Positions 1 to 64,000 of a DNA stretch of 64,000 bases are shown here, piece after piece. The stretch comes from Thermococcus litoralis DSM 5473. GTDB lineage: Archaea > Methanobacteriota_B > Thermococci > Thermococcales > Thermococcaceae. A model generated the notes under the pieces. It saw only the letters and a program-made list of their open reading frames with translations, had not been told where the DNA came from and ran no database searches. The stretch spans positions 546,280 to 610,279 of the forward strand of contig NC_022084.1 of assembly GCF_000246985.2 (NCBI RefSeq), given 5' to 3'. The translations under genes were made by a program, and so were the position numbers. Positions within the stretch are counted from its first letter, which is position 1. Each line of letters begins with the position of its first letter.

Positions 1-28
1 AGGATAGACCAAGCTACCCCACGGCCCC
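1..28 (-). tRNA. tRNA-Pro, 5' part (cut by window edge)
   Basis: Read on the minus strand from 28 this begins GGGGCCGTGGGGTAGCTTGG, which fits the acceptor stem and D-arm start of a Thermococcus tRNA-Pro. Only about 28 bases are inside the window, so the anticodon is not visible and the identity rests on resemblance of the 5' half. It follows rpoN on the same strand by 20 bases. Confidence 0.6.
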
Positions 29-48
29 TCCAAAGAAATGTGGTTTTT

Positions 49-246
49 TCAATATACTCTGTAGTGCATTATCTCATCTATCAATTCAACGTGGCTGAGG
101 AGCATTCTCCTGCAGCAGTATCTCTCAAGTCCAAGCTCATCGAGTACTTTTTCGGGGTCTTCCCCTTTTTCAACACGCTCTTTAAAGATGTAATACTTAT
201 CCCCAATCACCTTTCCGCAGGTGAAACATCTCACGGGAACTATCAA
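49..246 (-). CDS. rpoN: DNA-directed RNA polymerase subunit N
   Basis: Small zinc-binding subunit of archaeal RNA polymerase (homologue of eukaryotic Rpb10) that helps assemble the D/L platform. The 65-residue product has the family zinc ligands C7-x2-C10 and the C44-C45 pair. I start it at a TTG codon (246): the sequence AGGTGAT just upstream is a good Shine-Dalgarno site and the protein then begins MIVPVRCF like its relatives. A GTG at 255 is in frame but lies inside that ribosome-binding site. Last protein gene of the ribosomal run before tRNA-Pro. Confidence 0.95.
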
Positions 247-294
247 GCGAATCACCTTTTTGGTTTTTAAATTTTAAGGAAAGTTTGAAGGAAA

Positions 295-702
295 TCAACG
301 GTAACTCTTTTGTCTCTTTGCCCTTGGACCCTTTGTAGAGCGATTTGGCTTGTGTGGTTCTGTTCTTCTTGAGTCGCCAACAAGCATAGTCCTGTCATAC
401 TTCATAAACTTTTCTTTGAGGTTCATGTCGCCGGTCCATTCTACCAATGCCCTTGCTATTGCAACCCTCGCAGCCTCGGCCTGCCCCATGAAACCTCCGC
501 CTTCGACTTTGACGTCAATGTCTACTTTGCTAACTATCTCCTCTCCAGCCAAAACAAGTGGCTCCATTATTGTGAAACGGGCTATTTCTGGCTCAATAAT
601 CTCAACGGGCTTGCTGTTGATCCTAACTCTCCCTTTACCTTCTCTTATGGTAGCTCTCGCGATAGCAGTTTTTCTCTTTCCTGCAGTTTGGATTATCCTC
701 AT
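295..702 (-). CDS. rps9: Ribosomal protein S9
   Basis: Small-subunit protein whose C-terminal tail reaches the P-site tRNA. The product is 135 residues, starts [17 protein letters not shown] and ends in the basic RAKRQKSYR tail expected of S9. The start at 702 follows a GAGGTGAT ribosome-binding site; a longer in-frame version begins 48 bases upstream inside L13 and is not credible. The gene sits 10 bases after the end of L13, the usual archaeal L18e-L13-S9-rpoN order. Confidence 0.96.
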
Positions 703-712
703 TATCATCACC

Positions 713-1141
713 TCAGAACTTTCCACCAAGGAATTTGGCAACCTCTCCAACAGTTACATATTTGGGGGTTTTAAGTCTTGACATATGAGCTTCAGCAATT
801 GTCTCCAACTCTTTGTCTTCAAACTCTTTTGGAATTCCAGCGTAGACCTTTAGTCTCTTAAAGGCTTTCCTTCCTCTGTCAGTTTTCCATGGAAGCATGC
901 CCCTAATGGTTCTTCTAACTATTTCGTCGCTTCTTTTTGGATAGAAGGGTCCTTTTCTTGGGTTTGTTCTTGTTCTTAGTTCTGTTCTCTGCTTGTACTT
1001 CTCAAAGATGAACTCCCTGTTTCCGGTGATGATTGCCTTTTCAGCGTTAACGATAACCACTTCTTCTCCTTCAAGGAGCATTTTGGCAACTTTTGAAGCG
1101 AGCCTTCCGAGTATTAAACCATCAGCATTAATAATCCTCAT
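713..1141 (-). CDS. rpl13: Ribosomal protein L13
   Basis: Large-subunit protein of 142 residues, full length for archaeal L13, beginning [20 protein letters not shown] and containing the family region with [12 protein letters not shown] near the middle. The start is preceded by GGAGTGATGGGCC, which also contains the L18e stop, so the two genes are translationally close (6 bases apart). Confidence 0.96.
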
Positions 1142-1147
1142 GGCCCA

Positions 1148-1510
1148 TCACTCCATTATGATTACTCCACTACCCTTTGGATTTCTCTCTACAAGCTCTT
1201 CGATTGTTATTGCCTCCCCACCTGCTTGAATAATCTTTTCTTTTGCCTTTTCACTGAACTTCCATGCAGCAACTATGACCTTATGATCCAAGTTTCCAGC
1301 TCCAAGAACACTTCCTGGGACTATTACCATATCTCCTTCCTTGGTATATCTGTTTATCCTGCCAATGTTTACTTCAGCCCTCTGCCTTCTCGGCCTTTCT
1401 AAGCGCCAGGCTATATCTTTCCATATTTTAACGTTCTCCTCGTTGGACTTCTTTCTCAGATAGCGAATGAGCCTTCTCAGGTTAATATCAGTTGGACCAG
1501 TCCTCTTCAT
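1148..1510 (-). CDS. rpl18e: Ribosomal protein L18e
   Basis: Archaeal/eukaryotic-specific large-subunit protein structurally related to L15. The 120-residue product starts [16 protein letters not shown] use the ATG at 1510 because AGGAGG lies just upstream of it; an in-frame start 27 bases further up would place the Shine-Dalgarno inside the coding region. First gene after tRNA-Leu in the L18e-L13-S9-rpoN group. Confidence 0.95.
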
Positions 1511-1558
1511 AAGCATTCCTCCTTTTATTTCTCGCACCGAGGGACGGGGTGATCATTA

Positions 1559-1646
1559 TGGTGCGGGGGCGGGGATTTGAACCCCGGAACCCCTACGGGA
1601 CGGGACCCTAAATCCCGCGCCTTTGGCCAGGCTCGGCAACCCCCGC
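1559..1646 (-). tRNA. tRNA-Leu (anticodon TAG), CCA encoded
   Basis: On the minus strand the acceptor strand GCGGGGG (from 1646) pairs with CCCCCGC near the 3' end, followed by discriminator A and an encoded CCA (1559-1561). The anticodon stem CGGGA/TCCCG encloses TTTAGGG, giving anticodon TAG. A long variable arm, GGGGTTCAAATCCCC T-arm and 88-base length agree with a class II leucine tRNA. The 5' end lies one base after the rpoD stop codon, so release from the rpoD transcript by RNase P is likely. Confidence 0.95.
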
Positions 1647-1647
1647 G

Positions 1648-2424
1648 CTATTCGGCTAATTTATGAAGCTCGTTTATAAATTTATCGCTCTTTCTCATTA
1701 AAATTTTGAGCGCTAAAGCTACTATTTCCTCAACGGGCAGTTCTCCATTGCTTTCTACCGTAAAGACGAACGTATTTGGCACTACTTCTTCCTTAATTTT
1801 ATCTCCTAAATACGGATCAAATTCTCTCGGCAAATAGAAGCTCGTTAGAGTGGTTATGATAAGCTCGTTCTCGTTTTCTTCGATGGGGAGCTTCTTTCTA
1901 GCTGCGAGCTCTTTAATTTTCTCCCAGTTGGGGACCTCTTTGCTTACATGCATTTTTGTGAGATATTTGTAGTATGCAAAGCCGGGCTGCCATTTCGCAT
2001 GGTCTTTTCCTCTACCAAGCTTCGCATATGCGTTAAAAACAAGCCTCTGGCCTTCCGCTAGTTTGACTATTGGAATATCGGGAGTTACGGGTTTTACATC
2101 TGGATCATCGCTCTTTAAATCCCCCGAATAAATTATGGCGGGACCTTCCGCTTCCAGACCCAATGTAACGGTGTAGTCATCTAACTCCAAGGCATCTAGC
2201 TCAAATCTGTCCGATGGTGTTGTTAAAGGAATTAGTGCCAGTCTGTGAGCAATAATCTCATCAAAAAGGGCAGAATCGTTCTCGTAGAATTCCACTTCAT
2301 CAACAGCAAAAGTTGGAACTTCCCCTATTATCGTTCTTCTCAGTGCATTTGCAAATGCAATGTCAACCCCCTCTAAAATGAAGCGGATTGCATTGTCCCT
2401 TTTTTCAAGAATTTTTATTTGCAT
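1648..2424 (-). CDS. rpoD: DNA-directed RNA polymerase subunit D
   Basis: Alpha-like subunit (Rpb3 homologue) that pairs with subunit L to seed RNA polymerase assembly. The 258-residue product starts [11 protein letters not shown] and has the dimerisation sequence [21 protein letters not shown] typical of the alpha/Rpb3 family. No cysteine-rich ferredoxin-like insert is visible, unlike some archaeal D subunits. The start at 2424 follows GGTGAG; an in-frame GTG at 2433 is part of that ribosome-binding site. It sits between S11 and tRNA-Leu. Confidence 0.95.
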
Positions 2425-2458
2425 TTTTCTCACCGAAAAAAGAGGTTATAAAGGGAAG

Positions 2459-2869
2459 TCAAACTCTCCTTCCCCTTCTGCCACCTTTTGGTCTTGTACC
2501 ATCGTGCGGTATTGGTGTAACATCTTCAACTCTGCCTATTCTGAGCCCTGCTCTTGCGAGAGCTCTAATGGCTGCCTGTGCTCCAGGTCCTGGGTTCTTG
2601 CTTTTGCTTCCACCTGGTGCTCTAACTTTTATGTGAACTCCCACAATGCCCTTTTCGAGGGCTTCTTCGGCGGCTCTCTTAGCGGCAATCATTGCAGCAT
2701 AGGGAGATGACTCGTCTCTATCTGCCTTAACCACCATTCCACCGCTCCATCTTGATATTGTCTCAGCTCCGGTTAAGTCGGTTATGTGGATGATTGTATT
2801 GTTGTAAGAGGCATATATGTGGGCAACTCCCCATTTTTCCTTCTTTTTGATGTTAACTTCCTCACTCAT
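2459..2869 (-). CDS. rps11: Ribosomal protein S11
   Basis: Small-subunit platform protein of 136 residues. The core ([26 protein letters not shown]) and the conserved C-terminus [17 protein letters not shown] match S11. Its start overlaps the S4 stop by four bases (ATGA), indicating translational coupling in the S13-S4-S11-rpoD order. Confidence 0.97.
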
Positions 2870-3408
2870 TGTGCCTCACCCTTTTGGGCCTCTTCGATAA
2901 CCATTCTCTCAGGGTGCTGAGAGTTTGCAAAAGGTGAAGTCTTCGCGTATGTTATGCCATCTTCCTCTTCCTTGAGCACCAGGTAACTTGGGGATCTTAT
3001 TATTTGGCCGTTTACTTCAATGTGTCCATGGACGATTAGCTGCCTGGCCTGCTTTATTGTTCTTGCCAATCCCTTCTTAAATACCATCGTTTGTAGTCTT
3101 CTCTCAAGAATGTCCTCTATTGTAAGTGAAAGGACATCATCAAGGTGAGCCCCCTCTTGAAGCAGTCCTAGTCTAGCCAATCTCTGGAGGAGCTGAGCTC
3201 TTTCAATTTCTGCCTGCTTGCCTCTAGCAGCCAACAATCTTCTTGCCCTTCTTCTAAAGTTCTTAAGTTGTGTCTCGTGCTTCCAAAGCTCCTTCTTGTT
3301 TTTGAGAGCATACTTCTGCACCAACACTCTCTCTCTGTCGAGTCTCTCCTTAATCCAAGGATGAGAGGGAGTTTCATATCTCTTCCTTTGCCTTTTTGGA
3401 TCTCCCAT
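2866..3408 (-). CDS. rps4: Ribosomal protein S4
   Basis: Primary 16S-binding small-subunit protein, 180 residues. The S4 RNA-binding domain is visible at about residues 103-165 ([42 protein letters not shown]). The N-terminus [18 protein letters not shown] is the archaeal type. It lies 10 bases after S13 and overlaps S11 by four bases. Confidence 0.96.
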
Positions 3409-3418
3409 CTATACCACC

Positions 3419-3865
3419 TCACTTCTTCCTTCTGCTAACACCAACTGTAGTTCCTCTTCTGAAGTTTGATCTAGTCCTCTGTCCTCTCAATGGAAGACCA
3501 AGTTCATGCCTAATACCTCTATAAGCCCTGATTCTCCTGAGCCTGTTAACGTCCTCACGCCATGCCATAACGAGCTTTGCTCCAGTAAGGTGTAAGTCTC
3601 TTCCAGTCTCGTAGTCCTTTGGTCTGTTTACTGCCCATGCGGGAATGCCGTGTTTTACTGGATCTTCAAGCACAGCCTCAATGGCCTTTACTTGCTCATC
3701 GGTAAGGTAACCTGCCTTCATTTTTGGATCTAACCCTGCAACTCTGCAGACCATTGTTGCAAAGTTTATTCCTATACCCCTAATTCCGGTGAGGGCCCAT
3801 CTAAGTTGTTTGTGCCCATCTATATCAACATTTGCTACACGCACGATATGTCTAAAGTCAGCCAT
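3419..3865 (-). CDS. rps13: Ribosomal protein S13
   Basis: Head protein of the small subunit that contacts 5S/23S bridge elements. The 148-residue product starts [19 protein letters not shown] and ends in the basic [22 protein letters not shown] tail. The ATG at 3865 is chosen because GGAGGTG precedes it; the in-frame GTG at 3874 belongs to that site. It starts 41 bases after tRNA-Ser, so the tRNA forms the 5' leader of this gene's transcript. Confidence 0.95.
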
Positions 3866-3906
3866 TATAAGCACACCTCCACAAGTTAATCCTTCAACGA
3901 GGATTT

Positions 3907-3993
3907 TGGCGCCGGGACGGGGATTTGAACCCCGGCGGGCAAACGCCCACGGGCTCTCAAGGCCCGCGCCATCCCAGGCTAGGCGATCCCGGC
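3907..3993 (-). tRNA. tRNA-Ser (anticodon TGA), CCA encoded
   Basis: Minus-strand acceptor GCCGGGA (from 3993) pairs with TCCCGGC, followed by discriminator G and an encoded CCA (3907-3909). The anticodon stem CGGGC/GCCCG encloses CTTGAGA, giving TGA. A long GC-rich variable arm and the T-arm GGGGTTCAAATCCCC complete a class II serine tRNA. Unusually, its first 15 bases are also the last codons and stop of the upstream methyltransferase gene. Confidence 0.95.
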
Positions 3994-4566
3994 ATACACC
4001 CTAAAGCCCGATCCCTTCGCAATTTCTTTTACTTCCTTGAAGTTCTCCTCCATGAGTCCCTTAATATACTTTGCGCCTTGATTAGTGCGAATGACAATTT
4101 GAAGTAATCCTCCATCGTAGAGATGATGGGGTGCATTTATAACTATTTCCCTCAACACATCCTTCCCAGCATGCACCGGAGGATTCGTTATTATGCTGTG
4201 GAACCTTTCTCCCTTTACAGGCTCATAAAGATGGCCCCATCTTACCTCGGCATTCTTAACGTTGTTGATTTTTAAGTTTTTCTTTGCTATGCTCACAGCT
4301 CTTTTGTTTATGTCGGTCATCACAACGTAATCAACAAAGCGGGAAGCAACGATTCCAATCACCCCGTAACCGCATCCCAAATCAAGAACCCGCCAGTTTT
4401 TCTCAAGTATCATGTTATTTACAAGGAGTTCTGTTCCTCTATCAAGTTTGCCAAAGGAAAAGACACCGCTGGCTGTTATAAATTTAAAACGCTCCCCTCT
4501 AATAAATACTTCAATCATCTTGGTCTTTAACGGAACATTTGGCTCTTGGGAGTAGTAGTGGCTCAT
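3979..4566 (-). CDS. RsmC/MJ0882-like class I SAM methyltransferase (probable rRNA guanine N2-methyltransferase)
   Basis: Predicted S-adenosylmethionine-dependent RNA methyltransferase of the RsmC-like COG2813 group. The 195-residue product has SAM motif [11 protein letters not shown] at residues 62-71, an acidic motif II (MTDIN, about 83-87) and the N6/N2-amino methylase motif NPPV at 129-132. Its reading frame ends with a TAG inside the D-arm of tRNA-Ser, a 15-base overlap on the same strand. The ATG at 4566 lies 26 bases from the centre of a TATA box and has no Shine-Dalgarno, so the message is probably leaderless. An in-frame extension to 4653 crosses the promoter and is rejected. The exact rRNA target is unknown. 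Confidence 0.85.
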
Positions 4567-4586
4567 GCTCGAAGATTGGAAGAGGG

Positions 4587-4596
4587 GTTTATAAAG
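4587..4596 (-). promoter_or_regulatory. TATA box of the methyltransferase/tRNA-Ser/S13 unit
   Basis: CTTTATAAAC on the minus strand, centred about 26 bases before the ATG at 4566, which is the archaeal TATA-to-start spacing and implies a leaderless transcript. It probably drives the unit running through tRNA-Ser into S13-S4-S11-rpoD. Confidence 0.65.
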
Positions 4597-4751
4597 TTGA
4601 ACCTCTCCCCCTTTGCCTGCACAGCAACCTTTGCTTGCACAAATCTTGACCAAAAAGCAATTACTGTTGAAAAGGAGCTGAAGAGAGTTTGTACGTGCTG
4701 TTACTGGGTTAGTTTTTAGGGCTTTCCAAGTCAGAAGTTGCCAGTCTTTAA

Positions 4752-4868
4752 TGGGTTTACTATCTCCTGTGCCATTGGGCGCTTATAAAGAAACCCCTTG
4801 TGAAAGAGGAAATTTTAAGGGAAGGCAACAAAATAATCGCCAAGAGAAAGAACACGTACCAACTTTGA
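4752..4868 (+). pseudogene. Possible C-terminal remnant of an unidentified gene
   Basis: An open stretch without a start codon, opposite in direction to its neighbours, follows an in-frame TAA at 4749. Its end translates as LIKKPLVKEEILREGNKII followed by AKRKNTYQL and a TGA, which reads like a real charged protein tail, loosely like the C-terminus of MNT-type nucleotidyltransferases. No upstream part of the gene is present. It could be chance; the family guess is weak. Confidence 0.3.
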
Positions 4869-4870
4869 TG

Positions 4871-4892
4871 AAACTTTGCGCAGGCAAAGTTT
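4871..4892 (-). repeat. Perfect hairpin directly after the cbf5 stop codon
   Basis: Nine-base arms AAACTTTGC and GCAAAGTTT around a GCAG loop abut the cbf5 stop codon (4893-4895) on its 3' side. There is no following T-run, so it is more likely an mRNA-stabilising or processing hairpin than a simple archaeal terminator. Confidence 0.55.
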
Positions 4893-5900
4893 CTACCACA
4901 TCTTTGGATACCAGTCCCTTGGCATGAAGACCTTTTCCACATCTACTGCTATTCCTTTGGTCTTTGTGAGCATCTCCTGTGTGTTCATCTTTGCCTTGCC
5001 CAAAGCCACAAGCTCGTCTTTGAGGGTCATTATCGCCACGAGATCTCCAGGTTTTATGCCTTTGTGGAGCTTCACTATTCCAGGGACAGCTAAATCGGCA
5101 CCATGGGTTACAGCTGCAACTGCAGAGTCCCTTATCCACACTTTGGGTAAATGTTCAACTGCTTTCTCCATCGGCTGAATTGCCTTTCTGAAGTACTCTT
5201 CAATACCGTCCTCTTTCCAGAAGTAATAAGCATCTATAAGGTCGTGCAGAGTTACAAGGGTCTCATCTTCTTTAAACGGTCCGCTCCTTGTTCTCCTCAG
5301 CTCTGCCATGTGGGCGCCAACTCCTAAAGCCAAGCCAATGTGATGGATGAGAGACCTTATATAAGTACCAGCCTCAACTCCAACCCTAAACAAAACATCT
5401 TTGCCCTCTATCTCAATTATCTCTATGTAGTAAACTTTTCTTGTCCTGAGTCTTCTCTTAACGGCACTTCTTAGAGGGGGTCTTTGGATGATTTCTCCCT
5501 CAAATTCCTTCATAACGGCCCTTATTTTGTCCTCTGGAACATCCCCGTGAAGGTGCATCAATGCTACATACTCCTTACCTGCCGGTAAAAGTGCCTGAAC
5601 AACCCTTGTGGCCCTTTCCAGAGCTACGGGCAAAACTCCAGTGACCTTTGGATCTAATGTCCCTCCATGACCGGCTTTTTGAAGGTTTAAAAGCTTCTTA
5701 ACCCACGCAACTACCTCATGGCTTGTGGGACCCGGAGGTTTGTCGAGATTTATAACTCCAAACTGCATATGCATTTCAATAGGCCTTTTATCCGGAGGGA
5801 AACCCCATTTTGGGTTGGTTTCAGCTTTTTCGTCCTTAATAACTATTTCCCTCTTAATATCAGCAGGAAGCATGAGTTCTCGCTTTTTCTTTCTACCCAT
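4893..5900 (-). CDS. cbf5: tRNA/rRNA pseudouridine synthase Cbf5
   Basis: Catalytic subunit of H/ACA ribonucleoproteins (with Nop10, Gar1, L7Ae), which isomerise uridine to pseudouridine in rRNA and at tRNA position 55. The 335-residue protein has the TruB motif GHGGTLDPKVTGVLP with catalytic D83, and a C-terminal PUA domain from about residue 250. The start at 5900 follows AGGTGAG; the in-frame GTG at 5909 is inside that site. A TATA box about 35 bases upstream gives the gene its own promoter, so it is separated from the L14e operon by the mobile element. Confidence 0.97.
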   Translation of the reverse strand: MGRKKKRELMLPADIKREIVIKDEKAETNPKWGFPPDKRPIEMHMQFGVINLDKPPGPTSHEVVAWVKKLLNLQKAGHGGTLDPKVTGVLPVALERATRVVQALLPAGKEYVALMHLHGDVPEDKIRAVMKEFEGEIIQRPPLRSAVKRRLRTRKVYYIEIIEIEGKDVLFRVGVEAGTYIRSLIHHIGLALGVGAHMAELRRTRSGPFKEDETLVTLHDLIDAYYFWKEDGIEEYFRKAIQPMEKAVEHLPKVWIRDSAVAAVTHGADLAVPGIVKLHKGIKPGDLVAIMTLKDELVALGKAKMNTQEMLTKTKGIAVDVEKVFMPRDWYPKMW

Positions 5901-5930
5901 TCTGCTCACCTACAAAAAATTGAGAAAGGG

Positions 5931-5941
5931 GGTTATAAACC
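5931..5941 (-). promoter_or_regulatory. TATA box of cbf5
   Basis: GGTTTATAACC on the minus strand, about 35 bases before the cbf5 ATG, leaving a short leader that carries the AGGTGAG ribosome-binding site. It lies only 36 bases from the end of the inserted element. Confidence 0.65.
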
Positions 5942-5976
5942 TTTACAGTTCAGCCTTAAAGCATATAGAGGATATC

Positions 5977-6386
5977 CTGACCTCCTTCCCGCCTTGAAAG
6001 GCGAGGGTTCCAACGAGCTAACCCCTCGCCAATAGCAGGAAGGTTTACGGGCCCATCACCTACTCCCGTTACCGCCTTTCGGTTCAGCCCGAGGGGACGG
6101 TCTCGCCCCCGTTACCCCTACCCCCAAGGGGACTCGGGGTTATGGTTTCAGAGGCCAAACCTTCAGTTTTTACTGCCTCGAAGGGCAGTCCTTCAAGGAC
6201 GCTTAACAGCGTCCTAACCACTCCAAGCGGAGTGGTAACGCGAAACCCCTCATCTCATCGGGTTATTAAATTTGGCCTCTTCGAGGCCTCATTACTTTGT
6301 AGGAGTTTAAAAGGGTTTCTATTTGAGAGGCTGAATTTCCGAATACTGCATCCCCGCCCTGAAAGGCGAGGTCTTCAAAAGAGAAA
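5977..6386 (-). mobile_element. IS200/IS605-type non-autonomous element (MITE), copy 1, 410 bp
   Basis: No transposase or TnpB is encoded. On the minus strand the element follows TTAC (6387-6390), begins with a GCC-rich subterminal hairpin (CGCCTTTCAGGGCG) and ends GGAGGTCAG at 5977. A second copy at 51848-52252 shares both ends and the internal layout of hairpins (GGCCTCttcGAGGCC, CCACTCC/GGAGTGG, AACCC/GGGTT and others). A TTAC flank, no target duplication and terminal hairpins are hallmarks of IS608-like single-strand transposons. The right-end region resembles TnpB guide-RNA scaffolds. The insertion truncates the neighbouring oxidoreductase gene. Confidence 0.8.
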
Positions 6387-7004
6387 GTAAGGTTCAAAAT
6401 TCTTTAAAGGTCTTCCACTTCGGTGAAGTATCGTCACTTCACTCCCCGCACGTGCTGCCAGATGAGCAAACTCAAAGGATATATAACCTCCACCTATGAA
6501 GACTATCTTGTCGGGAAGATCATCAAGCTCAAGAAATTCGTCGCTCGTGATTACGTGCTCCTCTCCGGGGATGTTGAGCCTTCTTGGTTTTGCCCCAGTT
6601 GCAACAAGGAACTTGTGTGCCGAGATTACCTCCCCATCCACTTCTATCTTATCCTTATCTATGAAGTGTGCTCTACCATGAATGGTCTCAATGCCTGCTT
6701 TTTTGAGACTTCTTTCCATTCTCTCTGGAAATCCTTCAGTCCATTCCCTTTTGAAGGCCATTAATTTTTTCCAGTTTATTCTAATTTCCCCTTCAATGCC
6801 TTTTTCTTTCATTCTCTTAGCCCAGTCAACAAGCTCAGCTCCCCCAATAAGGATTTTCTTTGGATCGCATCCCCTCAAGGCACATGTGCCTCCAAAGGGT
6901 CTCTCATCAACAATTGCAACTTTTAATCCTGCTTGTGCAAATTTATAAACGGCGGAAGAACCGGCAACGCCAGTTCCAATAACCACAACATCAAATTTTC
7001 TCAT
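6375..7004 (-). pseudogene. Truncated FAD/NAD-dependent disulfide oxidoreductase (N-terminal half only)
   Basis: N-terminal part of a class I pyridine nucleotide-disulfide oxidoreductase (mercuric reductase/lipoamide dehydrogenase family, normally about 440-460 residues). Present are the FAD motif GTGVAG (residues 10-15), the redox disulfide C41-x4-C46 in GGTCALRGCDPKK and the start of the NAD-binding fold (IGGGYISFEFA). The frame enters the mobile element at TTAC (6387-6390) and stops 4 codons later, leaving about 205 native residues. The C-terminal half, including the dimer interface, is not found on the far side of the element. A stable product with normal activity is unlikely. Confidence 0.8.
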
Positions 7005-7302
7005 TTTCATCATCCCATATTATCTCAACTCCTCTCCAGAAGGCAATGTACCCCTTAATCACCTTAGCCGCTTCTTTGGGTTCAGGATAGTACCAAGCAG
7101 CATCCTCATTTATCTCTCCATCCACAACAACGTGATAATAGCTGGCTTCTCCTTTCCAAGGGCAGGTTGTGTGAGTATCACTTTCTCGGAGAAACTCTTT
7201 GTGAACGGCTTCTGGAGGAAAGTAAACGTTTCCCTCAAGAAGAATAACTTCATCTTTTTTGGCCTCAGCAATAACCTTTCCATTCCAAACAGCTTTTACC
7301 AT
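6991..7302 (-). CDS. DUF427 family protein
   Basis: A 103-residue protein with the DUF427 pattern: VKAVWNGKVIAE at the start, YFPPEAV near residue 28, TTCPWKGEASYYHV in the centre and AAWYYPEPKEAAKVIKGYIAFW near the end. The molecular role of the family is not established. Its end overlaps the start of the truncated oxidoreductase by 14 bases, so the two were co-transcribed. A GAGGTG ribosome-binding site precedes the start. The pair interrupts the usual L14e-Cbf5 adjacency. Confidence 0.85.
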   Translation of the reverse strand: MVKAVWNGKVIAEAKKDEVILLEGNVYFPPEAVHKEFLRESDTHTTCPWKGEASYYHVVVDGEINEDAAWYYPEPKEAAKVIKGYIAFWRGVEIIWDDENEKI

Positions 7303-7413
7303 ACAAACACCTCAATGTATAGTATGTCAGAATAGTATTAAACGAGTTTTCCTAACAAAATGAAAAAACTAGGCAAGGAATTTTAACAATTTGGAAAAGA
7401 GAAGAGGTTAAAA

Positions 7414-7665
7414 TCACTCCAAGCTGATTCCAGCTTGCTCAAGGGCGGCCTTAACAGCCTCGTCGTCGGCGCCTCTCTCAATGTTAACCTTCTCTGGAAG
7501 AGGCTCAAGGTGCTTGATGTTCATCCTTCTTCTCTTCACCTTGTTCAATCCAGCGCCGGTAACGAGGACGAAGTTCTTGTCGATTATGTCAACAACAACT
7601 ACCTTTTGTCCAGCCCTTCTTCCGGCAATAACAACGGCTAGCCTTCCAACATCAATTGCTGGCAT
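7414..7665 (-). CDS. rpl14e: Ribosomal protein L14e
   Basis: Archaeal/eukaryotic large-subunit protein of 83 residues with a KOW-like SH3 fold: [20 protein letters not shown] then [15 protein letters not shown]. It is the last gene of the adk-DUF106-L34e-cmk-L14e group, 20 bases after cmk. Confidence 0.95.
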
Positions 7666-7685
7666 TCATCCCACCTCCATCTTTT

Positions 7686-8243
7686 TTATTTCCCCGTGTC
7701 GCCATCGGGGTACAGGTGGTCGATGGCGGCCTTCACAATGGCGAAGACCCCATCGGGACCCCAATTGGCAGTGTTAATAACCAAATCATAAACTGAGAGA
7801 TCGTTAATGTCAATCCCGTATAGGTTTAAATACCTTTTCCTATTTTGCATTTCCCTTTCGGCAATCTGCATGAATGCCTCCTCAACACTTATGCCCTCTC
7901 TCTTTGCTACACGCTGAGCCCTTACTTGAATCGGTGCATCAAGCCATATCTTTAAATCGGCATTTTTTACCATCCATCCAGCCAAACGACCCTCAATAAC
8001 TACGTTGCATTCTTTTGCCGCTTCTACTTGTCTTCTATCAACTTCCCTGTCTATTTCTGGGTGCATTTCAGCATATTTCTGGAATTCTTGTAAAGACATC
8101 CCCATTTCTTTTGCCATTTGTCGGAATATTAAACCGGCATAAACGTGCTTAAAGCCGTAGTGTTTAGCTAGATTCCTGCAGAGAGTTGTGGTACCACTTC
8201 CTGCCAATCCGCTCACTGTGATCACTAGACATCCCTTAGGCAT
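7686..8243 (-). CDS. cmk: Cytidylate kinase (archaeal type)
   Basis: Phosphorylates CMP/dCMP with ATP. The 185-residue protein has the P-loop GLAGSGTT at residues 12-19, a DREVDRRQ region and the EGRLAGWM motif of archaeal CMP kinases, and a lid region with EREMQNRKRY. It sits between L34e and L14e, the common archaeal arrangement that links nucleotide supply with ribosome genes. Confidence 0.95.
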   Translation of the reverse strand: MPKGCLVITVSGLAGSGTTTLCRNLAKHYGFKHVYAGLIFRQMAKEMGMSLQEFQKYAEMHPEIDREVDRRQVEAAKECNVVIEGRLAGWMVKNADLKIWLDAPIQVRAQRVAKREGISVEEAFMQIAEREMQNRKRYLNLYGIDINDLSVYDLVINTANWGPDGVFAIVKAAIDHLYPDGDTGK

Positions 8244-8265
8244 GGTGCATCCCTTTTGTCCAAGG

Positions 8266-8532
8266 TTAGAGTGCAGCCCTTACCTGAGCCTTCATGACTC
8301 TGCGCATGCAGCTTGGGCAGAGGTGTGGCATAGGCCTCTCGGGTCTCTTTTTGGTCTTGGGGAGCTTTCTTAACTCACTTGATCTTCCCCTTGGGATTCC
8401 GTTTAGTGGTCTTCCGCACATTGCACAGTGTGCTATTTTTGGCTTCTTCTTTTCAAAGTGTATTACAGTCCTTCCACCCGGAGTTCTAACGTACTTTCTT
8501 CTCCATGATCTTGACCTGTACATTGGTTTCAT
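8266..8532 (-). CDS. rpl34e: Ribosomal protein L34e
   Basis: Zinc-binding large-subunit protein, 88 residues from the ATG at 8532. Two CxxC pairs (CAMC and CPSC) form the expected zinc site, and [18 protein letters not shown] is the family N-terminus. An in-frame GTG at 8541 is part of the GGGGTGA ribosome-binding site. Confidence 0.95.
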
Positions 8533-8578
8533 ATTTCTCACCCCGCTTAGCTTTTTTGTGCAGCATTTTTAAATTTAA

Positions 8579-9106
8579 CTAATATGAGTCCAAGAGCTTT
8601 CTTAAAACCTGTCCGACAATCATTGATGTTAAGATGTACCATCCAATATAGCCCAGCTCGTTGGCTTGGAGGGAAGAGTGGTAAAATCTGTGGAACCAGT
8701 CAAAGAGGAAAAAGTTGAACGGTGACTTCACGATTGCCGTTTCAACATACCACCTTCTCATCCACCCAAAGAATATGAAGAATATCGGCATTGTAAAGAG
8801 CATTGGTTTAAACATTGAGTCTTTCATAACTTCATTTTGAAGCTTTAAAAGTTCCAGCTGCTTTTGTTGAAGCTTTCTTAATTTCTTCTCATCTTTTGCT
8901 TTTTGAGCCTCTTTCCACTCCTTCTGAAATTCCCTGCTCATTTTTTGTAGTTTTTTCATTTTTTCTTGGTCTATCAGCATGTGATTGACTAATGTGAAAA
9001 AGGCACCAAGTATAATTCCCGAAATTGTTACTACCCACATTGGGTGAGCATTGGTAACTAAAGGACCAAATACTTTGTCAAGTGCCAGGTATATTCCTTC
9101 AAGCAT
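8579..9106 (-). CDS. DUF106 membrane protein, archaeal YidC/EMC3-like insertase
   Basis: Member of the Oxa1 superfamily (DUF106; related to EMC3 and TMCO1), proposed to insert membrane proteins. The 175-residue product has an N-terminal membrane segment around residues 20-45, a charged coiled coil (about residues 48-95, rich in K, E and Q) and two further hydrophobic segments after residue 100. That is the short three-helix layout of the archaeal group. It lies downstream of secY and overlaps the end of the adenylate kinase gene by 8 bases. The ATG at 9106 follows GGTGGAGGAAG. Confidence 0.85.
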
Positions 9107-9689
9107 CTTCCTCCACCGCCAGATCAAGTATTTTTACCAATTCATTAACGGCCTCTTCCAGACCTTTATCCTCATGATTTTCAATTATCTTTATAAGTGC
9201 ATTGGAATGCATTGCATAACTTATTGCGGCAGCCCTATTTAAATCCTGATGTCTCTGAATTTGTTCCTCAGTTTCAACATCCCTGTCCCTTTTCAGGTCT
9301 CTTAATCTTCTTCCGAGTATTTCACTAGGCGTTGCCTCTATTATAACAACAAATCTCGGGTTTATAACCTCAATTACCTCCTTAGGAAAGCCGAGCATAT
9401 ACCCCAAGGGCGTTTTTATTGTAGCATGAGTATCGAGCAGTACGGGTTCTTCTCTAGATATCTCAAGGATTCTCTGAGCGGCTTTAAGCTGCAATTCCCT
9501 CTGCACCTTCAAGCTCAGTCTCCTCATCTCGTCTCTGTGGGTAACCAACTTAGCTTTGACCGCTTCCTCGAACATTATATCCCCAAAGTTAACTACCCTA
9601 AATTTTGCTCGAGTCCTTTTCAAGGCTAGTCTTGTGATTGTGCTCTTTCCTACCCCCGGAATTCCCGTAATGACCACCACAAATGGCAT
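9099..9689 (-). CDS. adkA: Archaeal adenylate kinase
   Basis: Interconverts ATP + AMP and 2 ADP. The 196-residue protein has the P-loop GIPGVGKST at residues 9-17 and lacks the bacterial lid domain, as expected of the archaeal trimeric AdkA family. It follows secY, as in many archaea, but has its own TATA box at 9741-9750, after a T-rich terminator of secY. Confidence 0.95.
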
Positions 9690-9740
9690 ATTCTATCACC
9701 TTGATCAAAACTCGCACTCCAGAGAGTACAAAGAAAAATT

Positions 9741-9750
9741 GGTTTATAAG
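9741..9750 (-). promoter_or_regulatory. TATA box of the adkA-DUF106-L34e-cmk-L14e unit
   Basis: CTTATAAACC on the minus strand, about 55 bases before the adkA start. It lies downstream of the secY T-run, so this unit can be transcribed apart from the main ribosomal operon. Confidence 0.6.
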
Positions 9751-9771
9751 GTTTTTTAGAAAATGAATGAC

Positions 9772-9778
9772 AAAAAAA
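9772..9778 (-). terminator. T-run terminator after secY
   Basis: A run of seven T on the minus strand begins a few bases after the secY stop codon (9783-9785). Archaeal RNA polymerase terminates at such T-runs without a hairpin. The adkA TATA box follows within 30 bases, which fits a transcription-unit boundary. Confidence 0.6.
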
Positions 9779-9782
9779 GAAA

Positions 9783-11168
9783 CTAACTGAAGAACCTGCG
9801 CAGTGCTGGAAACATCTCGGTGGCTTGCTCTCTTGCTATTTCTTCATAAAATCTGTATAAGATACCTACTGTAAGCAGTATTCCAGTTCCAGTTCCTAGT
9901 GCTCCAAGGAAGTCTGCCAATACCGCAACAACAGCCAAGGTGAATGCTCCCCAGAATGTAACGTAAGGTATATATCTCTGCAAGACCCTTTCCAAGATTC
10001 TTGGGTCCCTTCTAAAGCCGGGTATCTGCAATCCCGCCCTCTGCAGTTGTCTTGCAATGCTCTTTGCGTCAAGTCCGGTGAGCTCAACCCATAGGAATCC
10101 AAAGAGTAGGGAGAACATTATGGTGAGTATGGCATAAACCAAAGCCCTTAGCGGATCGGCTGTAACGCTGAATATATCACTAGGTGGTAGGACGTACCTT
10201 ACAAACCCAGAGACTGCCGCTCCAGTTTCGTCAAAAGTTCCAAGAATTGGATGGCCGAGTCTTTGTAAAAGCCTAGCCCAGAGCTGGATGTTCGCGTAAA
10301 GGGCAAATGTGAGTATGATCGGAATGTTGCTAACATACATGAACCTTATTGGATATCTTCCTCTTACAGTTACCCTTCCATAGCTGAGAGGGATCTCCAC
10401 TCTCATGCTTTCCAAGTAAACAACTATCAAGAAGATAACTATTGTTGCGAAAACACTTACCATGTCTGGAAGACCCCTTCTGTACAGCGCTCCAGTAACA
10501 TCACCTTTAATTATGTGCTGGATAAAGGCCGGAATAGCACCTATTATAGCGGGACCACCTGTTAAGGGGTCTATAGCTTGATTTGTTGTTAATGGGTTAA
10601 GGGCTCTAGTAACAATTGTCTGTGAGACTCCCGCAGCAATAAAGAGACTTATACCACTACCAATTCCCCACTTGCTCACAAGCTCATCCATAATCATTAC
10701 CATTATTCCACCAAAGGCGAGCTGAAGCATGAGGAGTACCTTGATTGTCAATGTGGGATTTCCAAACGCTCCCGCAAATACGTAAACAGCCGCCTCAAAG
10801 AAGCACATGAACACTGCAAATACCTTCTGCAGAGCCTGATAGAATCTTCTGTCTTCGGGGTTCGAAAGGTCTAGCTTTATTATTTCTGAACCGACTAAAA
10901 GCTGCATTATAATTCCAGCGGTAACTATGGGACCAATACCCAGTGTTAACACACTACCATTTCTACCTGCTAGGACTACTCTCAAGGCTTGGAAGTAATC
11001 TTGTACCGTCTCAGGAATTCCAAAAAGAGGTATCTGTGCCAGAATAAAGTACAACAGCAATGCAACGCCTGTCCAGGCGAATTTTTCCTTTAAAGGTACG
11101 TGTCGTTTTGGCCTTTCGATTTCTGGAAATGCATGCTCTATTTTGTAGATTATTTCCCTTGCTCCCAT
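9783..11168 (-). CDS. secY: Preprotein translocase subunit SecY
   Basis: Channel-forming subunit of the Sec translocon. The 461-residue protein shows about ten hydrophobic helices, the N-terminal [17 protein letters not shown] entry, the plug-region pattern around residues 50-80 and the cytosolic loop [14 protein letters not shown] with the conserved arginines used in ribosome and SecA/SRP contact. It follows L15 as the last gene of the spc-like operon. The GTGTAATCC leader contains a GAGGTG ribosome-binding site. Confidence 0.97.
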
Positions 11169-11207
11169 GGATTACACCTCAGAGACAATTATTCAAAAAG
11201 AAAAAAA

Positions 11208-11651
11208 TCAAGCAAGCAGAGCTTCTCCCCCAGCTTGGATTATTTTCTCCTCAGCCTTGGGGGAGAACGCTCTGGCTTTAATTACAAGTGGTTTTGTGAG
11301 TTTCCCGGTTCCAAGCACCTTATCGGCAAACTGAGTGGTATCGACAATAATTCTTCCTTCTTCCTCGTAGGCAATACCAAGCTGCATGAGCTCGTCAAGG
11401 TGCTCGTCAATGAATTTGAGGTTTACTGCAGTTATCTCTCTTTGAACTTCCACAGGCCTCTTGAAACCCCTTTTGCCTAGGTGATCAGGGGCATACTTGA
11501 TGACCCATGTCCATTTTGTCTTCTTCCTCTTTCCAGTTCCTGCCATACCTCTACCGCCCTTGTGTCCTCCACCGCGGTGCTTCTTTTTGCATCCCCATCC
11601 ATGAGTGTGGGAACCGCGAAGCTTTCTCACCTTTTTCTTTCTCCTAATCAT
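11208..11651 (-). CDS. rpl15: Ribosomal protein L15
   Basis: Large-subunit protein of 147 residues. The glycine/lysine-rich N-terminus ([29 protein letters not shown]) threads into 23S rRNA, and the C-terminus is the L15/L18e globular fold ending in [12 protein letters not shown] start at ATG 11651, which follows GAGGTG. Confidence 0.96.
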
Positions 11652-11661
11652 CTCGCGCACC

Positions 11662-12126
11662 TCACAGCATTCTCTCTATAAGCTCGTTAATAGCCTCTCC
11701 CCTATAGCCTAAAGCTCCACCCTCTTTGAAGGTTCTCTTCTTGCTCCTAATGCCGCCTCTTGCTGGGTGAAGTCTAAATACTGGCTTTAGCCCCGGCAGA
11801 TCATTGAGCTTCATTTCTCCGTTGATCACTTTTTCAGCAAATTCTTTGATGCTCATCCCGAGCTTTTCTTGAACGTACTCCTCCGTAACTCTCTTGTTCC
11901 CAGGCAATCTTCCTCTCTTCTCTATGAGCTTTGCTAGGGTTTCAGCGTTTATTTCTCCCCAAGTGATGTAATCTTTTACCTTTTGTATCATTCCCTTGTA
12001 AGTTGGGGTGTCGTCAACGATCACAAGGTGGTTTACCTTGTGGAGTCTCAACATTGCAAGGGTGTCTTTTACGGGTCTCTTAACATTCACTCTGCCCCTT
12101 ATCCTAATCAAAGCAAGTTTTGCCAT
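11662..12126 (-). CDS. rpl30: Ribosomal protein L30
   Basis: Archaeal L30 (eukaryotic L7 type), 154 residues: the L30 core is at residues 3-58 ([20 protein letters not shown] through MIQKVKDYI) with the longer archaeal C-terminal extension ending [15 protein letters not shown]. It lies between S5 and L15 with close spacing. Confidence 0.96.
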
Positions 12127-12137
12127 CCCCGCTCACC

Positions 12138-12845
12138 TCACAGCTCAAAGTTCTGTGGCATTTCTCTACCAACCACGATACCATAGCGCTCGATCATCTC
12201 AGGCTTCACAGCGACACTGTTGGTGTTGTATAGTGCTTCAAACACTGCCTTTGCGAAGTTAACTGTGGTTCTTGTCTCACCCAAGGTTTGTGACCACACG
12301 TCCTTAACTCCCGCCAGGCTTAGTATCTTCTTACCGACATCACCGATAACGAGACCAAGTCCTCTCGGCCCTGGCATGAGCTTGACCTTTACACTACCGC
12401 TTTTGCCCTCAACGGCGAATGGTATTGAGTGTGGTCTCCTACACCTGCACTCCCAGGAACCACAGCCCCTCTTGATTTCAATTATGTTCATCTTAGCGTA
12501 GTTTATTGCCTTCCTTATGGCTATTCCAACTTCCTTTCCGTGGCCGATTCCAAGTCCCACGTAACCGTCTCTGTTTCCTACCGCTGCCAGTACCCTAAAC
12601 CTAACTCTTCTACCACTGTCAGTCATTCTTACTGTTAGAGCTATGTCAAGAACCTCTTGGTTCTCCCTTGCATTAACCTCAGGAAGGAGTACATCAACTA
12701 TCTCGGGCTCTTTTATCTGGTAACCCTTTCTAAAGATCTCGTGAATGTCAGTAATCTGACCTTCTTTAACGAGCATACCGAGCTTTGTCTTGGGTTGCCA
12801 CTCTTCTAAAACCCTTTGAGCGTATTCTTTCCACTCCTGGCTCAT
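12138..12845 (-). CDS. rps5: Ribosomal protein S5
   Basis: Small-subunit fidelity protein, 235 residues. The double-stranded-RNA-binding-like N-domain ([22 protein letters not shown]) and the C-domain ([19 protein letters not shown]) are both present, with the archaeal N-terminal extension. It overlaps the L18 stop by four bases. Confidence 0.97.
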
Positions 12846-13447
12846 GCTCTCACCTTCTCAAATTTCTCAATGATTCTCGCCTTAACCTCTTCAAAGTGCT
12901 CGGGAAGCTTTTCAGGTTCAAGTCCCTTAACGAGATACCCTCCAAACTGTCTCCTGTACTTCTCTTCATCCTCTTCCTTAAGCATCTTTGCATACTGAGC
13001 GATGTGTTCCCCTTTAATTCTGTACTCTTCCGGATAGATTTCCTCGCTGTGTGGAACCTCCAATCCCGCATCAACTGCTCCCTTGAGGACCGCAAAGATG
13101 CTTGATCCTCTGGTAGGCGGGTGAAGTCCTATGTCAAGGATCGCCTCTTCAATTCCCTTCTCAAGTGCCTTGTAGCCTATGAGCAACCCGAGGAGGTAAG
13201 CGCTTGGAGTATTTCCACCATGTCCCTTCCATCCAAAGTCCCTCATGAGCTCTCTTGTGTGAGCTGAAACAACTGTTTTGTCGCCCTTTGGATCATATAA
13301 CACTATCTGAGCTATGTGGTGGTTGAGGGTTTTTCTCACAACTAATCTGGGCTTGCCTGATTTAAGGAGTGCAAGCCTCTTGTGATAGTTAGTCTTACCT
13401 TCCCTTCTTCTTCTGAATGGAACCCTATATCTTGGTCCGTGTGCCAT
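12842..13447 (-). CDS. rpl18: Ribosomal protein L18
   Basis: 5S rRNA-binding large-subunit protein, 201 residues, with [24 protein letters not shown] at the N-terminus and the archaeal long C-terminus. It lies between L19e and S5; the stop overlaps the S5 start. Confidence 0.96.
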
Positions 13448-13452
13448 TTATA

Positions 13453-13899
13453 TCACCTCTTCAATATCCCTTTCTCCTCCATGAACAGATAAAGCTGGTG
13501 TTTGCTCTTGAACTGTCCGCCCTTGGCCCTTATGTAAAGGTTGCGGTAGGTGTGTTCATCAATCTTCTTCTCTGCCTTGAGCTTTCTAAGTTCCTTTCTA
13601 AGGGCTCTAATCGTCATCATCCATCTCTCTTTCTTGCCCATCCTTGCGGTCTTCTTACCCTTTCTGCTTCCGTGTCCCCTGTGCCTTCCCTTCTTTCTCG
13701 CTTCTTGCCTAAGCTTTGCCCTGTACCTGCTCTGTCCCTTAATTGGCTTCTTCTTTATGACGCCTTCATTGATTAACCTTCTAATATCCTCTCTTGTGAT
13801 AGCGGACTTAACATCATCAATTCTTTCAGGGTCTATCCAAACCCTATTCTCGCCACATTTCAAAAGTTCAGCAGCAATCCTTCTCTGCATTTTGAGCAT
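13453..13899 (-). CDS. rpl19e: Ribosomal protein L19e
   Basis: Archaeal/eukaryotic-specific large-subunit protein, 148 residues, starting [21 protein letters not shown], with a long basic helix ([21 protein letters not shown]) through the middle. The ATG at 13899 follows GAGGTGA. Confidence 0.96.
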
Positions 13900-13904
13900 G
13901 ACCT

Positions 13905-14285
13905 TCACCTCGCGTTGAGCACCTTAATACCCAATTCCTTGGCTCTCTCAATTATCATGAGTCTCTTCTTCTTTCCGACTGTTCTAGCTATTCTAGCGGC
14001 CTGTCTGGTTGGGTCTATCATCTCAAGCTCCTTGACATTGTGCACCAGTACTTCCTCGTATCCGCTTGGGTGAAGTCCCCTAACTGCCCTCGGTGAGCTC
14101 CATCCAATGCTGGGTGATCTTGCCTTTCCTTTAAGCTTTAACCTCATCTTGCTGTCTGTTCCTTTGGGTCTCCTCCACTTGGGATCATTCTTAAATTTTG
14201 GAAACCTCCACCATTCTTGCCTAAGAAACTTGGGCTTCTTCCTTTTGAGTTTGGCCCTTATCCTTAAGAGTCTCGCTTTTTCCAT
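13905..14285 (-). CDS. rpl32e: Ribosomal protein L32e
   Basis: Archaeal/eukaryotic large-subunit protein, 126 residues. [23 protein letters not shown] and the [12 protein letters not shown] motif are diagnostic. Start at ATG 14285 behind GAGGTGA. It lies between L6 and L19e. Confidence 0.96.
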
Positions 14286-14295
14286 CAGTCTCACC

Positions 14296-14850
14296 TCAGA
14301 ACTTTATAGGTTTACCAGCTTTTTCAACGATATAAATACCATCTTGGAAGACTCTCCTATCCCTACCAGTAATCCTTGTCGCTTGCTCGATGTTTGCCGC
14401 AGTCTGTCCGACTTTCTCTTTGTCGATTCCCTCTACTATTATCTCGCCACCCATAACCTTTACTGTAACTCCGGGGAGTATTTCGGCAACTCTTGGTGCC
14501 TTTTCACCAAGGAAGTTTTCTATGTAAACTTTGTCGCCTTGCACCTTGACTGTTATTGGGAAGTGGCTGTAAACGACCTTAAGCTTGTATGTGAATCCTT
14601 CCGTGACGCCCTTGATCATGTTTGCTATGTGGGCCTTGAATGTTCTTGCAATAGCTATATCCTTTCTCCTTGGGAAGTCCTTGTACACAACAACTTTGCC
14701 GTCTTCAGTGAATATCTTAACCCCTGGATAGCTGAGTTCTCTCTCAACCTCTCCCTTTGGACCCTTTACCTTGACAAGGCTACCGTTTATCTCGACGGTG
14801 ACTCCTTCTGGAATTTCAACTTCTTCCCTCACCCATGCATCAATTGGCAT
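14296..14850 (-). CDS. rpl6: Ribosomal protein L6
   Basis: Large-subunit protein near the GTPase centre, 184 residues, with two repeated L6 domains (residues about 8-80 and 90-165; the first contains [19 protein letters not shown]). Start at ATG 14850 after GAGGTGAG. Confidence 0.96.
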
Positions 14851-14860
14851 TTCTCTCACC

Positions 14861-15253
14861 TCAGTAGACGTAGGCTATTAACCTTCCACCAATGCCCTTC
14901 TCAAGGGCTTCCTTGTGTGTCATAACACCTTGGGATGTGGAAACTATTAGAATACCAAACTCGAATGCTGGAAGGAATCTCTTTTCCCACTTTTCGTACT
15001 CTTTAGCTTTCACTGAAAACCTTGGCTTTATTGCTCCTGCCTTGTTTATCTTTCCTAGGAGTTGAACTCTGTATATGCCTGCCCTTCCATCATCGATAAA
15101 TTCAAACTCACCTATGTACCCGTTCTCTTGCATAACTCTAAGTACCTCTCCAATAAGCTTTGAGGCTGGCTTTATGTAAACCTCCTTCTTTCCAACTCTC
15201 TCGCTGTTTGTAATGTGAGATAAAGCATTTGCCAAAGGATCTAACAGAGTCAT
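14861..15253 (-). CDS. rps8: Ribosomal protein S8
   Basis: Primary 16S-binding protein of the central domain, 130 residues: [21 protein letters not shown] at the start and the C-terminal [20 protein letters not shown]-contact loop. It lies 11 bases after the end of S14. Confidence 0.97.
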
Positions 15254-15264
15254 CTCATCTCACC

Positions 15265-15435
15265 TCAGTCGTATTTCTTAAATCCTAATTTTGGAGCTAC
15301 CTCTCTAAAGCAGTGCCTGCAGAGCATTAGTCCGTGTATTCTAACTATCGGTCCAAATTGTCCACAGCGGATGCATCTTCTCGCGCCCTTACCAAACTTC
15401 CTCGGCTTTCTCTTGTTATAATCAGCCTTCGCCAT
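15265..15435 (-). CDS. rps14: Ribosomal protein S14 (zinc form)
   Basis: Short gene of 56 codons plus stop between L5 and S8. The translation starts [20 protein letters not shown] and has the zinc ribbon C21-x2-C24 ... C39-x2-C42 of archaeal S14 and the C-terminus LGFKKYD. A GGAGGG site precedes the ATG. Position and order (L5-S14-S8) agree with all archaeal spc operons. Confidence 0.97.
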
Positions 15436-15437
15436 AA

Positions 15438-15989
15438 TCATCCCTCCACAATCTGGACTCCAAACTCTTCCTGCATGAAAACCATACCCTCTTCCTTTGT
15501 AAGCTTGTGTCTTGTGGGGATGTGGTGCCTTCTTCTTTTCCTTCTTGCAATTCTGTATCCCGGTCTTTCAAGTGTTACACAGACGTCCATACCAAATATA
15601 CCAATTTCTGGGTCGTATTCTACTCCCGGAATGTTGATGTGCTCATCAATACCAAAGCAGACGTTTCCGTGTTCATCAAAACTGGATTCTTTAAGTCTGT
15701 TGTCAACGGCAGCCAATAGCCTTTTGAGCATGTCGTAGGCTTTTTGACCCCTTAGGGTCACCTTAACTGCTATCGGCTCGCCTCTTCTAATTCCAAAGTC
15801 CCTGTTTGTTTTCTTTGCCTTCCTCCTTATTGGCTTCTGACCAACAAGTGATTCTAACATTGTCTCAGCCTTTGTAAGTCTCTCACCACTCTCACCAACA
15901 CCAATGTTTATGGTGACTTTGGCTATTCTAGGCCTTCTCATAGGGTGAGCTTCCCAATCCGCTAAGATTGCCTCTCTGTTAGCTATCAT
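15438..15989 (-). CDS. rpl5: Ribosomal protein L5
   Basis: 5S rRNA-binding central-protuberance protein, 183 residues, with [18 protein letters not shown] and the L5 loop [23 protein letters not shown]. The start follows the S4e stop by 11 bases with a GAGGTGA site. Confidence 0.96.
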
Positions 15990-16000
15990 TCTTTTTCACC

Positions 16001-16747
16001 TCACGGTAATGAGATCTTTGGTTCCTCTTTACCCAAAACAAATGCGTAATCTTTCAATGTATCAAAGAGCTCTCCTTCCTTGTCTTCAATTGTAACCACG
16101 TCTGGCCATCCACCTGGGAAGTGCCTGACCTCAACGATTTTTCCTACTCTTGCAACGTTCTTACCCTGAACAACGAACACGTAAGCCCCGATCTCAAATG
16201 AAAGCACTTCAACTATCTCCCTCTCTGGAACTTTCATTAAGACGGTGTCTGAGGTCTTGAACTGATCCTTGGTTTCATCTGTGAGTGAACTGAGCTTGAT
16301 TAAGTGGTTTGTTCCATCGTGGAAGTTGAGCTGCAAGTTTCCTCCCTTTACCATTCTCTTGTTGTTTATCCTCAATGGTTTTATCTTTGCCTCTTCTTCG
16401 CTTATTGGATGGAGAATAAGCTTTCCAATTCTGTTTGGAAAAACTCTGTAGTGTTCTCCGGTTTCTGGTATTGAGACAACGTCCATGATGCCAACTGGGA
16501 ATTTGTAGTCCTTTCTAACCCTGCCGTCTACAAGCACTTTCCCTTCGTTGAGGATTTTTCTTGCTTCTCTACCGGTCTTTGCGTATCCAAGGTAATCCCT
16601 AATTATGTAGATGAGGGGAATTGATGTTTTCATGTTGTGCGGACCGGGGGAAGGTCTTACAGCCCACTTGTATGTCTTTCTCTCAATGTACCACTGAGTT
16701 GGAGCAGCAAGCCTCTTTAAGTGTCTCTTAGCACCTTTCCTCGCCAT
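16001..16747 (-). CDS. rps4e: Ribosomal protein S4e
   Basis: Archaeal/eukaryotic small-subunit protein, 248 residues: an N-terminal [19 protein letters not shown] segment, an S4-like RNA-binding domain at about 45-105 and a C-terminal KOW region. ATG 16747 follows GGAGGGC; a TTG two codons upstream is a weaker alternative. It overlaps the L24 stop slightly if that longer form is used. Confidence 0.95.
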
Positions 16748-16749
16748 CT

Positions 16750-17112
16750 TCAAGCCCTCCTCTCAATTATCTTCTTTCTTCTCTCATCTTCAAGGTTCAG
16801 TTCAACAATCATAACATTTGATGGGTGTATCGGGTAGAACACCTCGGTACCGTTAACCTTCTTAAGGGTTGCTCCCTCGACATGAATCCTGTACCTCTTA
16901 AGATCAACTTCCACAACTTTTCCTTCATGCCCTTTAAAGTCCCCTCTCATTATTTTTACTTTGTCTCCAGTCCTAATTGGAAGAGCTCTAATGCCGTACT
17001 TCTGTCTAAGCTCTTTTGAAAGGGTGGCACTGACTATCTTGTGTCTGAGATGAAGGGGAGCATTGTACAAAAACTTCCTTTGCTTTCTCGGTTGTTTGCT
17101 CTTTAATCTCAT
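16750..17112 (-). CDS. rpl24: Ribosomal protein L24
   Basis: Assembly-initiating large-subunit protein, 120 residues, with the KOW motif [21 protein letters not shown] at about residues 47-68. Start at ATG 17112 after GAGGTGA. Confidence 0.96.
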
Positions 17113-17122
17113 TTCTCTCACC

Positions 17123-17548
17123 TCACAATACTATACTCGCAATACTTCCTACTCTAACCCACTTCTCAGCGGCTTCTCTCGCAACAGGTCCTCTAACCTC
17201 AGTTCCCCTTGGAACACCTTCGGGTGTTGTAATAACGGCTGCATTGTCTTCAAATTTTACTCTCATCCCATCAAGCCTCTTGTACTCTTTTCTCTGCCTT
17301 ACGATAACTGCCCTAACAACTTGGTGCCTCATATCAGGCCTTCCCTTCTTTACCGTTGCAACTACCATGTCGCCAACGCCTGCTGAGGCAAGTCTCCTTC
17401 TAACACCTTTGTAGCCTACTACCCCGATTATCTGGATTACTTTTGCACCTGAGTTGTCTGCCACTTTAAGGTAGGCACCAATTGGCAACGCCCTTGTGGG
17501 CCTAACTGGAGAGATACCTCTTGTAGCACCAGCACCTTTCTTTGCCAT
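17123..17548 (-). CDS. rpl14: Ribosomal protein L14
   Basis: Large-subunit protein at the subunit interface, 141 residues. The five-stranded barrel signature ([20 protein letters not shown]) and C-terminal [11 protein letters not shown] are clear. Start at ATG 17548 after GAGGTGA. Confidence 0.97.
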
Positions 17549-17553
17549 TCTCT

Positions 17554-17889
17554 TCACCTCTCCTCAGCTTTTTGAGTAACCGCAATCACTACAAAGCTCT
17601 TTGTCTTGCTGAGGGGTCTAGTTTCAGCTATGATAACTTTGTCCCCCGGCTTTGCGTTGATGCATGGTGGATTGTGGGCGTGTATTCTGCTTCTTCTAAG
17701 CTCGTAACGTTCGTATTTCTTCAAGTAGTGATAGTGCTGTCTTTCAACGGTAACTGTGTGCCTTGGCTTGTCACTAATGACAACTCCCTCAAACACTCTA
17801 CCATGTACCTTAATGCGTCCATGCCATGGGCACTTTGGATCATCACACTTCTCTGCGGGAGGTTGTATCCTCAATCCGATGTCTCTCAT
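17554..17889 (-). CDS. rps17: Ribosomal protein S17
   Basis: Small-subunit primary binder, 111 residues with the archaeal N-terminal region ([17 protein letters not shown]) and the OB-fold containing [12 protein letters not shown]. Start at ATG 17889 after GAGGTGA; the region upstream to 17898 belongs to the end of rnp1. Confidence 0.96.
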
Positions 17890-17894
17890 CTTTT

Positions 17895-18263
17895 TCACCT
17901 CTTTTTCAATCTCATCTCAGGCCTTCCAATCAGTTCTTCTCCCTTTATTCGTATTTTTTTATCGTCAATTTCAAACTCAAATTCGGCAACATTCTTGGGA
18001 ACTATCCACACCTTTTCTCCAAGGATTGTGAGGGTGTTTCTCGTCTCGTCAATCACGTATCCCTCAATACCTATCAACCCCGGATGAGAGCTGTTAATGA
18101 CTTTGACCTTCAGGCCTATGAGCTCGTGCATTGTTATTGTTTTTCTGGTCACTCGACCTCTATCAATTCCTCTGAAAATCCAAGTTCTGCCAATAAGCGC
18201 TTCACCTTTTCTCTGTGATCTCCTTGAAGCTCTATTCTCCCGTTTTTGGCTGTTCCTCCGCAT
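17895..18263 (-). CDS. rnp1: RNase P protein component 1 (Pop4/Rpp29 homologue)
   Basis: Protein subunit of archaeal RNase P, which removes 5' leaders from tRNA precursors. The 122-residue product has [40 protein letters not shown] and the terminal [10 protein letters not shown] typical of Rnp1. The start at 18263 gives the basic [17 protein letters not shown] tail that resembles characterised Pyrococcus proteins, but it means that 115 bases overlap the aIF1 gene in another frame. No alternative ATG exists before the conserved core. Confidence 0.9.
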
Positions 18264-18445
18264 GCCAGTTTCGCCTTAAGCTTTTTTGCAATCTCTTCAA
18301 GGTTAAACTCCTTCTCATCAATTCCCTCTATTATGGTCTTGAGCTTTCCATAACGGGCCTTTTCAATGTAGACCCTAATCCTTTGCTGTTCCTTTAACAC
18401 CTCTTTAAATAACATCTCATCCAGGGGGTTCACAATCCTAGGCAC
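18149..18445 (-). CDS. Translation initiation factor aIF1 (SUI1 family)
   Basis: Start-codon selection factor, 98 residues. The SUI1 fold is recognised by [13 protein letters not shown], the loop [19 protein letters not shown] and a C-terminal helix. The last third is read in two frames because rnp1 begins inside it. It lies 6 bases after L29, the common Thermococcales order L29-aIF1-rnp1-S17. Confidence 0.95.
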
Positions 18446-18451
18446 TAACCA

Positions 18452-18652
18452 TCACCCTTTGCTCCTCAACTTTTCCTTCTTTATCGTTAAAAGGCGGGCA
18501 ATATCCCTCCTAAGGTTCCTAATAACCATCGGGTTTTCCAAAGATGTTCCCATTGTAAGCATTCCCCTTTCCTTTGCGAGCTCAAGTCTTAACTCTCTGA
18601 TCTTGGCATCTATTTCTTCCACGCTCATCTCTCTAATCTCACTCGGCTTCAT
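18452..18652 (-). CDS. rpl29: Ribosomal protein L29
   Basis: Two-helix protein near the tunnel exit, 66 residues: [20 protein letters not shown] then [17 protein letters not shown]. The start overlaps the S3 stop by four bases (ATGA). Confidence 0.96.
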
Positions 18653-19272
18653 TGTTCGCTCACCTCTTCTTCAACTGGTTTTTCTATGATCTCGATTTCA
18701 TCCGGAAGTCTTGCATCTGGTGGCATAATTGAAACTTTCACTCCAAGGACACCAAGCTTTAGCAATGCCTGTGCATAGCCCCTTGAAACCAAAGTTTCAG
18801 CAGGATTTCCAACTTTTGCAATATATCCCTGATAGAATCTCACACTTTTAGCTCTTTCTCCTGTAAGCTTGCCGCTTATTCTGATCTCAACACCTCTTGC
18901 GCCATTGTTCATAATTGCCCTTATTGCAGCGTATGCAGCTCTTCTAAAGTGGACTCCCCTTTCCAATGCCTGGGCAAGCCTTGTCGCTTGAACCTTAGCG
19001 TTAAAGTAGGGGTTCTTGATTTCCTCAACCTCTATCTGGGGGTTTTCCAAACCAAATTGTCTCTCCAGTATCCTTGTAAGCTCCCTTATTTTTCTTCCGC
19101 CTCTTCCTATAACGAAACCTGGTCTCTCGGCAAATATAACAACCTTTGTCCCAAGGGGAGTCTTCTTGATGTCAAGTCCTCCATAACCAGCTCTTCTAAG
19201 CTCTTTCTCAAGATATTCATCGATGAGCATTTCCTTAATGCTTTCCTTTATGAAATATCTCTCGATTGCCAT
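18649..19272 (-). CDS. rps3: Ribosomal protein S3
   Basis: Small-subunit mRNA-entry protein, 207 residues from ATG 19272, with a KH domain ([20 protein letters not shown]) and the S3 C-terminal domain ([17 protein letters not shown]). The ATG is preceded by AGGAGGTGAG; a longer frame to 19299 would overlap L22 and is not favoured. Confidence 0.96.
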
Positions 19273-19276
19273 GAGC

Positions 19277-19741
19277 TCACCTCCTAATCTCCTCAACAAC
19301 TATCTCGATGTGTGTTGTCTGCTCGTTGAATGGTGTGGCTCTTCCAAAAGCCCTTGGTATGTATCCCCTAAGCACTGGTCCCCTGTGAGCTGCAGCGTGG
19401 ATGATCTTTAACCTATCTGGATCAAGACCTTTCTGCTCTGCGTTGTTTCTAACATTGAGGAGGATCTTCTTGATTTCCTTAGCGACTTTCACCGGATATC
19501 TACCAGGCCCAAAGCCCTTCCCCTTCTTGTGGCCTTGGGAGTCGTTGAACCTTCTGAGGGGGATAGGTCTTCTCTTGGCTATTACATCATCAAGGAGCTT
19601 TATGGCATCGTTGAGCATCATTCCTTTGATTTCTCTGCAGACTTCTATTGAGAGTTTCGGAGATATTCTCAAATCTCTCCCGCTTGCTTTTGCCATTCTC
19701 TCTGGGTCAAAATTTTGGAAAGAGTAGGAAAACTTTGCCAT
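19277..19741 (-). CDS. rpl22: Ribosomal protein L22
   Basis: Tunnel-lining large-subunit protein, 154 residues, with [19 protein letters not shown] and the hairpin loop sequence before THIEIVVEE. It lies between S19 and S3. Confidence 0.96.
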
Positions 19742-19752
19742 TACCTACCACC

Positions 19753-20151
19753 TCACTTGATTGCAACGAACATTGATGATCTTGTAGCACCAACACCAGG
19801 TGAACCGTGTTGGACTCTCTTTCTTGTTAGAGCAAATTCTCCAAGGTAATGTCCAATCATCTCTTCCCTAATCTCCACTGGGACAAACTCCTTACCATTG
19901 TGGACGTAAATTGTGATTCCTACCATCTCTGGAAGGATAACCATGTCCCTGCTGTGAGTTCTTATTGGCTTCTTGTATTTGCCCCTCTTTGCCAACCTGA
20001 TCTTTCTGAGAAGCTTTTTCTGTTCGGGTGTTAACCCTCTCTTAAGGCTTCTCCTCTGTCTTGAGGGGAAAAGTCTAGCCAAATCTTCAAGAGACATGTT
20101 CATTAGTTCTTCAAGAGTATAACCGCGATATTTAAATTCTTTCCTTGCCAT
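19753..20151 (-). CDS. rps19: Ribosomal protein S19
   Basis: Small-subunit head protein, 132 residues, with the conserved [26 protein letters not shown] core and archaeal N-terminal extension. It starts 10 bases after L2. Confidence 0.97.
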
Positions 20152-20161
20152 TTATACCACC

Positions 20162-20881
20162 TCACTTTCTCCTTCCGGTTCTTCTCGCAGCTATATGACC
20201 GACTTTTCTTCCAGGTGGAGCTCTCCTTGAGACTGTACTTGGCTTACCGATGTGGTGCTCTTTACCACCGTGTGGGTGATTGACTGCGTTCATCTTTACA
20301 CCTCTTGGCTTAGGCCAGAACCTGTTTCTTGCCTTCATTATGTAGTATGCCTTACCTGCCTTGACTATTGGCTTTTCAAGTCTACCTCCACCAGCAACTA
20401 CACCAATTGTGGCCCTGCACATTGGATTGAATGCCTTAAGCTCACCACTTGGCAACTGAACAATTACTCTGTTCTTCTCTTTTGAAACAACTAGAGCATA
20501 ACTTCCCCCGGCTCTCACGTACTTTCCACCATCGCCCGGAGAACCTTCAATGTTGTAAACGTATGTACCCTCTGGAATCTTTGCAAGTGGAAGTGTGTTT
20601 CCAATTGCTATCGGAGCTTCAGGTCCGATGTAAACCTCTTGATCCACCAAAAGTCCCTCTGGGGCAAGGATGAGTCTCTCAAGACCGTTCTCAAACTTAA
20701 CCTTGGCAACCGGTGCTGTTCTTCCGGGGTCGTGGAGTATCTCAACTACCCTACCAGCGAGGGTCTTTTCTTGGGTGAAATTCAAGGGGATGTACTTAAC
20801 AGCACCCCTATATCTGTGAGACGGTGCTCTGAAGGTTGTTGTTCCTTTTCCTCTCCTCTGTTGAATCAAACTCTTACCCAT
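20162..20881 (-). CDS. rpl2: Ribosomal protein L2
   Basis: Peptidyl-transferase-centre protein, 239 residues. The conserved C-terminal [22 protein letters not shown] contains the functionally important histidine. The ATG at 20881 follows GAGGTGAGTGAG; a GTG two codons upstream lies within that site. Confidence 0.97.
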
Positions 20882-20892
20882 TCTCACTCACC

Positions 20893-21153
20893 TCAGAACA
20901 ATCCTATTCTAGCAGCAACCTCACTTGCGCTATACTCAGGCTTCAATTTCACGTAAGCCTTCTTTTCACCTTTCATTGTTATGAGTGTGTTGACTTTCTC
21001 AACTTTGACGTTGTATATTTCCTCGACAGCCCTCTTTACATCTTGCTTTGTAGCCCTTCTATCGACTATAAAGGTGAGCTTGTTTTCTCTCTCAACCATG
21101 GAGATTGCCTTTTCTGTGACTACAGGTCGTATAATAACCTTATATGGATCCAT
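20893..21153 (-). CDS. rpl23: Ribosomal protein L23
   Basis: Tunnel-exit protein and SRP docking site, 86 residues: [20 protein letters not shown] and [23 protein letters not shown] are family-typical. GGTGATGAG precedes the ATG; a GTG one codon upstream is the alternative start. Confidence 0.96.
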
Positions 21154-21159
21154 CACTCA

Positions 21160-21927
21160 TCACCCATAAATCTCCCTTAATCTCTCTATTGCTCCCTTCG
21201 TCCATATTGTGAGCCTTCCGGGATGTGCACCTGGGGCTAACAGCTCTACACCCAAATTGTCCACTAAAACTACGTCAACACCTGGGTGGTTTCTTGCTCC
21301 CTGGATTATTCCCTCATTTTTGGCAACCACAATGAGTGGACCTTTTGCCTTTTTGTATCTTCTGCCTCTCATCTTGCCCTTTCCAGCCCTCACTTTGGTG
21401 TTTTTCTTTGCCCTCTCAATATCTTCCCAGACACCGAGCTTCTTGAAGATCTCCCTAGTTTTTGCTGTCTTGTAGACCTTTTCGAGCTCATCTTCCACCA
21501 CAAGGGGAACTTGAGGCAGGTTATCAATTATGTGGCCTCTCGCTTTAACTAAATCGTAGTTTGCAGTGGCAGCTATGGCACTCATCAAGGCAAGTCTTCT
21601 TTCCTTCTTGTTGATGTCTTCCCATATTATCTTCTCTACTTTTGGTGGGTGAGTTCTTCTACCACCTCTGGCAAACGGAACAAACGCTGCAAATCTTGGG
21701 GAGGTCTTTATCCTCTCAACCCTTGCCATACCGTGACCTTTTCCGATGTTCTCAGTAACCCTCCTCTTACCCGCAAGGGGATCTCTCCCTTGTGGTTGTA
21801 TGCGGTGGGTCCATGAAGCGATGACAGCTCTCCTAATGAGATCTGGTCTGAAAGGTGTTTGGAATACTTTTGGAAGTTCAATTTCTTCAATTGGCTCGCC
21901 ATCGAGTGAAAATACCTTAACTTTCAT
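21160..21927 (-). CDS. rpl4: Ribosomal protein L4
   Basis: Archaeal/eukaryotic-type L4 of 255 residues; the tunnel loop ([21 protein letters not shown] region) and [15 protein letters not shown] are present. It lies between L3 and L23. Confidence 0.97.
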
Positions 21928-21938
21928 AAACCCTCACC

Positions 21939-23024
21939 TCATTGCTTTGATTCCCTACTAACGTATGTTATTTGTGGAGCCTCAACAGGTGGCTTCTTTG
22001 CTGGAGGCCTTATTGCCGGTCTTACCCTGATTATTCTTTTAATTGCTCCAGGTATGGTTCCAGCTATCATAAGGAAGTCGTTTCTCACTATTCCATAGTG
22101 GGGGAATCCTCCCTTTGGAGTGATCTCGATTTCCTCTCCATCGAGCTTTAGCTTTCCGTTTTCCCCTATTCTCAAGAGCCTCTTGTTGAATTCAGTTCTG
22201 TGGTGGAAGCCCATCTGTCCAGCTTGTGGAACCGTCCACATAACCCTAGCTGGGTGCCATGGACCAAGGTTACCAACGTGTCTTGCCTTTCCGGCTCTTT
22301 GAGCCTTGTGGAACTGTATCTTGATGCCCCATCTCTTAACTGGGCCCTGGGTACCCTTGCCCTTTGTGACGGCTACTATGTCAAGAAGCTCTCCCTCTTT
22401 GAGAACTTCACTTGCTCTGAGTTCTTTTCCAAGCCTCTCTTTGATATAGGCAAACTTCTCTTCAACGCTTGTTCCACCAACAGCGTACTCCATAACCTCA
22501 GGCTTCTTCTTTATCCTCGCGAGCCATGGCTGAGTTGCCACAAGAGCCCTAACTTCAACTATTTCTCCGGACTTAACAAGGTCCTCAAGCTCTCCAAGTT
22601 TTTGCTGGAAGGTCTCTTCGTTGTAGTTCTTTGGAAGAGTCTTAATCCTTCTCTCAAGAAGCTTGTAGAATGTTACGTTCTTTGCCTTCTTTGATGGGTA
22701 ATTCTCGAGCTTGAAATCCGGAACTATGACCTCAGTTGCAGTTTCAAGTCCAAGGTAACCCTGCTTGTAAGCTCTAACTCCATAGACGATTAAGGGCGGA
22801 GCTTCAACTATCGTTACTGGCACGAAGATCTCCTTACCCTTCGTAAGCCCTGGAGCATCGTCTATCATAAGCACATGGGTCATTCCAGCTTTGTATCCTG
22901 CAAATCCGAGCATTCTAACCTCTTGCTCCTGTGGCCACTTTCTAATTCTTGGGACTATGCTCTTGGCTCTTTTTCTTGGGGAATATGCCAATGAACCTCT
23001 TCTTGGTCTGCTAATTTTTCCCAT
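21939..23024 (-). CDS. rpl3: Ribosomal protein L3
   Basis: Large-subunit assembly protein, 361 residues. [20 protein letters not shown] is the archaeal N-terminus; the finger region with [20 protein letters not shown] approaches the peptidyl-transferase centre. It starts one base after the stop of the SPOUT methyltransferase gene. Confidence 0.97.
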
Positions 23025-23025
23025 T

Positions 23026-23802
23026 TCAATCCCTCCTTATGAAATTAAATATCGCCAATGTCGCCAACACGGCTTCCTCCGTTCTAACGGTTTTTGTCTT
23101 TTGATTTGGAATCGTATTGAGGATTAGATCAAAGGGATAATCCTCATTGAAGTCTCTCAGGATCTCCATTATTCCCTTCCGGGGAGATCCAAACACGAAT
23201 CCCACTTCCCCTTCCAATGGGGGAAGGTTCACTTTTCTCACATCCTCACCCTTTCGTGAGGTCGCGATTGCAAGGTTGAGTTTTGCCTTTTTAAGTGTTT
23301 TTGCCAAAGACTTTCTGGTGAGATGCACTCGATATCCCCAATACTCCTCGGGTTTTGAGGGCACTACCTTGAGCGGCTTCAGAGACACGATTTTGAATGT
23401 CATTCTTCCTTCTCCACTTCCCTCAACGAGGGCAAGCTCATCAAGGCCAATATCCGCGTAAAGCCTCTTGCCCTTTCTGATTACAATGCCCTCCCTGATT
23501 TCACCGAGCTTGGGTCTTCCTTTGAGCTTATGGTGGGGAGTTCTCAGAGGTGGCAAAACACCCACGTACCTGAGCTCCTTTGTAAGTGGTATTAAGCTCT
23601 TTCGCAGATACTGCGGTGTTTCCATGTATTCAAGGATTAGCTTGATGAATTTCCCGTCTTTTCCCCCTGCTTTGTAAATCCATACGTGCTCAACACCGAA
23701 GATCGCTGCCGCCCTGCCGATCTGTCCAACTTTATAAGTTCTTATCTTTGGGTCAGAGGTCTCTTCGAGGAGTGAATCTGGAATGAAGATATGCCATGCC
23801 AT
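23026..23802 (-). CDS. SPOUT-class RNA methyltransferase (COG2106 family)
   Basis: A 258-residue knot-fold protein of the archaeal/eukaryotic SPOUT family COG2106, predicted to methylate RNA. The C-terminal third carries the cofactor-binding knot: [15 protein letters not shown] (about 195-209) and [27 protein letters not shown] at the end. An inserted OB-like domain occupies roughly residues 80-150. It is the first gene of the L3 operon and lies directly behind the superoperon promoter, a conserved archaeal position suggesting an rRNA target. Substrate not known from the sequence. Confidence 0.85.
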
Positions 23803-23857
23803 TTCAGTCAGCCTTTACATTTCTATACCCTAAAGCTGTAGTGGGGTAAAAAGAAAG

Positions 23858-23874
23858 TATTTAAAAGGCTTTCG
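23858..23874 (-). promoter_or_regulatory. Main promoter (BRE + TATA) of the ribosomal superoperon
   Basis: On the minus strand a purine-rich BRE-like CGAAAGC (23868-23874) is followed by CTTTTAAATAC (23858-23868). A start site is expected near 23835, about 30 bases before the first gene. It lies in the gap behind the hydrogenase maturation protease gene on the same strand. Confidence 0.7.
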
Positions 23875-23925
23875 AACCATTCCACCCTTCTGAACCTTCA
23901 AAAGTGTGAAAAATTTTTGCAAAGA

Positions 23926-24372
23926 TTATTTCGCAATATTCTCTATGGCATTTATAATATTATGAATATTGCTTTTAACCTCTTCACTGAGTTCAGTCCC
24001 CAATTCAATCTCTTTAGCCACAACCCCAACGAAATGAATCTCTGCTTTAGCTAGCCGTTCATCAAGGGCCATCAAAAGCTTGAGTCCATCGATAGCCCCC
24101 ATAAAATGTGCACTCCTTATTTCAGCCTTAAGCTTTTCAAAAACTTCTTCTCCCTTTAGATGGACAATTTCTCCGGGTTTATATTTGTCAGTGAGTATAG
24201 CATCGATGATTATTATTCTTTCTTCGCCATTATAATAGCGTTGAAGCTTGAATATATCGGTTCCTATCTCAAGAACGTTGTAGCCCTTCTCTGCCAGAAT
24301 TCTACCAACCTTCAACCCTACACCATCATCTTTCATAAGCTCGTTTCCAAGGGCAAGGATCAACGTGCTCAT
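23926..24372 (-). CDS. Hydrogenase maturation protease (HycI/HybD family)
   Basis: Endopeptidase that trims the C-terminal tail of [NiFe] hydrogenase large subunits after nickel insertion. The 148-residue protein has GNELMKDDGVG near the N-terminus; the probable nickel-sensing ligands by comparison with HybD are D16, D57 and H89. It follows hydA by 38 bases on the same strand with its own GGTGAG site, so its likely client is the HydA precursor, whose DPCISCSVH is followed by four removable residues. Confidence 0.9.
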   Translation of the reverse strand: MSTLILALGNELMKDDGVGLKVGRILAEKGYNVLEIGTDIFKLQRYYNGEERIIIIDAILTDKYKPGEIVHLKGEEVFEKLKAEIRSAHFMGAIDGLKLLMALDERLAKAEIHFVGVVAKEIELGTELSEEVKSNIHNIINAIENIAK

Positions 24373-24403
24373 ATTCTCACCAACAAAAATTAGAAGGGAA
24401 GTT

Positions 24404-24410
24404 AAAAAAA
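24404..24410 (-). terminator. T-run directly after hydA stop
   Basis: Seven T residues on the minus strand immediately follow the hydA stop codon (24411-24413). The protease gene starts only about 30 bases later without a clear TATA box, so the run may give partial termination and lower protease expression. Confidence 0.4.
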
Positions 24411-25694
24411 CTAAAGCCTAACCACGTGAACAGAACACGAGATACATGGATCATATGCCCTAACCGTCATCTCTGCAAGAAGCTTGAGCCTCTCTGGGTC
24501 ATCTTGCCAGTGATTCTCAGCCATCATTCTAACATGGCGTTCCATAATTGCAAGGTTCATTGCGGTTGGTGTTATGATATCCGCATAGTTAACTCTTCCA
24601 TCCTTGACTTCAAGAGCGTAGACGAGTAAACCTCTTGGAGCCTCGGTTATACTCACTCCAAAGCCGTCTTTTAGTTCTACCTCGTCCCTCTCTTTTACCG
24701 GCCACTTTGCAAGGGTATCGTCAATTATGTCTATTGATTTCTCTATGAAGTATACCAGCTCAATTGCTTGGGCGAAATTGTTTGCAAAACAGTTGTTGTA
24801 TCTTAGTAGGTCTTTGTATTGAGTATAGAGCTCCTTTGCCTTGCCATATAGAAGGTCAGCGTTGTTAACTATTCTCGAGATTGCACCCACCATAAAGGGC
24901 TTCCCTTTGTAGAATGAGTGCTTTGCAAAGCTGTGCTCAACTACTTTTTCAACTATGTGTTTTTTATAATCTTCAACCGGAAACTCAAACCCGTCACTTA
25001 CTTTGATGTAGTCTCCGTATATACCATAAACATCATTTCTCGGCTTCACTGCCATGTGAACCATCTCATCATCGGTTACCTCTTCGTACTGCTCAAGCTT
25101 TGAGAAGAGCTCCACTGTATACTCGGCTAAAGGTAGGGCCTCTTTCAGTTCTCTCCTGAGCTCTTCAAACTGGGCTTTTGTTGGAAGCTTTCCAAAACCT
25201 CCAAGCACGACGTTTTCTTGATGAATTGCTCTTGAGCCGAGATAATCCATTATCTTTGAACCAACGTTCTTTAGTGCCATTGCATATTCGATTTCTTTCT
25301 TATACTTGTCAACCATTGCCAGTGGATTGGAGTAGCCGAGATAATCTGGGAGAACTAGTAGGTAAAGGTGCAGGGCATGGCTTTCTATGGTATCCCCCAT
25401 GTAGAGCAGTTCTCTCAAGTCTTGAATCTCAGGTCTTGGAGTAAAACCTATGGCCTTTTCTGCAGCCTCTAAAGCCGTGAGCTTATGAGATGCTGAACAG
25501 AAAGAACAAACCCTCGGATAGATCGCCAATGCCTCTTCAAGCTTCTTGCCAATTGTAATAGCCTCAAAGAACCTCGGCCCCTCTATTATGTTAAGCTTGA
25601 CTTCTTTAACCCCCTCATCACTTGTAACTATCTCTATTCCTCCCTTACCCTCAACACGGGCTATATGATCAACCGTAATCGGGATATACATCAT
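24411..25694 (-). CDS. hydA: Cytosolic sulfhydrogenase I, alpha subunit (NiFe large subunit)
   Basis: Catalytic large subunit of the soluble NADP-reducing hydrogenase/sulfur reductase of Thermococcales. Nickel ligands are C63-x2-C66 (RVCSFC) and C417-x2-C420 in [13 protein letters not shown]; maturation should remove the last four residues. It is 427 residues, very close to the Pyrococcus furiosus HydA. The start follows GAGGAGGGAGA, with ATG at 25694 or 25691 equally possible. It overlaps the hydD stop. Last of the hydBGDA operon, followed by the protease gene. Confidence 0.95.
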
Positions 25695-26482
25695 TCTCCC
25701 TCCTCAAATATCTTGTTAACCATCTCTTCAAGCTTCGGATTGTGGGCGTTGAAGATCTTCATTCTCTCAAGAATCTCCTCTTTTGTAAGACCTTTCTTCT
25801 TGAACTCTAAGGCTAGAGAGTCAAACCATGCAACGTCATAGCCTACAGCTCCTCTGCACCCAATGCAAGCAACGTTAAAGCCGGGACACCTTGCATCACA
25901 CCCAGCAACTGTCACTGGCCCTAAGCACGGCTCTCCCTTTTCTATAAGAATACAGGGGTTTCCTCTAAGCCTGCACTCAACACATACTGGATAATCAATG
26001 TCCTCAGGCCATGAGCCCACTAAGAATGTGCCCAATGCATAGAGAAAGTCCTTCTTCTCTGGTGGGCAACCGTAAAGCTTGTAGTCAACCTTGATGTATT
26101 TTTCAACAGGCTCTGCCATCTTGGGCTCAAATTTAACATGAGCATCTCCGTAAACAGTCTTCCAAAGCTCACTAAGCTCTTTATCCTTACCCCAGCTCTG
26201 CACTCCACCTTGTGTTGCACAAGCTCCAACTGCAACGACTATCTTAGCCTTTTCCCTAATCTTCTTTACAAGCTCTACTTCCTCTTGAGTAGAGACACTT
26301 CCCTCTATGAAGGCTATATCGACTTCCCTATCCTCATCACTGTCCCTCTCCACCATGAACCAGCATTCTATCTCCGCCTTGTCCAAGAGATGGAGTATCT
26401 CATCCATCATTGCGAATTGAAGCTGACAGCCATAGCATGAAGTTAATGCGTAAAACCCGATGCGAACTTTTTCGTTCTCCAT
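25691..26482 (-). CDS. hydD: Sulfhydrogenase I, delta subunit (NiFe small subunit)
   Basis: Electron-transferring small subunit carrying three iron-sulfur clusters. The 263-residue protein starts [20 protein letters not shown]; cysteine groups [37 protein letters not shown] and CIGC supply ligands for the proximal, medial and distal [4Fe-4S] clusters. ATG 26482 follows GAGGTGGTG. It forms a heterodimer with HydA. Confidence 0.95.
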
Positions 26483-26492
26483 CTTCACCACC

Positions 26493-27383
26493 TCAGTCGA
26501 GCATTCCTGGTGTTGATACTATGTCGAAGTACGTGAAGACAGGGCCATCTTTACAGACGTATTTCCATGATGTGCTTGTTCCTACGTTGCAGTGGCCACA
26601 CTTACCGATTCCACATTTCATCATTCTCTCAAGCGTCACGTAGATGTTCTCTGGCCTGTATCCGTAGTTTATGAGAGACTCAAAAACATCTTTGTACATC
26701 CTTGGAGGACCGCAAATTGCCACTGCTGTGTTCTTGGGATTTGTATTTGCTTCGACTATGAAGTTCTGCGGTCTACCCTTCAATCCGGGCCAATCAGGAT
26801 CTCTGGTGACACTTTGAATTATCTTAACGTTCTCAGCCTCAGCTATATCTTTCATTGCCTCAAGTTCTTTGTAAAAGAGCAAGTCCTTCCCATAGCGGGC
26901 AGTGTTTATGAATGTTATGTTACCGTATTTCCACCTGTTGTCCATCGCATAAAGGAAGACGCTCCTGAGGGGAGCAGTCCCAAGACCTGCTGCTATAAGG
27001 AGTAAATCCATCCCTTCCCACTCATCGACAGGGAAGCCGTTTCCATAGGGGCCTCTAACTAAAACCGTGTCTCCCGGCTTAAGCTTGTGAACTACAGTTG
27101 TTACTCTACCTGCTTTTCTTATACAAAGTTCAAAGAAACCCTGTCTCATAGGAGAAGAACACACGCTAATAGGTACTTCCCCTATTCCCGGTATTGTAAG
27201 CTGAACAAACTGGCCCGGCTTAAATGTCCAGTTCTCTGCAATAGTTGGGTCTTCAAACCTAAATAAGAACAGCTTTTCCAACTCGGTAAGCTGATATACT
27301 CTAAGAACTCTAACCCTTTCCAAGGCGTAGGGATTGTCATCTGCAAAAGTATTAGTCCGAGGAACAGGTCTTGGTACGGTCAT
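26493..27383 (-). CDS. hydG: Sulfhydrogenase I, gamma subunit (FAD/NAD(P)-binding)
   Basis: Diaphorase subunit that passes electrons between the hydrogenase and NADP(H). The 296-residue protein has the ferredoxin-reductase fold: an FAD-binding region with VPISVCSSP, a dinucleotide-binding [11 protein letters not shown] at about residues 132-142 and the C-terminal [2Fe-2S] site with cysteines in [15 protein letters not shown] and YVCKDG. It starts in a four-base overlap with hydB. Confidence 0.95.
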
Positions 27384-28489
27384 TGTTCACCACCTCCAAC
27401 AGAAGGACCATATGCAAATCCTCTCTTTGGAATCTCCTCTGAGATTCTCGGTGGACATGAGCTTTCTTCAAGACCCAAAATGGTTCTCAAATTCCTTACA
27501 AAGCTTATCTCTGCAGGACAGAAATAGGTGCACCTTCCACAGCCGACGCAGTAGCTTAGACCAAGTTTTTCAACATATGAATTTTTGCACATATACCTGT
27601 TCATAAACCTGGATTTCTTTGTTGGCCTAAAGTTGTGTCCACCTGCCACCATTCCATGTCTTACCAGCTGACAAGAATCCCATCTCCTAACTCTTACACC
27701 AGTAACGCCATCGATATTTGGGATATCTCGGACGTCAAAGCATCTGCAAGTCGGGCAGGTAGTGTTGCAGTTGCCACAGGCGAGACATATGTCGGACTGT
27801 TCGTCCCACATCGGGTGCTCTGTTTCGAGCTCAAGCAGATACCTCAAGTCTGCCCAGTCTTCGTGGTACCTGAACATCTGCTGCTTTTTATTTTCAAAAT
27901 CTCTAAAGTTGCACACATCCTGAGATGTTACCTCCTCAAAGAGCTTTATGTTTTTGTCCACTATCCTGTGCCCGGTTGGAGTGCCAACCCTCACGAGCCA
28001 TCCGTCGGGAAGCTCATGGAGGAATAGGTCGAACCCATCGTCTGCAAAATCTGTCTCCCTCAAATTACAGAAGCAGTACTCATCTGGAACACAGCTAATT
28101 CCTATTATTATGCCCTTTTCCCTTCTAACTTTGTAGTACTTGTCGGGGAGCTCATCCAAGTATATTGTGTCCATTATCTTAAGCCCAAAGATGTCACACG
28201 CGTGAACCCCAAAAACTACAAAGGGTTCAACGTTTTCAATAACCTCCTTGTATTCTGCCTTCGAAATGCTGAATTCAAACATTTTTTCCCTCGGAAGGAA
28301 GAAGAACTTCTTCGGAGGCATTATTGTCCTGTTATATTTGAATTCTATTTGACTCATGTCTTCAACTTCTCTGAAGTCGTAGAACTTCTCCGAGATTTTT
28401 ACTGGGGCATAAAGTGTCCCCCACTCCTTCAGGCGCTCTAGGAACTCGTAAGTATTCTCCTTCGGCAACTTAACATACCTCAACTCCAT
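27380..28489 (-). CDS. hydB: Sulfhydrogenase I, beta subunit (4Fe-4S)
   Basis: Iron-sulfur subunit of the sulfur-reductase-like module (AsrA family). The 369-residue protein has two ferredoxin-type motifs in the C-terminal half, [14 protein letters not shown] and [12 protein letters not shown], and an N-terminal domain very close to Pyrococcus HydB. ATG 28489 follows GAGGTG; a GTG one codon upstream is in the same site. First gene of hydBGDA, divergent from the formate dehydrogenase operon across a shared 214-base region. Confidence 0.95.
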
Positions 28490-28703
28490 CACCTCTTTTT
28501 TCTAAGCTATGAACAATAGCGAGTTATTTTGTACATTAAACATCAATTATAATACTTAAAATCCCATAAAAAAGCTTTCTAAACCCTTAGTTTTCCAACC
28601 AAAGGTTTAGAGAATTCTTAAAAACTTTACATATAACTAGATCTGGGAACACTTATGATCACGTGGACATAATTGTACATGTATACATGCTGGAGGGAAA
28701 AAC
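28490..28703. promoter_or_regulatory. Divergent control region between hydBGDA and the formate dehydrogenase operon
   Basis: AT-rich intergenic region holding both promoters. Leftward: TTTTAAGTATTATAATT on the minus strand (28546-28562) is the likely TATA region of hydB. Rightward: TTTACATATAAC (28626-28637) is the likely TATA of fdhA, giving a leader of about 45 bases with GGAGGG before the ATG. A dyad ACATGTATACATG lies at 28677-28689, near the expected fdhA start site. A SurR-like sequence is listed separately. Confidence 0.6.
28590..28607 (+). promoter_or_regulatory. SurR-like binding sequence (imperfect)
   Basis: GTTTTCCAACCAAAGGTT has the elements GTT, AAC and GTT of the SurR consensus GTTn3AACn5GTT, but with four rather than three bases in the first gap (or TTT in place of the first GTT). 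SurR controls hydrogenase genes in Pyrococcus furiosus in response to sulfur. The position about 30 bases upstream of the hydB TATA region suits an activator. The mismatch makes this tentative. Confidence 0.35.
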
Positions 28704-30617
28704 ATGCAAATCATTACCTGCCCATATTGCGGGGCTGGATGCAGGGCATATGTGAAGAAAGAGCTATCTCACCCGTTCATAATAGAGTACGTCACTGATA
28801 TAAATGTTCCAAACGATCGTGGAAAACTCTGTCCAAAAGGGAATGCCATGTTTGAATACTTACTCAGCAAAGAGAGGCTAAAAACTCCCTTGAAAGCCAT
28901 TGAGAGAGGAAAATTCGTAAAAATAAGCTGGAAAGAGGCAATAAATGAAATTGCCTCTTTTATCCGGGGCTACATGAAAGACGACCCCAACAGGCTTATG
29001 TTCATCGCAGGTGGAAAGGTCAGCAACGAGTCCGCATATCTTTTCCAGAAACTTGCGAGGAACATCGGAACGAACAACGTTGACAATACCAGCCACCTCT
29101 GCCACGGCGTATCTGTAAGGGCCATACTGGATGCAAACTTCGAAAGAAACTGGGCGACATACGATGATATTGAAGAAAGCAACGTGATAATCCTTTGGGG
29201 GGCAAACCTTGCAGAGACCGCCCCACTTATTTTTCGCAGGGTTTTAAAGGCTAAGAACAGGAGTGCTAAAATCATTGTTATAGACCCTAGAAAGACCAAA
29301 ACTACAAAATTTGCTAGTATTCACGTCCGTCCGTTTCCTGGAACTGATATCGTACTGATAAATGCCCTTATCAACTTGCTGCTGAAAAGAAGAAACATAA
29401 AGAGTGCCCATTTCAAAGCATCCGATCTTGAGATAATAAGCAAAAACACGCCAGAATACGCTGAAAGAATAACCGGGGTGCCTGTGAGAGATATCGAGGA
29501 AATTGCGAGAGAAATTGGTCTTGCAAGGAGGGGCATTATTTTATGGGGTTCTGGCATTGCCATGCACTCTAATGGTTACGATGTTATTAGAAGTATCATA
29601 ACGCTCGCTTCAATTGTTGACTTCAAAGTCCTGCCGCTTGCTGGTCAAAACAACTCCCAAGGAGTCATGGACATGGGGGTGGTGCCCAACTTCTTGCCGG
29701 GGTACAGAACATACGACAATGTGTATATCTTCAGGGAAGCATGGAAGAATGAGGAGCTTCCAACCGAAGTTGGGCTAGACATTCCGAAATCAATTAAAGA
29801 AGCACAAAAGCGTAACGTTTCTGCGTTTTACGTTATGGGGGCAAACATCGCATTGAGCTTTCCAGAGGCTGAAAAGGCCCTAAGACGTGCAGAGTTTGTC
29901 ATTGTTCAAGATATATTCCCAACACAGACGACAGAACTTGCCGATATCGTTCTCCCTGCGGCGGCGTTTCTTGAGAGCAATGGTTCTACAACGAACGCCG
30001 AGAGGAGAATCCAGTGGAGTTCCAGGGTAAAGTGGCCCCCCGGGGATGCCAAGCCGGACTGGGCGATTTTATGCGAGCTGGGAAATGCGCTAGGACTGAG
30101 GGGATTTGACTTCTACTTTCCCGAGGAGATTCTCCGGGAGATAAGCACTCTCGTTCCGCAATATGCAAACGCTAACCCCCGCACTTTAATGAGGACACCC
30201 GAAGGGGTTATGTGGAATATTGTACCAGATTCTCAACCCACGAAAGTATACGTCTCAAATAAAATGCCTCTCTTGGAGCCCCCAGTCATGATTACTGTAA
30301 GATATGTGGGCCAGTTCCAAACAGGAACAATGACCAAAAGAAGCCCTCCACTGAACATCAGGTGGCAAGACTTGCTCATTCTGGTAAGTGAGGAAGATGC
30401 GCAGAAATGGGGAATAAAAGATGGCGATAGGGTAAAGCTCGTCTCTGAGAACGGGAAGTACATTGGAACCGTGAAAGTCTCCAAGACAGTAATTCCTGGT
30501 ACTATCAAGGCCCCTTGGCACGAGGGGGTCAACCGAATAATGGGTCTGAAGATTGATGAGAAAACTGGTTTACCTCAACTGAAAGCATGTTCATGCAAAC
30601 TTGAGAGGGTGGAGTGA
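28704..30617 (+). CDS. fdhA: Formate dehydrogenase catalytic subunit (molybdopterin/tungstopterin, Cys type)
   Basis: Oxidises formate to CO2 at a bis-pterin Mo/W centre. The 637-residue protein has the N-terminal [4Fe-4S] ligands C6, C9, C13 and C43, and the active-site trio C133-H134-G135 in HLCHGVSV, cysteine replacing selenocysteine. Pterin-binding motifs GNA and NGSTTNAERR follow, and the C-terminal barrel ends KACSCKLERVE. No Tat signal is visible, so it works in the cytoplasm. First gene of the formate-hydrogenlyase operon. Its 5' part is AT-rich like the host and the 3' part is GC-richer. Confidence 0.92.
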   Translation: MQIITCPYCGAGCRAYVKKELSHPFIIEYVTDINVPNDRGKLCPKGNAMFEYLLSKERLKTPLKAIERGKFVKISWKEAINEIASFIRGYMKDDPNRLMFIAGGKVSNESAYLFQKLARNIGTNNVDNTSHLCHGVSVRAILDANFERNWATYDDIEESNVIILWGANLAETAPLIFRRVLKAKNRSAKIIVIDPRKTKTTKFASIHVRPFPGTDIVLINALINLLLKRRNIKSAHFKASDLEIISKNTPEYAERITGVPVRDIEEIAREIGLARRGIILWGSGIAMHSNGYDVIRSIITLASIVDFKVLPLAGQNNSQGVMDMGVVPNFLPGYRTYDNVYIFREAWKNEELPTEVGLDIPKSIKEAQKRNVSAFYVMGANIALSFPEAEKALRRAEFVIVQDIFPTQTTELADIVLPAAAFLESNGSTTNAERRIQWSSRVKWPPGDAKPDWAILCELGNALGLRGFDFYFPEEILREISTLVPQYANANPRTLMRTPEGVMWNIVPDSQPTKVYVSNKMPLLEPPVMITVRYVGQFQTGTMTKRSPPLNIRWQDLLILVSEEDAQKWGIKDGDRVKLVSENGKYIGTVKVSKTVIPGTIKAPWHEGVNRIMGLKIDEKTGLPQLKACSCKLERVE

Positions 30618-30618
30618 T

Positions 30619-31116
30619 ATGGAGAAGAGAGTCTTTATCGACTTTAGGAACTGCATAGGGTGCCGGTCATGCGAGATTGCCTGCGCTAGGGAGCATCACG
30701 GGAAGGCCAACATTACGCTCATCGAGACATCCGAACTGCTAATGATGTCTTTTAACTGCAGACACTGTGAAAATGCCCCCTGTATGCTGGTCTGCCCTGC
30801 TAGGGCACTCTACAGGGATGAAGATGGTGCAGTACGCATTAAGTACCAACAGTGCATAGGCTGTATGTTCTGTTCTGTTGCATGTCCCTTTGGTACACCA
30901 GAGTTTGTCCCCGAGCTGAAGATTATGGTAAAGTGCGACCTCTGCAGTCACCGCAGGGACGAGGACAAGCTTCCGGCGTGTGTTACGACATGCCCAACTG
31001 ATGCTCTGATTCTAGCCAGTGAGGAGGAGATACTCCAGATAAAGGTCAAACAGAACCTTGCCAAGATTGAGGAGCTCGCCAAGAAGGTTGAAAAGATACT
31101 GGGGGGAGCTGTATGA
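30619..31116 (+). CDS. fdhB: Formate dehydrogenase electron-transfer subunit with four [4Fe-4S] clusters
   Basis: HycB/FdhB-like polyferredoxin that passes electrons from FdhA to the hydrogenase. The 165-residue protein has sixteen cysteines in four CxxCxxCxxxC-type groups (from CIGCRSCEIAC to CDLCSHRRDEDKLPACVTTC), enough for four clusters. ATG 30619 lies one base after the fdhA stop, with GGGTGGAGTG as ribosome-binding site; an upstream in-frame start would overlap fdhA. It overlaps the next gene by four bases. Confidence 0.93.
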   Translation: MEKRVFIDFRNCIGCRSCEIACAREHHGKANITLIETSELLMMSFNCRHCENAPCMLVCPARALYRDEDGAVRIKYQQCIGCMFCSVACPFGTPEFVPELKIMVKCDLCSHRRDEDKLPACVTTCPTDALILASEEEILQIKVKQNLAKIEELAKKVEKILGGAV

Positions 31117-32537
31117 TATTTGAGCTCATCACGCTTTCAATAATCATCGCGTATGCAGGTGCAGTATGTTTCGTCCTCGATGACAGGAAGGCAGATGCCG
31201 TAATGTTGCCTCTTCTCTGGGCCTCGACGATCCTCCAGATAGCCGCTGGAGTCCTGTTCTATTCTTTCCCCTCGACGATTCATGTTGAACTGCTGGTGTC
31301 AGAAAAGTTTGGAGAAGTATACGGCTTCATAATTGACCCGACAAGCGTGTTCGCGGCCCTTGTGGTTTCATCTGCGGGTGCAATATTCCTAACATACGCA
31401 GTCAGGTATATGGACGATAAAAATATCGGACATCCTCACATGAATCAGAAGGGGAGGTTCTACGGATGGATGATGATATTCCTCAGCTCAACGCTCACGT
31501 TCATATACTCATCGACGATACTGCAGATGCTGATATTCTTCGAGCTGATGAGCCTGGCGTGCTGGGGTGTCGTCGGGTTCTACGGAAGCAGAAAATCTGA
31601 AAGATCAGCCCTCAAGGCCCTTCTGATACCGAACTTCGGTGCAGTTGTGGGTTTCTACACTGCTGTAGCCTTCGGGTTCAAGTACGGTGACCTCAGCCTG
31701 GAGTTTCTCGGCAACCTACCTCAGAATGAGAAGCTGATTCTGTTCATATGCCTTATGATTGCGGCCTTTACAAAGAGCGCCCAGTTCCCGTTCTACTCGT
31801 GGATTCCTGATGCTATGGTGGCCCCAACACCAGCGTCAGCGTTTCTTCACGGGGCGGCTATGGTCGAGATGGGTGTTTACCTACTAATAAGGGTCGTCCA
31901 GTTTATGAGCCCACCCAGAGAGGTATTCTATCCGATGGCAGTAATTCTGTCACTGACATTAGTGATAGCAATCCTCGCGTATCCTAAGCAGACCGATGCC
32001 AAGAGGTTGCTCGCATACTCAACGATAGCAGAGTGTGCTATCATGTATGTCGGAGTTGCAACTGCAGTCCTCGGCCACCCCTTCGGGAGTAAAATCGCGC
32101 TGTTCCAGCTCATGAACCACGCTTACTTAAAGGGCCTTGCGTTCCTCACAGCAGGGGCCTTCACATACTATTATGGCACCCTGGACATGACGAAGATAAA
32201 AGGTCTCAAGGAAACCCCGATACTTGCATACAGCTGGGCCATAGGGCTTTTCGGGCTCGCTGGACTGCCACCGTTCGGCATTTTCTTCAGCAAGCTCTAT
32301 CTCTTTCTCAACGCCGGCCCGATGTACAGCTCCCCACTCGGGACACTGCTGCTGAGCCTGATTCTGGTGGATTCAGTCGTACTCCTAGCGGTCGGTCTCA
32401 GAAGCATCAACATGATGGTGTTCAGCGAGGGAGAAGGGAAGCAAGTTGACGGCATCATAAAGGGCGCACTGGCAGGGCTGATACTCCTCTCCCTAATCTC
32501 GGCATACATCGGGTACTTCGCCTTGGGGGTGATGTGA
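31113..32537 (+). CDS. Membrane-bound hydrogenase, antiporter-like subunit (HyfD/NuoL-MrpD family)
   Basis: Polytopic ion-translocating subunit of a group 4 hydrogenase, 474 residues and about 13-14 hydrophobic helices. The proton_antipo_M core is seen in FFELMSLACWGVVGFYGSRKSE, the lysine helix MIAAFTKSAQFPFYSWIPDAMVAPTPASAFLHGA and the following histidine region. Expected to form one channel of the H+/Na+ pathway. It is the first gene of the clearly GC-rich block and abuts the next subunit. Confidence 0.88.
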   Translation: MIFELITLSIIIAYAGAVCFVLDDRKADAVMLPLLWASTILQIAAGVLFYSFPSTIHVELLVSEKFGEVYGFIIDPTSVFAALVVSSAGAIFLTYAVRYMDDKNIGHPHMNQKGRFYGWMMIFLSSTLTFIYSSTILQMLIFFELMSLACWGVVGFYGSRKSERSALKALLIPNFGAVVGFYTAVAFGFKYGDLSLEFLGNLPQNEKLILFICLMIAAFTKSAQFPFYSWIPDAMVAPTPASAFLHGAAMVEMGVYLLIRVVQFMSPPREVFYPMAVILSLTLVIAILAYPKQTDAKRLLAYSTIAECAIMYVGVATAVLGHPFGSKIALFQLMNHAYLKGLAFLTAGAFTYYYGTLDMTKIKGLKETPILAYSWAIGLFGLAGLPPFGIFFSKLYLFLNAGPMYSSPLGTLLLSLILVDSVVLLAVGLRSINMMVFSEGEGKQVDGIIKGALAGLILLSLISAYIGYFALGVM

Positions 32538-34349
32538 ATGCTGTTCGCGGTCATCTTCACCATCGCAATCATAATAGGACTTGCCAGGCGAGAACAGGTA
32601 AAAGCAGTGGGGTTGCTGTCAGCCTTAGCCTCATTGGCTCTAATAGTTGAGGCCTTCAACGGCATCAATGTTACTTACTCCATTTTCGGGCTTGAGTTCA
32701 CTTTCATGACTGATACCATATCAAGGTTCTTCTGCATACTCGTGGGAATTTCGGGTTTTGCGGTCTCTATTTACACCACTGAGTACATGGAGCCGAGGCA
32801 CCTCAACCTAGCCGCTTATCCGGCTTTTGTACTCTCAATGGCGCTCATAGTGATCAGTAGGGACTTCTTAGGGTTCATAATATTCTGGGAGCTCATGACA
32901 ATAGCCTCTTACATTCTGATAGTCACATACTACGACAGCCCGGAGACCAAGAAGGCTGGCCTCATCTACCTTGTCGCAATGCATGCCTTCAACACGGCAC
33001 CGCTCCTGCTGGCTATAGGTGCCATTTACAGCAATTTCGGAACCCTAAGCTTCTCCACTTTACAGGGGGCCTACGTGCCGACCTGGGTAATCTGGGCTTT
33101 CCTCATCGGTTTCATGTCGAAGGCGGGTATATTCCCAATACACTTCTGGCTCCCGGAGGCACATCCCGTCGCTCCAAGCAACGTGTCCGCACTACTTAGT
33201 GGTACGATGCTGAAGATGGCAATCTATGGCATGATAAGGATCATCGAGCTGTTTCCGGGAAGTGTGGTGATCGCTAGAGCGATGGTTGTGCTTGCAGTCC
33301 TCACAATAGTGATTGGAGCGATAATGGCTCTTGTTCAGAAGGACATAAAGAGGATCATGGCATATTCGAGTGTGGACAACATGGGCTATCTGTTCCTGGC
33401 GCTCGGGGCCTACATAATGTTAGACGAGACCCTTAAGAAAATCGCGTTCCTTGCCGTATTGCTTCACACCTTCAACCATCTTGTCTTTAAGAACCTACTC
33501 TTTATGCTTTCTGGCAACGTGCTCCACGCCACTGGTAGAAAAGACCTTGGGTTGAGGGGTCTTGGAAAGAAAATGCCATTCACCGCTGCAATGATGATCG
33601 TGGGAATACTCTCGGTGTCCGCGGTTCCGCCGTTAAACGGCTTCATAAGCAAGTGGCTGATATACCAGGCGACGTTCCTGTCAAAGGATCCCCTGCTGGT
33701 AGGAGGAGGCATTGTAAGCCTGTTTGCGAGCGCACTAACTCTAACGGCATACATCAAGATATACCGTATCTTCAGTGGAGAACCCAACGTGGAGACCCAC
33801 GAGGCGGCTCCGCTCATGCTCGCAGGGGAGGCCATCCTGGCTTTCCTGTGTGTGGCCGCGGGAATATTCCCCGGCGTGATAGCAGGGCTAGTAGATGTCG
33901 ACATCGGAAACCCGTGGCTTATTTCGCTCGGGGGAGTGACGTTTAATGCACTGCTCTTTGCGGGAGTGCTGCTCTCTATCATACTCGCAATGGCAATAGC
34001 ACTGCCTACAAAGAAGAATCTAGATACTCCCTGGACTACGGGCGAGCCAGCTGAGAAGTTCGAGCAGAGGCCCGAGCACATGTTCGCCCCGGTCTCAAGG
34101 GGGAGTGAGAAGCTTGGTATAATCGGCAGGAAGATTGAGAAGAAGCTCTCAGCCTTCGAAGGGTGGTACTCCTCCAAGGACATGGAGTACCTTGACGAGA
34201 TGGTGTTCATGCCGGTAATCCGACTGGTGGCAGGGACTTCCTACGTGATGAGGGAGCTGTCCAAGAACCTGAACGCTCTGCTCGCGATGACGTTCCTGGT
34301 GCTGTTTACGATAATCCTAACGATGGCCGTACTAGCGGGGGTGATCTGA
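32538..34349 (+). CDS. Membrane-bound hydrogenase, antiporter-like subunit (HyfB-like, long form)
   Basis: Second NuoL/MrpD-family subunit, 603 residues. It has FWELMTIASYILIVTYYDSPE, the channel helix GFMSKAGIFPIHFWLPEAHPVAPSNVSALLSG and about 14 core helices. A cytosolic stretch follows (about residues 495-575, charged) and then a final hydrophobic helix, like the long C-terminus of HyfB/HycC. It starts directly after the stop of the previous gene with GGGGGTGATGTGA as ribosome-binding region. Confidence 0.88.
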   Translation: MLFAVIFTIAIIIGLARREQVKAVGLLSALASLALIVEAFNGINVTYSIFGLEFTFMTDTISRFFCILVGISGFAVSIYTTEYMEPRHLNLAAYPAFVLSMALIVISRDFLGFIIFWELMTIASYILIVTYYDSPETKKAGLIYLVAMHAFNTAPLLLAIGAIYSNFGTLSFSTLQGAYVPTWVIWAFLIGFMSKAGIFPIHFWLPEAHPVAPSNVSALLSGTMLKMAIYGMIRIIELFPGSVVIARAMVVLAVLTIVIGAIMALVQKDIKRIMAYSSVDNMGYLFLALGAYIMLDETLKKIAFLAVLLHTFNHLVFKNLLFMLSGNVLHATGRKDLGLRGLGKKMPFTAAMMIVGILSVSAVPPLNGFISKWLIYQATFLSKDPLLVGGGIVSLFASALTLTAYIKIYRIFSGEPNVETHEAAPLMLAGEAILAFLCVAAGIFPGVIAGLVDVDIGNPWLISLGGVTFNALLFAGVLLSIILAMAIALPTKKNLDTPWTTGEPAEKFEQRPEHMFAPVSRGSEKLGIIGRKIEKKLSAFEGWYSSKDMEYLDEMVFMPVIRLVAGTSYVMRELSKNLNALLAMTFLVLFTIILTMAVLAGVI

Positions 34350-34350
34350 T

Positions 34351-35223
34351 ATGGAGCTCATCGGGACAATAATCGCCCCATTTTTACCTCCACTGCTGGA
34401 TGGCGTTGCGAGAAAAGTGAAGGCGATGATACAGAACCGGGTAGGGCCCCCAATCCTTCAGACATGGTATGATATAATCACGCTCCTCTCAATGGACTCA
34501 ATACTCCCCACGTCCTCGCTTACATTTAGGCTAGCCCCCTACGTCGCACTTGCGAGCGCGCTCTGCATGGCTCTCATGTTGCCCTACGGATCGGACGCGA
34601 TAATAAACTTCGGAGGGGACCTGATAGCGTTCATATACGTCTTTACCCTGTTTTCCGCGGCTCTGGTATTTGGAGCTCTGAGCGTGGACAACTCGTACTC
34701 TCACGCCGGAGCTAACAGAGAGTTAACACTCTCGCTGGTATTCAAGCCTCTCTTTGCGATTACAATAGGTACATTCGCCCTCAAGACTGGCTCGCTGAGC
34801 ATAACCGAGATTGCCCGCTCAATCTCACCAAGCCCCTCAATCATCGGAGCATACTTGCTGCTCCTCTACGTTACCTACGTGGAGTCGGGGTTCATACCCT
34901 ATGACATTGCCGAAGCTGAGACGGAAATCCTAGAAGGTCCCCTCACAGAGTACAGCGGCAGGCTTCTCGGTCTGTTCAAGTGGGCACTTCAGATAAAGAG
35001 GTTCGCGATGATATGGTTGTTTGCGTCTTTCGTGGCCCTTCCTGTGGCAGAAGGCGCCATCGCATTTGCCCTCCAGCTACTGGTATTCCTGCTCACTTAC
35101 CTACTGATGGTGACCTACGAGTCCCTGAACGCCCGCCACAGGCTCGATCAGGCAACGAAGCAGGGAGTCAAGGGCATCATTATCGGTGTAATAATCATGA
35201 TAATCGCATGTCTGGGATGGTGA
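34351..35223 (+). CDS. Membrane-bound hydrogenase, NuoH-like subunit (HyfC/HycD)
   Basis: Membrane anchor linking the hydrogenase arm to the ion channels, 290 residues, about eight helices. Diagnostic NuoH-family features are RKVKAMIQNRVGPPILQTWYD near the N-terminus and FIPYDIAEAETEILEGPLTEYSG in the cytosolic loop with its acidic residues. It lies between the antiporter-like and the large-subunit genes. Confidence 0.92.
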   Translation: MELIGTIIAPFLPPLLDGVARKVKAMIQNRVGPPILQTWYDIITLLSMDSILPTSSLTFRLAPYVALASALCMALMLPYGSDAIINFGGDLIAFIYVFTLFSAALVFGALSVDNSYSHAGANRELTLSLVFKPLFAITIGTFALKTGSLSITEIARSISPSPSIIGAYLLLLYVTYVESGFIPYDIAEAETEILEGPLTEYSGRLLGLFKWALQIKRFAMIWLFASFVALPVAEGAIAFALQLLVFLLTYLLMVTYESLNARHRLDQATKQGVKGIIIGVIIMIIACLGW

Positions 35224-35227
35224 GACT

Positions 35228-36868
35228 ATGATAAGAGAGTTTGAAGAAAAATTTGGTATGACGCTTGAGAAAAAGGTCATTGCAAAGAACAAAGTGCTTT
35301 ACACGCTAATGGTAAGGAGAGAGGACTTTCCCAACATAATCAACTACATCCTCAGCAGGCCGAACACAAGACTCTTCACAATGGTCGGAATGGACGAGAG
35401 GAACACCGAAGAGGCATTCAGTGTGACCTACTGGTTCCTTGACTGGAAGGATAACGAAGTCATCGGGATAAGGCTCTACGTCCCCGAAGACGAGCCTTAC
35501 TTCCCCAGCGTGGGGGCTTTCCACAAGGGAGCAATATGGTTCGAGAGGGAAGTCCAAGACCTGCTGGGCCTTAAGGCGGAGGGGCTTCCAGACCCAAGAA
35601 GGCTGATACTTCCTGACGACTGGCCAGAGGGAGTTTACCCGCTGAGGGAAGACTTTCAGTACTACCATTCCCCAGCTGGAACGAGGGGCTATTCCTACAG
35701 GGAGCCGCCCAAAGATTCTACGGTGCACCCGATGGGGCCGTACCACGTTGCACTGGACGAGCCGGCGCACTTCAGGCTCTTTGTGAAGGGTGAGGAAATC
35801 GTTGACGTGGACTATCGCGGCTTCTACTCCCATAGAGGCATAGAAAAGCTCGCAAGGGGAAGACTGAACTACAACCAGATAGTATTCATCGCGGAGAGGA
35901 TATGCGGTATATGCGGATTCGCTCACTCCGTAGCGTACGCCCAAGCAGTCGAAGAAGCGGGTAGAATTGAAGTACCGGACAGGGCGAGATACATCAGAAC
36001 GATACTCCTCGAGATCGAGAGACTGCACTCCCATCTCCTCTGGCTGGGCATTGCGGCTCATTTGACCGGCTTTGATACAGCATTTATGCGCTCGTGGGAG
36101 ATTAGAGAGAAGGTCATGGAGCTCGCTGAGAGGCTCACCGGCAACAGGAAGACGTACGGTCTTGTTCTCGTTGGAGGAGTTAGAAGGGATCTCCTGGACT
36201 ACAGGAAGTCCCTGATTCTTGAGACGCTTAAGAACCTGAAGAAAGACTTCGACGAGTTCGTTGACATGCTCATATCAACTAAGAGCTTCGTAAGGAGATG
36301 CGAGGGCATCGGTGTGCTCCCGAAGGAAAAAGCAAGGGAGTGGGATACCGCTGGTCCACTGGCGAGGGCTTCTGGAATTGATTACGACACAAGAAAGAGC
36401 CTCTCGTACGCGGCGTACGATGAGTTGAGCTTTGACGTCCCAGTCTACAAGGAGGGAGACGTCCTGGCGAGGGCACTCGTGAGGATTGACGAAGTGAGGG
36501 AGAGCATCTCCCTGTTGGAGCAGGCCATCGATGCTATTCCGGGCGGGCCCGTGATGGGGGAGTTCAATGAAATCCCAAGCTGGAGGGAGGGTATATCAGC
36601 CGTTGAAGCCCCAAGAGGCGAGAATACCCACTACGTAATGACCGGAGAGGTTAACAGAATCTATAGGTGGAGGGTGAAGGCGCCGACGTACAACAACCTC
36701 CAGGCGGTTCCGGACATGCTGAGGGGCTACACAATAGCCGATGCTCCGCTGATAGTAGCCTCGATAGACCCCTGCTACTCATGTACCGAGAGGGTTCAGG
36801 TCGTTGACGTGAAGTCAGGAAAGACAAAGGTAATCTCACTGGGCGGAGGGATAGGGACATGCCCGTGA
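35228..36868 (+). CDS. Membrane-bound [NiFe] hydrogenase large subunit with fused NuoC-like domain (HyfG/HycE)
   Basis: Catalytic subunit making H2, 546 residues. Residues about 1-145 form a NuoC (30-kDa) domain; residues about 165-546 are the NuoD/large-subunit domain. Nickel ligands are C226-x2-C229 (ERICGICG) and C516-x2-C519 (DPCYSCTER). A 24-residue tail follows R522 and should be cut off by a maturation protease. Fusion of NuoC and NuoD is as in HycE rather than as in Mbh, where they are separate. Confidence 0.93.
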   Translation: MIREFEEKFGMTLEKKVIAKNKVLYTLMVRREDFPNIINYILSRPNTRLFTMVGMDERNTEEAFSVTYWFLDWKDNEVIGIRLYVPEDEPYFPSVGAFHKGAIWFEREVQDLLGLKAEGLPDPRRLILPDDWPEGVYPLREDFQYYHSPAGTRGYSYREPPKDSTVHPMGPYHVALDEPAHFRLFVKGEEIVDVDYRGFYSHRGIEKLARGRLNYNQIVFIAERICGICGFAHSVAYAQAVEEAGRIEVPDRARYIRTILLEIERLHSHLLWLGIAAHLTGFDTAFMRSWEIREKVMELAERLTGNRKTYGLVLVGGVRRDLLDYRKSLILETLKNLKKDFDEFVDMLISTKSFVRRCEGIGVLPKEKAREWDTAGPLARASGIDYDTRKSLSYAAYDELSFDVPVYKEGDVLARALVRIDEVRESISLLEQAIDAIPGGPVMGEFNEIPSWREGISAVEAPRGENTHYVMTGEVNRIYRWRVKAPTYNNLQAVPDMLRGYTIADAPLIVASIDPCYSCTERVQVVDVKSGKTKVISLGGGIGTCP

Positions 36869-37356
36869 CAAAGTACTATCCCTTCGAGCCGGAGCAGGCT
36901 CCGCCTGAGTACAGGGGAATCCCGGAGATAGACCCCCGCCTGTGCGTGGGATGCGGCGCATGTGTGAACGCATGTCCCCCTGACGCGCTGATCAAGATAG
37001 ACGACTACGAGAAGGGGACGAGAAAGATAGTACTCGACATCGGCAGGTGCATAAGGTGCGCGAGGTGTGAGGAGGTCTGTCCAACCGGGGCTATAAGACT
37101 AACGCAGGAGTTCGAAGCGGCGAGCGACGACAGAAGCTCTCACGTGGAGGTAATAGAGCTGAGGCTCGCAAAGTGCAGGGGCTGTGGAAAGTACACCGAC
37201 TACACCGAGAGACAGCTCCAGAAAGTCCTCTCAATGATACCCCCAGGCATCGTTGAGTTCGACAGGGTGAGAGAGAAGCTCCCGCTCTGCAGGAAATGTA
37301 AAAGGCTCCTAACAGTTGTTAACGCCACAAAGTTCGAGGAGGAGATGAGAGAATGA
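36859..37356 (+). CDS. Membrane-bound hydrogenase, 2[4Fe-4S] ferredoxin subunit (HyfH/HycF, NuoI-like)
   Basis: Electron wire between FdhB and the small subunit, 165 residues. Two ferredoxin motifs, CVGCGACVNACP and CIRCARCEEVCP, bind two clusters. A separate pair CRGC ... CRKC in the C-terminal half looks like a metal (zinc or iron) site, as in HycF-type proteins. It overlaps the large-subunit stop by 10 bases and the next gene by four. Confidence 0.92.
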   Translation: MPVTKYYPFEPEQAPPEYRGIPEIDPRLCVGCGACVNACPPDALIKIDDYEKGTRKIVLDIGRCIRCARCEEVCPTGAIRLTQEFEAASDDRSSHVEVIELRLAKCRGCGKYTDYTERQLQKVLSMIPPGIVEFDRVREKLPLCRKCKRLLTVVNATKFEEEMRE

Positions 37357-38123
37357 AGCTCAGATCCGTTTGGGTCTTTCACCTCAACACCGGGGCGTGC
37401 AACGGGTGCGACATAGAGATACTCGACGTCCTCACCCCCTACTACGACGTCGAAAGGCTTGGTGTCAAGCTCGTCTCAACTCCTAGACACGCTCACGCCT
37501 TACTGGTCACCGGACCTCTAACGAGGCAGTCATACTACTCCGCTAAGAGGGCCTACGAGGCAATGCCCCCCAAGCCGAGGATAGTCATCGCCATAGGCAC
37601 CTGTGCCTGTAGCGGCGGAATCTTCTACAACAGTTACGCCGTGAGGCGGGAGTCCGAAAGGCTCGGACTGGAGTACCCGAGGGCAGGAGGAACTTCTGAG
37701 TTCCTACCTGTGGACGTGTATATTCCGGGGTGCCCGCCAAGGCCGGAGGAGATACTCTACGGGCTTGCACTCCTGCTCGGGGTTGCCGAGAGGAAGCTCT
37801 CCCCGCGCCACTACACAGAGGAAGAGTTCACCCTCCCGCGTACCCAGTTCAAGGCATGGGTTGAGGTAATCCTCAAAGCCAGGATCAGAAAGGAGCTCGG
37901 CTACTTTGACGGCTACAGGCTCCTTGAGAGGTTCATGCGTCTCGTGGACGTTGCAGAGACGCCGGAGGCTCTCAAAAGGCTTGTCGAAGAAGAGAAACTC
38001 AAAGAGAAGGACAGTCGGCTCAAGTATGGGCTAGATAAGCTCTATGATTACTACCTAGAGGTGGTGAGGGTGTATGAAGACATACTTAGTCAGAAAAGGA
38101 GAGTACTTAGAGTTCAAAAATGA
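37353..38123 (+). CDS. Membrane-bound [NiFe] hydrogenase small subunit (HyfI/HycG, NuoB-like)
   Basis: Holds the proximal [4Fe-4S] cluster next to the NiFe site. Ligands expected from NuoB are C16, C19 (GACNGCDIE), one of C84/C86 (GTCACSGG) and C127 (PGCPPRPEE). At 256 residues it carries a charged C-terminal extension of roughly 90 residues beyond the NuoB core, with its last 50 bases shared with the next gene. Confidence 0.93.
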   Translation: MKLRSVWVFHLNTGACNGCDIEILDVLTPYYDVERLGVKLVSTPRHAHALLVTGPLTRQSYYSAKRAYEAMPPKPRIVIAIGTCACSGGIFYNSYAVRRESERLGLEYPRAGGTSEFLPVDVYIPGCPPRPEEILYGLALLLGVAERKLSPRHYTEEEFTLPRTQFKAWVEVILKARIRKELGYFDGYRLLERFMRLVDVAETPEALKRLVEEEKLKEKDSRLKYGLDKLYDYYLEVVRVYEDILSQKRRVLRVQK

Positions 38124-38325
38124 CGTCGCACGGGTGCTCGATCACTTCGAGTCCAACTTTTCAACCGAGGAAATCGTCGGAGAGGTTAGCGAGAGGAGTG
38201 CAAAGCTGGTCGAAAAGGGTGTGACAGATATAGATGCCTACCCGGAGGAGGATAAGGAGACGATAGCCAGACTGCTTCCCGAGATAGAAAAGGGTCTCAT
38301 AGCCGTGAGGAGGGTCTTTAGATGA
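38074..38325 (+). CDS. Small conserved-context protein of the hydrogenase operon, function unknown
   Basis: An 83-residue soluble, charged protein (helical: FKNDVARVLDHFESNFSTEEIVGEVSERS). I do not recognise a family. It begins 50 bases inside the small-subunit gene in another frame, behind a GGTGGTGAGGGT ribosome-binding region, and its stop overlaps the first antiporter gene by four bases. Both junctions support real translation. Its place exactly between hydrogenase and antiporter modules suggests an assembly or linking role, which is inference. Confidence 0.75.
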   Translation: MKTYLVRKGEYLEFKNDVARVLDHFESNFSTEEIVGEVSERSAKLVEKGVTDIDAYPEEDKETIARLLPEIEKGLIAVRRVFR

Positions 38326-38591
38326 TTGAGACGGCAATTTACGTGCTGTTTGCGGTTTACGGGCTCTCAGGTGTGCTCTATTTCATCAGACTGCTCAGGG
38401 GACCAACCGTGGTAGACTCAATCCTCGCCGCGGACTGTGTGTCCCTCGATGTCGCGCTGATAGCGTTGCTTCTGTCGATCTACTACAAGAACTCGTTTTT
38501 GGCAGTCGGAGCTCTGTTCTTGGTGCTCTGGGCGTTTATCCTAGACGTGTTCGCAGCCAAGTACCTCACGAGAGGGGAGGTGGGAACTTGA
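38322..38591 (+). CDS. mnhF: Mrp-type antiporter subunit F
   Basis: Three-helix membrane subunit, 89 residues, with the MrpF signature RLLRGPTVVDSILAADC in the loop after the first helix. First of the Mrp-like module that couples the hydrogenase to Na+/H+ exchange. Overlaps its neighbours by four bases on each side. Confidence 0.93.
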   Translation: MIETAIYVLFAVYGLSGVLYFIRLLRGPTVVDSILAADCVSLDVALIALLLSIYYKNSFLAVGALFLVLWAFILDVFAAKYLTRGEVGT

Positions 38592-38920
38592 TACTCACAG
38601 TCATCGGGCTTATACTCCTCGCTATAGGAGCAGTCTGTGACCTCCTCGGTGCGATAGGAATGCACAGGTTTAACACGTTCTACCTTAGACTGCACGCCGC
38701 GACCGTGGGCACCGTCGGAGGAAAGTTCTACCCGCTCCTCGGAGTTGCGTTTATAGCAGCGGAGCAGGGCCTGTGGCCCGTTGTCGGAATCTCGGTACTT
38801 GCGGCGCTCCTTGTCCTGGTCACGACCCCCGTGGGAAGCCATGCACTTGCATACGCCGCGAGCAAAGCCAAGATAGTGGAGATGGAGCTTGATGAGTTCA
38901 GGGGGGAGAAAGATGTTTGA
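38588..38920 (+). CDS. mnhG: Mrp-type antiporter subunit G
   Basis: Three-helix subunit, 110 residues, with the MrpG pattern LLGAIGMHRFNTFYLRLHAAT and a C-terminal helix ending in a charged tail. It overlaps the following gene by 8 bases. Confidence 0.93.
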   Translation: MILTVIGLILLAIGAVCDLLGAIGMHRFNTFYLRLHAATVGTVGGKFYPLLGVAFIAAEQGLWPVVGISVLAALLVLVTTPVGSHALAYAASKAKIVEMELDEFRGEKDV

Positions 38921-39155
38921 GCTGGCGGCAATTTTCCTCTTGTGCGCAGTGGCCCTCAGCTACCTCATAGTCACAGAGACAGACCTGCTGAAGGCCATCG
39001 CTTATTCTGGCGTCTTCGGGGGACTCATACTGCTGACGCTGTACGTTCTGATGGCTCCCGACGTAATCCTTGCGTACGTTGCGATATCTGTGGGGCTCTC
39101 CACAGGCCTTATGGTGTTCGTGGTAAGTAAAACGACAAGACATGAGGTGGTCTGA
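38913..39155 (+). CDS. MbhD-like antiporter subunit (DUF4040, part of MrpA)
   Basis: An 80-residue protein of three helices with DLLKAIAYSGVFGGLILLTLYVLMAPDVILAYVAIS, the MbhD/DUF4040 piece that in complete Mrp systems is part of the MrpA C-terminus. ATG 38913 follows GGGGGGAGAAAG; an earlier in-frame start lies inside mnhG. Confidence 0.85.
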   Translation: MFELAAIFLLCAVALSYLIVTETDLLKAIAYSGVFGGLILLTLYVLMAPDVILAYVAISVGLSTGLMVFVVSKTTRHEVV

Positions 39156-39156
39156 A

Positions 39157-39879
39157 GTGAGGAAGTTCATAACACTCTCCATCATCCTGCTCGCGGTCAT
39201 GGCTGGGGCATATTACATCTCCCCACATCTGGCCCCCAAGACGGAGCTAAACCCACTTGGTGAGTTTTACCTTAGAAACAGCTACTTCGGGGAATACTCT
39301 GCCGGTTCACCTGAAGTTGTGACCGCGATCCTCTGGGATTACAGAGGGCTTGACACATACTTTGAGACCGCCGTGCTGTTCATGGCAATAATCGGTGCAG
39401 TATCAATCTTCAGGAACATGCCCAGCGTGAGCTTCCATCCCCACGGCCTGACTAGCATCACAAGAACCGGAGTGAAGATAGTGGGCTTAATCACGTTCAT
39501 AGCGGCCGCCACGACCATGTTCCACGGTCACATAACGCCTGGAGGAGGCTTCCAAGGCGGTTCAATGCTCGCTGTGGTGCCCCTTCTGGTGATAGTTGCG
39601 TTCTCTAAGAAGGCCCTTGAAAAGGCAGGGCTCACCAAGGAGAGGGCCCTTGTCATAAGAACAATAGGCCTCCTCACAATAGCCATCGTCGCGTTTTTCC
39701 CCCTCCTTGTGGGTGGATACTTCATGCAAAACCTACCGGTGTATCCGAGAGAGCTTTACGGAATGCTTATCAGCGGAAGCCTGTTCCTCTTCAACATGGC
39801 GGAGTTCTTAGCAGTCGGAGCAGGGTTCACAATAATATTCTTGCTCCTTTCAAACCCAGAAGGGGGGAACGAAGCATGA
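39157..39879 (+). CDS. mnhB: Mrp-type antiporter subunit B with N-terminal MbhE-like domain
   Basis: The product of 240 residues is longer than a plain MrpB (about 140). Residues about 1-90 (with VTAILWDYRGLDTYFETAVLF) match the MbhE/MrpA C-terminal piece. Residues about 100-240 are MrpB with HGHITPGGGFQGGSM. The likely start is the GTG at 39157 because GAGGTGG precedes it; the ATG at 39142 has no ribosome-binding site and overlaps the previous gene. Confidence 0.87.
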   Translation: MRKFITLSIILLAVMAGAYYISPHLAPKTELNPLGEFYLRNSYFGEYSAGSPEVVTAILWDYRGLDTYFETAVLFMAIIGAVSIFRNMPSVSFHPHGLTSITRTGVKIVGLITFIAAATTMFHGHITPGGGFQGGSMLAVVPLLVIVAFSKKALEKAGLTKERALVIRTIGLLTIAIVAFFPLLVGGYFMQNLPVYPRELYGMLISGSLFLFNMAEFLAVGAGFTIIFLLLSNPEGGNEA

Positions 39880-40253
39880 TGTTTGCCTTCGCGTTGATAG
39901 TGAGCAGCATAGTCGCGATTATCATAATCTCTCTGTACGGTGTAGCGGTGAGACCAAACCTAGTGAAGAAGATAATCTGTCTGGGCATATTCTCCGACAT
40001 CATCAACGTGGCGGTCATACTTCTTGGGTACCGTGACGTCAAAAGACCCCTTCCACCAGTACTCACGGACTACTCGCAGAAGGGCGTTGAGGAGCTCGTT
40101 AAGGGGGCAGTAGATCCGCTTCCACAGGCCCTCACCATTACAGCAATAGTCATTGGGCTCGCAATAACCGTACTTATGGCCTATGGTGCAATCCACATCC
40201 AGAGGAAGTACGGCACTGTGGACGTTAGAAAGCTTTCGAGGTGGGAAGAATGA
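39876..40253 (+). CDS. mnhC: Mrp-type antiporter subunit C
   Basis: NuoK-like three-helix subunit, 125 residues, with VAVRPNLVKKIICLGIFSDIINVAVILLGYRD and DPLPQALTITAIVIGLAITVLM, the MrpC/NuoK pattern including the conserved region before helix 3. Overlaps mnhB by four bases. Confidence 0.92.
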   Translation: MMFAFALIVSSIVAIIIISLYGVAVRPNLVKKIICLGIFSDIINVAVILLGYRDVKRPLPPVLTDYSQKGVEELVKGAVDPLPQALTITAIVIGLAITVLMAYGAIHIQRKYGTVDVRKLSRWEE

Positions 40254-40735
40254 GGTTCCTGCCGGTGACGTTGCTTGCGTTCGTGCTTTACATCGTAATA
40301 ACGGGCTCGGCCACACCATACGACATTGCAACAGGGGCAGTAACAGCCCTAGTCGCAGGCCTACTCTTCGGCAAATACCTGGTGAAAAACCCCAAGAAAG
40401 CTCTCAACCCGGCAAGATGGGTGGCCATGATAGTTTACTTCATCAAGTATATCACTATAATCGAGCTCAAGGCTCACTTGGATGTCATAAAGCGGGTGAT
40501 CACCGGAGATACAAACCCAGGTATTATTAAGGTCCCCATTACAGTGAAGGACGAATACGCTAGGTTTCTGGTCGCCAACTCAATAACGAACACGCCAGGA
40601 ACCGTGACGGTGTACATGGACGAGAAATACGCCTACGTCAACTGGATAAACGTGAAGACGAGAGACCCGGATGAGGCCAGGAAAGAAATCCTTGAGGATT
40701 TCGAAAAACACGCAAAGAGGATTTTTGAGAGGTGA
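40250..40735 (+). CDS. mnhE: Mrp-type antiporter subunit E
   Basis: A 161-residue protein: membrane helices in the first half and a cytosolic domain with FLVANSITNTPGTVTVYMDEKYAYVNWI, the MrpE signature. ATG 40250 lies in a GAGGTGGGAAGA context and overlaps mnhC by four bases; an in-frame GTG nine bases upstream is inside the ribosome-binding site. Confidence 0.92.
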   Translation: MRFLPVTLLAFVLYIVITGSATPYDIATGAVTALVAGLLFGKYLVKNPKKALNPARWVAMIVYFIKYITIIELKAHLDVIKRVITGDTNPGIIKVPITVKDEYARFLVANSITNTPGTVTVYMDEKYAYVNWINVKTRDPDEARKEILEDFEKHAKRIFER

Positions 40736-40740
40736 TCCAG

Positions 40741-42282
40741 ATGAACACACTGATACTCCCCACGATTCCAATGGCGTTTGCGTTTGCGCTCCCTGTATTA
40801 TCCCAAGTACTTAAGGGCAACAGGAAGTTCGTCAATGCCTATGCTATTATAGTAACGGGGTTAACGTTCGTGTTGAGCCTTGACGTCTTCAGGACAGCGT
40901 ACTCCTCAGAAAAGCCGCTGATCTACACCTTCGGTGGGTGGAATGCCCCGATAGGCATAATATATGAGGTAGACAAGTTTGGGGCACTGTTCGCACTCAC
41001 AACGTCATTCCTTATGTTCATCATAACGTTCTACTCGATCAGGTACCTTGAGCGCGAGACTGGCGTCGAGTGGTACTACACACTCTACCTCGGGCTTGAG
41101 GCTGGGCTCCTAGGAATATTCCTCACCGGAGACGCGTTCAACCTCTTCGTAATGCTCGAGGTCACAGCAGTCGCTGCTTATGGGCTTGTGATGTTCTACA
41201 CGGAGGAAGGCTACCCAGCATACTCCGGTGTTAGGTACGCCATCATAAGCTCCATCGGAACGACCTTTTATTTCTTGGCGCTTGGCCTGCTCTACTACGG
41301 CTTCGGCACGGTGAACTTTGCAGATCTTGCAGCGAAGGCAAGAGGCTACCCGTTTCCGGTGTCTGAGGTTGCTGGCAACTTCCTGATGACGTTCGCCCTC
41401 GCAATGGCACTCATAACGTGGGCATTTACTATAAAATCGGCAATCGTGCCCAACCACTTCTGGCTTCCGGGGGCACACTCCTCGGCACCATCCCCAATAT
41501 CGGCAGTCCTGAGTGGCCTTGTAGTTAATGCAGGAATTTACGGCCTGGCAAGGTTCACATGGCTGTTCACGGGAATTTCAGAATTCGAAAACGCTGTGAA
41601 CGTTGTTTCGACGATAATGATAGGACTTGGGGCGGTATCGGCACTGCTGGCTTCCTTAGCAATGACTGCACACGACGACGTCAAGAGGATCGTCGCCTAC
41701 TCAACAATCCTCCACATGGGGTATCTCGCAATGGCGGTCGGTCTGAGGACCGAAATCGGAACCAAGGCGATGATCTTTCACATGCTCAATCACTCACTGG
41801 GTAAGGCGCTCCTCTTCCTTGCCGTTGGCATTTTCATTCACGAAGCTGGGAGCAGAAAACTCCAAGATCTCGCTGGACTCGGCAAGAGGATGCCTCTAAC
41901 CACGGTAAGCCTCGCCATAGCGACGATATCCCTCGTCGGCCTTCCACCGACCAACGTGTTCTTCAGCAAGCTCGTGCTCTACTATGCCTACCTGGAGAAG
42001 AGCGTGGCCCTGGTAGTTGTCCTTGTGCTCTCAAGCGTCTTTGCCCTCGTGAGCTACATGAAGATGCTCTACTGGCTCTGGATCAAGAAGACAGAGAACA
42101 ACACCGAGGTGAAAGAACCCAAGAGCATGGTGGCAGTGCTACTGTTGCTCGCCGTGCTGTGCCTTGCGATTGGAATCCTCTCGCCGCTGATAATCGAAAA
42201 AGTAATTGATCCTGCTACAGTGCAAGCCCTTGACGTTGATGGATACATACAGGCGGCCATAAATGTCCTAGGAGGGAAGTGA
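40741..42282 (+). CDS. mnhD: Mrp-type antiporter subunit D
   Basis: Third NuoL/N-family ion channel of the operon, 513 residues with about 14 helices. Key regions: VMLEVTAVAAYGLVMFY (glutamate helix), WAFTIKSAIVPNHFWLPGAHSSAPSPISAVLSG (lysine helix) and a lysine in the second half-channel. The start at 40741 follows GAGGTGAT. It ends two bases before the small frameshifted gene. Confidence 0.93.
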   Translation: MNTLILPTIPMAFAFALPVLSQVLKGNRKFVNAYAIIVTGLTFVLSLDVFRTAYSSEKPLIYTFGGWNAPIGIIYEVDKFGALFALTTSFLMFIITFYSIRYLERETGVEWYYTLYLGLEAGLLGIFLTGDAFNLFVMLEVTAVAAYGLVMFYTEEGYPAYSGVRYAIISSIGTTFYFLALGLLYYGFGTVNFADLAAKARGYPFPVSEVAGNFLMTFALAMALITWAFTIKSAIVPNHFWLPGAHSSAPSPISAVLSGLVVNAGIYGLARFTWLFTGISEFENAVNVVSTIMIGLGAVSALLASLAMTAHDDVKRIVAYSTILHMGYLAMAVGLRTEIGTKAMIFHMLNHSLGKALLFLAVGIFIHEAGSRKLQDLAGLGKRMPLTTVSLAIATISLVGLPPTNVFFSKLVLYYAYLEKSVALVVVLVLSSVFALVSYMKMLYWLWIKKTENNTEVKEPKSMVAVLLLLAVLCLAIGILSPLIIEKVIDPATVQALDVDGYIQAAINVLGGK

Positions 42283-42283
42283 G

Positions 42284-42636
42284 ATGCCCCTTGAACTCCT
42301 GAAAAGGCACTACGGAGACAATCTACTTGCGGTTGCCCAAGTAAGGGATACCCTGCTGGTAATACTCAGAGAGGGGACAAGGTCGAACTGCTGGCCGATG
42401 CAGCTGAAAGCATTTTCGAACCCCTTGCTGAGAAGGGTTACGATGTAATGCTGTGGCTTTCGGACTCAATCGACACCCTCCATCCTGAAGTGTTTGGGGA
42501 TATGGACGACTTTCGTGTTTTGTATGACCCCGAGGACTTCCTCTCACACCATCTTCCGAAGTTATTAGAGATGAAAGGAGTCCTTCCAACGCTCAAAAAC
42601 CTTGACAAAATGCTGATTAAGGAGGTGATAGAATGA
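42284..42636 (+). pseudogene. Frameshifted small gene of unknown function
   Basis: The ATG at 42284 has a good GGAGGGAAGTGAG site, but the frame closes after 54 codons. A second frame (residues GDKVELLADAAESIFEPLAE onward) continues to the stop at 42634-42636. If one G is added to the GGGG run at 42373-42376, both join into one protein of about 117 residues with a smooth ILREGDKVELLAD junction. The cause is a one-base deletion in the genome or a sequencing error. No known family recognised. GC-rich like the antiporter genes before it. Confidence 0.75.
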
Positions 42637-43688
42637 ATGGAATGAGATTTGCGTTCCTATGTAGAGAAAAGCCCCACCCAACTGGCAGAAAAATTTGTAT
42701 AATCGGCGCAGGGCCCGCTGGACTCAGTGCCACGGGCTACTTGGTCTGCCACGGCCACGAAGTTCATGTTTACGATAAACTCCCAGAGCCTGGAGGGCTG
42801 ATGCTCTTTGGCATTCCCGAGTTTAGAATTCCAATCTACCGCGTCAGGGAAGGATATAAAGAACTCGAAAACGTGTTCGAAGTCAAATTTTACCCGAACA
42901 CCAAAGTGAGCTTTGGAGAAGAGACCGAGGAGGGAGATGACTTCGTTACTAACGTAGTGAAATTTGACGAGCTCGTTGAAAAATACGACGCAATTCTAAT
43001 CTCAACCGGAACCTGGAATTCAGTAATCCCACATATCGAGGGTGCTGAGCTTGCAGGAGTTTTCCCTGCTTTGGGATACCTCTTCAAAATAAAGAGCGCC
43101 AAACTCGGTCATCTGAGCTGGGACAATGTGCCCCCAGTGGAAGGGAAAAGAGTAATGGTTATCGGAGCAGGTCATACCGCAGTTGACGCGGCGATGGAGA
43201 GCCTCCTTCTTGGTGCTGAGAAGGTTTACATGAGCTACAGAAGGACAATAAGAGAAGCGCCTGCAGGGGCCTATGAGATAAACCTCCTAAAAAAGCGGGG
43301 TGTCAAGTGGCTTGAGCTGACAGTACCAGTTCGCATTATTGGAGAGAGTGGCAAAGTTAAAGCGATTGAACTTCAAAAGTGCAGGCTCAGCGAGCCTGAC
43401 GAGAGCGGGAGGAGAAAACCGGTGCCAGTTGAAGGGTCAAACTTCCAGATTGATGTTGACTACGTGATATTTGCAGTGGGGCAAAGCCCAACACCTCCAA
43501 AGGGAGCAAACATAGCTGTAGATAACAAGGGGAGGATAATAGTTGATGCAAGACACATGACTAGCATAGAGGGAGTGTTCGCTGCAGGAGACGTTGTCAC
43601 TGGACCCTCAAAAGTTGGAAGGGCTGTTTTAGATGGCCTCTTAGCTGCAGAAAGCATGCACCACTGGCTTATGGGGGTGAAAGAATGA
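42633..43688 (+). CDS. NAD(P)H oxidoreductase of the GltB small-subunit (GltD-like) family
   Basis: Flavoprotein expected to move electrons between NAD(P)H and iron-sulfur partners. The 351-residue protein has an FAD motif IIGAGPAGLSATG (about residues 23-35), PGGLMLFGIPEFR, the NAD(P)-binding VMVIGAGHTAVDAAMES and the C-terminal FAD motif GVFAAGDVVTGPSKVGRA. It lacks the N-terminal [4Fe-4S] domain of full GltD; the adjacent 16-Cys protein may supply clusters. The start follows GGAGGTGATAGA. AT-rich, unlike the block before it. Confidence 0.85.
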   Translation: MNGMRFAFLCREKPHPTGRKICIIGAGPAGLSATGYLVCHGHEVHVYDKLPEPGGLMLFGIPEFRIPIYRVREGYKELENVFEVKFYPNTKVSFGEETEEGDDFVTNVVKFDELVEKYDAILISTGTWNSVIPHIEGAELAGVFPALGYLFKIKSAKLGHLSWDNVPPVEGKRVMVIGAGHTAVDAAMESLLLGAEKVYMSYRRTIREAPAGAYEINLLKKRGVKWLELTVPVRIIGESGKVKAIELQKCRLSEPDESGRRKPVPVEGSNFQIDVDYVIFAVGQSPTPPKGANIAVDNKGRIIVDARHMTSIEGVFAAGDVVTGPSKVGRAVLDGLLAAESMHHWLMGVKE

Positions 43689-44188
43689 GAAGAATGCTCC
43701 ATGTTGACTACAGTCTCTGCATTGGGTGCGAGACCTGCCAGAGCGTTTGCGAGTTCCTCCACCATGGGAAGCCCAACATAAGGATTTACTACACCATGAG
43801 CGGTCTTCCAATCCCCATAAACTGCCGCCACTGTGAGAAAGCTCCTTGTATAGAGATCTGCCCTGCAGGGGCGATATTCAGAGACCATGATGGTGCAGTG
43901 ATAATAGATCCCCACAAGTGTATTGGATGCTTTATGTGTCTCGCAGTATGTCCGTTTGGAGTGCCGAGCTTTGATGTCAAGGTTAAAGCGATCACAAAAT
44001 GCGACATGTGTGCGGACAGACGTGAGCTCGGCATGGAGCCAGCATGCAAGGAGATGTGCCCTGCTGAAGCAATATTCTTTGGAAAGCCGGAGGAAGTCGA
44101 AGATAGGGTTAGAAGGAGGACTGCGGAGAAGATAGCAAGGGAAAGGATTTCAACAGAAGCATTCGAAAGCGTCGGGAAGATGCTTTAA
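43685..44188 (+). CDS. Four-cluster ferredoxin-like protein (HycB/FdhB family)
   Basis: A 167-residue polyferredoxin with sixteen cysteines in four groups (CIGCETCQSVC, CRHCEKAPCIEIC, CIGCFMCLAVC, CDMCADRRELGMEPACKEMC). It is a paralogue of the protein at 30619-31116. It overlaps the GltD-like gene by four bases and so is its probable partner; together they could connect formate dehydrogenase to the NADP pool. ATG 43685 is favoured by the close GGGGGTGA; ATG 43694 is possible. Confidence 0.88.
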   Translation: MRRMLHVDYSLCIGCETCQSVCEFLHHGKPNIRIYYTMSGLPIPINCRHCEKAPCIEICPAGAIFRDHDGAVIIDPHKCIGCFMCLAVCPFGVPSFDVKVKAITKCDMCADRRELGMEPACKEMCPAEAIFFGKPEEVEDRVRRRTAEKIARERISTEAFESVGKML

Positions 44189-44190
44189 TC

Positions 44191-45321
44191 CTATTTTCCT
44201 CCATTTTTCACTTTAAAAACTGGAGCAGTTCTCCCAAATAGCAGGGTTAGCAAACCCCCTAAATACATCCCCGAAATTAAATAAAACGCTATTTCATAAC
44301 CTGCAGTATCGATCAAAAGGCCTATAAAATACGGGCCAGCGGTTGCTCCCAAAAACCCCATCATGTTCACAAAACCCATTACTGTGCCAAGGTTTTCCTC
44401 ACTTGCATGTTCACTTGTATAAGCGGTAACTATCGGACCAACGGAGTAGAAAAACAATCCCAATAACAAAACCAGCAGAGGATATGCCGTTTTCACCAAC
44501 AGAAAAGACAAGAAAGCATTTAGAGCGAGAACAGAGAAGAGACTAGTTTCTCTAATCCTATCATACACACCTCCTCCAGCAATAGAGCCAAAAATCCCCA
44601 CTATCGAGAGGAGAGAGAAGTAAAAGGAAGCTTCTTCTACACTTCTGCCTTTGTTTACAAAGAAATCTGGAAGAAAAGTCAGCATTCCAAAAAAGGCTGC
44701 TAGTACTATGAAGTTCATAACACTTAAGCTGAACACCTCCTTAGGCACCGTAAACTTTGGCCGTTCAACTTGCTTTACTTCTCCCTTGATTATCAGCATA
44801 AGGGCTAGTCCAACTGTTAAGCTCATAAGCGAGAGAACTAAAAACGAATACCTCCACTCTAAGGCTAATGCTATTGGAATAACAATTGCTGGAGCAATGG
44901 CGCTTCCTATTGGAGGCCCAACCATAAAAACACCCAATGCGGAACCTTTTTTCTCCCTGTAAATCTCGCTTATAAGGGCAGTTGCTGGAGCGTAGTAGAG
45001 ACCAGCAAAAACCCCATAGAGGGCTCTAATGGCAATAAGATGCCAGTATTGCCGGGCGAAAATAATCAAGGAGCTTGCTAACGAATAACCAACAATGCTG
45101 ATAACTACAAGCTTTTTTCTTCCGAGTTTGTCCCCAAAATAACCAGCTGGAACTTGAATCAAGGCGTAGGGAAGAAGAAGGGATGTCATTAGAAGCCCAG
45201 CCTGAGCGTTTGTTATAGCTAACTCTTCTTTGATTAGTGGGATAAGGGGAGGGATAGCCATTCGGTGGGCATAGTTGAATATCCACCCAAGAGAGAGCAG
45301 TAAGAGAAGTTTTCTCTGCAT
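44191..45321 (-). CDS. MFS transporter
   Basis: A 376-residue major-facilitator protein with about 12 helices and the loop 2-3 motif GYFGDKLGRKKLVV. Substrate unknown. It converges on the ferredoxin gene with two bases between stops. TATA box TTTTTTAAACG (45342-45352) is centred about 26 bases from the ATG, and there is no Shine-Dalgarno, so the mRNA is probably leaderless. Confidence 0.85.
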   Translation of the reverse strand: MQRKLLLLLSLGWIFNYAHRMAIPPLIPLIKEELAITNAQAGLLMTSLLLPYALIQVPAGYFGDKLGRKKLVVISIVGYSLASSLIIFARQYWHLIAIRALYGVFAGLYYAPATALISEIYREKKGSALGVFMVGPPIGSAIAPAIVIPIALALEWRYSFLVLSLMSLTVGLALMLIIKGEVKQVERPKFTVPKEVFSLSVMNFIVLAAFFGMLTFLPDFFVNKGRSVEEASFYFSLLSIVGIFGSIAGGGVYDRIRETSLFSVLALNAFLSFLLVKTAYPLLVLLLGLFFYSVGPIVTAYTSEHASEENLGTVMGFVNMMGFLGATAGPYFIGLLIDTAGYEIAFYLISGMYLGGLLTLLFGRTAPVFKVKNGGK

Positions 45322-45340
45322 ATTTTGAGGTGAGAGGCTG

Positions 45341-45376
45341 AACGTTTAAAAAATTATCGAAGAGTTAAATATAAAA
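45341..45376. promoter_or_regulatory. Divergent TATA boxes of the MFS gene and rio2
   Basis: TTTTTTAAACGTT on the minus strand (45341-45353) serves the MFS gene; TTAAATATAAAA on the plus strand (45365-45376) serves the Rio2 gene. Predicted starts fall at about 45321 and 45396, so both transcripts have little or no leader. Confidence 0.55.
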
Positions 45377-45405
45377 AGGAGATGATGTAGGGCTGAGTGA
45401 GAGCC

Positions 45406-46329
45406 ATGGTAAGTAAACTTCTTGCACTCGAAGTATATCCAAATCTTAAGGATCTCGATTTTAGGGTACTCAGAGGGGTAGAGCTTAATATGCGCCATTA
45501 TGAGTGGGTGCCCCTCGAGGTAATAGCAAAATTTTCCCGAGTGGATATTGAAACTGCCTCCTATCGCCTAGGGAAACTCGACAATTGGGGACTCGTGAGG
45601 AGAAGAAGTGATATAGGCTACATAGGCTACCAGCTCACAATACATGGATACGATGCCTTGGCAATAAGGGCATTTGCTCAAAAGGGGATAATTAAGGCAA
45701 TAAGCCAAACACAAATTGGGGTAGGGAAAGAGGCAGATGTTTATGTCGGGATAACTCCAAATGAAGAGAAAGTAGCTGTTAAATTTAATCGGATAGGAAG
45801 AACAAGCTTCACAAGGATAAAGCTCTATAGGCCTGATTTTATCGATAAAAGGCATATATCATGGCTCTACATTTCAAGACTCGTTGCCCAAAGAGAGTAT
45901 GAGGCTCTTCAACTCTTGAGCCCAATAGCCAAAGTTCCAAAACCCCTTGCATGGAACAGGCATGCGATTGTTATGGAATTTATAGAAGGGATTGAGCTTG
46001 TAGAGCTTGCAGACACCGATTTGACAAAAGATGAGGCATCAGAAATATTAGACAAAGTTCTGGAAGAGTACAAAAAGATAGTCGAGTTTGGGATAATTCA
46101 TTCTGATATGAGCCTTTACAACATAGTTCTTAAAAAGGATGGGGATATACTAATAATAGACTGGCCCCAATACTTAACAACGGCTTTCCCCGATGCCAAG
46201 TATTATCTGGAAAGGGATTTAAGGGTGCTCCTAAACTCGTTTAAACGAAAATGGCGGGTAGAAAAAGATTGGAATGAAGTCTGGAAGGAATTTGAGGATG
46301 CCTTTAAAAAGAGCTTAAAAGAGGCGTAA
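45406..46329 (+). CDS. rio2: RIO-type serine/threonine kinase Rio2
   Basis: Atypical kinase/ATPase acting in late 40S/30S subunit maturation. The 307-residue protein has the Rio2-specific winged-helix N-domain (about residues 1-85) followed by the RIO domain: IGVGKEADVYVG (phosphate loop), VAVKFNRIG (lysine), catalytic loop IIHSDMSLYNIVL and metal-binding IDWPQ. ATG 45406 is chosen; the GTG nine bases upstream is in frame but near the expected transcript start. Confidence 0.94.
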   Translation: MVSKLLALEVYPNLKDLDFRVLRGVELNMRHYEWVPLEVIAKFSRVDIETASYRLGKLDNWGLVRRRSDIGYIGYQLTIHGYDALAIRAFAQKGIIKAISQTQIGVGKEADVYVGITPNEEKVAVKFNRIGRTSFTRIKLYRPDFIDKRHISWLYISRLVAQREYEALQLLSPIAKVPKPLAWNRHAIVMEFIEGIELVELADTDLTKDEASEILDKVLEEYKKIVEFGIIHSDMSLYNIVLKKDGDILIIDWPQYLTTAFPDAKYYLERDLRVLLNSFKRKWRVEKDWNEVWKEFEDAFKKSLKEA

Positions 46330-46332
46330 ACA

Positions 46333-46821
46333 ATGAAAAAGAAAGAAGAAGTCATTGCAACTCTCTTGAAGGAGGCCCAAAGGGCATTAAACGAACGAAA
46401 GATTGAAGTTGCAAAAAAGAAATTCGACGAGGTCATGCACCTCTCAAAGGGCTCTTATCCGTGGATTTATTTTGAAGCCTGTTTTGGATTGGTCGAGGCT
46501 TTTATTGAAGAGGGCAACTACAGCGGTGCTGTAAAATGCTCAATTAGAGCACTTCTGAATGCTTCAGATGAAGAGATGTTTTCACTCGGAGTTGAGAGAC
46601 TAAAAAACGTTCTCGCAATAATCAAGAAGAATAATAAATTCGATCTGCTCAAGGGTAGACTGGAGATTTTGCTCCCTCAAACATCCACTAACAGAAACCT
46701 TCACACCTTTGTACTGGCATTAGATGCACTTACAAAAGGAAATGCTAAAAAAGCACAGCTTTTGGCCAAAGATATAGGCTCAGAAAGACTCAAGGGGATT
46801 ATAGAATCACTCATTGAATAG
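46333..46821 (+). CDS. Helical-repeat (TPR-like) protein, function unknown
   Basis: A 162-residue all-helical, lysine/glutamate-rich protein. The pattern AQRALNERKIEVAKKKFDEVM followed by FGLVEAFIEEGNYSGAVKCSIRALL resembles TPR-type helix pairs. It lies three bases after rio2 and is probably co-transcribed. Its last 15 bases overlap the convergent radical SAM gene. No known family recognised. Confidence 0.75.
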   Translation: MKKKEEVIATLLKEAQRALNERKIEVAKKKFDEVMHLSKGSYPWIYFEACFGLVEAFIEEGNYSGAVKCSIRALLNASDEEMFSLGVERLKNVLAIIKKNNKFDLLKGRLEILLPQTSTNRNLHTFVLALDALTKGNAKKAQLLAKDIGSERLKGIIESLIE

Positions 46822-47757
46822 CCTATTCAATAATCTTTCAAACTGTCTCTTTTCAGGCCTTACCGGAAAGTTATAGGGCTCTTTACTAGGCTTCTCGTTG
46901 TAATAGGGTCGATTACATCCGGGGCAGCCGTGAGTCATGAATGCACTCTCGTCGAGAACCTTCAGGAGCTCCTCTTTGGAAAGACCGAAATCTACTAGCA
47001 TTCCACTCTCAAACTTAAACTCTTCGACCCTTGCGATCTTGTTTTCAATTAAATAAACCCCAATTTGCATCAACCTGTACCTATTTGGGTCTGGAGGGGC
47101 CTTGTTTTCTAGTATAGTCCCTTTAATTGGGGTAAATGCAAAAATTGAAACCTTAGCCTTTGAATCATACACTCTTTGAACTGCTTGTAAAAACTCCTCT
47201 TCGCTCTCGCCCAATCCAAAGATTAGATGGACAAATGCCTTCCCCTTGCCAAAAACATCAATAACCTCCTCAACAAACCGCCACATATCCTCCCAGGAGT
47301 ACATGGAATCTTTCACCTTGTTATACACCCTCTCACTTGCCGCATCTATCCCTACACCAATATAGTCCACTCCAAGCTTTTGAAAATCTCTAAGAGACTT
47401 TTTGTCAACAGGAGTTATCGAGAGAGAAACTGGAAGACCCAATGGGTAAAAAGCTTTTAGAATCTTTAAGACGTCTTCCCTTAAATTCGGATAATCTATA
47501 GTTTGCAGACATATTCTCGCAAATTTTGAACTTTTTAATTTTTCCACAACTTCATCCAACTCAAATGCAGGCCAAGTTATTCTCGAAAGCTTTTCTACAT
47601 CTGCCCTGCTCTCTCTAGCCTGAACACAAAAGGCACAATTGTTCAGGCATCTCCCCTCATAATAGGTCATAAAATACGCCGTTGTGGGCTTTGCAAACAT
47701 TTTTCCCTTCTTAAGTCCCAAGACAACTGCAGTTCCGTATGAAGCCCTTATTTTCAT
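46807..47757 (-). CDS. Radical SAM protein related to biotin synthase (possible lipoate synthase component LipS2)
   Basis: The 316-residue protein binds a radical SAM [4Fe-4S] cluster with C37-x3-C41-x2-C44 (RCLNNCAFC), followed by VQARES. A second CPGC pair (C278, C281) before NRPYYNE may ligate an auxiliary cluster, a feature of sulfur-inserting enzymes. It fits the biotin-synthase-related COG2516 group, to which, as I recall, the Thermococcus LipS1/LipS2 lipoate synthase belongs. The partner gene is not in this window, so the lipoate role is a hypothesis. It overlaps the downstream MFS gene by four bases. Confidence 0.75.
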   Translation of the reverse strand: MKIRASYGTAVVLGLKKGKMFAKPTTAYFMTYYEGRCLNNCAFCVQARESRADVEKLSRITWPAFELDEVVEKLKSSKFARICLQTIDYPNLREDVLKILKAFYPLGLPVSLSITPVDKKSLRDFQKLGVDYIGVGIDAASERVYNKVKDSMYSWEDMWRFVEEVIDVFGKGKAFVHLIFGLGESEEEFLQAVQRVYDSKAKVSIFAFTPIKGTILENKAPPDPNRYRLMQIGVYLIENKIARVEEFKFESGMLVDFGLSKEELLKVLDESAFMTHGCPGCNRPYYNEKPSKEPYNFPVRPEKRQFERLLNRLFNE

Positions 47758-48923
47758 GGTCTTTTCCTCCCCAGCATCTTGAGCAATATGAGGTTAGACA
47801 GAGATAAAAATGTTAGCATAGGGAGGAAAAGGAATATCCCCTCATACCCCTCAATTTCCGCCAGATAACCAAGGGCCAAAGGTCCAGAAAGGTAGCCCAA
47901 ATCAAAAAACATTGTATAGACACTCGAACCTATTCCCCTTATATTCTTTGGAAGATTAGCTAAAGCCAGCATTTGAAGAGAGGGAACGGCTAACCCGAAT
48001 CCCATTCCCAGAATAACAGCGCTTAGATATGCTTCGGGAGGCAAGAGGTAGAGGAACAAGGCAACATAAGCAGATGTTATTAGGAGCAATCCAGAAGAAG
48101 CTACTGGAATTGGCCCCCTTTTATCCGCTTCCCTCCCACCAAAAACCCTTGTGAGAAGGCTAAAACCACCCATGATACTCGCGTATATTCCAAAGATACT
48201 CGTGCCCAATCCAAGGATCTTATAGTATGCTGGAAGAAACGTGTACATACCACTATAGGCGAAGACCATAAAGAACAGCGAAATCGAAGCACCAACGAAA
48301 GAGAGGTTAACCAAATCCCTGTAAGAACCCTTCTTTTCTTCGCTTTCTTTGACCGGTATCTTGGCCCTAACTTCCCTATATGCATTTGAGACAAATAGGA
48401 AGCCCACTAAAGAAAACAAGATTGCAAGAACAAAAGCTGAATGAAATCCGAAGTAATCTGCAACTAGTCCTCCTACAGCTGGACCAATGAGCTGGCTCAG
48501 AGAGAACATAGTTTCTCTCCACCCCAAAGTCTCCCCGACTCTTCCTTTAGGGGCTAGGTTTATGGCTGTTGAGAGAGAGGAGGGAAAGAAAAACGCCGAT
48601 GCAGCACCATGAACCGCTCTCCCTATGGCAAAAATAGTCAAACTTCGCATGAAGAATGAGAGGAGATAGAATCCCCCTGCAACAGCACCAAGAATCGTCC
48701 CTATCATCATTACCTCGAAACTTTTCCCCTTGTCTCCCAAGATACCTCCCACGGGCTTTAGTACAAAGGCGAATATTGAAGACACTGAAGCTACGAAGCC
48801 AACTAAGAATGGACTAGCACCAAACGTTATGGCAAGGGGAGAAATTAGAGGTGCCACTAGGATATATCCCAAGAAGAAGAAAAGTGTCGAAAAATGAAGA
48901 AGCCATAAGTCTTTTCTTTTCAT
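47754..48923 (-). CDS. MFS transporter
   Basis: A 389-residue major-facilitator protein with about 12 helices, the loop motif GGILGDKGKSFEVM (a weak motif A) and PVGRVG-like GRVGETLGWRET between helices 4 and 5, resembling drug/H+ antiporters. Substrate unknown. It is upstream of, and overlaps by four bases, the radical SAM gene, so the pair is one operon with the peptidase gene upstream. Confidence 0.83.
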   Translation of the reverse strand: MKRKDLWLLHFSTLFFFLGYILVAPLISPLAITFGASPFLVGFVASVSSIFAFVLKPVGGILGDKGKSFEVMMIGTILGAVAGGFYLLSFFMRSLTIFAIGRAVHGAASAFFFPSSLSTAINLAPKGRVGETLGWRETMFSLSQLIGPAVGGLVADYFGFHSAFVLAILFSLVGFLFVSNAYREVRAKIPVKESEEKKGSYRDLVNLSFVGASISLFFMVFAYSGMYTFLPAYYKILGLGTSIFGIYASIMGGFSLLTRVFGGREADKRGPIPVASSGLLLITSAYVALFLYLLPPEAYLSAVILGMGFGLAVPSLQMLALANLPKNIRGIGSSVYTMFFDLGYLSGPLALGYLAEIEGYEGIFLFLPMLTFLSLSNLILLKMLGRKRP

Positions 48924-48933
48924 TCTTTACCCC

Positions 48934-49851
48934 CTAAATCTCCACTCCTGGACTTTCCATGTCGTCTTTCATATATGCAACACTCATGTGCTTGGTATTT
49001 TTAGCAAAGCCTATGTTCCCCTCTCTATCAACCATGATTATTCCCATGTTGTCTTTCCCAAAATACTTCGTTGCAAGTTCTATTGCAGCTTCACTAGCTT
49101 TTTGTGCGTTCAATCCGAACCTAACAAAGTCTGTAGCGGTTTTTGCAAGAGAAAGCTTTATGGCGACTTCCCCAAGTCCAGTGCATGAAGCTCCAGCAAA
49201 TTCATTAGCATAAGTCCCGGCTCCTATTATCGGGGTATCACCAACTCTTCCAAACATTTTCAAGAAAACTCCCCCTGTAGAAGTGCCGGCTATTATCTCT
49301 TGCCCATCAAAGGCAACCGCCCCAACAGTACTCCTTAAAACTTCGGGGTATTCCCGTATCAGTTCACTGATCTTTCTCCAATGTGGGATGTTTCCCTCTT
49401 CTAGGAGCTTTTGTCTGAGCTTCTTCCACTGTTCAATTCTCTCCTCGGTTATGGGATTATACTCTTCAAATCCCATCAAACGGGCAAACTTAACCGCTCC
49501 TTCTCCAGCAAGGAGAACGTGATCAGTTTTTTCCATAACCTTTCTTGCCACGCTTATAGGATTTTTAACTCCCCATATGCTCGCGACTGCACCAGCTTCA
49601 AGATTGGAACGCATAATAGCGGCATCCATCTCCACTTTCCCATCCAAGGTTAAAACACTACCCGTCCCAGCGTTGAATAATGGGTTGTCCTCTAATACTT
49701 TGATAGCTTCTTCAACGGCATCCAGAGCAGAACCCCGTTTTAATTCTTTCCAACCTGCTAAAACAGCCTCCCTAACTCCTTCAAGGACTTTGGGAATCCT
49801 GTCCTCGTTTTTTATTGTGCCGGCACCACCATGAACAATAATCGCAACCAT
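48934..49851 (-). CDS. Plant-type asparaginase / isoaspartyl aminopeptidase
   Basis: N-terminal-nucleophile hydrolase that removes isoaspartyl residues and hydrolyses asparagine. The 305-residue precursor starts MVAIIVHGGAGTIKNED, and the autocleavage site is before T175 in RSTVGAVAFD, giving alpha and beta chains. The GTSTGGVFLKMFGRVGDTPIIGAGTYA sequence forms the active site. ATG 49851 follows GGTGAT; two upstream in-frame starts are not supported. TATA CTTTTAACCT at 49881-49890. Confidence 0.92.
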   Translation of the reverse strand: MVAIIVHGGAGTIKNEDRIPKVLEGVREAVLAGWKELKRGSALDAVEEAIKVLEDNPLFNAGTGSVLTLDGKVEMDAAIMRSNLEAGAVASIWGVKNPISVARKVMEKTDHVLLAGEGAVKFARLMGFEEYNPITEERIEQWKKLRQKLLEEGNIPHWRKISELIREYPEVLRSTVGAVAFDGQEIIAGTSTGGVFLKMFGRVGDTPIIGAGTYANEFAGASCTGLGEVAIKLSLAKTATDFVRFGLNAQKASEAAIELATKYFGKDNMGIIMVDREGNIGFAKNTKHMSVAYMKDDMESPGVEI

Positions 49852-49880
49852 CAGAATCACCATTACGTAATGTCTTCGAA

Positions 49881-49890
49881 AGGTTAAAAG
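49881..49890 (-). promoter_or_regulatory. TATA box of the asparaginase-like gene
   Basis: CTTTTAACCT on the minus strand, preceded by further A/T-rich sequence. The predicted start is about 8 bases before the ATG at 49851. Confidence 0.55.
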
Positions 49891-49920
49891 CATTATGGAA
49901 ACGAAAAGAGAGAAGTTTCA

Positions 49921-50835
49921 TTAACTCAGGCTCATGTTTATTATTGTCTCTCCTATGTTCTCAAGGTATTCCAGTATCCTCCGATAGCTGTCCATAGCAA
50001 CGGATTTTCTGTAGTCTATTGACTTTATATGGGCCTTTAGCTCAAGCATTATCTCATCGATCTTTTTTAGATCTTTTTGGGCTATCTGAGCCATGACTTT
50101 TTGGAGTATCCCCTTTAAGTACGCAATATCCAAATCCGGATCGAAGTTTTCAGCTATTCTAACCATGTGATCGCCTATTCTTTCAATATTGCGTACTATA
50201 AAGAGAACCCCTAAAAGGTCAAAATTCCTCTTTATTAGTCCTCCATCCTTTACTATGCTGCCCCCTGAGAGTATTTTGTTTACCGCTCTCAGCGTTAGGA
50301 AATAAAAGCGATCCAGTTCGTTTTCCAGCCCGTTGATATCTCTGAGAACTTCTTTCTTTTCGAATTCACTTATAAGCATTAAGTCCTCTATCATCGAAAT
50401 TAAGATAGAAGTCAGTCTCTCTATTATTTCCCTCAGGTTTACCTCCTCATCCGCCAATAGGCTTTTGCTCGTGATCCTAAGGGGTTCCTCCAAGATTATT
50501 TCCAATCCCGGAAGGTTCTGGATTGTCCCCCGTATCTTTACCTTATACAGGGGCATGTCCTCTGTAAATTTTACATCAATAACGTCATACCCTTGTATGT
50601 ATGCAGAAATCAGAAGCCTAACCGCCATGTCTGGTGAAATATCCTTAGAAATTACAAGCTCCTTGCTCTCGCTAACTTCTTTTGGTTCCTTGGGAAGTAT
50701 TAACAAAGATCCATCGGGATTGATCACTATCGGGACGACATCCCCCTGCTTCAAGTTATTTTCCTTAACCCACTTTTTTGGAAGCGAGATTATGTATGAG
50801 CTCCGTCCAGTAAACTGTATCTTCCTGAACTCCAT
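49921..50835 (-). CDS. PhoU-like phosphate regulator with N-terminal AbrB-type domain
   Basis: A 304-residue protein. Residues about 1-50 form a SpoVT/AbrB-type DNA-binding fold (IQFTGRSSYIISLPKKWVKENNLKQGD); the rest contains PhoU-type helical repeats with IERIGDHMVRIAE near residue 220. This architecture is common in archaeal phosphate-uptake regulators. No phosphate transporter gene is nearby. ATG 50835 is chosen; TATA TTTATATG lies about 35 bases upstream. Confidence 0.87.
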   Translation of the reverse strand: MEFRKIQFTGRSSYIISLPKKWVKENNLKQGDVVPIVINPDGSLLILPKEPKEVSESKELVISKDISPDMAVRLLISAYIQGYDVIDVKFTEDMPLYKVKIRGTIQNLPGLEIILEEPLRITSKSLLADEEVNLREIIERLTSILISMIEDLMLISEFEKKEVLRDINGLENELDRFYFLTLRAVNKILSGGSIVKDGGLIKRNFDLLGVLFIVRNIERIGDHMVRIAENFDPDLDIAYLKGILQKVMAQIAQKDLKKIDEIMLELKAHIKSIDYRKSVAMDSYRRILEYLENIGETIINMSLS

Positions 50836-50865
50836 ACCAAACACCCAATCTATATAGAATTCTCA

Positions 50866-50876
50866 TCATATAAATA
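50866..50876 (-). promoter_or_regulatory. TATA box of the PhoU-like gene
   Basis: ATTTATATGA on the minus strand within a longer AT-rich run. The predicted start lies near 50845, leaving a leader of about 10 bases. Confidence 0.5.
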
Positions 50877-50886
50877 TTTTGGCGCC

Positions 50887-52665
50887 TCAACCCTCATCTA
50901 TTATTCTCTTCATCCGGCTCCCCTTAAGGAACCAAACAAAAGCAAATATTCCAGCGATAACGTTACTAAGACCCATGCCCAGAAAAACACCTATGGAAGA
51001 TCCCAACAGGATATAACCTAAAATATAGCTAAGCGGAATCCTCAACCCCCAAAGCCGTAGAATTCCTAACGTCATGCTTTTCTTAGTATGCCCAGATGCC
51101 CTAAACACATTGTTTACCACAACAAAAATGCCGTTGAAGAAGGGAACAGAGGTAAGGAAATACTTCCAAACGACGGCACTTTCCTTTATTACTTCCTCAT
51201 CATTGAGAAAAACCCTAAATATTGGAACTCTTAGAATCCCTATAATCACAACGGCACTTGTAGCTATTAGGATGTTGATGATCATGGCTCTCTCTGCTAT
51301 TTTCTTTGCCCTCTCATATTTCTCAGCACCAACGTTCTGGGCGATCATGGTTCCCATCGCCATGCTTATCCCCCTGGAAATGCTGGTAAGAAAGTTCACT
51401 AAGCGTGTCGTTATAGTATAAGCAGCGTAAGTAACATCCCCAAACCCAAATATTATTCTAGTAAGCATAACAAAGCCAAAACTGTTCGCAGATTGTCCTA
51501 TTCCAGAGGGCAACCCTACCTTGAAAATGCGCTTGTAGAATTCAAAATCTGGCTTAAGCTCCCTTGGCTTTAGATGGATGGGAGCTTTTCCACTAAAGAG
51601 AAGGTATGCTCCGATTATCGAACCGAGGGTATTTGAGAAAACAGTTGCCACAGCAGCTCCGGCAACACCAAGTCTAGGAAGCCCAAAAAGACCAAATATC
51701 AAAATAGGATCAAGAATTACATTCAGGAATACCGTAAACATGTTGATTTTTACTGGAGTTCTTGTATCTCCAGTGGCTCTCATCAGGGCACTAAACGCAA
51801 AGCCCATAAAAGAAAAAGGAAGTCCCAAGAAAACTATTCTAACATATCTGACCTCCTCCCCGCCATGAACTGTGAGGGTTCAGCCTAATCCCTCGCTAAG
51901 GACGGGAAGGTTTACGGGCACTCATCTCCTACTCCCGTCGCCGGTTTCGGTTCGGCCCGAGGGCACGGTCTTGTGCCCGTTACCCCTACCGCAAAGCGGT
52001 TCGGGGTTATGGTTTCAGAGGCTAAACCTTCAATCTTTGACAGCTCTAAAGGGCAGTTCTTCAAGGACGCCTGTCGGTGTCTAAACCACTCCAAACGGAG
52101 TGGTAACGTGAAACCCCTCATCTCATCGGGTTATCAAATTTGGCCTCTTCGAGGCCTTATTAAAGACAGAATATTTAAGGGTTTCTGTTTGAGAGGCTGA
52201 ATTTCCAATTACTGCATCCCCGTTCTAAAGGGCAAGGCTTTCAGAAGAGAGAGTAAGGGCATAGGGATAAACATTTTGAGTAACTTTCATAAATTCCAGG
52301 GCTTTAGGGGTTATAAAAAACCCTATAAGCGCTGTTAAGGATGCAAAAAATAGAACCAGAGAATATAATGCCCCAGCAGCTCTATTAGCTCTATCATACA
52401 ACTTTGCCCCTATGTATTGACCAACAAAAGCGAAGCCAGCAACGGCAAATCCTTGGCCGAGGTTCATGAGAGTTCCAATTAACGGCCAAGAAACACCTAG
52501 AGCAGAAAGAGCTTCTCTTCCAATTTTTCCAAGCCAGAAAGTATCGGTTATATTGTAGAGTACATGAACAAGGTTATTAAGGATTAAAGGCCAAGATAAC
52601 TTGAAGAGAGTTTTCTCGATATTTCCTTCCAGAATTTCCGTTCTCATCTCTTCTATTCTAGTCAT
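50887..52665 (-). pseudogene. MATE-family multidrug exporter, split by a mobile element
   Basis: The N-terminal 138 codons (from ATG 52665) and the C-terminal part (stop at 50887) are separated by the element at 51848-52252. Removing it joins GCCCTTAC to ATATGTTAGA, gives ALTYVRIVFLG and restores 458 codons including the stop. This matches the intact paralogue just upstream (456 residues, ALNYIRVIFIG at the same place). Today the N-part runs into the element and stops after the native CTT-AC codons; the C-part has no ribosome-binding site. Substrate unknown. It can be functional only if the element is excised precisely. Confidence 0.92.
51848..52252 (-). mobile_element. IS200/IS605-type non-autonomous element (MITE), copy 2, 405 bp
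   Basis: Second copy of the element at 5977-6386, in the same orientation. On the minus strand it follows TTAC (52253-52256), starts TCTCTCTTCTGAAAG and ends GGGGAGGAGGTCAG. The ends are fixed by restoration of the MATE reading frame. Internal hairpins are shared with copy 1, including compensatory changes: CCCC/GGGG in copy 1 versus CCGC/GCGG here at 51989-51999. It encodes no protein. It probably moved with a TnpA transposase encoded elsewhere. Confidence 0.88.
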
Positions 52666-52686
52666 GGTAAAATACCTGTCGAAGCG

Positions 52687-52698
52687 TTAATATATAAG
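52687..52698 (-). promoter_or_regulatory. TATA box of the split MATE gene
   Basis: TTATATATTAAC on the minus strand, immediately after the stop codon of the upstream MATE gene and about 27 bases before the ATG at 52665, implying a nearly leaderless transcript. Confidence 0.5.
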
Positions 52699-52699
52699 A

Positions 52700-54070
52700 T
52701 TAATGGTCTATTATCCTCTTCATCCAGCTCCCCTTAAGGAACCAAGCAAAGCCAATTAATGCCGCCAGAAAGTTACTTAAACCCATTCCAAGCCATACTC
52801 CAGTTGTATCTGCCATAAACTTTCCGAGGCTGTATGCAAGGGGGATTCTAAGTAACCACAACCTTACCATACCAAGTATCATGCTCTTTTTGGTATGTCC
52901 AGAGCTCTGAAATACGTTGCTTACAGCGGAAAAAATGCCAAAAAACGGCAAGGAAAATGCAAAATACCTAACAAACTTAGCACTTTCCGCTAAAACCCTT
53001 TCATCCTTCACGAAAAATCCAAATATTTGGGCTCTGAACGCTACCACTATAGCAGTTCCAACAGTTAAGACAATTAAATTGGTCAGCATGGCTCTCTCTG
53101 CTATTTTCTTTGCCCTCTCATATTTCTCGGCACCAACGTTCTGGCCCACCATGGTTCCCATTGCTTGGCTTATTCCGTTAGCTATAGCGAACATAAAATT
53201 TGTAAGACGGTTTCCTATGGTATAGGTGGCGAAGGCGACGGTTCCATAGATGTAGATTATCCTCGTAAGTACAACAAAGCCAAAGGCATCCGTAGAAAAG
53301 CCCACACTTGAGGGCAGTCCCACTCTGAAAATCCTGGCATAGAAATCCCACTCTGGCTTGAGATTCTCCAAAGTAAGATGAATCCCCACTCTTCCCTTAA
53401 ACAGTAGATATCCTCCAATCAAAGAACCAACACTATTTGAAAACATTGTTGCCACTGCAGCCCCTATAACTCCAAGCCTCGGAAACCCCAACCAACCAAA
53501 AATCAAGAGGGGGTCTAAAATAATGTTAAGGAAAACAGTGAACATGTTGATTTTCACAGGAGTTTTTGTATCCCCAACTGCCCTGAGAAGGAAATTAAAT
53601 GCAAACAAAGTAAAGGAGAAGGGTATACCTATGAAAATCACTCTAATATAGTTCAAAGCAAAAGGATAAACCTCAGGCGTGACCTTCATGAACTTAAGGG
53701 CGAAAGGTGCGATCAAAAGTCCAAAAATGGCCACAAATATAGCAAAGAACATCATCAAGGAATATAATGCCCCAGCAGCTCTATTAGCCTTCTCGTAATC
53801 CCTAGCCCCAATATATTGGCTCACAAAGGCAAAACCCGCAGTCGCAAAGCCCATTCCAATGCTCATAAAAAACCACACGAGAGGCCAAGCCGTCCCTGGG
53901 GCGGAGAGTTCTTCCGTACCTAATCTTCCAAGCCAGAAAGTATCTGTGAGGTTATAAAGAACTTGAACCATGTTGTTGATTATTAAAGGGTAGGCTAACT
54001 TAAGCATGGTTTTCTCTATGTTGCCCTCCACTATCTCCTGCCTCATTGCTTGAATCTTCTCTCCGTCCAT
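52700..54070 (-). CDS. MATE-family multidrug/toxin exporter
   Basis: A 456-residue Na+/H+-coupled exporter with 12 predicted helices in two related halves. Both this and the split copy have NIEKTxxKLxxPLIxNNxVxVLYNxTDTFWLG near the N-terminus and a SWMKRIID-type C-terminus, so they arose by tandem duplication. ATG 54070 follows AAGGTGACC; the GTG nine bases upstream is within that site. Substrate unknown. Confidence 0.9.
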   Translation of the reverse strand: MDGEKIQAMRQEIVEGNIEKTMLKLAYPLIINNMVQVLYNLTDTFWLGRLGTEELSAPGTAWPLVWFFMSIGMGFATAGFAFVSQYIGARDYEKANRAAGALYSLMMFFAIFVAIFGLLIAPFALKFMKVTPEVYPFALNYIRVIFIGIPFSFTLFAFNFLLRAVGDTKTPVKINMFTVFLNIILDPLLIFGWLGFPRLGVIGAAVATMFSNSVGSLIGGYLLFKGRVGIHLTLENLKPEWDFYARIFRVGLPSSVGFSTDAFGFVVLTRIIYIYGTVAFATYTIGNRLTNFMFAIANGISQAMGTMVGQNVGAEKYERAKKIAERAMLTNLIVLTVGTAIVVAFRAQIFGFFVKDERVLAESAKFVRYFAFSLPFFGIFSAVSNVFQSSGHTKKSMILGMVRLWLLRIPLAYSLGKFMADTTGVWLGMGLSNFLAALIGFAWFLKGSWMKRIIDH

Positions 54071-54180
54071 GTAGGTCACCTTAGTGAGATATCATTGGTC
54101 ATTGCATATCTTAATTCTGTTCAAAAGTGATCGCTTTGTGCTTAAATGAAAATCGAAACGTTACTATAAAAAGCTTATTA

Positions 54181-54195
54181 TGGATAAATTATCCA
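54181..54195. promoter_or_regulatory. Perfect 15-bp palindrome upstream of the MATE gene
   Basis: TGGATAA-A-TTATCCA lies just upstream of CTTTTTATAG (54164-54173, minus strand), a candidate TATA box of the MATE gene. It could be an operator. It is also between MATE and ppsA, so a role in the ppsA 3' end is possible. Confidence 0.4.
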
Positions 54196-54252
54196 CAGAA
54201 TAGGGCTTTCAGAAATGAAAGACTAATTTAAGAAGAAAATAGAGTAAAGAGC

Positions 54253-56634
54253 TCAGAACTCGAGCTCGTCCTCTTCTCCAAAGAGCTTCTTTCTGGCTGC
54301 CTCGAAGATAATCTTCTGCTCTTCTTGAGCAACAACCTTTCTGATGAGCTCTACTGCATCTGGGTTGGCTGAGATGCTGTCAATGCCAAGCCTTACGAGT
54401 ATCTTAGCCATCTTTGGATCACTTCCAGCTTGTCCACAGATGCTGGTCTCAACTCCGTGCTTCTTACAGACCTTAATGACATGCTTGATGAGTTTGAGCA
54501 CTGCTGGGTGGGTCTCATCGTAGAGGTAAGCTATTCTGTCGTTGTCTCTATCTATAGCAAGGGTGTACTGGGTAAGGTCGTTTGTACCGAAGCTTATAAA
54601 GTCGATGCCCTCCTTAATGAGCTCTTCTATGATGAGAGCTGCTGCTGGAACCTCTATCATAACACCCCATTCAACGTCCTTGTGTGGAACGAGACCGACT
54701 TCGAGAGCAATTTTCTTAGCCTTCCTGATCTGCTCTGGGTGGCCCACAAGTGGAAGCATGACGCCAATGTTGTTGTAACCTTCCTCGACGACCTTCTTAA
54801 TAGCCTTAAACTCGGCCTTGAGTAGTTCTGGCTGATCAAGGCTTCTCCTAATTCCCCTCCATCCAAGCATTGGGTTTCTCTCATCTGGCTCGTCTTCTCC
54901 ACCTGGCATTTCCTTGAACTCGTTGGTTGGAGCGTCAAGTGTTCTGTACCACACTGGCCTTGGATAGAAGGCAGCTGCGACAGTTCTAATACCTTCGGCA
55001 AGCTTTTCGACAAGTTCCTCTTCCTTTCCTTCTTTGATGAACTTAACTGGGTGCTGACCAATGCTGAGGATCATGTGCTCTGCTCTAAGCAAACCAACAC
55101 CATCTGCTCCAGTTGCTGCGGCCCTCTCGGCTACCTCTGGCATTGAAACGTTGACCTTGACCTTGGTTGCAGTGATAAGTGGAGCGCCTGCAACTACTAC
55201 TTGACCACCAGCGGCTCCAGCAGCTGCTTCTTCCTTCTTCTCAACGAGGCTCTTGACTATGCCCTTATAGACGACACCTCTAGTACCATCAACTGTGACG
55301 TAGTCGCCGGTCTTAAGCTTCTTGGTAGCCTCTTTGGTACCAACAACAGCTGGGATACCAAGTTCTCTTGAAACGATAGCAGCGTGGCTGGTTCTTCCAC
55401 CTTCGTCAGTGACAATAGCAGAGGCTCTCTTCATTGCAGGAACCATGTCTGGGTTTGTCATTGTTGTTACAAGGACGTCTCCTTCCTTAACTTTGTCGAT
55501 CTCGCTAGCATCAAATATAACAACCACTCTACCAGCACCGATACCTGGTGAGGCACCAAGACCCTTGAGAATGACCTCGGCTTCTTCAGTCTCAGCGGCT
55601 TCGGTAGCGGCACTCTCGGCCTCTTTGAGTGTGGTAATAGGCCTGCTCTGGACGATGTAGAGCTTGCCGTCGTCCTTATCGTAAGCCCACTCAATGTCTT
55701 GTGGCCATCCGTAGTGCTCCTCAATCTTGGCACCCATCTTTGCAACTTCAATTATCTGCTCATCGGTGAGGACTTGCTTTTCAACGTATTCTGGGCCAAG
55801 ATACTCAGCAACTGGAACCTTGACGGTTCCCTTACCGGTCTCTGGGTTTCTAACAATCATTATCTCTTTCTTGGCAATGAACTTCTCCTTAATCTTCCAG
55901 GTGCCCTTTTCGACAATGTACTCATCTGGAGTTACGGCACCGCTAACAACAGCCTCACCAAGTCCCCAGCTTGCGTTGATCATTATCTCATTTCTATCGT
56001 TTGTGACGGGGTTTGCGGTAAACATAACACCGCTTGTCTCGCTGTTAACCATCTTTTGAACAACAGCGCTCAAGTAAACCTTTGAGTGGTCAAATCCTTG
56101 CTTTGCCCTGTAGAATGTAGCTCTTGCGGTCCAAAGTGAAGCCCAGCATCTCTTTACCTTATCCTTAACGTCATCTGCACCAAGAACATCCAAGAAAGTC
56201 TCCTGCTGTCCGGCGAATGAAGCCTCTGGGAGATCTTCTGCTGTAGCAGAGCTCCTAACAGCTACATAAACCTCATCTTTGCCAAACCTTTGGCTGAGCT
56301 CCTTATAGGCTTGCTCAATCTCCTTGGCAATCTCCTCAGGCATTTCAAGTGAGATTATCTTTTCCCTAATCTTAGCGGTGTTCTCCTGGAGCTGCTTGCT
56401 GTCATCAACATTGGTTTTGCTTATAATGTCCATAATCCACTCTTGGAGAGTTCTTCCGTCTTCAACCCTAACGTTTTCAACAAAGTATTTGTACGCTTCA
56501 GCTGTAACACAGAACCCTGGTGGGACTGGAATTCCAGCGTTTGTCATTTCTCCAAGGTTTGCACCTTTTCCACCCACAAGTGGGACGTCTTCTTTTCTCA
56601 ATTCTTCAAACCACTTTATGAATCTATATTCCAT
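54253..56634 (-). CDS. ppsA: Phosphoenolpyruvate synthase
   Basis: Interconverts pyruvate + ATP and PEP + AMP + phosphate; in Thermococcales it acts in gluconeogenesis and possibly glycolysis. The 793-residue protein has the N-terminal ATP-grasp domain (VPLVGGKGANLGEM, RSSATAEDLPEASFAGQQ), the swivelling domain with phospho-accepting H417 in GGRTSHAAIVSRELG and the C-terminal PEP-binding barrel with CGQAGSDP. No intein or frameshift. GGAGGG precedes the ATG; the TATA box is at 56681-56692. Confidence 0.97.
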   Translation of the reverse strand: MEYRFIKWFEELRKEDVPLVGGKGANLGEMTNAGIPVPPGFCVTAEAYKYFVENVRVEDGRTLQEWIMDIISKTNVDDSKQLQENTAKIREKIISLEMPEEIAKEIEQAYKELSQRFGKDEVYVAVRSSATAEDLPEASFAGQQETFLDVLGADDVKDKVKRCWASLWTARATFYRAKQGFDHSKVYLSAVVQKMVNSETSGVMFTANPVTNDRNEIMINASWGLGEAVVSGAVTPDEYIVEKGTWKIKEKFIAKKEIMIVRNPETGKGTVKVPVAEYLGPEYVEKQVLTDEQIIEVAKMGAKIEEHYGWPQDIEWAYDKDDGKLYIVQSRPITTLKEAESAATEAAETEEAEVILKGLGASPGIGAGRVVVIFDASEIDKVKEGDVLVTTMTNPDMVPAMKRASAIVTDEGGRTSHAAIVSRELGIPAVVGTKEATKKLKTGDYVTVDGTRGVVYKGIVKSLVEKKEEAAAGAAGGQVVVAGAPLITATKVKVNVSMPEVAERAAATGADGVGLLRAEHMILSIGQHPVKFIKEGKEEELVEKLAEGIRTVAAAFYPRPVWYRTLDAPTNEFKEMPGGEDEPDERNPMLGWRGIRRSLDQPELLKAEFKAIKKVVEEGYNNIGVMLPLVGHPEQIRKAKKIALEVGLVPHKDVEWGVMIEVPAAALIIEELIKEGIDFISFGTNDLTQYTLAIDRDNDRIAYLYDETHPAVLKLIKHVIKVCKKHGVETSICGQAGSDPKMAKILVRLGIDSISANPDAVELIRKVVAQEEQKIIFEAARKKLFGEEDELEF

Positions 56635-56680
56635 CTCGATCCCTCCTTTTTAGAATAACCGTGGGTGATATAGAGAGAGC

Positions 56681-56692
56681 CTATTTAAAATT
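56681..56692 (-). promoter_or_regulatory. TATA box of ppsA
   Basis: AATTTTAAATAG on the minus strand, about 52 bases before the ppsA ATG, giving a leader of about 26 bases that includes GGAGGG. Confidence 0.65.
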
Positions 56693-56754
56693 AACTGTCC
56701 AAAGATGGCTTTTAAGTCCATAAAATAAACACCATACGGTTAAAAAATTAAAAG

Positions 56755-56868
56755 TTCTGCGACGCTAGAATCTCATTGAGAGTTTCAACAGCGTTCTCAA
56801 TCCCATACGCATATTTTAAAGCCCTAAAAATATCCAATGTAGCTTGGAGAGGCCGTGGTTCCCTCTAC
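56755..56868 (-). pseudogene. C-terminal remnant of an unidentified protein
   Basis: After an in-frame TAG the minus strand reads REPRPLQATLDIFRALKYAY then GIENAVETLNEILASQNF and a TAA. It has the composition of a genuine helical protein end, but no start codon or upstream part. Family not recognised. Confidence 0.4.
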
Positions 56869-56930
56869 CAGATAACCGAATCAACGATTAAAGGGTTAAT
56901 TCTTCCCTTAAAATTGTGGTTTTGTGGATT

Positions 56931-57065
56931 AGTATTTGGTTGGTTTGTTCATTGAGATTGGTGATATTGTTGTTTACTTCAAAGGAAACTTGGGGAAAGG
57001 TCTTGAAGTTGTTTGTGGGAACTCTCACAAGATTTCGAGGGATAAGCCTGTTAAAATTTACCCCT
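56931..57065 (+). pseudogene. C-terminal remnant of an unidentified protein
   Basis: After an in-frame TAG the plus strand reads YLVGLFIEIGDIVVYFKGNL then GKGLEVVCGNSHKISRDKPV and KIYP with a TAA. Residue composition and beta-rich pattern look real; no start codon or N-terminal part is present. Family not recognised. It could belong to the same lost gene region that preceded the cluster at 57170. Confidence 0.4.
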
Positions 57066-57127
57066 AACTTGCCCGTCAATATGCCTAATGTGGTTGAATG
57101 CTTGATCTCCTGGCTAGTTAGCACAAG

Positions 57128-57137
57128 TTTTTTATAG
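57128..57137 (+). promoter_or_regulatory. TATA box of the 57170 membrane cluster
   Basis: TTTTTTATAG, centred about 37 bases before the ATG at 57170, with GGTGAT in the short leader. Confidence 0.5.
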
Positions 57138-57169
57138 ATTTCAAGTCCAAAAAGCCCTTGGTGATGAGC

Positions 57170-57835
57170 ATGGAGAATAAAAACGTCTTTGCGCTAATAG
57201 TTGTAATTGCTTTCCTTGGCTTTGTGGTTAATTACTACACCGACCACTATCGAGGCGGAGAAATCTACGAAGCCGCGAATAGAGGCTTTACTTTACTCAC
57301 ACAAGGATTTAACGTTACTGTTTTTGTGGAAACTGTGGATGGAAAAACTTTAGAGGGCGAGCTTTTTTCGGTTAGCGGCTCAACAATTTACATCATCAAG
57401 GATGGAAAGACGCTTGCTATAGGGGGACCATCCGCCACAAAGGAGGATATAAGGGCAAAGCATATTGAGATTAAAGCAAAGGGAAGTGTTTACGTTTATG
57501 AGCTCCCTCCCAGGAGCGGCAAGTGCAGTGAAGTCATTGAGCAACTCAAGGTGGACGCCTACTCCGAGCGCTTTTCGGGGATAATATTCGTAAAGGGCCT
57601 TACTGACCCCATAGAGATAGGAAAGCTCAAATACAACGTGGATTACCTCACTTATGGTTCCATTGATGTAAAGCAGTCCCTCCAAGATGGCGTGATTTTG
57701 ACGGCAGGAATGGTGCCAATTGAGATGCTGGAGAAGTACATTGGAGATAAGGAAGTTTACATGTACGGGACGCTCTACGTGAACTCAGAGGAGCGCAATT
57801 TGCCCCTCAGGGTGCTAGGGGTGAAGACCCTATGA
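57170..57835 (+). CDS. Membrane-anchored extracytoplasmic protein, function unknown
   Basis: A 221-residue protein with one N-terminal hydrophobic helix (about residues 6-23, FALIVVIAFLGFVVNYY) and a beta-rich outside domain. No known family recognised. ATG 57170 follows GGTGATGAGC. Its stop overlaps the next gene (ATGA), so it is the first gene of a five-gene membrane operon whose other members look like polysaccharide-assembly proteins. A role in surface glycan export or chain control is inference. Confidence 0.75.
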   Translation: MENKNVFALIVVIAFLGFVVNYYTDHYRGGEIYEAANRGFTLLTQGFNVTVFVETVDGKTLEGELFSVSGSTIYIIKDGKTLAIGGPSATKEDIRAKHIEIKAKGSVYVYELPPRSGKCSEVIEQLKVDAYSERFSGIIFVKGLTDPIEIGKLKYNVDYLTYGSIDVKQSLQDGVILTAGMVPIEMLEKYIGDKEVYMYGTLYVNSEERNLPLRVLGVKTL

Positions 57836-58824
57836 GGCTGAAGCTCCCTCTTGTAATTCCCATCCTCTTCATGACGTTTATAGCTTTAGGCACCGCTTCA
57901 TACAAGACGCTCCTAGTAGGCACCCTTTTCGCGATGGCTTTTTCGTACGGGATTTTTAAAGGCGAAGAGACGCCTTGGAAAGAGAAAGAGTTCAAAGTCA
58001 TAAAGGAAGAACACTTAGTTTGGGCTTTTTTAATATCGCTGCTTTTGATCGCGCTCCAGATATTTATGATTAAGAAGGTACCCCTCTTGGATTCGTCAGC
58101 TAGGCACCTATTAAATCCCCACCTAACAGCTTTAACATACTTTTTAGGTGTTCCCTCAAGCGTATATCTTTTTTCAAAAGGGAAGAAATATTCGCTCGTT
58201 TACCCATTTCTCGTAGCATTATATGGGTATAGAACTCCTGTTTTAGTGAGCTTTTTAGCGTTTGCAGTCGCTTATTTTGATGGGAAAGACATCGAATTAA
58301 AGCACTTAGCAGGCTTCTCGCTCCTAATTTTGGCTGGGCTTGTAGGGATTGCTCTCGCGAGGGGAGAAGCATTAGGCACGCAACTCGTTAGGGTTCAAGC
58401 GACGACTTCTGTTTTAGATGTCATAATCGATAGGACTCCTTGGCACGGTTTTTATCACGGTTATCTCCAGTGGACGGGAATTAGATCATACCTCCTGGGT
58501 GGTTATTCACCAAGGGTCCTAGTGGCACGCTTTTTGCACATGACGACGGGTGTTTCAATAACACCAACACTTTTGGGGGGTATGTACTTGGATTTTGGAG
58601 TTTTCTCAATCATTGAAGGCTTTTTGCTCGGAGTGTATTACGGCATGATAAGCAAGGCTAAGAGTCTTCTTTTGAAAGTGATTTACTACACTACTCTCGC
58701 CTACGGCATCGTAGGTGTTGAGACGGGAATTTTGGATTTACCAGTTTATTTGTTCTTCTTCGTAGGCTTCTACGCCTTGATAAGGGGTAAATACGCCGTA
58801 AGGGTGATGAAAGTTGAAGAGTGA
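57832..58824 (+). CDS. Polytopic membrane protein, oligosaccharide repeat-unit polymerase (Wzy)-like
   Basis: A 330-residue protein with about 10 helices. The region ITPTLLGGMYLDFGVFSIIEGFLLG near residue 250 resembles the conserved G-x-Y-x-[DN]-F-G pattern of O-antigen/oligosaccharide repeat-unit polymerases, and LYGYRTPVLVSF resembles their central arginine region. It is related to the next gene and to the fragment at 61367. Assignment is by pattern only. Confidence 0.6.
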   Translation: MRLKLPLVIPILFMTFIALGTASYKTLLVGTLFAMAFSYGIFKGEETPWKEKEFKVIKEEHLVWAFLISLLLIALQIFMIKKVPLLDSSARHLLNPHLTALTYFLGVPSSVYLFSKGKKYSLVYPFLVALYGYRTPVLVSFLAFAVAYFDGKDIELKHLAGFSLLILAGLVGIALARGEALGTQLVRVQATTSVLDVIIDRTPWHGFYHGYLQWTGIRSYLLGGYSPRVLVARFLHMTTGVSITPTLLGGMYLDFGVFSIIEGFLLGVYYGMISKAKSLLLKVIYYTTLAYGIVGVETGILDLPVYLFFFVGFYALIRGKYAVRVMKVEE

Positions 58825-59908
58825 TAGAATCTTTGCACTCTTTTTAGCCACCTACCTCTCGCTTGCACTACTCGGAAAGTTCGCGTTTAAGAGTTATCTC
58901 GGCGAGCTTAACTTAAGTGCCCTCCTCTATGCCTTGACGTTTTCTTTGACGCTATTCTTGGGGTATAACAGTGAAAAGAGGTTTAACCTTCCATTTGAGC
59001 GGGCTTATGTTTACCTCATACTTAGCATTTTAGTCAGTTCAGCGGCGGGAATTTTGGGGGTTGTGGCTGTTTTGACCGTTCTCTTTGGCGGGATGCTTAT
59101 TCTAAGAAGAAGCGTGGATGGGTACTATAAACACGCTTACTACGCCGGAATAGCTTTGGTGGTGATCCTTCCCCTCTTGGCGATGTGTAAAGGCGTAATC
59201 CCCATTCTAAACCCCCAAACGAGGTACAGTGATTTAAAAGACCTATACTTGGCATCTGCCCTTTTTGCTTCTTTCCTCCTTGCATATAAGCCGAGCCTCA
59301 TTGTTTTCCTCGTGGGGGAAGCTTTTGCAGTAGTTTCAACTTTTAGGAGCAATGCGCTCATAATTTTTTTAGCCTACTTGTTTAGGGCTGAGAAAAAGGA
59401 GCTCAAACGGCTTTTAATAATTGGCGTCCCTTTGGTGGGTTTGGCGTTCTTAGCGCGCTTCTACGCAACGAAGAGTGTGTACTCCATTTGGAAGCTCGGC
59501 TTTGCTCAAAGTTTGGTTTATAGGGCTGGTTTCTCGTACATGGTTTACGAAAAGCTCTTCTCATTAGGCATGCCTGTTGGGAAGTTCGGACTTCTCCTCA
59601 ACCCGAATGCGAGAGAATACGTCGCGGCCCTTTTTGGCAAGGCAAACAATTACACTTATACAATTTTTGGGCAGCCGGCTTATGATTTGGGTATTTTTGG
59701 GCTTTTTGAAGCTTTCCTCATGGGAGTAGCATTGAGAGACTCTGAGAGGTTGCCCGCGTTTAAAGCCCTCAGTTTGACTTTTTTAATCTTGGCAATTGAG
59801 AATGGTTTTGACGCTTTAAACTTTGGGATTTTAATGGTTTCAGCCTACTTTGCCTTATTTCTTAGTAAAGACATTGCCACTATTGGAGGGATAGAAAATG
59901 CATGTTAA
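58814..59908 (+). CDS. Polytopic membrane protein, Wzy-like, paralogue of the preceding gene
   Basis: A 364-residue protein with about 11 helices; AVVSTFRSNALIIFLAYLF and TIFGQPAYDLGIFGLFEAFLMG match corresponding parts of the neighbouring protein. It starts at a TTG (58814) 11 bases inside the previous gene, with GGTGATGAAAG as ribosome-binding site. Likely a second polymerase with different specificity, or a partner subunit. Confidence 0.6.
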   Translation: MKSDRIFALFLATYLSLALLGKFAFKSYLGELNLSALLYALTFSLTLFLGYNSEKRFNLPFERAYVYLILSILVSSAAGILGVVAVLTVLFGGMLILRRSVDGYYKHAYYAGIALVVILPLLAMCKGVIPILNPQTRYSDLKDLYLASALFASFLLAYKPSLIVFLVGEAFAVVSTFRSNALIIFLAYLFRAEKKELKRLLIIGVPLVGLAFLARFYATKSVYSIWKLGFAQSLVYRAGFSYMVYEKLFSLGMPVGKFGLLLNPNAREYVAALFGKANNYTYTIFGQPAYDLGIFGLFEAFLMGVALRDSERLPAFKALSLTFLILAIENGFDALNFGILMVSAYFALFLSKDIATIGGIENAC

Positions 59909-61370
59909 TAAAGTGAAGAGGGTTGTTGGGAGCAATTTGGTTTTAGTTTGCATATTTCTAGTGGCTTTGAGTCTAAGCTTACTTTTTCAGCCTCCTAAGT
60001 TGAGTATAACCTACGATGAGGCTCTCTACATGATCATTGCAAGAAACCTCGCAAAGGATGTCTCGAGCTTTACATATCAAGGAGCATATATGATGTACCG
60101 CCCTCCTCTATACCCCTACACCCTCTCAATTTTTTATCGCCTTTTTAGCTATGATCATCACCTGAGAATAGCGAGAGTAATTTCTGCAATTTTCTACGCA
60201 CTAACCGCCACGTTAGTATACCTCTTCACAGTAGGGCTTTTCAAGGATCAGAAGAAAGGTGTTGCTGCAAGTATCTTCTACATTCTAAACCCCTTAAGCT
60301 TCACAATGTCAAATAGGGCCCTAGTCCACAGCGAGTTTTCCTTTTTCTACACTTTAGCAGTTTTTTTATTATACAAGGGATATAGGGACAGAAACAATAA
60401 AACAATTTATGCATCCTTCGTATCAGCAGGTTTGGCAGTTTTAACACGTTATACGGGACTTTCCATAATTGGAGTTTTTGTAGCATATCTATACTTAATC
60501 TCCCACTGGAACTGGCTCAGGAAGAGAGAAACTTACATAGGATTTGCACTCTTTGCCTTAACTCTAGCACCTTGGCTGTATTTAGCTCACACTCGTTATG
60601 ATGGTGCTCTTAAACCATTCTCAGTTGCAATGGCGGTTGTTACAAAAGATACACCAGTTTCAACATTCAGGTACCTTAGTGAAGTTTTGGAAATCTTAGG
60701 AGTTCCAATCATAATATTAACCCTCTTAGGATTTGGAAGTCTTAAAAAAGACGATATTGGGTGGTTGACAATCAGCTGGGGAATTGTTGGCATCTTTGGG
60801 ATATTAACCGTCACGCACAAAGAGCCAAGATTTCTGACTTTTCTAATGCCTCTAGTGGGAATCCTTTGTGCACAAGGTGTTTTCTCGGTGAGTGAGTTAT
60901 TTTTCAAGCACGTTTCATTTTTAAACCGATTCAAAATGGTGTTTTTAGTTCTAATTATTGGAATTGGTCTTGTATCATCTATCCATCATTTGCTTCAATA
61001 TAAGCAAACTTGGGACATTCAATACCTTGAAGAGGGGAAGGCTTTTCAATATGCTAGTGAGAACTTCAATCCGAGGTTTATTGGAGTAAGCCCTAGACTT
61101 TACACTCTGGCTGGTTATTACTTCCCTAACTCCAGAGTTTATCCCTTGCTCTTGACAGATTACATAAAAACTAGCGTTAAGAATGGGAGGTTTGACTTGA
61201 TAGTGTGGCAGTGTAGAAACAGTATAATAAAAGATATAGAGGAATCCCACAAATACAAACTCGTCAATGAATTCAATGATGGAAAAATAAAGATTTTTGT
61301 CAAGATAACTGTGGCATCACCTCCTGAAGCCACTCAGTCAAATTACCAAGAGATTACGAAAACAAATTGA
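59898..61370 (+). CDS. GT-C family glycosyltransferase (PMT/ArnT-like)
   Basis: A 490-residue polytopic protein using a lipid-linked sugar donor. The first outside loop carries the acidic motif YDEALYMIIARNLA (D/E near residues 39-40) typical of GT39/GT83-type enzymes, followed by RPPLYPYTLSIFYRLF. About 11 helices and a small soluble C-terminus follow. GGAGGGATAG precedes the ATG, and it overlaps the previous gene by 11 bases. Acceptor and sugar unknown. Confidence 0.78.
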   Translation: MHVNKVKRVVGSNLVLVCIFLVALSLSLLFQPPKLSITYDEALYMIIARNLAKDVSSFTYQGAYMMYRPPLYPYTLSIFYRLFSYDHHLRIARVISAIFYALTATLVYLFTVGLFKDQKKGVAASIFYILNPLSFTMSNRALVHSEFSFFYTLAVFLLYKGYRDRNNKTIYASFVSAGLAVLTRYTGLSIIGVFVAYLYLISHWNWLRKRETYIGFALFALTLAPWLYLAHTRYDGALKPFSVAMAVVTKDTPVSTFRYLSEVLEILGVPIIILTLLGFGSLKKDDIGWLTISWGIVGIFGILTVTHKEPRFLTFLMPLVGILCAQGVFSVSELFFKHVSFLNRFKMVFLVLIIGIGLVSSIHHLLQYKQTWDIQYLEEGKAFQYASENFNPRFIGVSPRLYTLAGYYFPNSRVYPLLLTDYIKTSVKNGRFDLIVWQCRNSIIKDIEESHKYKLVNEFNDGKIKIFVKITVASPPEATQSNYQEITKTN

Positions 61371-61813
61371 CGTTCAGACAAGCCTTAATCGGACTACCAG
61401 TTTTCTTATTTGTTGTCTTCTTAAGTGGAAATCTTGAAGCCCTTTTGGTCAGAATGGGATTTACATTCTTGATTTTCCATAACATAGTTTCAGTCTCTCT
61501 CCCATTTGGCTTTTTCCACGGCAAATTGTTACTCCACAGCGACCCAAGGTGGAGAGTTGCATTTATGTTTACCCTTAACGGTAGGTACACCTACTTCCTC
61601 TTCGGCCAGCCAATAGCGGATTTTGGAATCCTTGGGGTAGTTGAGGCGTATCTATTTGGAAGTTTGCTTAGATTATCAGAAACTAACAAAAAAACCGCAA
61701 GTGTTGTTTTGGCGACGTTAATATATGCCCTTGAGAGCGGAGTGGATGCCTTTATTCTTTCCGTGTTGTTGCTTTTTGGCGGGGTTTATTCAAAGTACGC
61801 ATCGAAAGGCTAA
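61367..61813 (+). pseudogene. C-terminal fragment of a Wzy-like membrane protein paralogue
   Basis: A 148-residue product aligns with the last 40% of the 58814 protein (RYTYFLFGQPIADFGILGVVEAYLFG against NYTYTIFGQPAYDLGIFGLFEAFLMG) but lacks the N-terminal 200 or so residues. The frame opens at a TTG overlapping the preceding stop, with no Shine-Dalgarno. Best read as a decayed third paralogue; expression as a short protein is possible. Confidence 0.65.
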
Positions 61814-61850
61814 AATACAAATTTGAACTTAGTCACATCGGTGAACTCCA

Positions 61851-62993
61851 ATGAATCCTCTCGAAGAAGCCCTCAAAATTAAAGATCAGATAATTGCCTG
61901 GCGTAGGGATTTTCACATGCATCCCGAGCTCGGCTACGAGGAAGAAAGAACCTCAAAAATTGTTGAGGAACACTTGAGAGAGTGGGGATACAGAATCAAG
62001 CGCGTGGGAACTGGAATAATAGCGGATATTGGCAAAGGAGAAAAAACTGTGGCTTTAAGGGCTGATATGGACGCTTTACCAGTCCAGGAGGAGAACGATG
62101 TCCCTTACAAGTCCAGAATTCCGGGAAAAATGCACGCTTGTGGACATGACGCTCACACTGCAATGCTCCTCGGAGCAGCGAAAATAATAGCTGAGCATGA
62201 AAACGAGCTCCCTAACAAAGTGAGATTACTCTTTCAGCCAGCAGAGGAGGGAGGAAATGGAGCATTGAAGATGATAGAAGGAGGAGCTCTTGAAGGAGTT
62301 AATGCCATCTTTGGCATCCACGTATGGATGGAACTGCCGAGCGGTGTTGTTGGAATTAGAGAAGGGCCTTTCATGGCAGGAGTTGGGAGGTTTGAGGTAG
62401 AGATAGAAGGCAAAGGGGGTCATGGGGCTTCACCTCACGAAACCATCGATCCAATTCCAATTGCGGCTCAAGTGATCTTAGCTTTCCAAACAATCATAAG
62501 CAGAAACCTTAATCCTCTAGAGAGTGGGGTTGTGAGCGTAGGCTCAATAAAAGCCGGAGAGGCCTTTAACGTGATTCCAGAGAGAGTTTATATGAGCGGC
62601 ACCTACAGATTCTTCACGTCAGAAACAAAAAGCCTTATTGAAAAAAGAATTGAAGAGATTTTAAAGGGCACAACATTAGCTAACAATGCTTCGTATGGGC
62701 TTAAAATAGAAGAAGTTGGCCCTCCAACGATAAACGACCCAGAAATGGTATCTCTTGCTAGAAAGGTTGCCCAAAATCTCGGACTGAAAGTAGAAGAAGT
62801 TCCAAAGACCATGGGGGCTGAAGACTTTGCATTCTACCTCCAAAAGGTACCGGGAGCATTTATAGCTCTGGGCATTAAAAATGAGGAAAAGGGAATAATC
62901 TATCCTCACCACCATCCAAGATTTAATGTTGACGAAGACGTGTTACACTTGGGAACTGCATTGGAAGTTGGATTAGTTTTTGAAAGAATTTGA
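61851..62993 (+). CDS. M20D-family amidohydrolase/carboxypeptidase
   Basis: Zinc-dependent hydrolase of the CpsA/IAA-amino-acid hydrolase/aminoacylase group, 380 residues. Metal and active-site motifs: HMHPELGYEE, RADMDALPV, HACGHDAHTAML, the catalytic EEGG in PAEEGGNG and a C-terminal HHHPRF. The dimerisation domain is inserted at about residues 175-290. GGTGA precedes the ATG. Closely resembles thermostable archaeal carboxypeptidases; natural substrate not certain. Confidence 0.92.
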   Translation: MNPLEEALKIKDQIIAWRRDFHMHPELGYEEERTSKIVEEHLREWGYRIKRVGTGIIADIGKGEKTVALRADMDALPVQEENDVPYKSRIPGKMHACGHDAHTAMLLGAAKIIAEHENELPNKVRLLFQPAEEGGNGALKMIEGGALEGVNAIFGIHVWMELPSGVVGIREGPFMAGVGRFEVEIEGKGGHGASPHETIDPIPIAAQVILAFQTIISRNLNPLESGVVSVGSIKAGEAFNVIPERVYMSGTYRFFTSETKSLIEKRIEEILKGTTLANNASYGLKIEEVGPPTINDPEMVSLARKVAQNLGLKVEEVPKTMGAEDFAFYLQKVPGAFIALGIKNEEKGIIYPHHHPRFNVDEDVLHLGTALEVGLVFERI

Positions 62994-63148
62994 TTGGATT
63001 ATTTTCCATTTTTTGTATAATATCCAATCCCTACTGAAATTTATGACGTAAGTTTTGACTTCTTGTTATTGGTGCTTCATTGACAGATTTGCATCAGCGG
63101 AGGACAACTAAAACATCTTGAGGTCATCTTTATACAGCAATGCCGAAA

Positions 63149-63159
63149 TGCTTATATTC
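63149..63159 (+). promoter_or_regulatory. TATA box of the small secreted protein gene
   Basis: TGCTTATATTC, about 55 bases before the ATG at 63209; CTAAATACT nearer the gene (63168-63176) is an alternative. The rest of the 215-base gap holds nothing else I recognise. Confidence 0.45.
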
Positions 63160-63208
63160 AACAACACCTAAATACTAATGACGAACAACATAATCGGGGT
63201 GATAAAAA

Positions 63209-63586
63209 ATGAAAAAATACATTGCCGCAGTTATAGTTTTGTTTTTGGCATCTATGGTAGCTCCATTGACAACAGCTACTGGAGAAAATAGCAACTCCCG
63301 AATAGGATCTCTTCAGTACTTTTATTACCTAAGATACAATGAGGGAATAGAGAAATTTGACGAACTCTACAACAAAAGCATAGAGCTTGGAGTAAGTGAA
63401 GAGACACTAGAAATGGTTCTCGAATACAAAGAGATGGCCGAAAAGGAATATGAGCTCGCATGGAAATTTGGGCATCCACTTAAGGGACACATCCAGACCT
63501 TTGTTCATATGAGGAGAGCCTATTTGTACTTGATGGAGGCAATAGAAATCCTTGAAAAAGCTACTGCAGAGTTTGAATCTTCTTGA
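63209..63586 (+). CDS. Small secreted helical protein, function unknown
   Basis: A 125-residue protein with a signal peptide (MKKYIAAVIVLFLASMVAPL, cleavage likely near residues 20-24) followed by about 100 helical, acidic residues with many tyrosines. No cysteine and no known motif. GGGTGAT precedes the ATG. It stands alone with its own promoter. Confidence 0.75.
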   Translation: MKKYIAAVIVLFLASMVAPLTTATGENSNSRIGSLQYFYYLRYNEGIEKFDELYNKSIELGVSEETLEMVLEYKEMAEKEYELAWKFGHPLKGHIQTFVHMRRAYLYLMEAIEILEKATAEFESS

Positions 63587-63625
63587 GATTTTTCAATTTT
63601 TGTCATTTAGTGTTCCTTGAATTAA

Positions 63626-63635
63626 CTTTTTAAAC
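63626..63635 (+). promoter_or_regulatory. TATA box of the DUF424 gene
   Basis: CTTTTTAAAC, centred about 34 bases before the ATG at 63665, with a predicted start about 8 bases from the ATG. Confidence 0.6.
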
Positions 63636-63664
63636 CCTCTCTTCTCTCCTTATTCTGTGATAAC

Positions 63665-63964
63665 ATGAAAATCTATGTCAAGGTCTATCGTGTTCAAGGA
63701 GAAGTTCTTGTTGCCGCATGTGATGAAGAGCTGTTGGGTAAAACCTTCAGAGAAGGCGAGCTCAAATTAGAGGTAAAAGAGAGATTCTACAAAGGTGAAC
63801 TCAGAGAAGTTGAAGAGCTTGAGTCCCTGCTGGAAGAGGCCACAATAGCAAATCTCACCGGAGAGAGGTGCGTAAAAAAAGCCATTGAGCTGGGCTATGT
63901 AGATGAAAAGAGAGTCCTTTACATCCAAGGAGTCCCTCATGCCCAAATGGCAAAGCTGTTATGA
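63665..63964 (+). CDS. DUF424 family protein
   Basis: A 99-residue archaeal protein with the DUF424 pattern: KIYVKVYRVQGEVLVAACDEELLGKTFREGELKLEV followed by the AIELGYVDEKRVLYIQGVPHAQMA C-terminus. Function unknown; often found near translation genes in archaea. Its stop overlaps the next start (ATGA). Confidence 0.85.
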   Translation: MKIYVKVYRVQGEVLVAACDEELLGKTFREGELKLEVKERFYKGELREVEELESLLEEATIANLTGERCVKKAIELGYVDEKRVLYIQGVPHAQMAKLL

Positions 63965-64000
63965 AGAGATACACCATGGAGAGTACTTGGCAACAAGGAT
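63961..64000 (+). CDS. Start of an unidentified gene, cut by the window edge
   Basis: Thirteen codons beginning MKRYTMESTWQQG from an ATG that overlaps the DUF424 stop by four bases. Too short to identify; translational coupling to DUF424 is the only support. Confidence 0.45.
   Translation, partial: MKRYTMESTWQQG

Follow-up and report, generated by a model that had tools for sequence, protein, structure and literature searches.

A 405-bp insertion that splits a transporter gene of Thermococcus litoralis DSM 5473 and carries neither tnpA nor tnpB raises the question of what such an element encodes, and with whose enzymes it moves and survives. The window (the whole stretch of 64,000 nt analysed here) holds two copies of this element on the minus strand. 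The positions that had been given for them in the preliminary description of this DNA were confirmed (Table 1). There, the copies had been read as genes for omegaRNA-like guide RNAs lacking tnpB, a reading that is supported by covariation, by right ends shared with tnpB elements and by homology extending into tnpB.

Copy 2 is inserted precisely 3′ of a TTAC tetranucleotide, splitting a MATE transporter gene. When it was removed in silico and the flanks were joined, a stop-free MATE frame of 457 amino acids was restored; TTAC forms the end of the left flank, and a target duplication is absent. The uninterrupted site occurs in two genomes of the same genus (G075 and G081, 96 and 95% identity), one of them with TTAC and, over the first 16 nt matching the guide, a single mismatch, and one with TCAC. 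Searching the 2,215,172-bp single-contig genome with the element yielded 14 copies of ~400 bp, copy 2 and 13 others, as well as short matches to the two ends only, most of which flank five tnpB genes.

Across the family, 98 non-redundant stand-alone copies were assembled. As already noted for both copies in the window, the left end directly follows TTAC; this holds for 66 of 83 copies, compared with 6.4% expected by chance from random flanks, and the right flanks of the 98 copies have no consensus. TTAC is taken as the insertion target and is also the predicted target-adjacent motif (TAM). A divergent copy is shared by three genomes (L014, L152 and L153), in which neither its site nor its right flank differs; the right end of L014, GGAGGTCAG, directly adjoins an ATG and could serve as a ribosome-binding site.

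Table 1. Features of the two element copies and their surroundings, in positions of the window
Feature	Position	Strand	Remarks
Copy 2	51848..52252	minus	complete 405-bp IS200/IS605-type element without tnpA/tnpB, inside MATE gene
Copy 1	5977..6386	minus	same element, 81% identity to copy 2
MATE transporter gene, split by copy 2	50887..52665	minus	coding parts 52253-52665 and 50887-51847
TTAC target tetranucleotide / predicted TAM, copy 2	52253..52256	minus	also precedes tnpB and tnpA-tnpB elements
TTAC preceding copy 1	6387..6390	minus	from boundary reading of copy 1
Left-end (LE) hairpin GAAAGCCTTGCCCTTTAGAACGGGGATGCAG	52212..52242	minus	common to tnpB elements of the same genome and tnpA-tnpB elements of relatives
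Predicted archaeal promoter, BRE+TATA (GAAACCCTTAAATATTC)	52169..52185	minus	consensus cGAAACCcTTtTAAAc at fixed place; putative function
5′ domain of predicted transcript, hairpin array	52014..52160	minus	no counterpart in tnpB elements
omegaRNA-like core, helices P1-P5	51848..52013	minus	homologous to tnpB 3′ coding end plus right end
P1	51982..52007	minus	ACCCC/GGGGT (51982-51986 with 52003-52007) around ACCG/CGGT (51988-51991 with 51997-52000); apical stem longer in tnpB elements
P2	51961..51978	minus	GGGCAC/GTGCCC hairpin (halves 51961-51966/51973-51978), conserved AAGACC-type loop
P3	51915..51959	minus	closing helix CGGGC/GCCCG, inner hairpin CCG/CGG; other bases in tnpB elements
P4/P5 right-end double hairpin	51855..51910	minus	in covariation test; also expected TnpA-recognised ssDNA hairpin
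Predicted 16-nt guide ATATGTTAGAATAGTT, copy 2	51832..51847	minus	right-end flank; by analogy with ISDra2 reRNA (PMC8612924)
Predicted guide GATATCCTCTATATGC, copy 1	5961..5976	minus	from boundary reading of copy 1

The element resembles the IS200/IS605 family in its subterminal hairpins, in inserting 3′ of a fixed tetranucleotide and in leaving no target duplication, but it has no tnpA or tnpB gene of its own and its ~400 bp leave no space for either, and it is therefore classed as a non-autonomous IS200/IS605 derivative. A length that excludes a transposase, IS605-like near-terminal palindromes and the lack of inverted terminal repeats and target duplications also place it with the PATE-type elements. 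Its 3′ end, GGCGGGGAGGAGGTCAG, had been likened to right ends of TnpB elements and is indeed the right end common to tnpB elements. A search for tnpB elements with this right end, proposed in the preliminary description, was successful within this genome, where five of them have their ends in common with the stand-alone element. In an alignment of both kinds of element, the right-end homology extends into the final coding section of tnpB, which specifies KTITPSLSGLSGGRGNWGKALPEG. Relatives carry complete elements of ~1.9 kb with the same ends, in the order TTAC, tnpA-tnpB, TCAG. From these shared ends, the homology into the tnpB 3′ coding region and the complete elements of relatives, it follows that the element is IS200/IS605-derived, with tnpA and tnpB missing and the omegaRNA scaffold kept.

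The core has sequence and structure in common with the 3′ end of tnpB plus the right end, as in an omegaRNA/reRNA. In stand-alone copies the P1 apex, located between the shared blocks ATAACCCC and GGTAGGGG, is shorter (10 nt in copy 2) and breaks the tnpB reading frame, so protein conservation cannot explain the homology of the core, and a coding explanation was rejected. The P2 stem-loop covaries likewise inside the coding sequence of tnpB elements from other species (GGCCGGAGACCCGGCC, GGGGGAAGACCCTCCC and GGCCTAAGACCGGGCC), and the P3 helix is retained in tnpB elements with different bases. Shared helices with base changes are what an omegaRNA scaffold overlapping tnpB would predict. The stand-alone core departs from the scaffold embedded in the resident tnpB genes in the size and sequence of the P1 apex and of P3, and any recognition by the resident TnpB is therefore hypothetical.

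Compensatory base changes between the two copies in the window had been described for two hairpins and were found again: P1b is ACCG/CGGT in copy 2 and of the CCCC/GGGG type in copy 1, and P2 is GGGCAC/GTGCCC in copy 2 and GGGGGC/GTCCCC in copy 1. Because two copies alone are weak evidence, covariation was assessed over many copies, as had been recommended, using 90 stand-alone core sequences from the whole family and structures defined on stand-alone copies. Within the core helices 91.1% of cells can pair, compared with 38-51% when the partners were slid by 1-3 columns; for P2 the value is 96.9%, with CG, GC, AU, GU and UA pairs. Double-sided compensatory cells numbered 158, versus 51.9 ± 5.8 upon shuffling, a control that does not remove kinship among the sequences, and 22-58 in the slid control, in which kinship is kept. 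The covariation score of 0.200 was reached by none of 500 shuffles (0.113 ± 0.003). Folding of the copy 2 core as a single sequence gave z = -3.4, and RNAalifold yielded a poor consensus structure on a mixed alignment of tnpB and stand-alone sequences. The covariation is strong and argues for a predicted RNA core structure that is conserved by compensatory change.

Upstream of the core, the element has a 5′ domain and a promoter-like motif, cGAAACCcTTtTAAAc, which is located just inside the left end, at a distance of 21-24 nt to the first hairpin in 46 of the 52 measurable copies. Where this could be measured, the motif lies mostly 22-23 nt upstream of a conserved TAATA-GGCCTC start region, and for copy 2 an RNA start is predicted near 52155-52160. 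Among 59 sequences, the 5′ domain showed 112 doubly changed cells, versus 54 ± 6 upon shuffling. The mutually complementary segments GGCCTC, GAGGCC and GGCCTC in this domain of copy 2 permit a local hairpin or a long-range helix, and a two-state fold is possible.

At the gathering threshold, an Rfam search of the window returned one tRNA only. In a permissive search, the core, the right end and ~13 nt of flank matched HgcC (RF00062) and sot0042. The likeness to HgcC is limited in score, as the two window copies reached 22.1 and 31.2 bits, below the HgcC gathering score of 50, and they are therefore not classed as members of this family. HgcC matches elsewhere overlap the 3′ ends of tnpB genes. 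In the genome G024, a stand-alone element at 1,474,313-1,474,576 is located inside the 5′ part of a hypothetical ORF, and a second HgcC match lies where a membrane metalloprotease gene ends; from ORF layout and gene neighbours we infer that these loci are HgcC4/TK1679 and HgcC5/TK1820 of T. kodakarensis, the former scoring 36.6 bits with the HgcC model. HgcC was detected by northern blot and RNA-seq, and differential RNA-seq in T. kodakarensis mapped start sites for HgcC4, which shares its start with the downstream gene, and HgcC5, both without an associated transposase gene, unlike HgcC1-3, which are located within such genes (PMC4247193). If the loci are matched correctly, a homologous stand-alone element, HgcC4, is transcribed (PMC4247193). 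The function of HgcC was called unresolved in 2017 (PMC5732400), and in Haloquadratum HgcC was described as highly expressed with unknown function (PMC5496347). A literature search of partial coverage returned no paper tying HgcC to TnpB and no description of stand-alone, promoter-driven TnpB omegaRNAs in archaea.

Matches to the element were detected in 72 of 94 Thermococcaceae genomes, representing all six genera sampled. Nearly all stand-alone copies with both ends measure 378-408 bp from the LE motif to the right end, and none of the 98 contains tnpB. In addition, there are terminal-only elements of ~48 bp, in which TTAC is followed by a fused LE/RE palindrome ending GAGGAGGTCAG without RNA core (for example L048 1580-1627, G000:C1:960 kb), with nine matches in this genome and matches in 49 of the 94 family genomes. 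Since these core-free elements are common, the RNA is not required for the persistence of an element.

The abundance of terminal-only forms fits the possibility of an ordinary miniature element, that is, an internal-deletion derivative of an IS605-type element that is moved by TnpA and whose internal sequence is inert as RNA. Non-autonomous IS605 derivatives, the PATEs, are known (PMC3119063), and the copies have diverged as inert DNA would. Nevertheless, we consider this explanation improbable in view of the compensatory changes in P1-P3 and the 5′ domain, the conservation of the promoter-like motif and its spacing, the steady size of almost all full copies and the published transcription of the homologous HgcC4 (PMC4247193).

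An element that encodes an RNA but neither enzyme would depend on partner proteins. An intact autonomous tnpA-tnpB partner was not found in this genome, in which the only gene for a Y1 TnpA carries a stop codon and the ends of its element looked different on inspection. An autonomous partner exists in the family: tnpA lies directly upstream of a cognate tnpB, between the same left and right ends, in G077, G042, G061, G068, G087 and others, and the Y1 TnpA typical of IS200/IS605 is thus found in autonomous relatives with the same ends. Five tnpA-tnpB elements of G077 (L216, L217, L224, L225 and L226) have these ends, with TnpBs of equal score, and occupy five different sites, each preceded by TTAC, suggesting recent activity.

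In the cognate TnpBs, the canonical RuvC-II glutamate is absent, with GYPK in its place, and a glutamate is found just before the zinc ribbon, seven positions ahead of the first cysteine with six residues between. This corresponds to the Ealt arrangement described in Fanzors and some TnpBs (PMC10711439), and by the motifs GIDLG, [DN]EAFTSKxCPxCG and FNADLVGA (D/Ealt/D) most intact copies possess the RuvC D-E-D triad of a catalytically active TnpB. Damaged TnpB copies in this genome are L045, with a frameshift, and L044, in which a zinc-ribbon cysteine is replaced by tyrosine. The elements L042, L044 and L046 have a small ribbon-helix-helix-like ORF between LE and tnpB that reaches or overlaps the tnpB start.

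Stand-alone elements, called from the best E-value of the family search, and cognate TnpB were both present in 40 genomes, with 4 genomes having the stand-alone element only, 23 TnpB only and 27 neither (Fisher p = 2.7e-6, uncorrected for phylogeny). In the four genomes G007, G051, G063 and G080, three of which are ≥94% complete, stand-alone elements are present and a cognate TnpB is absent at E ≤ 1e-40.

We think it likely that each copy is a non-autonomous IS200/IS605-type element carrying a stand-alone gene for a TnpB omegaRNA/reRNA, mobilised by TnpA and guiding TnpB in trans. In ISDra2, TnpB works with a right-end RNA whose last ~16 nt are derived from the flank, and it cuts the empty donor joint beside the TAM, a cut that might help the element to be recovered (PMC8612924). 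In the element studied here, TnpA of a tnpA-tnpB relative would excise and insert the element as single-stranded DNA 3′ of TTAC. From its own promoter, an RNA of ~310 nt would be transcribed, consisting of the 5′ hairpin domain, the omegaRNA scaffold and a guide, the ~16 nt of host DNA that follow the right end. Bound to this scaffold in trans, TnpB from a co-resident element would cut sites composed of TTAC and the guide match, i.e. copies of the locus having lost or never had the element, and repair of the cut site would copy the element back from an element-bearing chromosome. Binding of TnpB in trans, guide length, cleavage, retention advantage and mobilisation in trans are all proposed by analogy; the element probably borrows the enzymes of other elements to move and survive.

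The strings that had been put forward as guides do follow directly after the right end, GATATCCTCTATATGC in copy 1 and ATATGTTAGAATAGTT in copy 2. The intact MATE paralogue had been predicted to be spared for having GAAC instead of TTAC; GAAC is present there, but it would not be the sole reason, as the guide match differs too. For L002 (G000:C1:1824923-1825280), which lacks the left end, the right flank is antisense to the start of a tnpB gene, so its guide would match the tnpB gene region.

Rather than directing cleavage, the RNA might be regulatory, guiding an inactive TnpB as a repressor or acting as leader or UTR of adjacent genes. HgcC4 of T. kodakarensis, with its start common to the downstream gene, would suit such a role, as would L014, whose right end adjoins an ATG and whose insertion and guide are kept in two relatives. 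This explanation appears quite improbable, as the catalytic D/Ealt/D residues of TnpB are conserved in most intact copies and most insertions have unrelated flanks. IS200/IS605 transposition uses single-stranded DNA hairpins at both ends, a role that P4/P5 and the LE hairpin fit, but a reading of all hairpins as DNA structures for recognition and excision by TnpA, and not as RNA, is highly improbable and was rejected, given that the ~48-bp elements suggest that terminal hairpins suffice, that in autonomous elements P1-P3 are part of the tnpB coding sequence, and that the promoter motif is conserved.

As a probable stand-alone TnpB guide-RNA gene, the element can be compared with several known systems. 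The nearest described elements are the PATEs of Haloquadratum walsbyi, which likewise are transposase-free, have IS605-type near-terminal palindromes, no terminal inverted repeats and no target duplication, and include terminal-only forms (of 52 bp); one PATE contains part of a C-terminal coding region (PMC3119063). PATEs were described in 2011, before omegaRNAs, as non-coding or degenerate, and their description includes neither a promoter nor a covarying guide-RNA core or a guide (PMC3119063), whereas the 5′ domain of the Thermococcaceae element is unique and conserved, and matches to this element occur in each of the six genera sampled. The predicted guide RNA that it retains is what is new in this element. 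With the omegaRNA/reRNA of TnpB systems (ISDra2, PMC8612924; archaeal sotRNAs) it shares the location at the right end and tnpB 3′ coding end, the structured scaffold, the left-end insertion motif and, as a prediction in Thermococcaceae, the flank-derived 3′ end. Those RNAs are normally embedded in tnpB, whereas the RNA predicted here is tnpB-free and comes with a promoter motif of its own and an additional 5′ domain. RAGATH-18 offers a precedent for an orphan family turning out to be a TnpB guide: this structured RNA proved to be the reRNA of IS607 TnpB and is also encoded outside the tnpB coding sequence (PMC11061315); it differs in belonging to IS607 and in lying mostly beside tnpB, compared with a separately mobile IS200/IS605 element here.

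If this reading is true, an omegaRNA has become split from its nuclease gene within a mobile element, similar to the separation of crRNAs from Cas12, and what is new would be that the guide comes from an element lacking both enzyme genes. For IscB, trans-encoded omegaRNAs have reportedly been found. The ~400-bp elements with and the ~48-bp elements without RNA core offer a natural comparison of retention in the same genomes, and the four genomes in which stand-alone elements occur without a cognate TnpB are natural tests of TnpB dependence. A function is thereby proposed for HgcC that is open to test, and T. kodakarensis is genetically tractable. For the Thermococcaceae as a whole, we see an even chance that mobile, promoter-driven guide-RNA genes constitute a dispersed trans repertoire for TnpB that parasitises the transposase and nuclease of its relatives, and that the HgcC RNAs are such guides.

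Follow-up and report, generated by a model that had tools for sequence, protein, structure and literature searches.

Gene content of the pps-linked locus

The window analysed here is a stretch of 64,000 nucleotides from Thermococcus litoralis DSM 5473 (source genome G000). Between a minus-strand gene that we take to encode phosphoenolpyruvate synthase (pps) and a gene whose product is presumably an M20-type amidohydrolase, there are five open reading frames (ORFs) on the plus strand, whose successive junctions all overlap, as a preliminary description of this DNA had stated; the overlaps measure 4, 11, 11, and 4 bases (Table 1). We refer to g1–g4 as cassette A, and to the gene set found in related genomes, composed of the PF01901 gene B1 and the STT3-like gene B813, as cassette B.

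Table 1. Genes, relics and junction DNA of the locus, in window positions
Feature	Position	Strand	Description
pps	54253..56634	-	Fixed anchor of the proposed exchange site
Relic 1	56748..56864	-	Final 38 codons of B813 with its stop codon, assigned to a displaced cassette B
Left junction and DNA 5ʹ of g1	56862..57169	+	Absent from the sister genomes with cassette B
g1	57170..57835 (alternative start 57158)	+	One N-terminal membrane helix and a soluble domain
g2	57832..58824	+	PF01901 multi-helix protein
g3	58814..59908	+	Second PF01901 protein; cassette-A counterpart of B1
g4	59898..61370	+	PMT_2-type GT-C glycosyltransferase; last codons cross the right junction
Relic 2	61353..61813 (ORF 61367-61813)	+	Final 148 codons of B1, which is the PF01901 gene of cassette B
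M20-type amidohydrolase (presumed)	61851..62993	+	Second anchor of the site in Thermococcus and some other genera

PF01901 proteins and the g2 model

The motif reported as common to three of the ORFs was recovered in g2 (TPTLLGGMYLDFGVFSIIEG), g3 (FGQPAYDLGIFGLFEAFLMG), and ORF 61367 (FGQPIADFGILGVVEAYLFG), while its placement in the final helix had to be abandoned, as the g2 model shows two further helices after it. When scored against PF01901 (O_anti_polymase, cut-off 24.2 bits), g2, g3, and ORF 61367 reached 201.8, 51.4, and 40.1 bits, respectively, with Pfam E values of 2.4e-59 for g2 and 1.3e-13 for g3. Between the proteins of g3 and ORF 61367, identity was 38% across 116 aa (E 5e-20); judged from the sequences, the kinship of the three exceeds chance. 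For ORF 61367, the match is limited to positions 207-312 of the 335 in the profile, and the whole domain is not present, whereas B1 relatives are 341-383 aa long in 24 of the 25 listed, the remaining one being cut by a contig end. A profile-profile comparison of the g3 and B1 families gave E 7e-43 over nearly the full length. Invariant Arg residues were found at positions 134, 177, 187, and 228 of g2, 137, 178, 215, and 237 of g3, and 225 of B1, in which Arg132 and Arg177 are nearly invariant. They are candidate counterparts of the outer-face Arg residues with which GT-C enzymes of the WaaL/SEDS fold class hold the lipid phosphate.

The placement of g2 or g3 in the Wzy_C/O-antigen ligase family (PF04932) was rejected because this family had no match in the whole genome, with a control search that was positive in 9 of 14 genomes. 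The family profiles of g2 and B1 had no match at E 1 among the sequences of solved structures, and no match to g3 was found in plasmids using tblastn.

The predicted model of g2 had a pTM of 0.73, with pLDDT below 50 across most of residues 201-254. Among 1000 chains compared with the VIA aligner, the first four were FtsW, WaaL, FtsW, and RodA (Z 10.6, 9.5, 9.4, and 7.9) with alignments spanning 206-241 residues, although the aligner warns that Z below 13 can come from helical arrangement alone. Foldseek returned nothing for g2 at E 0.001 or better; its top rows were unrelated membrane proteins at non-significant values (best E 0.32), and hence a structural match to an unrelated family, which would have spoken against the earlier reading, was not obtained. 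FtsW, WaaL, and RodA are thus modestly supported as the closest structural neighbours of the g2 model, by the second-look aligner only. The SEDS proteins FtsW and RodA, at ranks 1, 3, and 4, have a sequence identity of 8 to 10% to g2, and to our knowledge Thermococcus-type archaea, by contrast, have no peptidoglycan.

g1, g4 and B813

An anchored outside protein had been proposed to lead the operon, and g1 is indeed predicted to begin with a single membrane helix, after which the protein is soluble. Its residues 27-103 are similar to the sugar-binding subdomain at the C-terminus of TrmB (arCOG03414-like), with a VIA alignment to 2f5t of Z 9.3 and rmsd 2.0 over 70 residues, and the probable equivalents of the TrmB sugar-loop residues Gly320 and Glu326 are retained. 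The TrmB Pfam profile matched 16 of 18 members of the g1 family at E 0.01 or better (best 1e-6), whereas g1 of the window itself scored 20.1 bits, below the cut-off of 22.2. Sequence alignment with TrmB proteins was weak (hhalign probability 20%), Foldseek gave nothing at E 0.001, and the g1 profile yielded only rows at chance level among sequences of solved structures. The first sugar-binding subdomain of TrmB was not matched. Considering that g1 is 221 aa long with one membrane helix, and that its TrmB match is confined to the last 50 profile positions and there is no helix-turn-helix match, a role as a transcription regulator was rejected; a common C-terminal subdomain links g1 to the TrmB regulators, from which it differs in being membrane-anchored.

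The g4 protein matched PMT_2 with 58.1 bits (cut-off 26.1, E 1.7e-15), and its profile matched ArnT (5ezm, E 0.0036). Like the ArnT/PMT glycosyltransferases, it keeps an invariant Asp40 in the first loop (16 of 16 aligned), and it bears an additional C-terminal tail compared with its relatives. This gene was missing from 4 of the 24 fully visible A loci and was found in four B loci, indicating that g4 is not strictly part of cassette A.

Of cassette B, B813 was full-length in 23 of the 25 B genomes; in G027 the gene runs off the contig, and in G029 it is distributed between two reading frames. All 23 full-length proteins contain the WWDxG motif, and one B813 matched the STT3B chain 6s7t around this motif (phmmer E 1.4e-6). 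Pfam STT3 (PF02516) was not found at E 0.1 or better in the two B813 proteins scanned, which showed PMT_2 and DUF6798 instead.

Relics of cassette B flank cassette A

When the source genome was searched with B813, a match was obtained at G000:C1:603030-603152, corresponding to relic 1, which is 84% identical over 38 aa to the B813 of G006 (tblastn) and has 37 of 38 residues identical in the sister genome G011. Relic 2 has 97% aa identity to the B1 of G006 and G011, in which B1 is intact at 344 aa, and it differs from that of G011 by 11 bases over 148 codons. DNA homology with these two B genomes stops sharply at 56862 and restarts at 61353. The left junction stretch matched only G000 itself and G040 among 21 genomes, and homology with the cassette of G038 begins at 57125. 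As the remnants of B813 and B1 lie on either side of cassette A, we infer that A landed inside B and removed most of it.

The orientation of the cassette is also unusual. In all 21 of the other A loci where pps is visible (G040 is treated separately, and the A loci of G014 and G038 show no pps), cassette A lies 5ʹ of pps and is co-directed with it, whereas it is inverted in the window and in G040. On sequence grounds, cassette A is taken to have replaced cassette B recently, in the inverse of its usual orientation. G040 has the same insertion at 98.7% DNA identity, and its rpoB groups with that of G038, not G000; its assembly is 79% complete with the cassette on a lone 7.3-kb contig, and mis-binning or transfer of the locus may explain the insertion there.

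These observations bear on ORF 61367, which had been counted as the third Wzy-like partner in a five-gene system. The TTG taken as its start encodes a Leu within B1 and, given this, its homology to B1, and the DNA breakpoint, we rejected the ORF as a third working polymerase; it is better described as a relic of a different, displaced cassette. That it instead serves as a functional short subunit modulating g2 or g3 is very improbable, although the frame is open in G000 and G040 with a 4-base overlap at its start, and dN/dS was 0.075, 0.24, and 0.10 against G006, G011, and G040, respectively. These low ratios rest on only 8 to 25 differences and are explained by the recent origin of the ORF. 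Moreover, the ORF lacks the N-terminal 196 residues of B1, including two conserved Arg, and the short form occurs only in G000 and G040 of 61 genomes. The result warns against taking ORF 61367 as a component when such clusters are annotated.

Distribution of cassettes A and B in Thermococcaceae

To define the distribution, the loci of 61 family genomes, the source genome included, were read, giving 25 with A, 25 with B, two with B cut by a contig end, seven with neither, and two unresolved. A complete A together with a complete B was found in none of the 61, an exclusion that is partly set by the shared site in the loci read, except in G038, where A lies elsewhere. For the seven genomes with neither, the label is based on 19 kb of sequence surrounding pps and on genome-wide searches, and G014 was counted as A on g1 and g2 alone, as its contig ends there. 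At the level of gene presence, A-type g2 was found in 39 and B813 in 40 of 94 family genomes with no overlap (Fisher 2e-14, kinship uncorrected); the 94 are 115 genomes minus 21 of other families, with G100 and G112 counted by elimination, and gene locations were read in the first 61.

The genes of the cassette occur together elsewhere, as the preliminary description would require. Among the 25 A loci, g1, g2, g3, and g4 were present in 25, 25, 24, and 20, respectively, one locus ending after g2, and g1-g2-g3 were together in all 24 fully visible ones. The site lies beside pps, which adjoins the cassette in 22 of the 24 other A loci and 19 of the 20 B loci examined (the remaining two A and one B have no pps in view) and is present at the site in all seven genomes with neither cassette. 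The M20 gene adjoins it in 5 of the 24 and 11 of the 20, respectively. Five diverged B1 genes (in G002, G030, G041, G052, and G053) also adjoin pps and were not caught by the Pfam-based count (45/61). In G038, pps and the M20 gene are separated by ORFs that looked transposase-like by eye (the one scanned had no Pfam match at E 0.001), and a possible 30-codon relic of the B1 tail was seen there by eye but went unreported when two B1 proteins were used in tblastn.

Upon mapping the cassette state on an rpoB tree of 59 of the 61 genomes (all but G036 and the unresolved G044), we counted 10 changes, at least nine per label being forced by well-supported branches, in a tree for which the base composition of most rows departs from the model assumption. 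The number remained 10 without G040. Among nine independent pairs drawn from the tree, the two labels ran in opposite directions in 8-9 and in the same direction in none (p 0.004-0.008). The g2 tree broadly tracks the rpoB tree, and therefore differential loss from an ancestor that had both cassettes, with no exchange, is possible for the deep splits. As a general account this is improbable. B813 was missing from all 21 genomes outside the family, while PF01901 matches at E 6e-35 or better were found in all 21; none of the genomes examined retains both cassettes, and the position of A physically inside B, in inverse orientation, in the window does not fit loss alone.

Proposed function of the cassettes

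The locus had been described as a system that makes or attaches a surface polymer. Surface-glycan assembly stands as the best reading, based on PF01901, the FtsW/WaaL/RodA-like neighbours of g2, PMT_2, the anchored TrmB-type subdomain, and the co-occurrence of g1, g2, and g3; the composition of five genes with three Wzy-like proteins does not. We propose, with a probability of roughly two in three, that alternative cassettes for glycan assembly (polymerase/transferase modules of the outer leaflet) are exchanged at this locus, where A recently replaced B, with the roles in glycan assembly being predicted ones. The conserved Arg residues of g2, g3, and B1, the ArnT similarity of g4, and the STT3-like features of B813 also favour such roles.

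In this proposal, g2 and g3 would be Wzy/WaaL-type enzymes that work on a dolichol-linked oligosaccharide at the outer leaflet. Judging by the proteins common to A and B, the tasks are most likely divided such that g3, the equivalent of B1, polymerises repeat units and g2 passes the polymer to an acceptor, a step that the STT3-like B813 would perform in cassette B. The g4 enzyme would transfer sugars one at a time from dolichol-phosphate-sugar on the outer face, and g1 may bind a sugar, either on the growing glycan or on the acceptor, via its TrmB-like subdomain and so guide length or handover. Genes at other places in the genome would make and flip the substrate; the earlier suggestion that it is drawn from elsewhere fits the PF01943 flippase-family genes that this genome carries about 280-330 kb from the locus. 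An exchange of A for B would then alter the surface glycan, as in a bacterial serotype switch.

A different reading, which we regard as rather unlikely, involves no polymerisation: the cassette would extend or cap the lipid-linked oligosaccharide of AglB, and each single addition would alter the N-glycan carried by S-layer and secreted proteins. Enzymes of the GT-C kind, to which g4 belongs, mostly add single sugars, cassette B has an STT3-like enzyme, and large secreted proteins lie near the site in many genomes (with a Peptidase_S8 domain in 3 of 3 scanned), all of which would suit such capping. A defined dolichol-phosphate heptasaccharide of Pyrococcus furiosus, described in the accessible part of PMC4476749, points the same way. 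However, two PF01901 proteins and one PMT enzyme exceed the needs of a single capping step, and the nearest structural rows of g2 belong to enzymes whose substrates are diphospholipid-linked chains (as given in the portion of PMC10920833 available to us). It is improbable that the cassette makes the mannose-only exopolysaccharide that a review attributes, along with biofilm, to T. litoralis (PMC3191746, in part), since no cassette gene indicates mannose.

Relation to known systems

The gene set is not new. Makarova et al. 2015 (PMC5898192) already predicted it, in the accessible portion of that paper, as a lipopolysaccharide or glycosylation pathway, with a locus (arCOG03206/arCOG03414/arCOG00563-00566) that likewise has two PF01901 paralogs, a secreted TrmB-like protein, and often a PMT-family enzyme. 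Cassette A has this content (two PF01901 proteins, a TrmB-like protein, and a PMT enzyme), compared by gene content rather than arCOG assignment. The same portion of the locus description says nothing of an STT3-like cassette as an alternative, of mutually exclusive occurrence, or of an exchange site or relics, and no account of the A/B exchange was found among the matches listed in a literature search covering few subscription papers, where the gene set appeared in PMC5898192 only. The O-antigen ligase WaaL and the Wzy polymerases of the GT-C clans (PMC10920833, consulted in part), putative neighbours of the g2 model, have many membrane helices and conserved Arg in common with PF01901. The archaeal PF01901 proteins differ from them in forming a separate Pfam family, and a dolichol carrier is expected rather than undecaprenyl.

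Bacterial O-antigen and capsule loci exchange gene sets at one site, which underlies serotype switching, and keep relics of the displaced set. The locus described here resembles them in having alternative polymerase modules at one chromosomal site with displaced relics; it differs in that the alternatives are of different enzyme kinds (a PF01901 pair versus PF01901 with an STT3-like protein), beside an archaeal pps. The two broken ends of cassette B suggest, from genome comparison, that the machinery for surface sugars is exchanged in these archaea in a way comparable to serotype switching in bacteria. More tentatively, and with greater doubt than conviction, the pps-linked site might be a glycotype-switch locus of Thermococcaceae, equivalent in archaea to the serotype loci of bacteria, in which g2 (with g1) and B813 would be transferases of different kinds for the same handover, with a shared polymerase type (g3 = B1), and in which viruses or neighbours acting on the cell surface would favour repeated swaps.

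The genetics of surface glycans in hyperthermophilic archaea is largely uncharted. If A and B are alternatives for one step, G000 and G011 differ by one defined recent swap, and its effects on surface polysaccharide, virus entry, and adhesion would be directly testable. If the proposal is true, serotype-like exchange, known in bacteria, would also operate in archaea, which have no lipopolysaccharide.

A recent replacement of one cassette by another

Five overlapping ORFs were read on the plus strand of the single-contig genome (2,215,172 bases) between 57170 and 61813, as the preliminary description had stated. Of its three related Wzy-like proteins, all matched PF01901, and the last, ORF 61367, is a relic of B1, the PF01901 protein of an alternative two-gene set, cassette B, whose other gene encodes the STT3-like protein B813. 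The best match of ORF 61367 in relatives was full-length B1 (~344 aa), not a short protein, with 97% identity in the sister genomes G006 and G011. The TTG put forward as its start encodes a Leu inside B1; compared with B1, it lacks 196 N-terminal residues, two conserved Arg among them. Homology of the window DNA to these cassette-B sisters ends at 56862, on the side of the phosphoenolpyruvate synthase gene (pps) that anchors the site, and restarts at 61353. On the internal start, the missing N-terminus and the breaks in homology, ORF 61367 was rejected as a third working polymerase; its dN/dS was low, but based on 8 to 25 changes, and is no proof of use.

A genome-wide search with B813 revealed a second relic at the opposite flank, comprising 38 codons and the stop of B813, with 37 of 38 residues identical to G011. 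As relics of both genes lie on the two flanks, g1–g4 sit within the remnants of cassette B. Since ORF 61367 differs from B1 of G011 by so little (11 bases in 148 codons), the replacement of B by cassette A (g1–g2–g3, often with g4) was recent. This reading of relics and replacement is the most certain part of the whole interpretation. The ~260 bases 5ʹ of g1 were matched, among 21 genomes, only in the own genome and G040.

Features at and near the proposed exchange site in the window
Feature	Position	Strand	Match
B813 relic	56748–56864	−	B813 tail
Stretch 5ʹ of g1	56862–57124
g1	57158/57170 (start)	+	weak match to TrmB end (Pfam)
g2	57832 (start)	+	PF01901, "Putative O-antigen polymerase" (Pfam)
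g3	58814 (start)	+	PF01901 (Pfam)
g4	59898 (start)	+	PMT_2 (Pfam)
ORF 61367	61367–61813	+	PF01901 (Pfam)
Secreted-type ORF, 125 aa	63209–63586		C-terminal part of large secreted-type proteins of relatives

Elsewhere, wherever pps was visible beside cassette A (21 loci), the cassette was always directed towards it; in the window and G040 it was inverted, so the event in the window was not a simple swap via homologous flanks. In G038, cassette A lies away from the pps site and adjoins an NAD-dependent epimerase gene (L038:10786–11730, same strand, directly after the cassette), a possible nucleotide-sugar link, and the pps site carries neither cassette. Between pps and the second anchor, an M20 gene, G038 has at L099:8143–9381 short ORFs (one scanned, without a Pfam match) and a frameshifted stretch resembling, by eye, the last 30 codons of B1, which tblastn did not report. 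Where the window has the 125-aa ORF, many relatives have large secreted-type proteins (up to about 2300 aa), with a Peptidase_S8 domain in all three scanned; the G011 counterpart is similar (135 aa). A large subtilase, since truncated, may have given rise to this ORF.

Mutual exclusion of the two cassettes

Among 61 Thermococcaceae genomes, the own included, 25 carried A, 25 carried B, two had B813 at a contig end and seven had neither; the other two, assemblies of low completeness, received no label. Intact A and B never occurred together in any of the 61. We extended the set to 115 genomes, 94 from the family and 21 from outside, with thresholds of E 1e-40 or better for g2-type proteins and E 1e-20 or better for B813, which excludes relics. 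The g2 type was found in 39 and B813 in 40 of the 94, with no overlap. Outside the family, PF01901 was matched in each of the 21 genomes at E 6e-35 or better and B813 in none at E 1e-20 or better, which makes PF01901 the older part and B813 a partner specific to the family.

On an rpoB tree of 59 genomes, the A/B state required 10 changes, and at least nine for each label were forced by well-supported branches. When nine independent pairs were taken from this tree, 8–9 went opposite ways and none the same way. As the g2 tree agreed broadly with rpoB, the trees indicate that exchange must be mostly among related lineages, or that deep splits reflect differential loss. At the seven sites with neither cassette (L086, L088, L090–L093 and L096), a large divergent ORF with a signal-like N-terminus takes the cassette's place, about 360–510 bases after pps (about 1300 aa in six, two ORFs in L090).

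Components and proposed function

The gene g4 was present in 20 of 24 fully visible A loci, with a homologue in four B loci. B1 is oriented divergently from B813, and doubled in five B loci, all of genus g6. In profile–profile comparison, B1 matched g3 over nearly its full length (E 7e-43), indicating that it is the counterpart of g3; g2 matched B1 at E 5.9e-15 and g3 at E 6.8e-7. All 23 full-length B813 proteins contained the WWDxG motif of STT3/AglB, and in the one tried the region surrounding this motif matched STT3 chains in sequence. In the two proteins scanned (L060:4521–6962 and L065:8798–11233), the N-terminal part was PMT_2-like and PF02516 was not among the Pfam matches. Their tail (residues about 540–800), unusual for an oligosaccharyltransferase, matched squalene-hopene cyclase, pectic acid lyase and glycoside hydrolase 88 families weakly.

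The g2 model (pTM 0.73, mean pLDDT 71.6, residues 201–254 mostly unreliable) was compared with 1000 chains. The top rows were FtsW (Z 10.6), WaaL (9.5), FtsW (9.4) and RodA (7.9), followed by a designed helical repeat (7.4), the arabinosyltransferase AftA (7.2) and values of 4.5 or less, but Foldseek alone gave no significant match, so the assignment to a fold of the FtsW/WaaL/RodA kind is suggestive. Several Arg and acidic residues are invariant in g2, g3 and B1. Conserved Arg are reported for several families in a survey that covers polymerases and ligases of bacteria, as are two Arg through which WaaL binds the phosphates of its lipid (PMC10920833).

In the g1 model (pLDDT 85), the C-terminal TrmB subdomain is present: 70 residues aligned with each of two TrmB entries, at Z 9.3 and 9.2, ahead of the next entry at Z 6.5. 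A weak profile alignment (probability 20%) with three TrmB-family proteins of the own genome paired the g1 loop GGPSATKED with GGMFAVIED. Judged by motif spacing in this alignment, g1 retains likely equivalents of Gly320 and Glu326, the two sugar-contact residues of TrmB also retained by other TrmB-like sensors (PMC4158304). Gly85, Gly86 and Glu92 were invariant in 18 aligned g1 proteins. Given the subdomain and the likely retained contacts, g1 probably binds sugar at the outer face. The g4 protein is similar to ArnT, which transfers single sugars from a polyprenyl phosphate donor.

The observation behind the preliminary description was confirmed, and its interpretation, a small system making or attaching a surface polymer, is supported in part only. 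As flippase-family (PF01943) genes lie ~280–330 kb away in the same genome, the substrate is probably supplied by another island. From the parts common to A and B, we infer that g3 would act as the polymerase and g2 as the transferase. The glycan function is less certain than the replacement of B by A, and the assignment of steps to individual proteins is least certain.

Makarova et al. 2015 (PMC5898192) already describe the PF01901 pair, its secreted TrmB-like partner and PMT neighbours, with a predicted role in lipopolysaccharide or glycosylation, so systems of this type have been predicted before. Among the literature matches listed, none reported the alternative STT3-like cassette, the A/B exclusion or the exchange, and, as far as these searches go, the exchange site with its relics is new.
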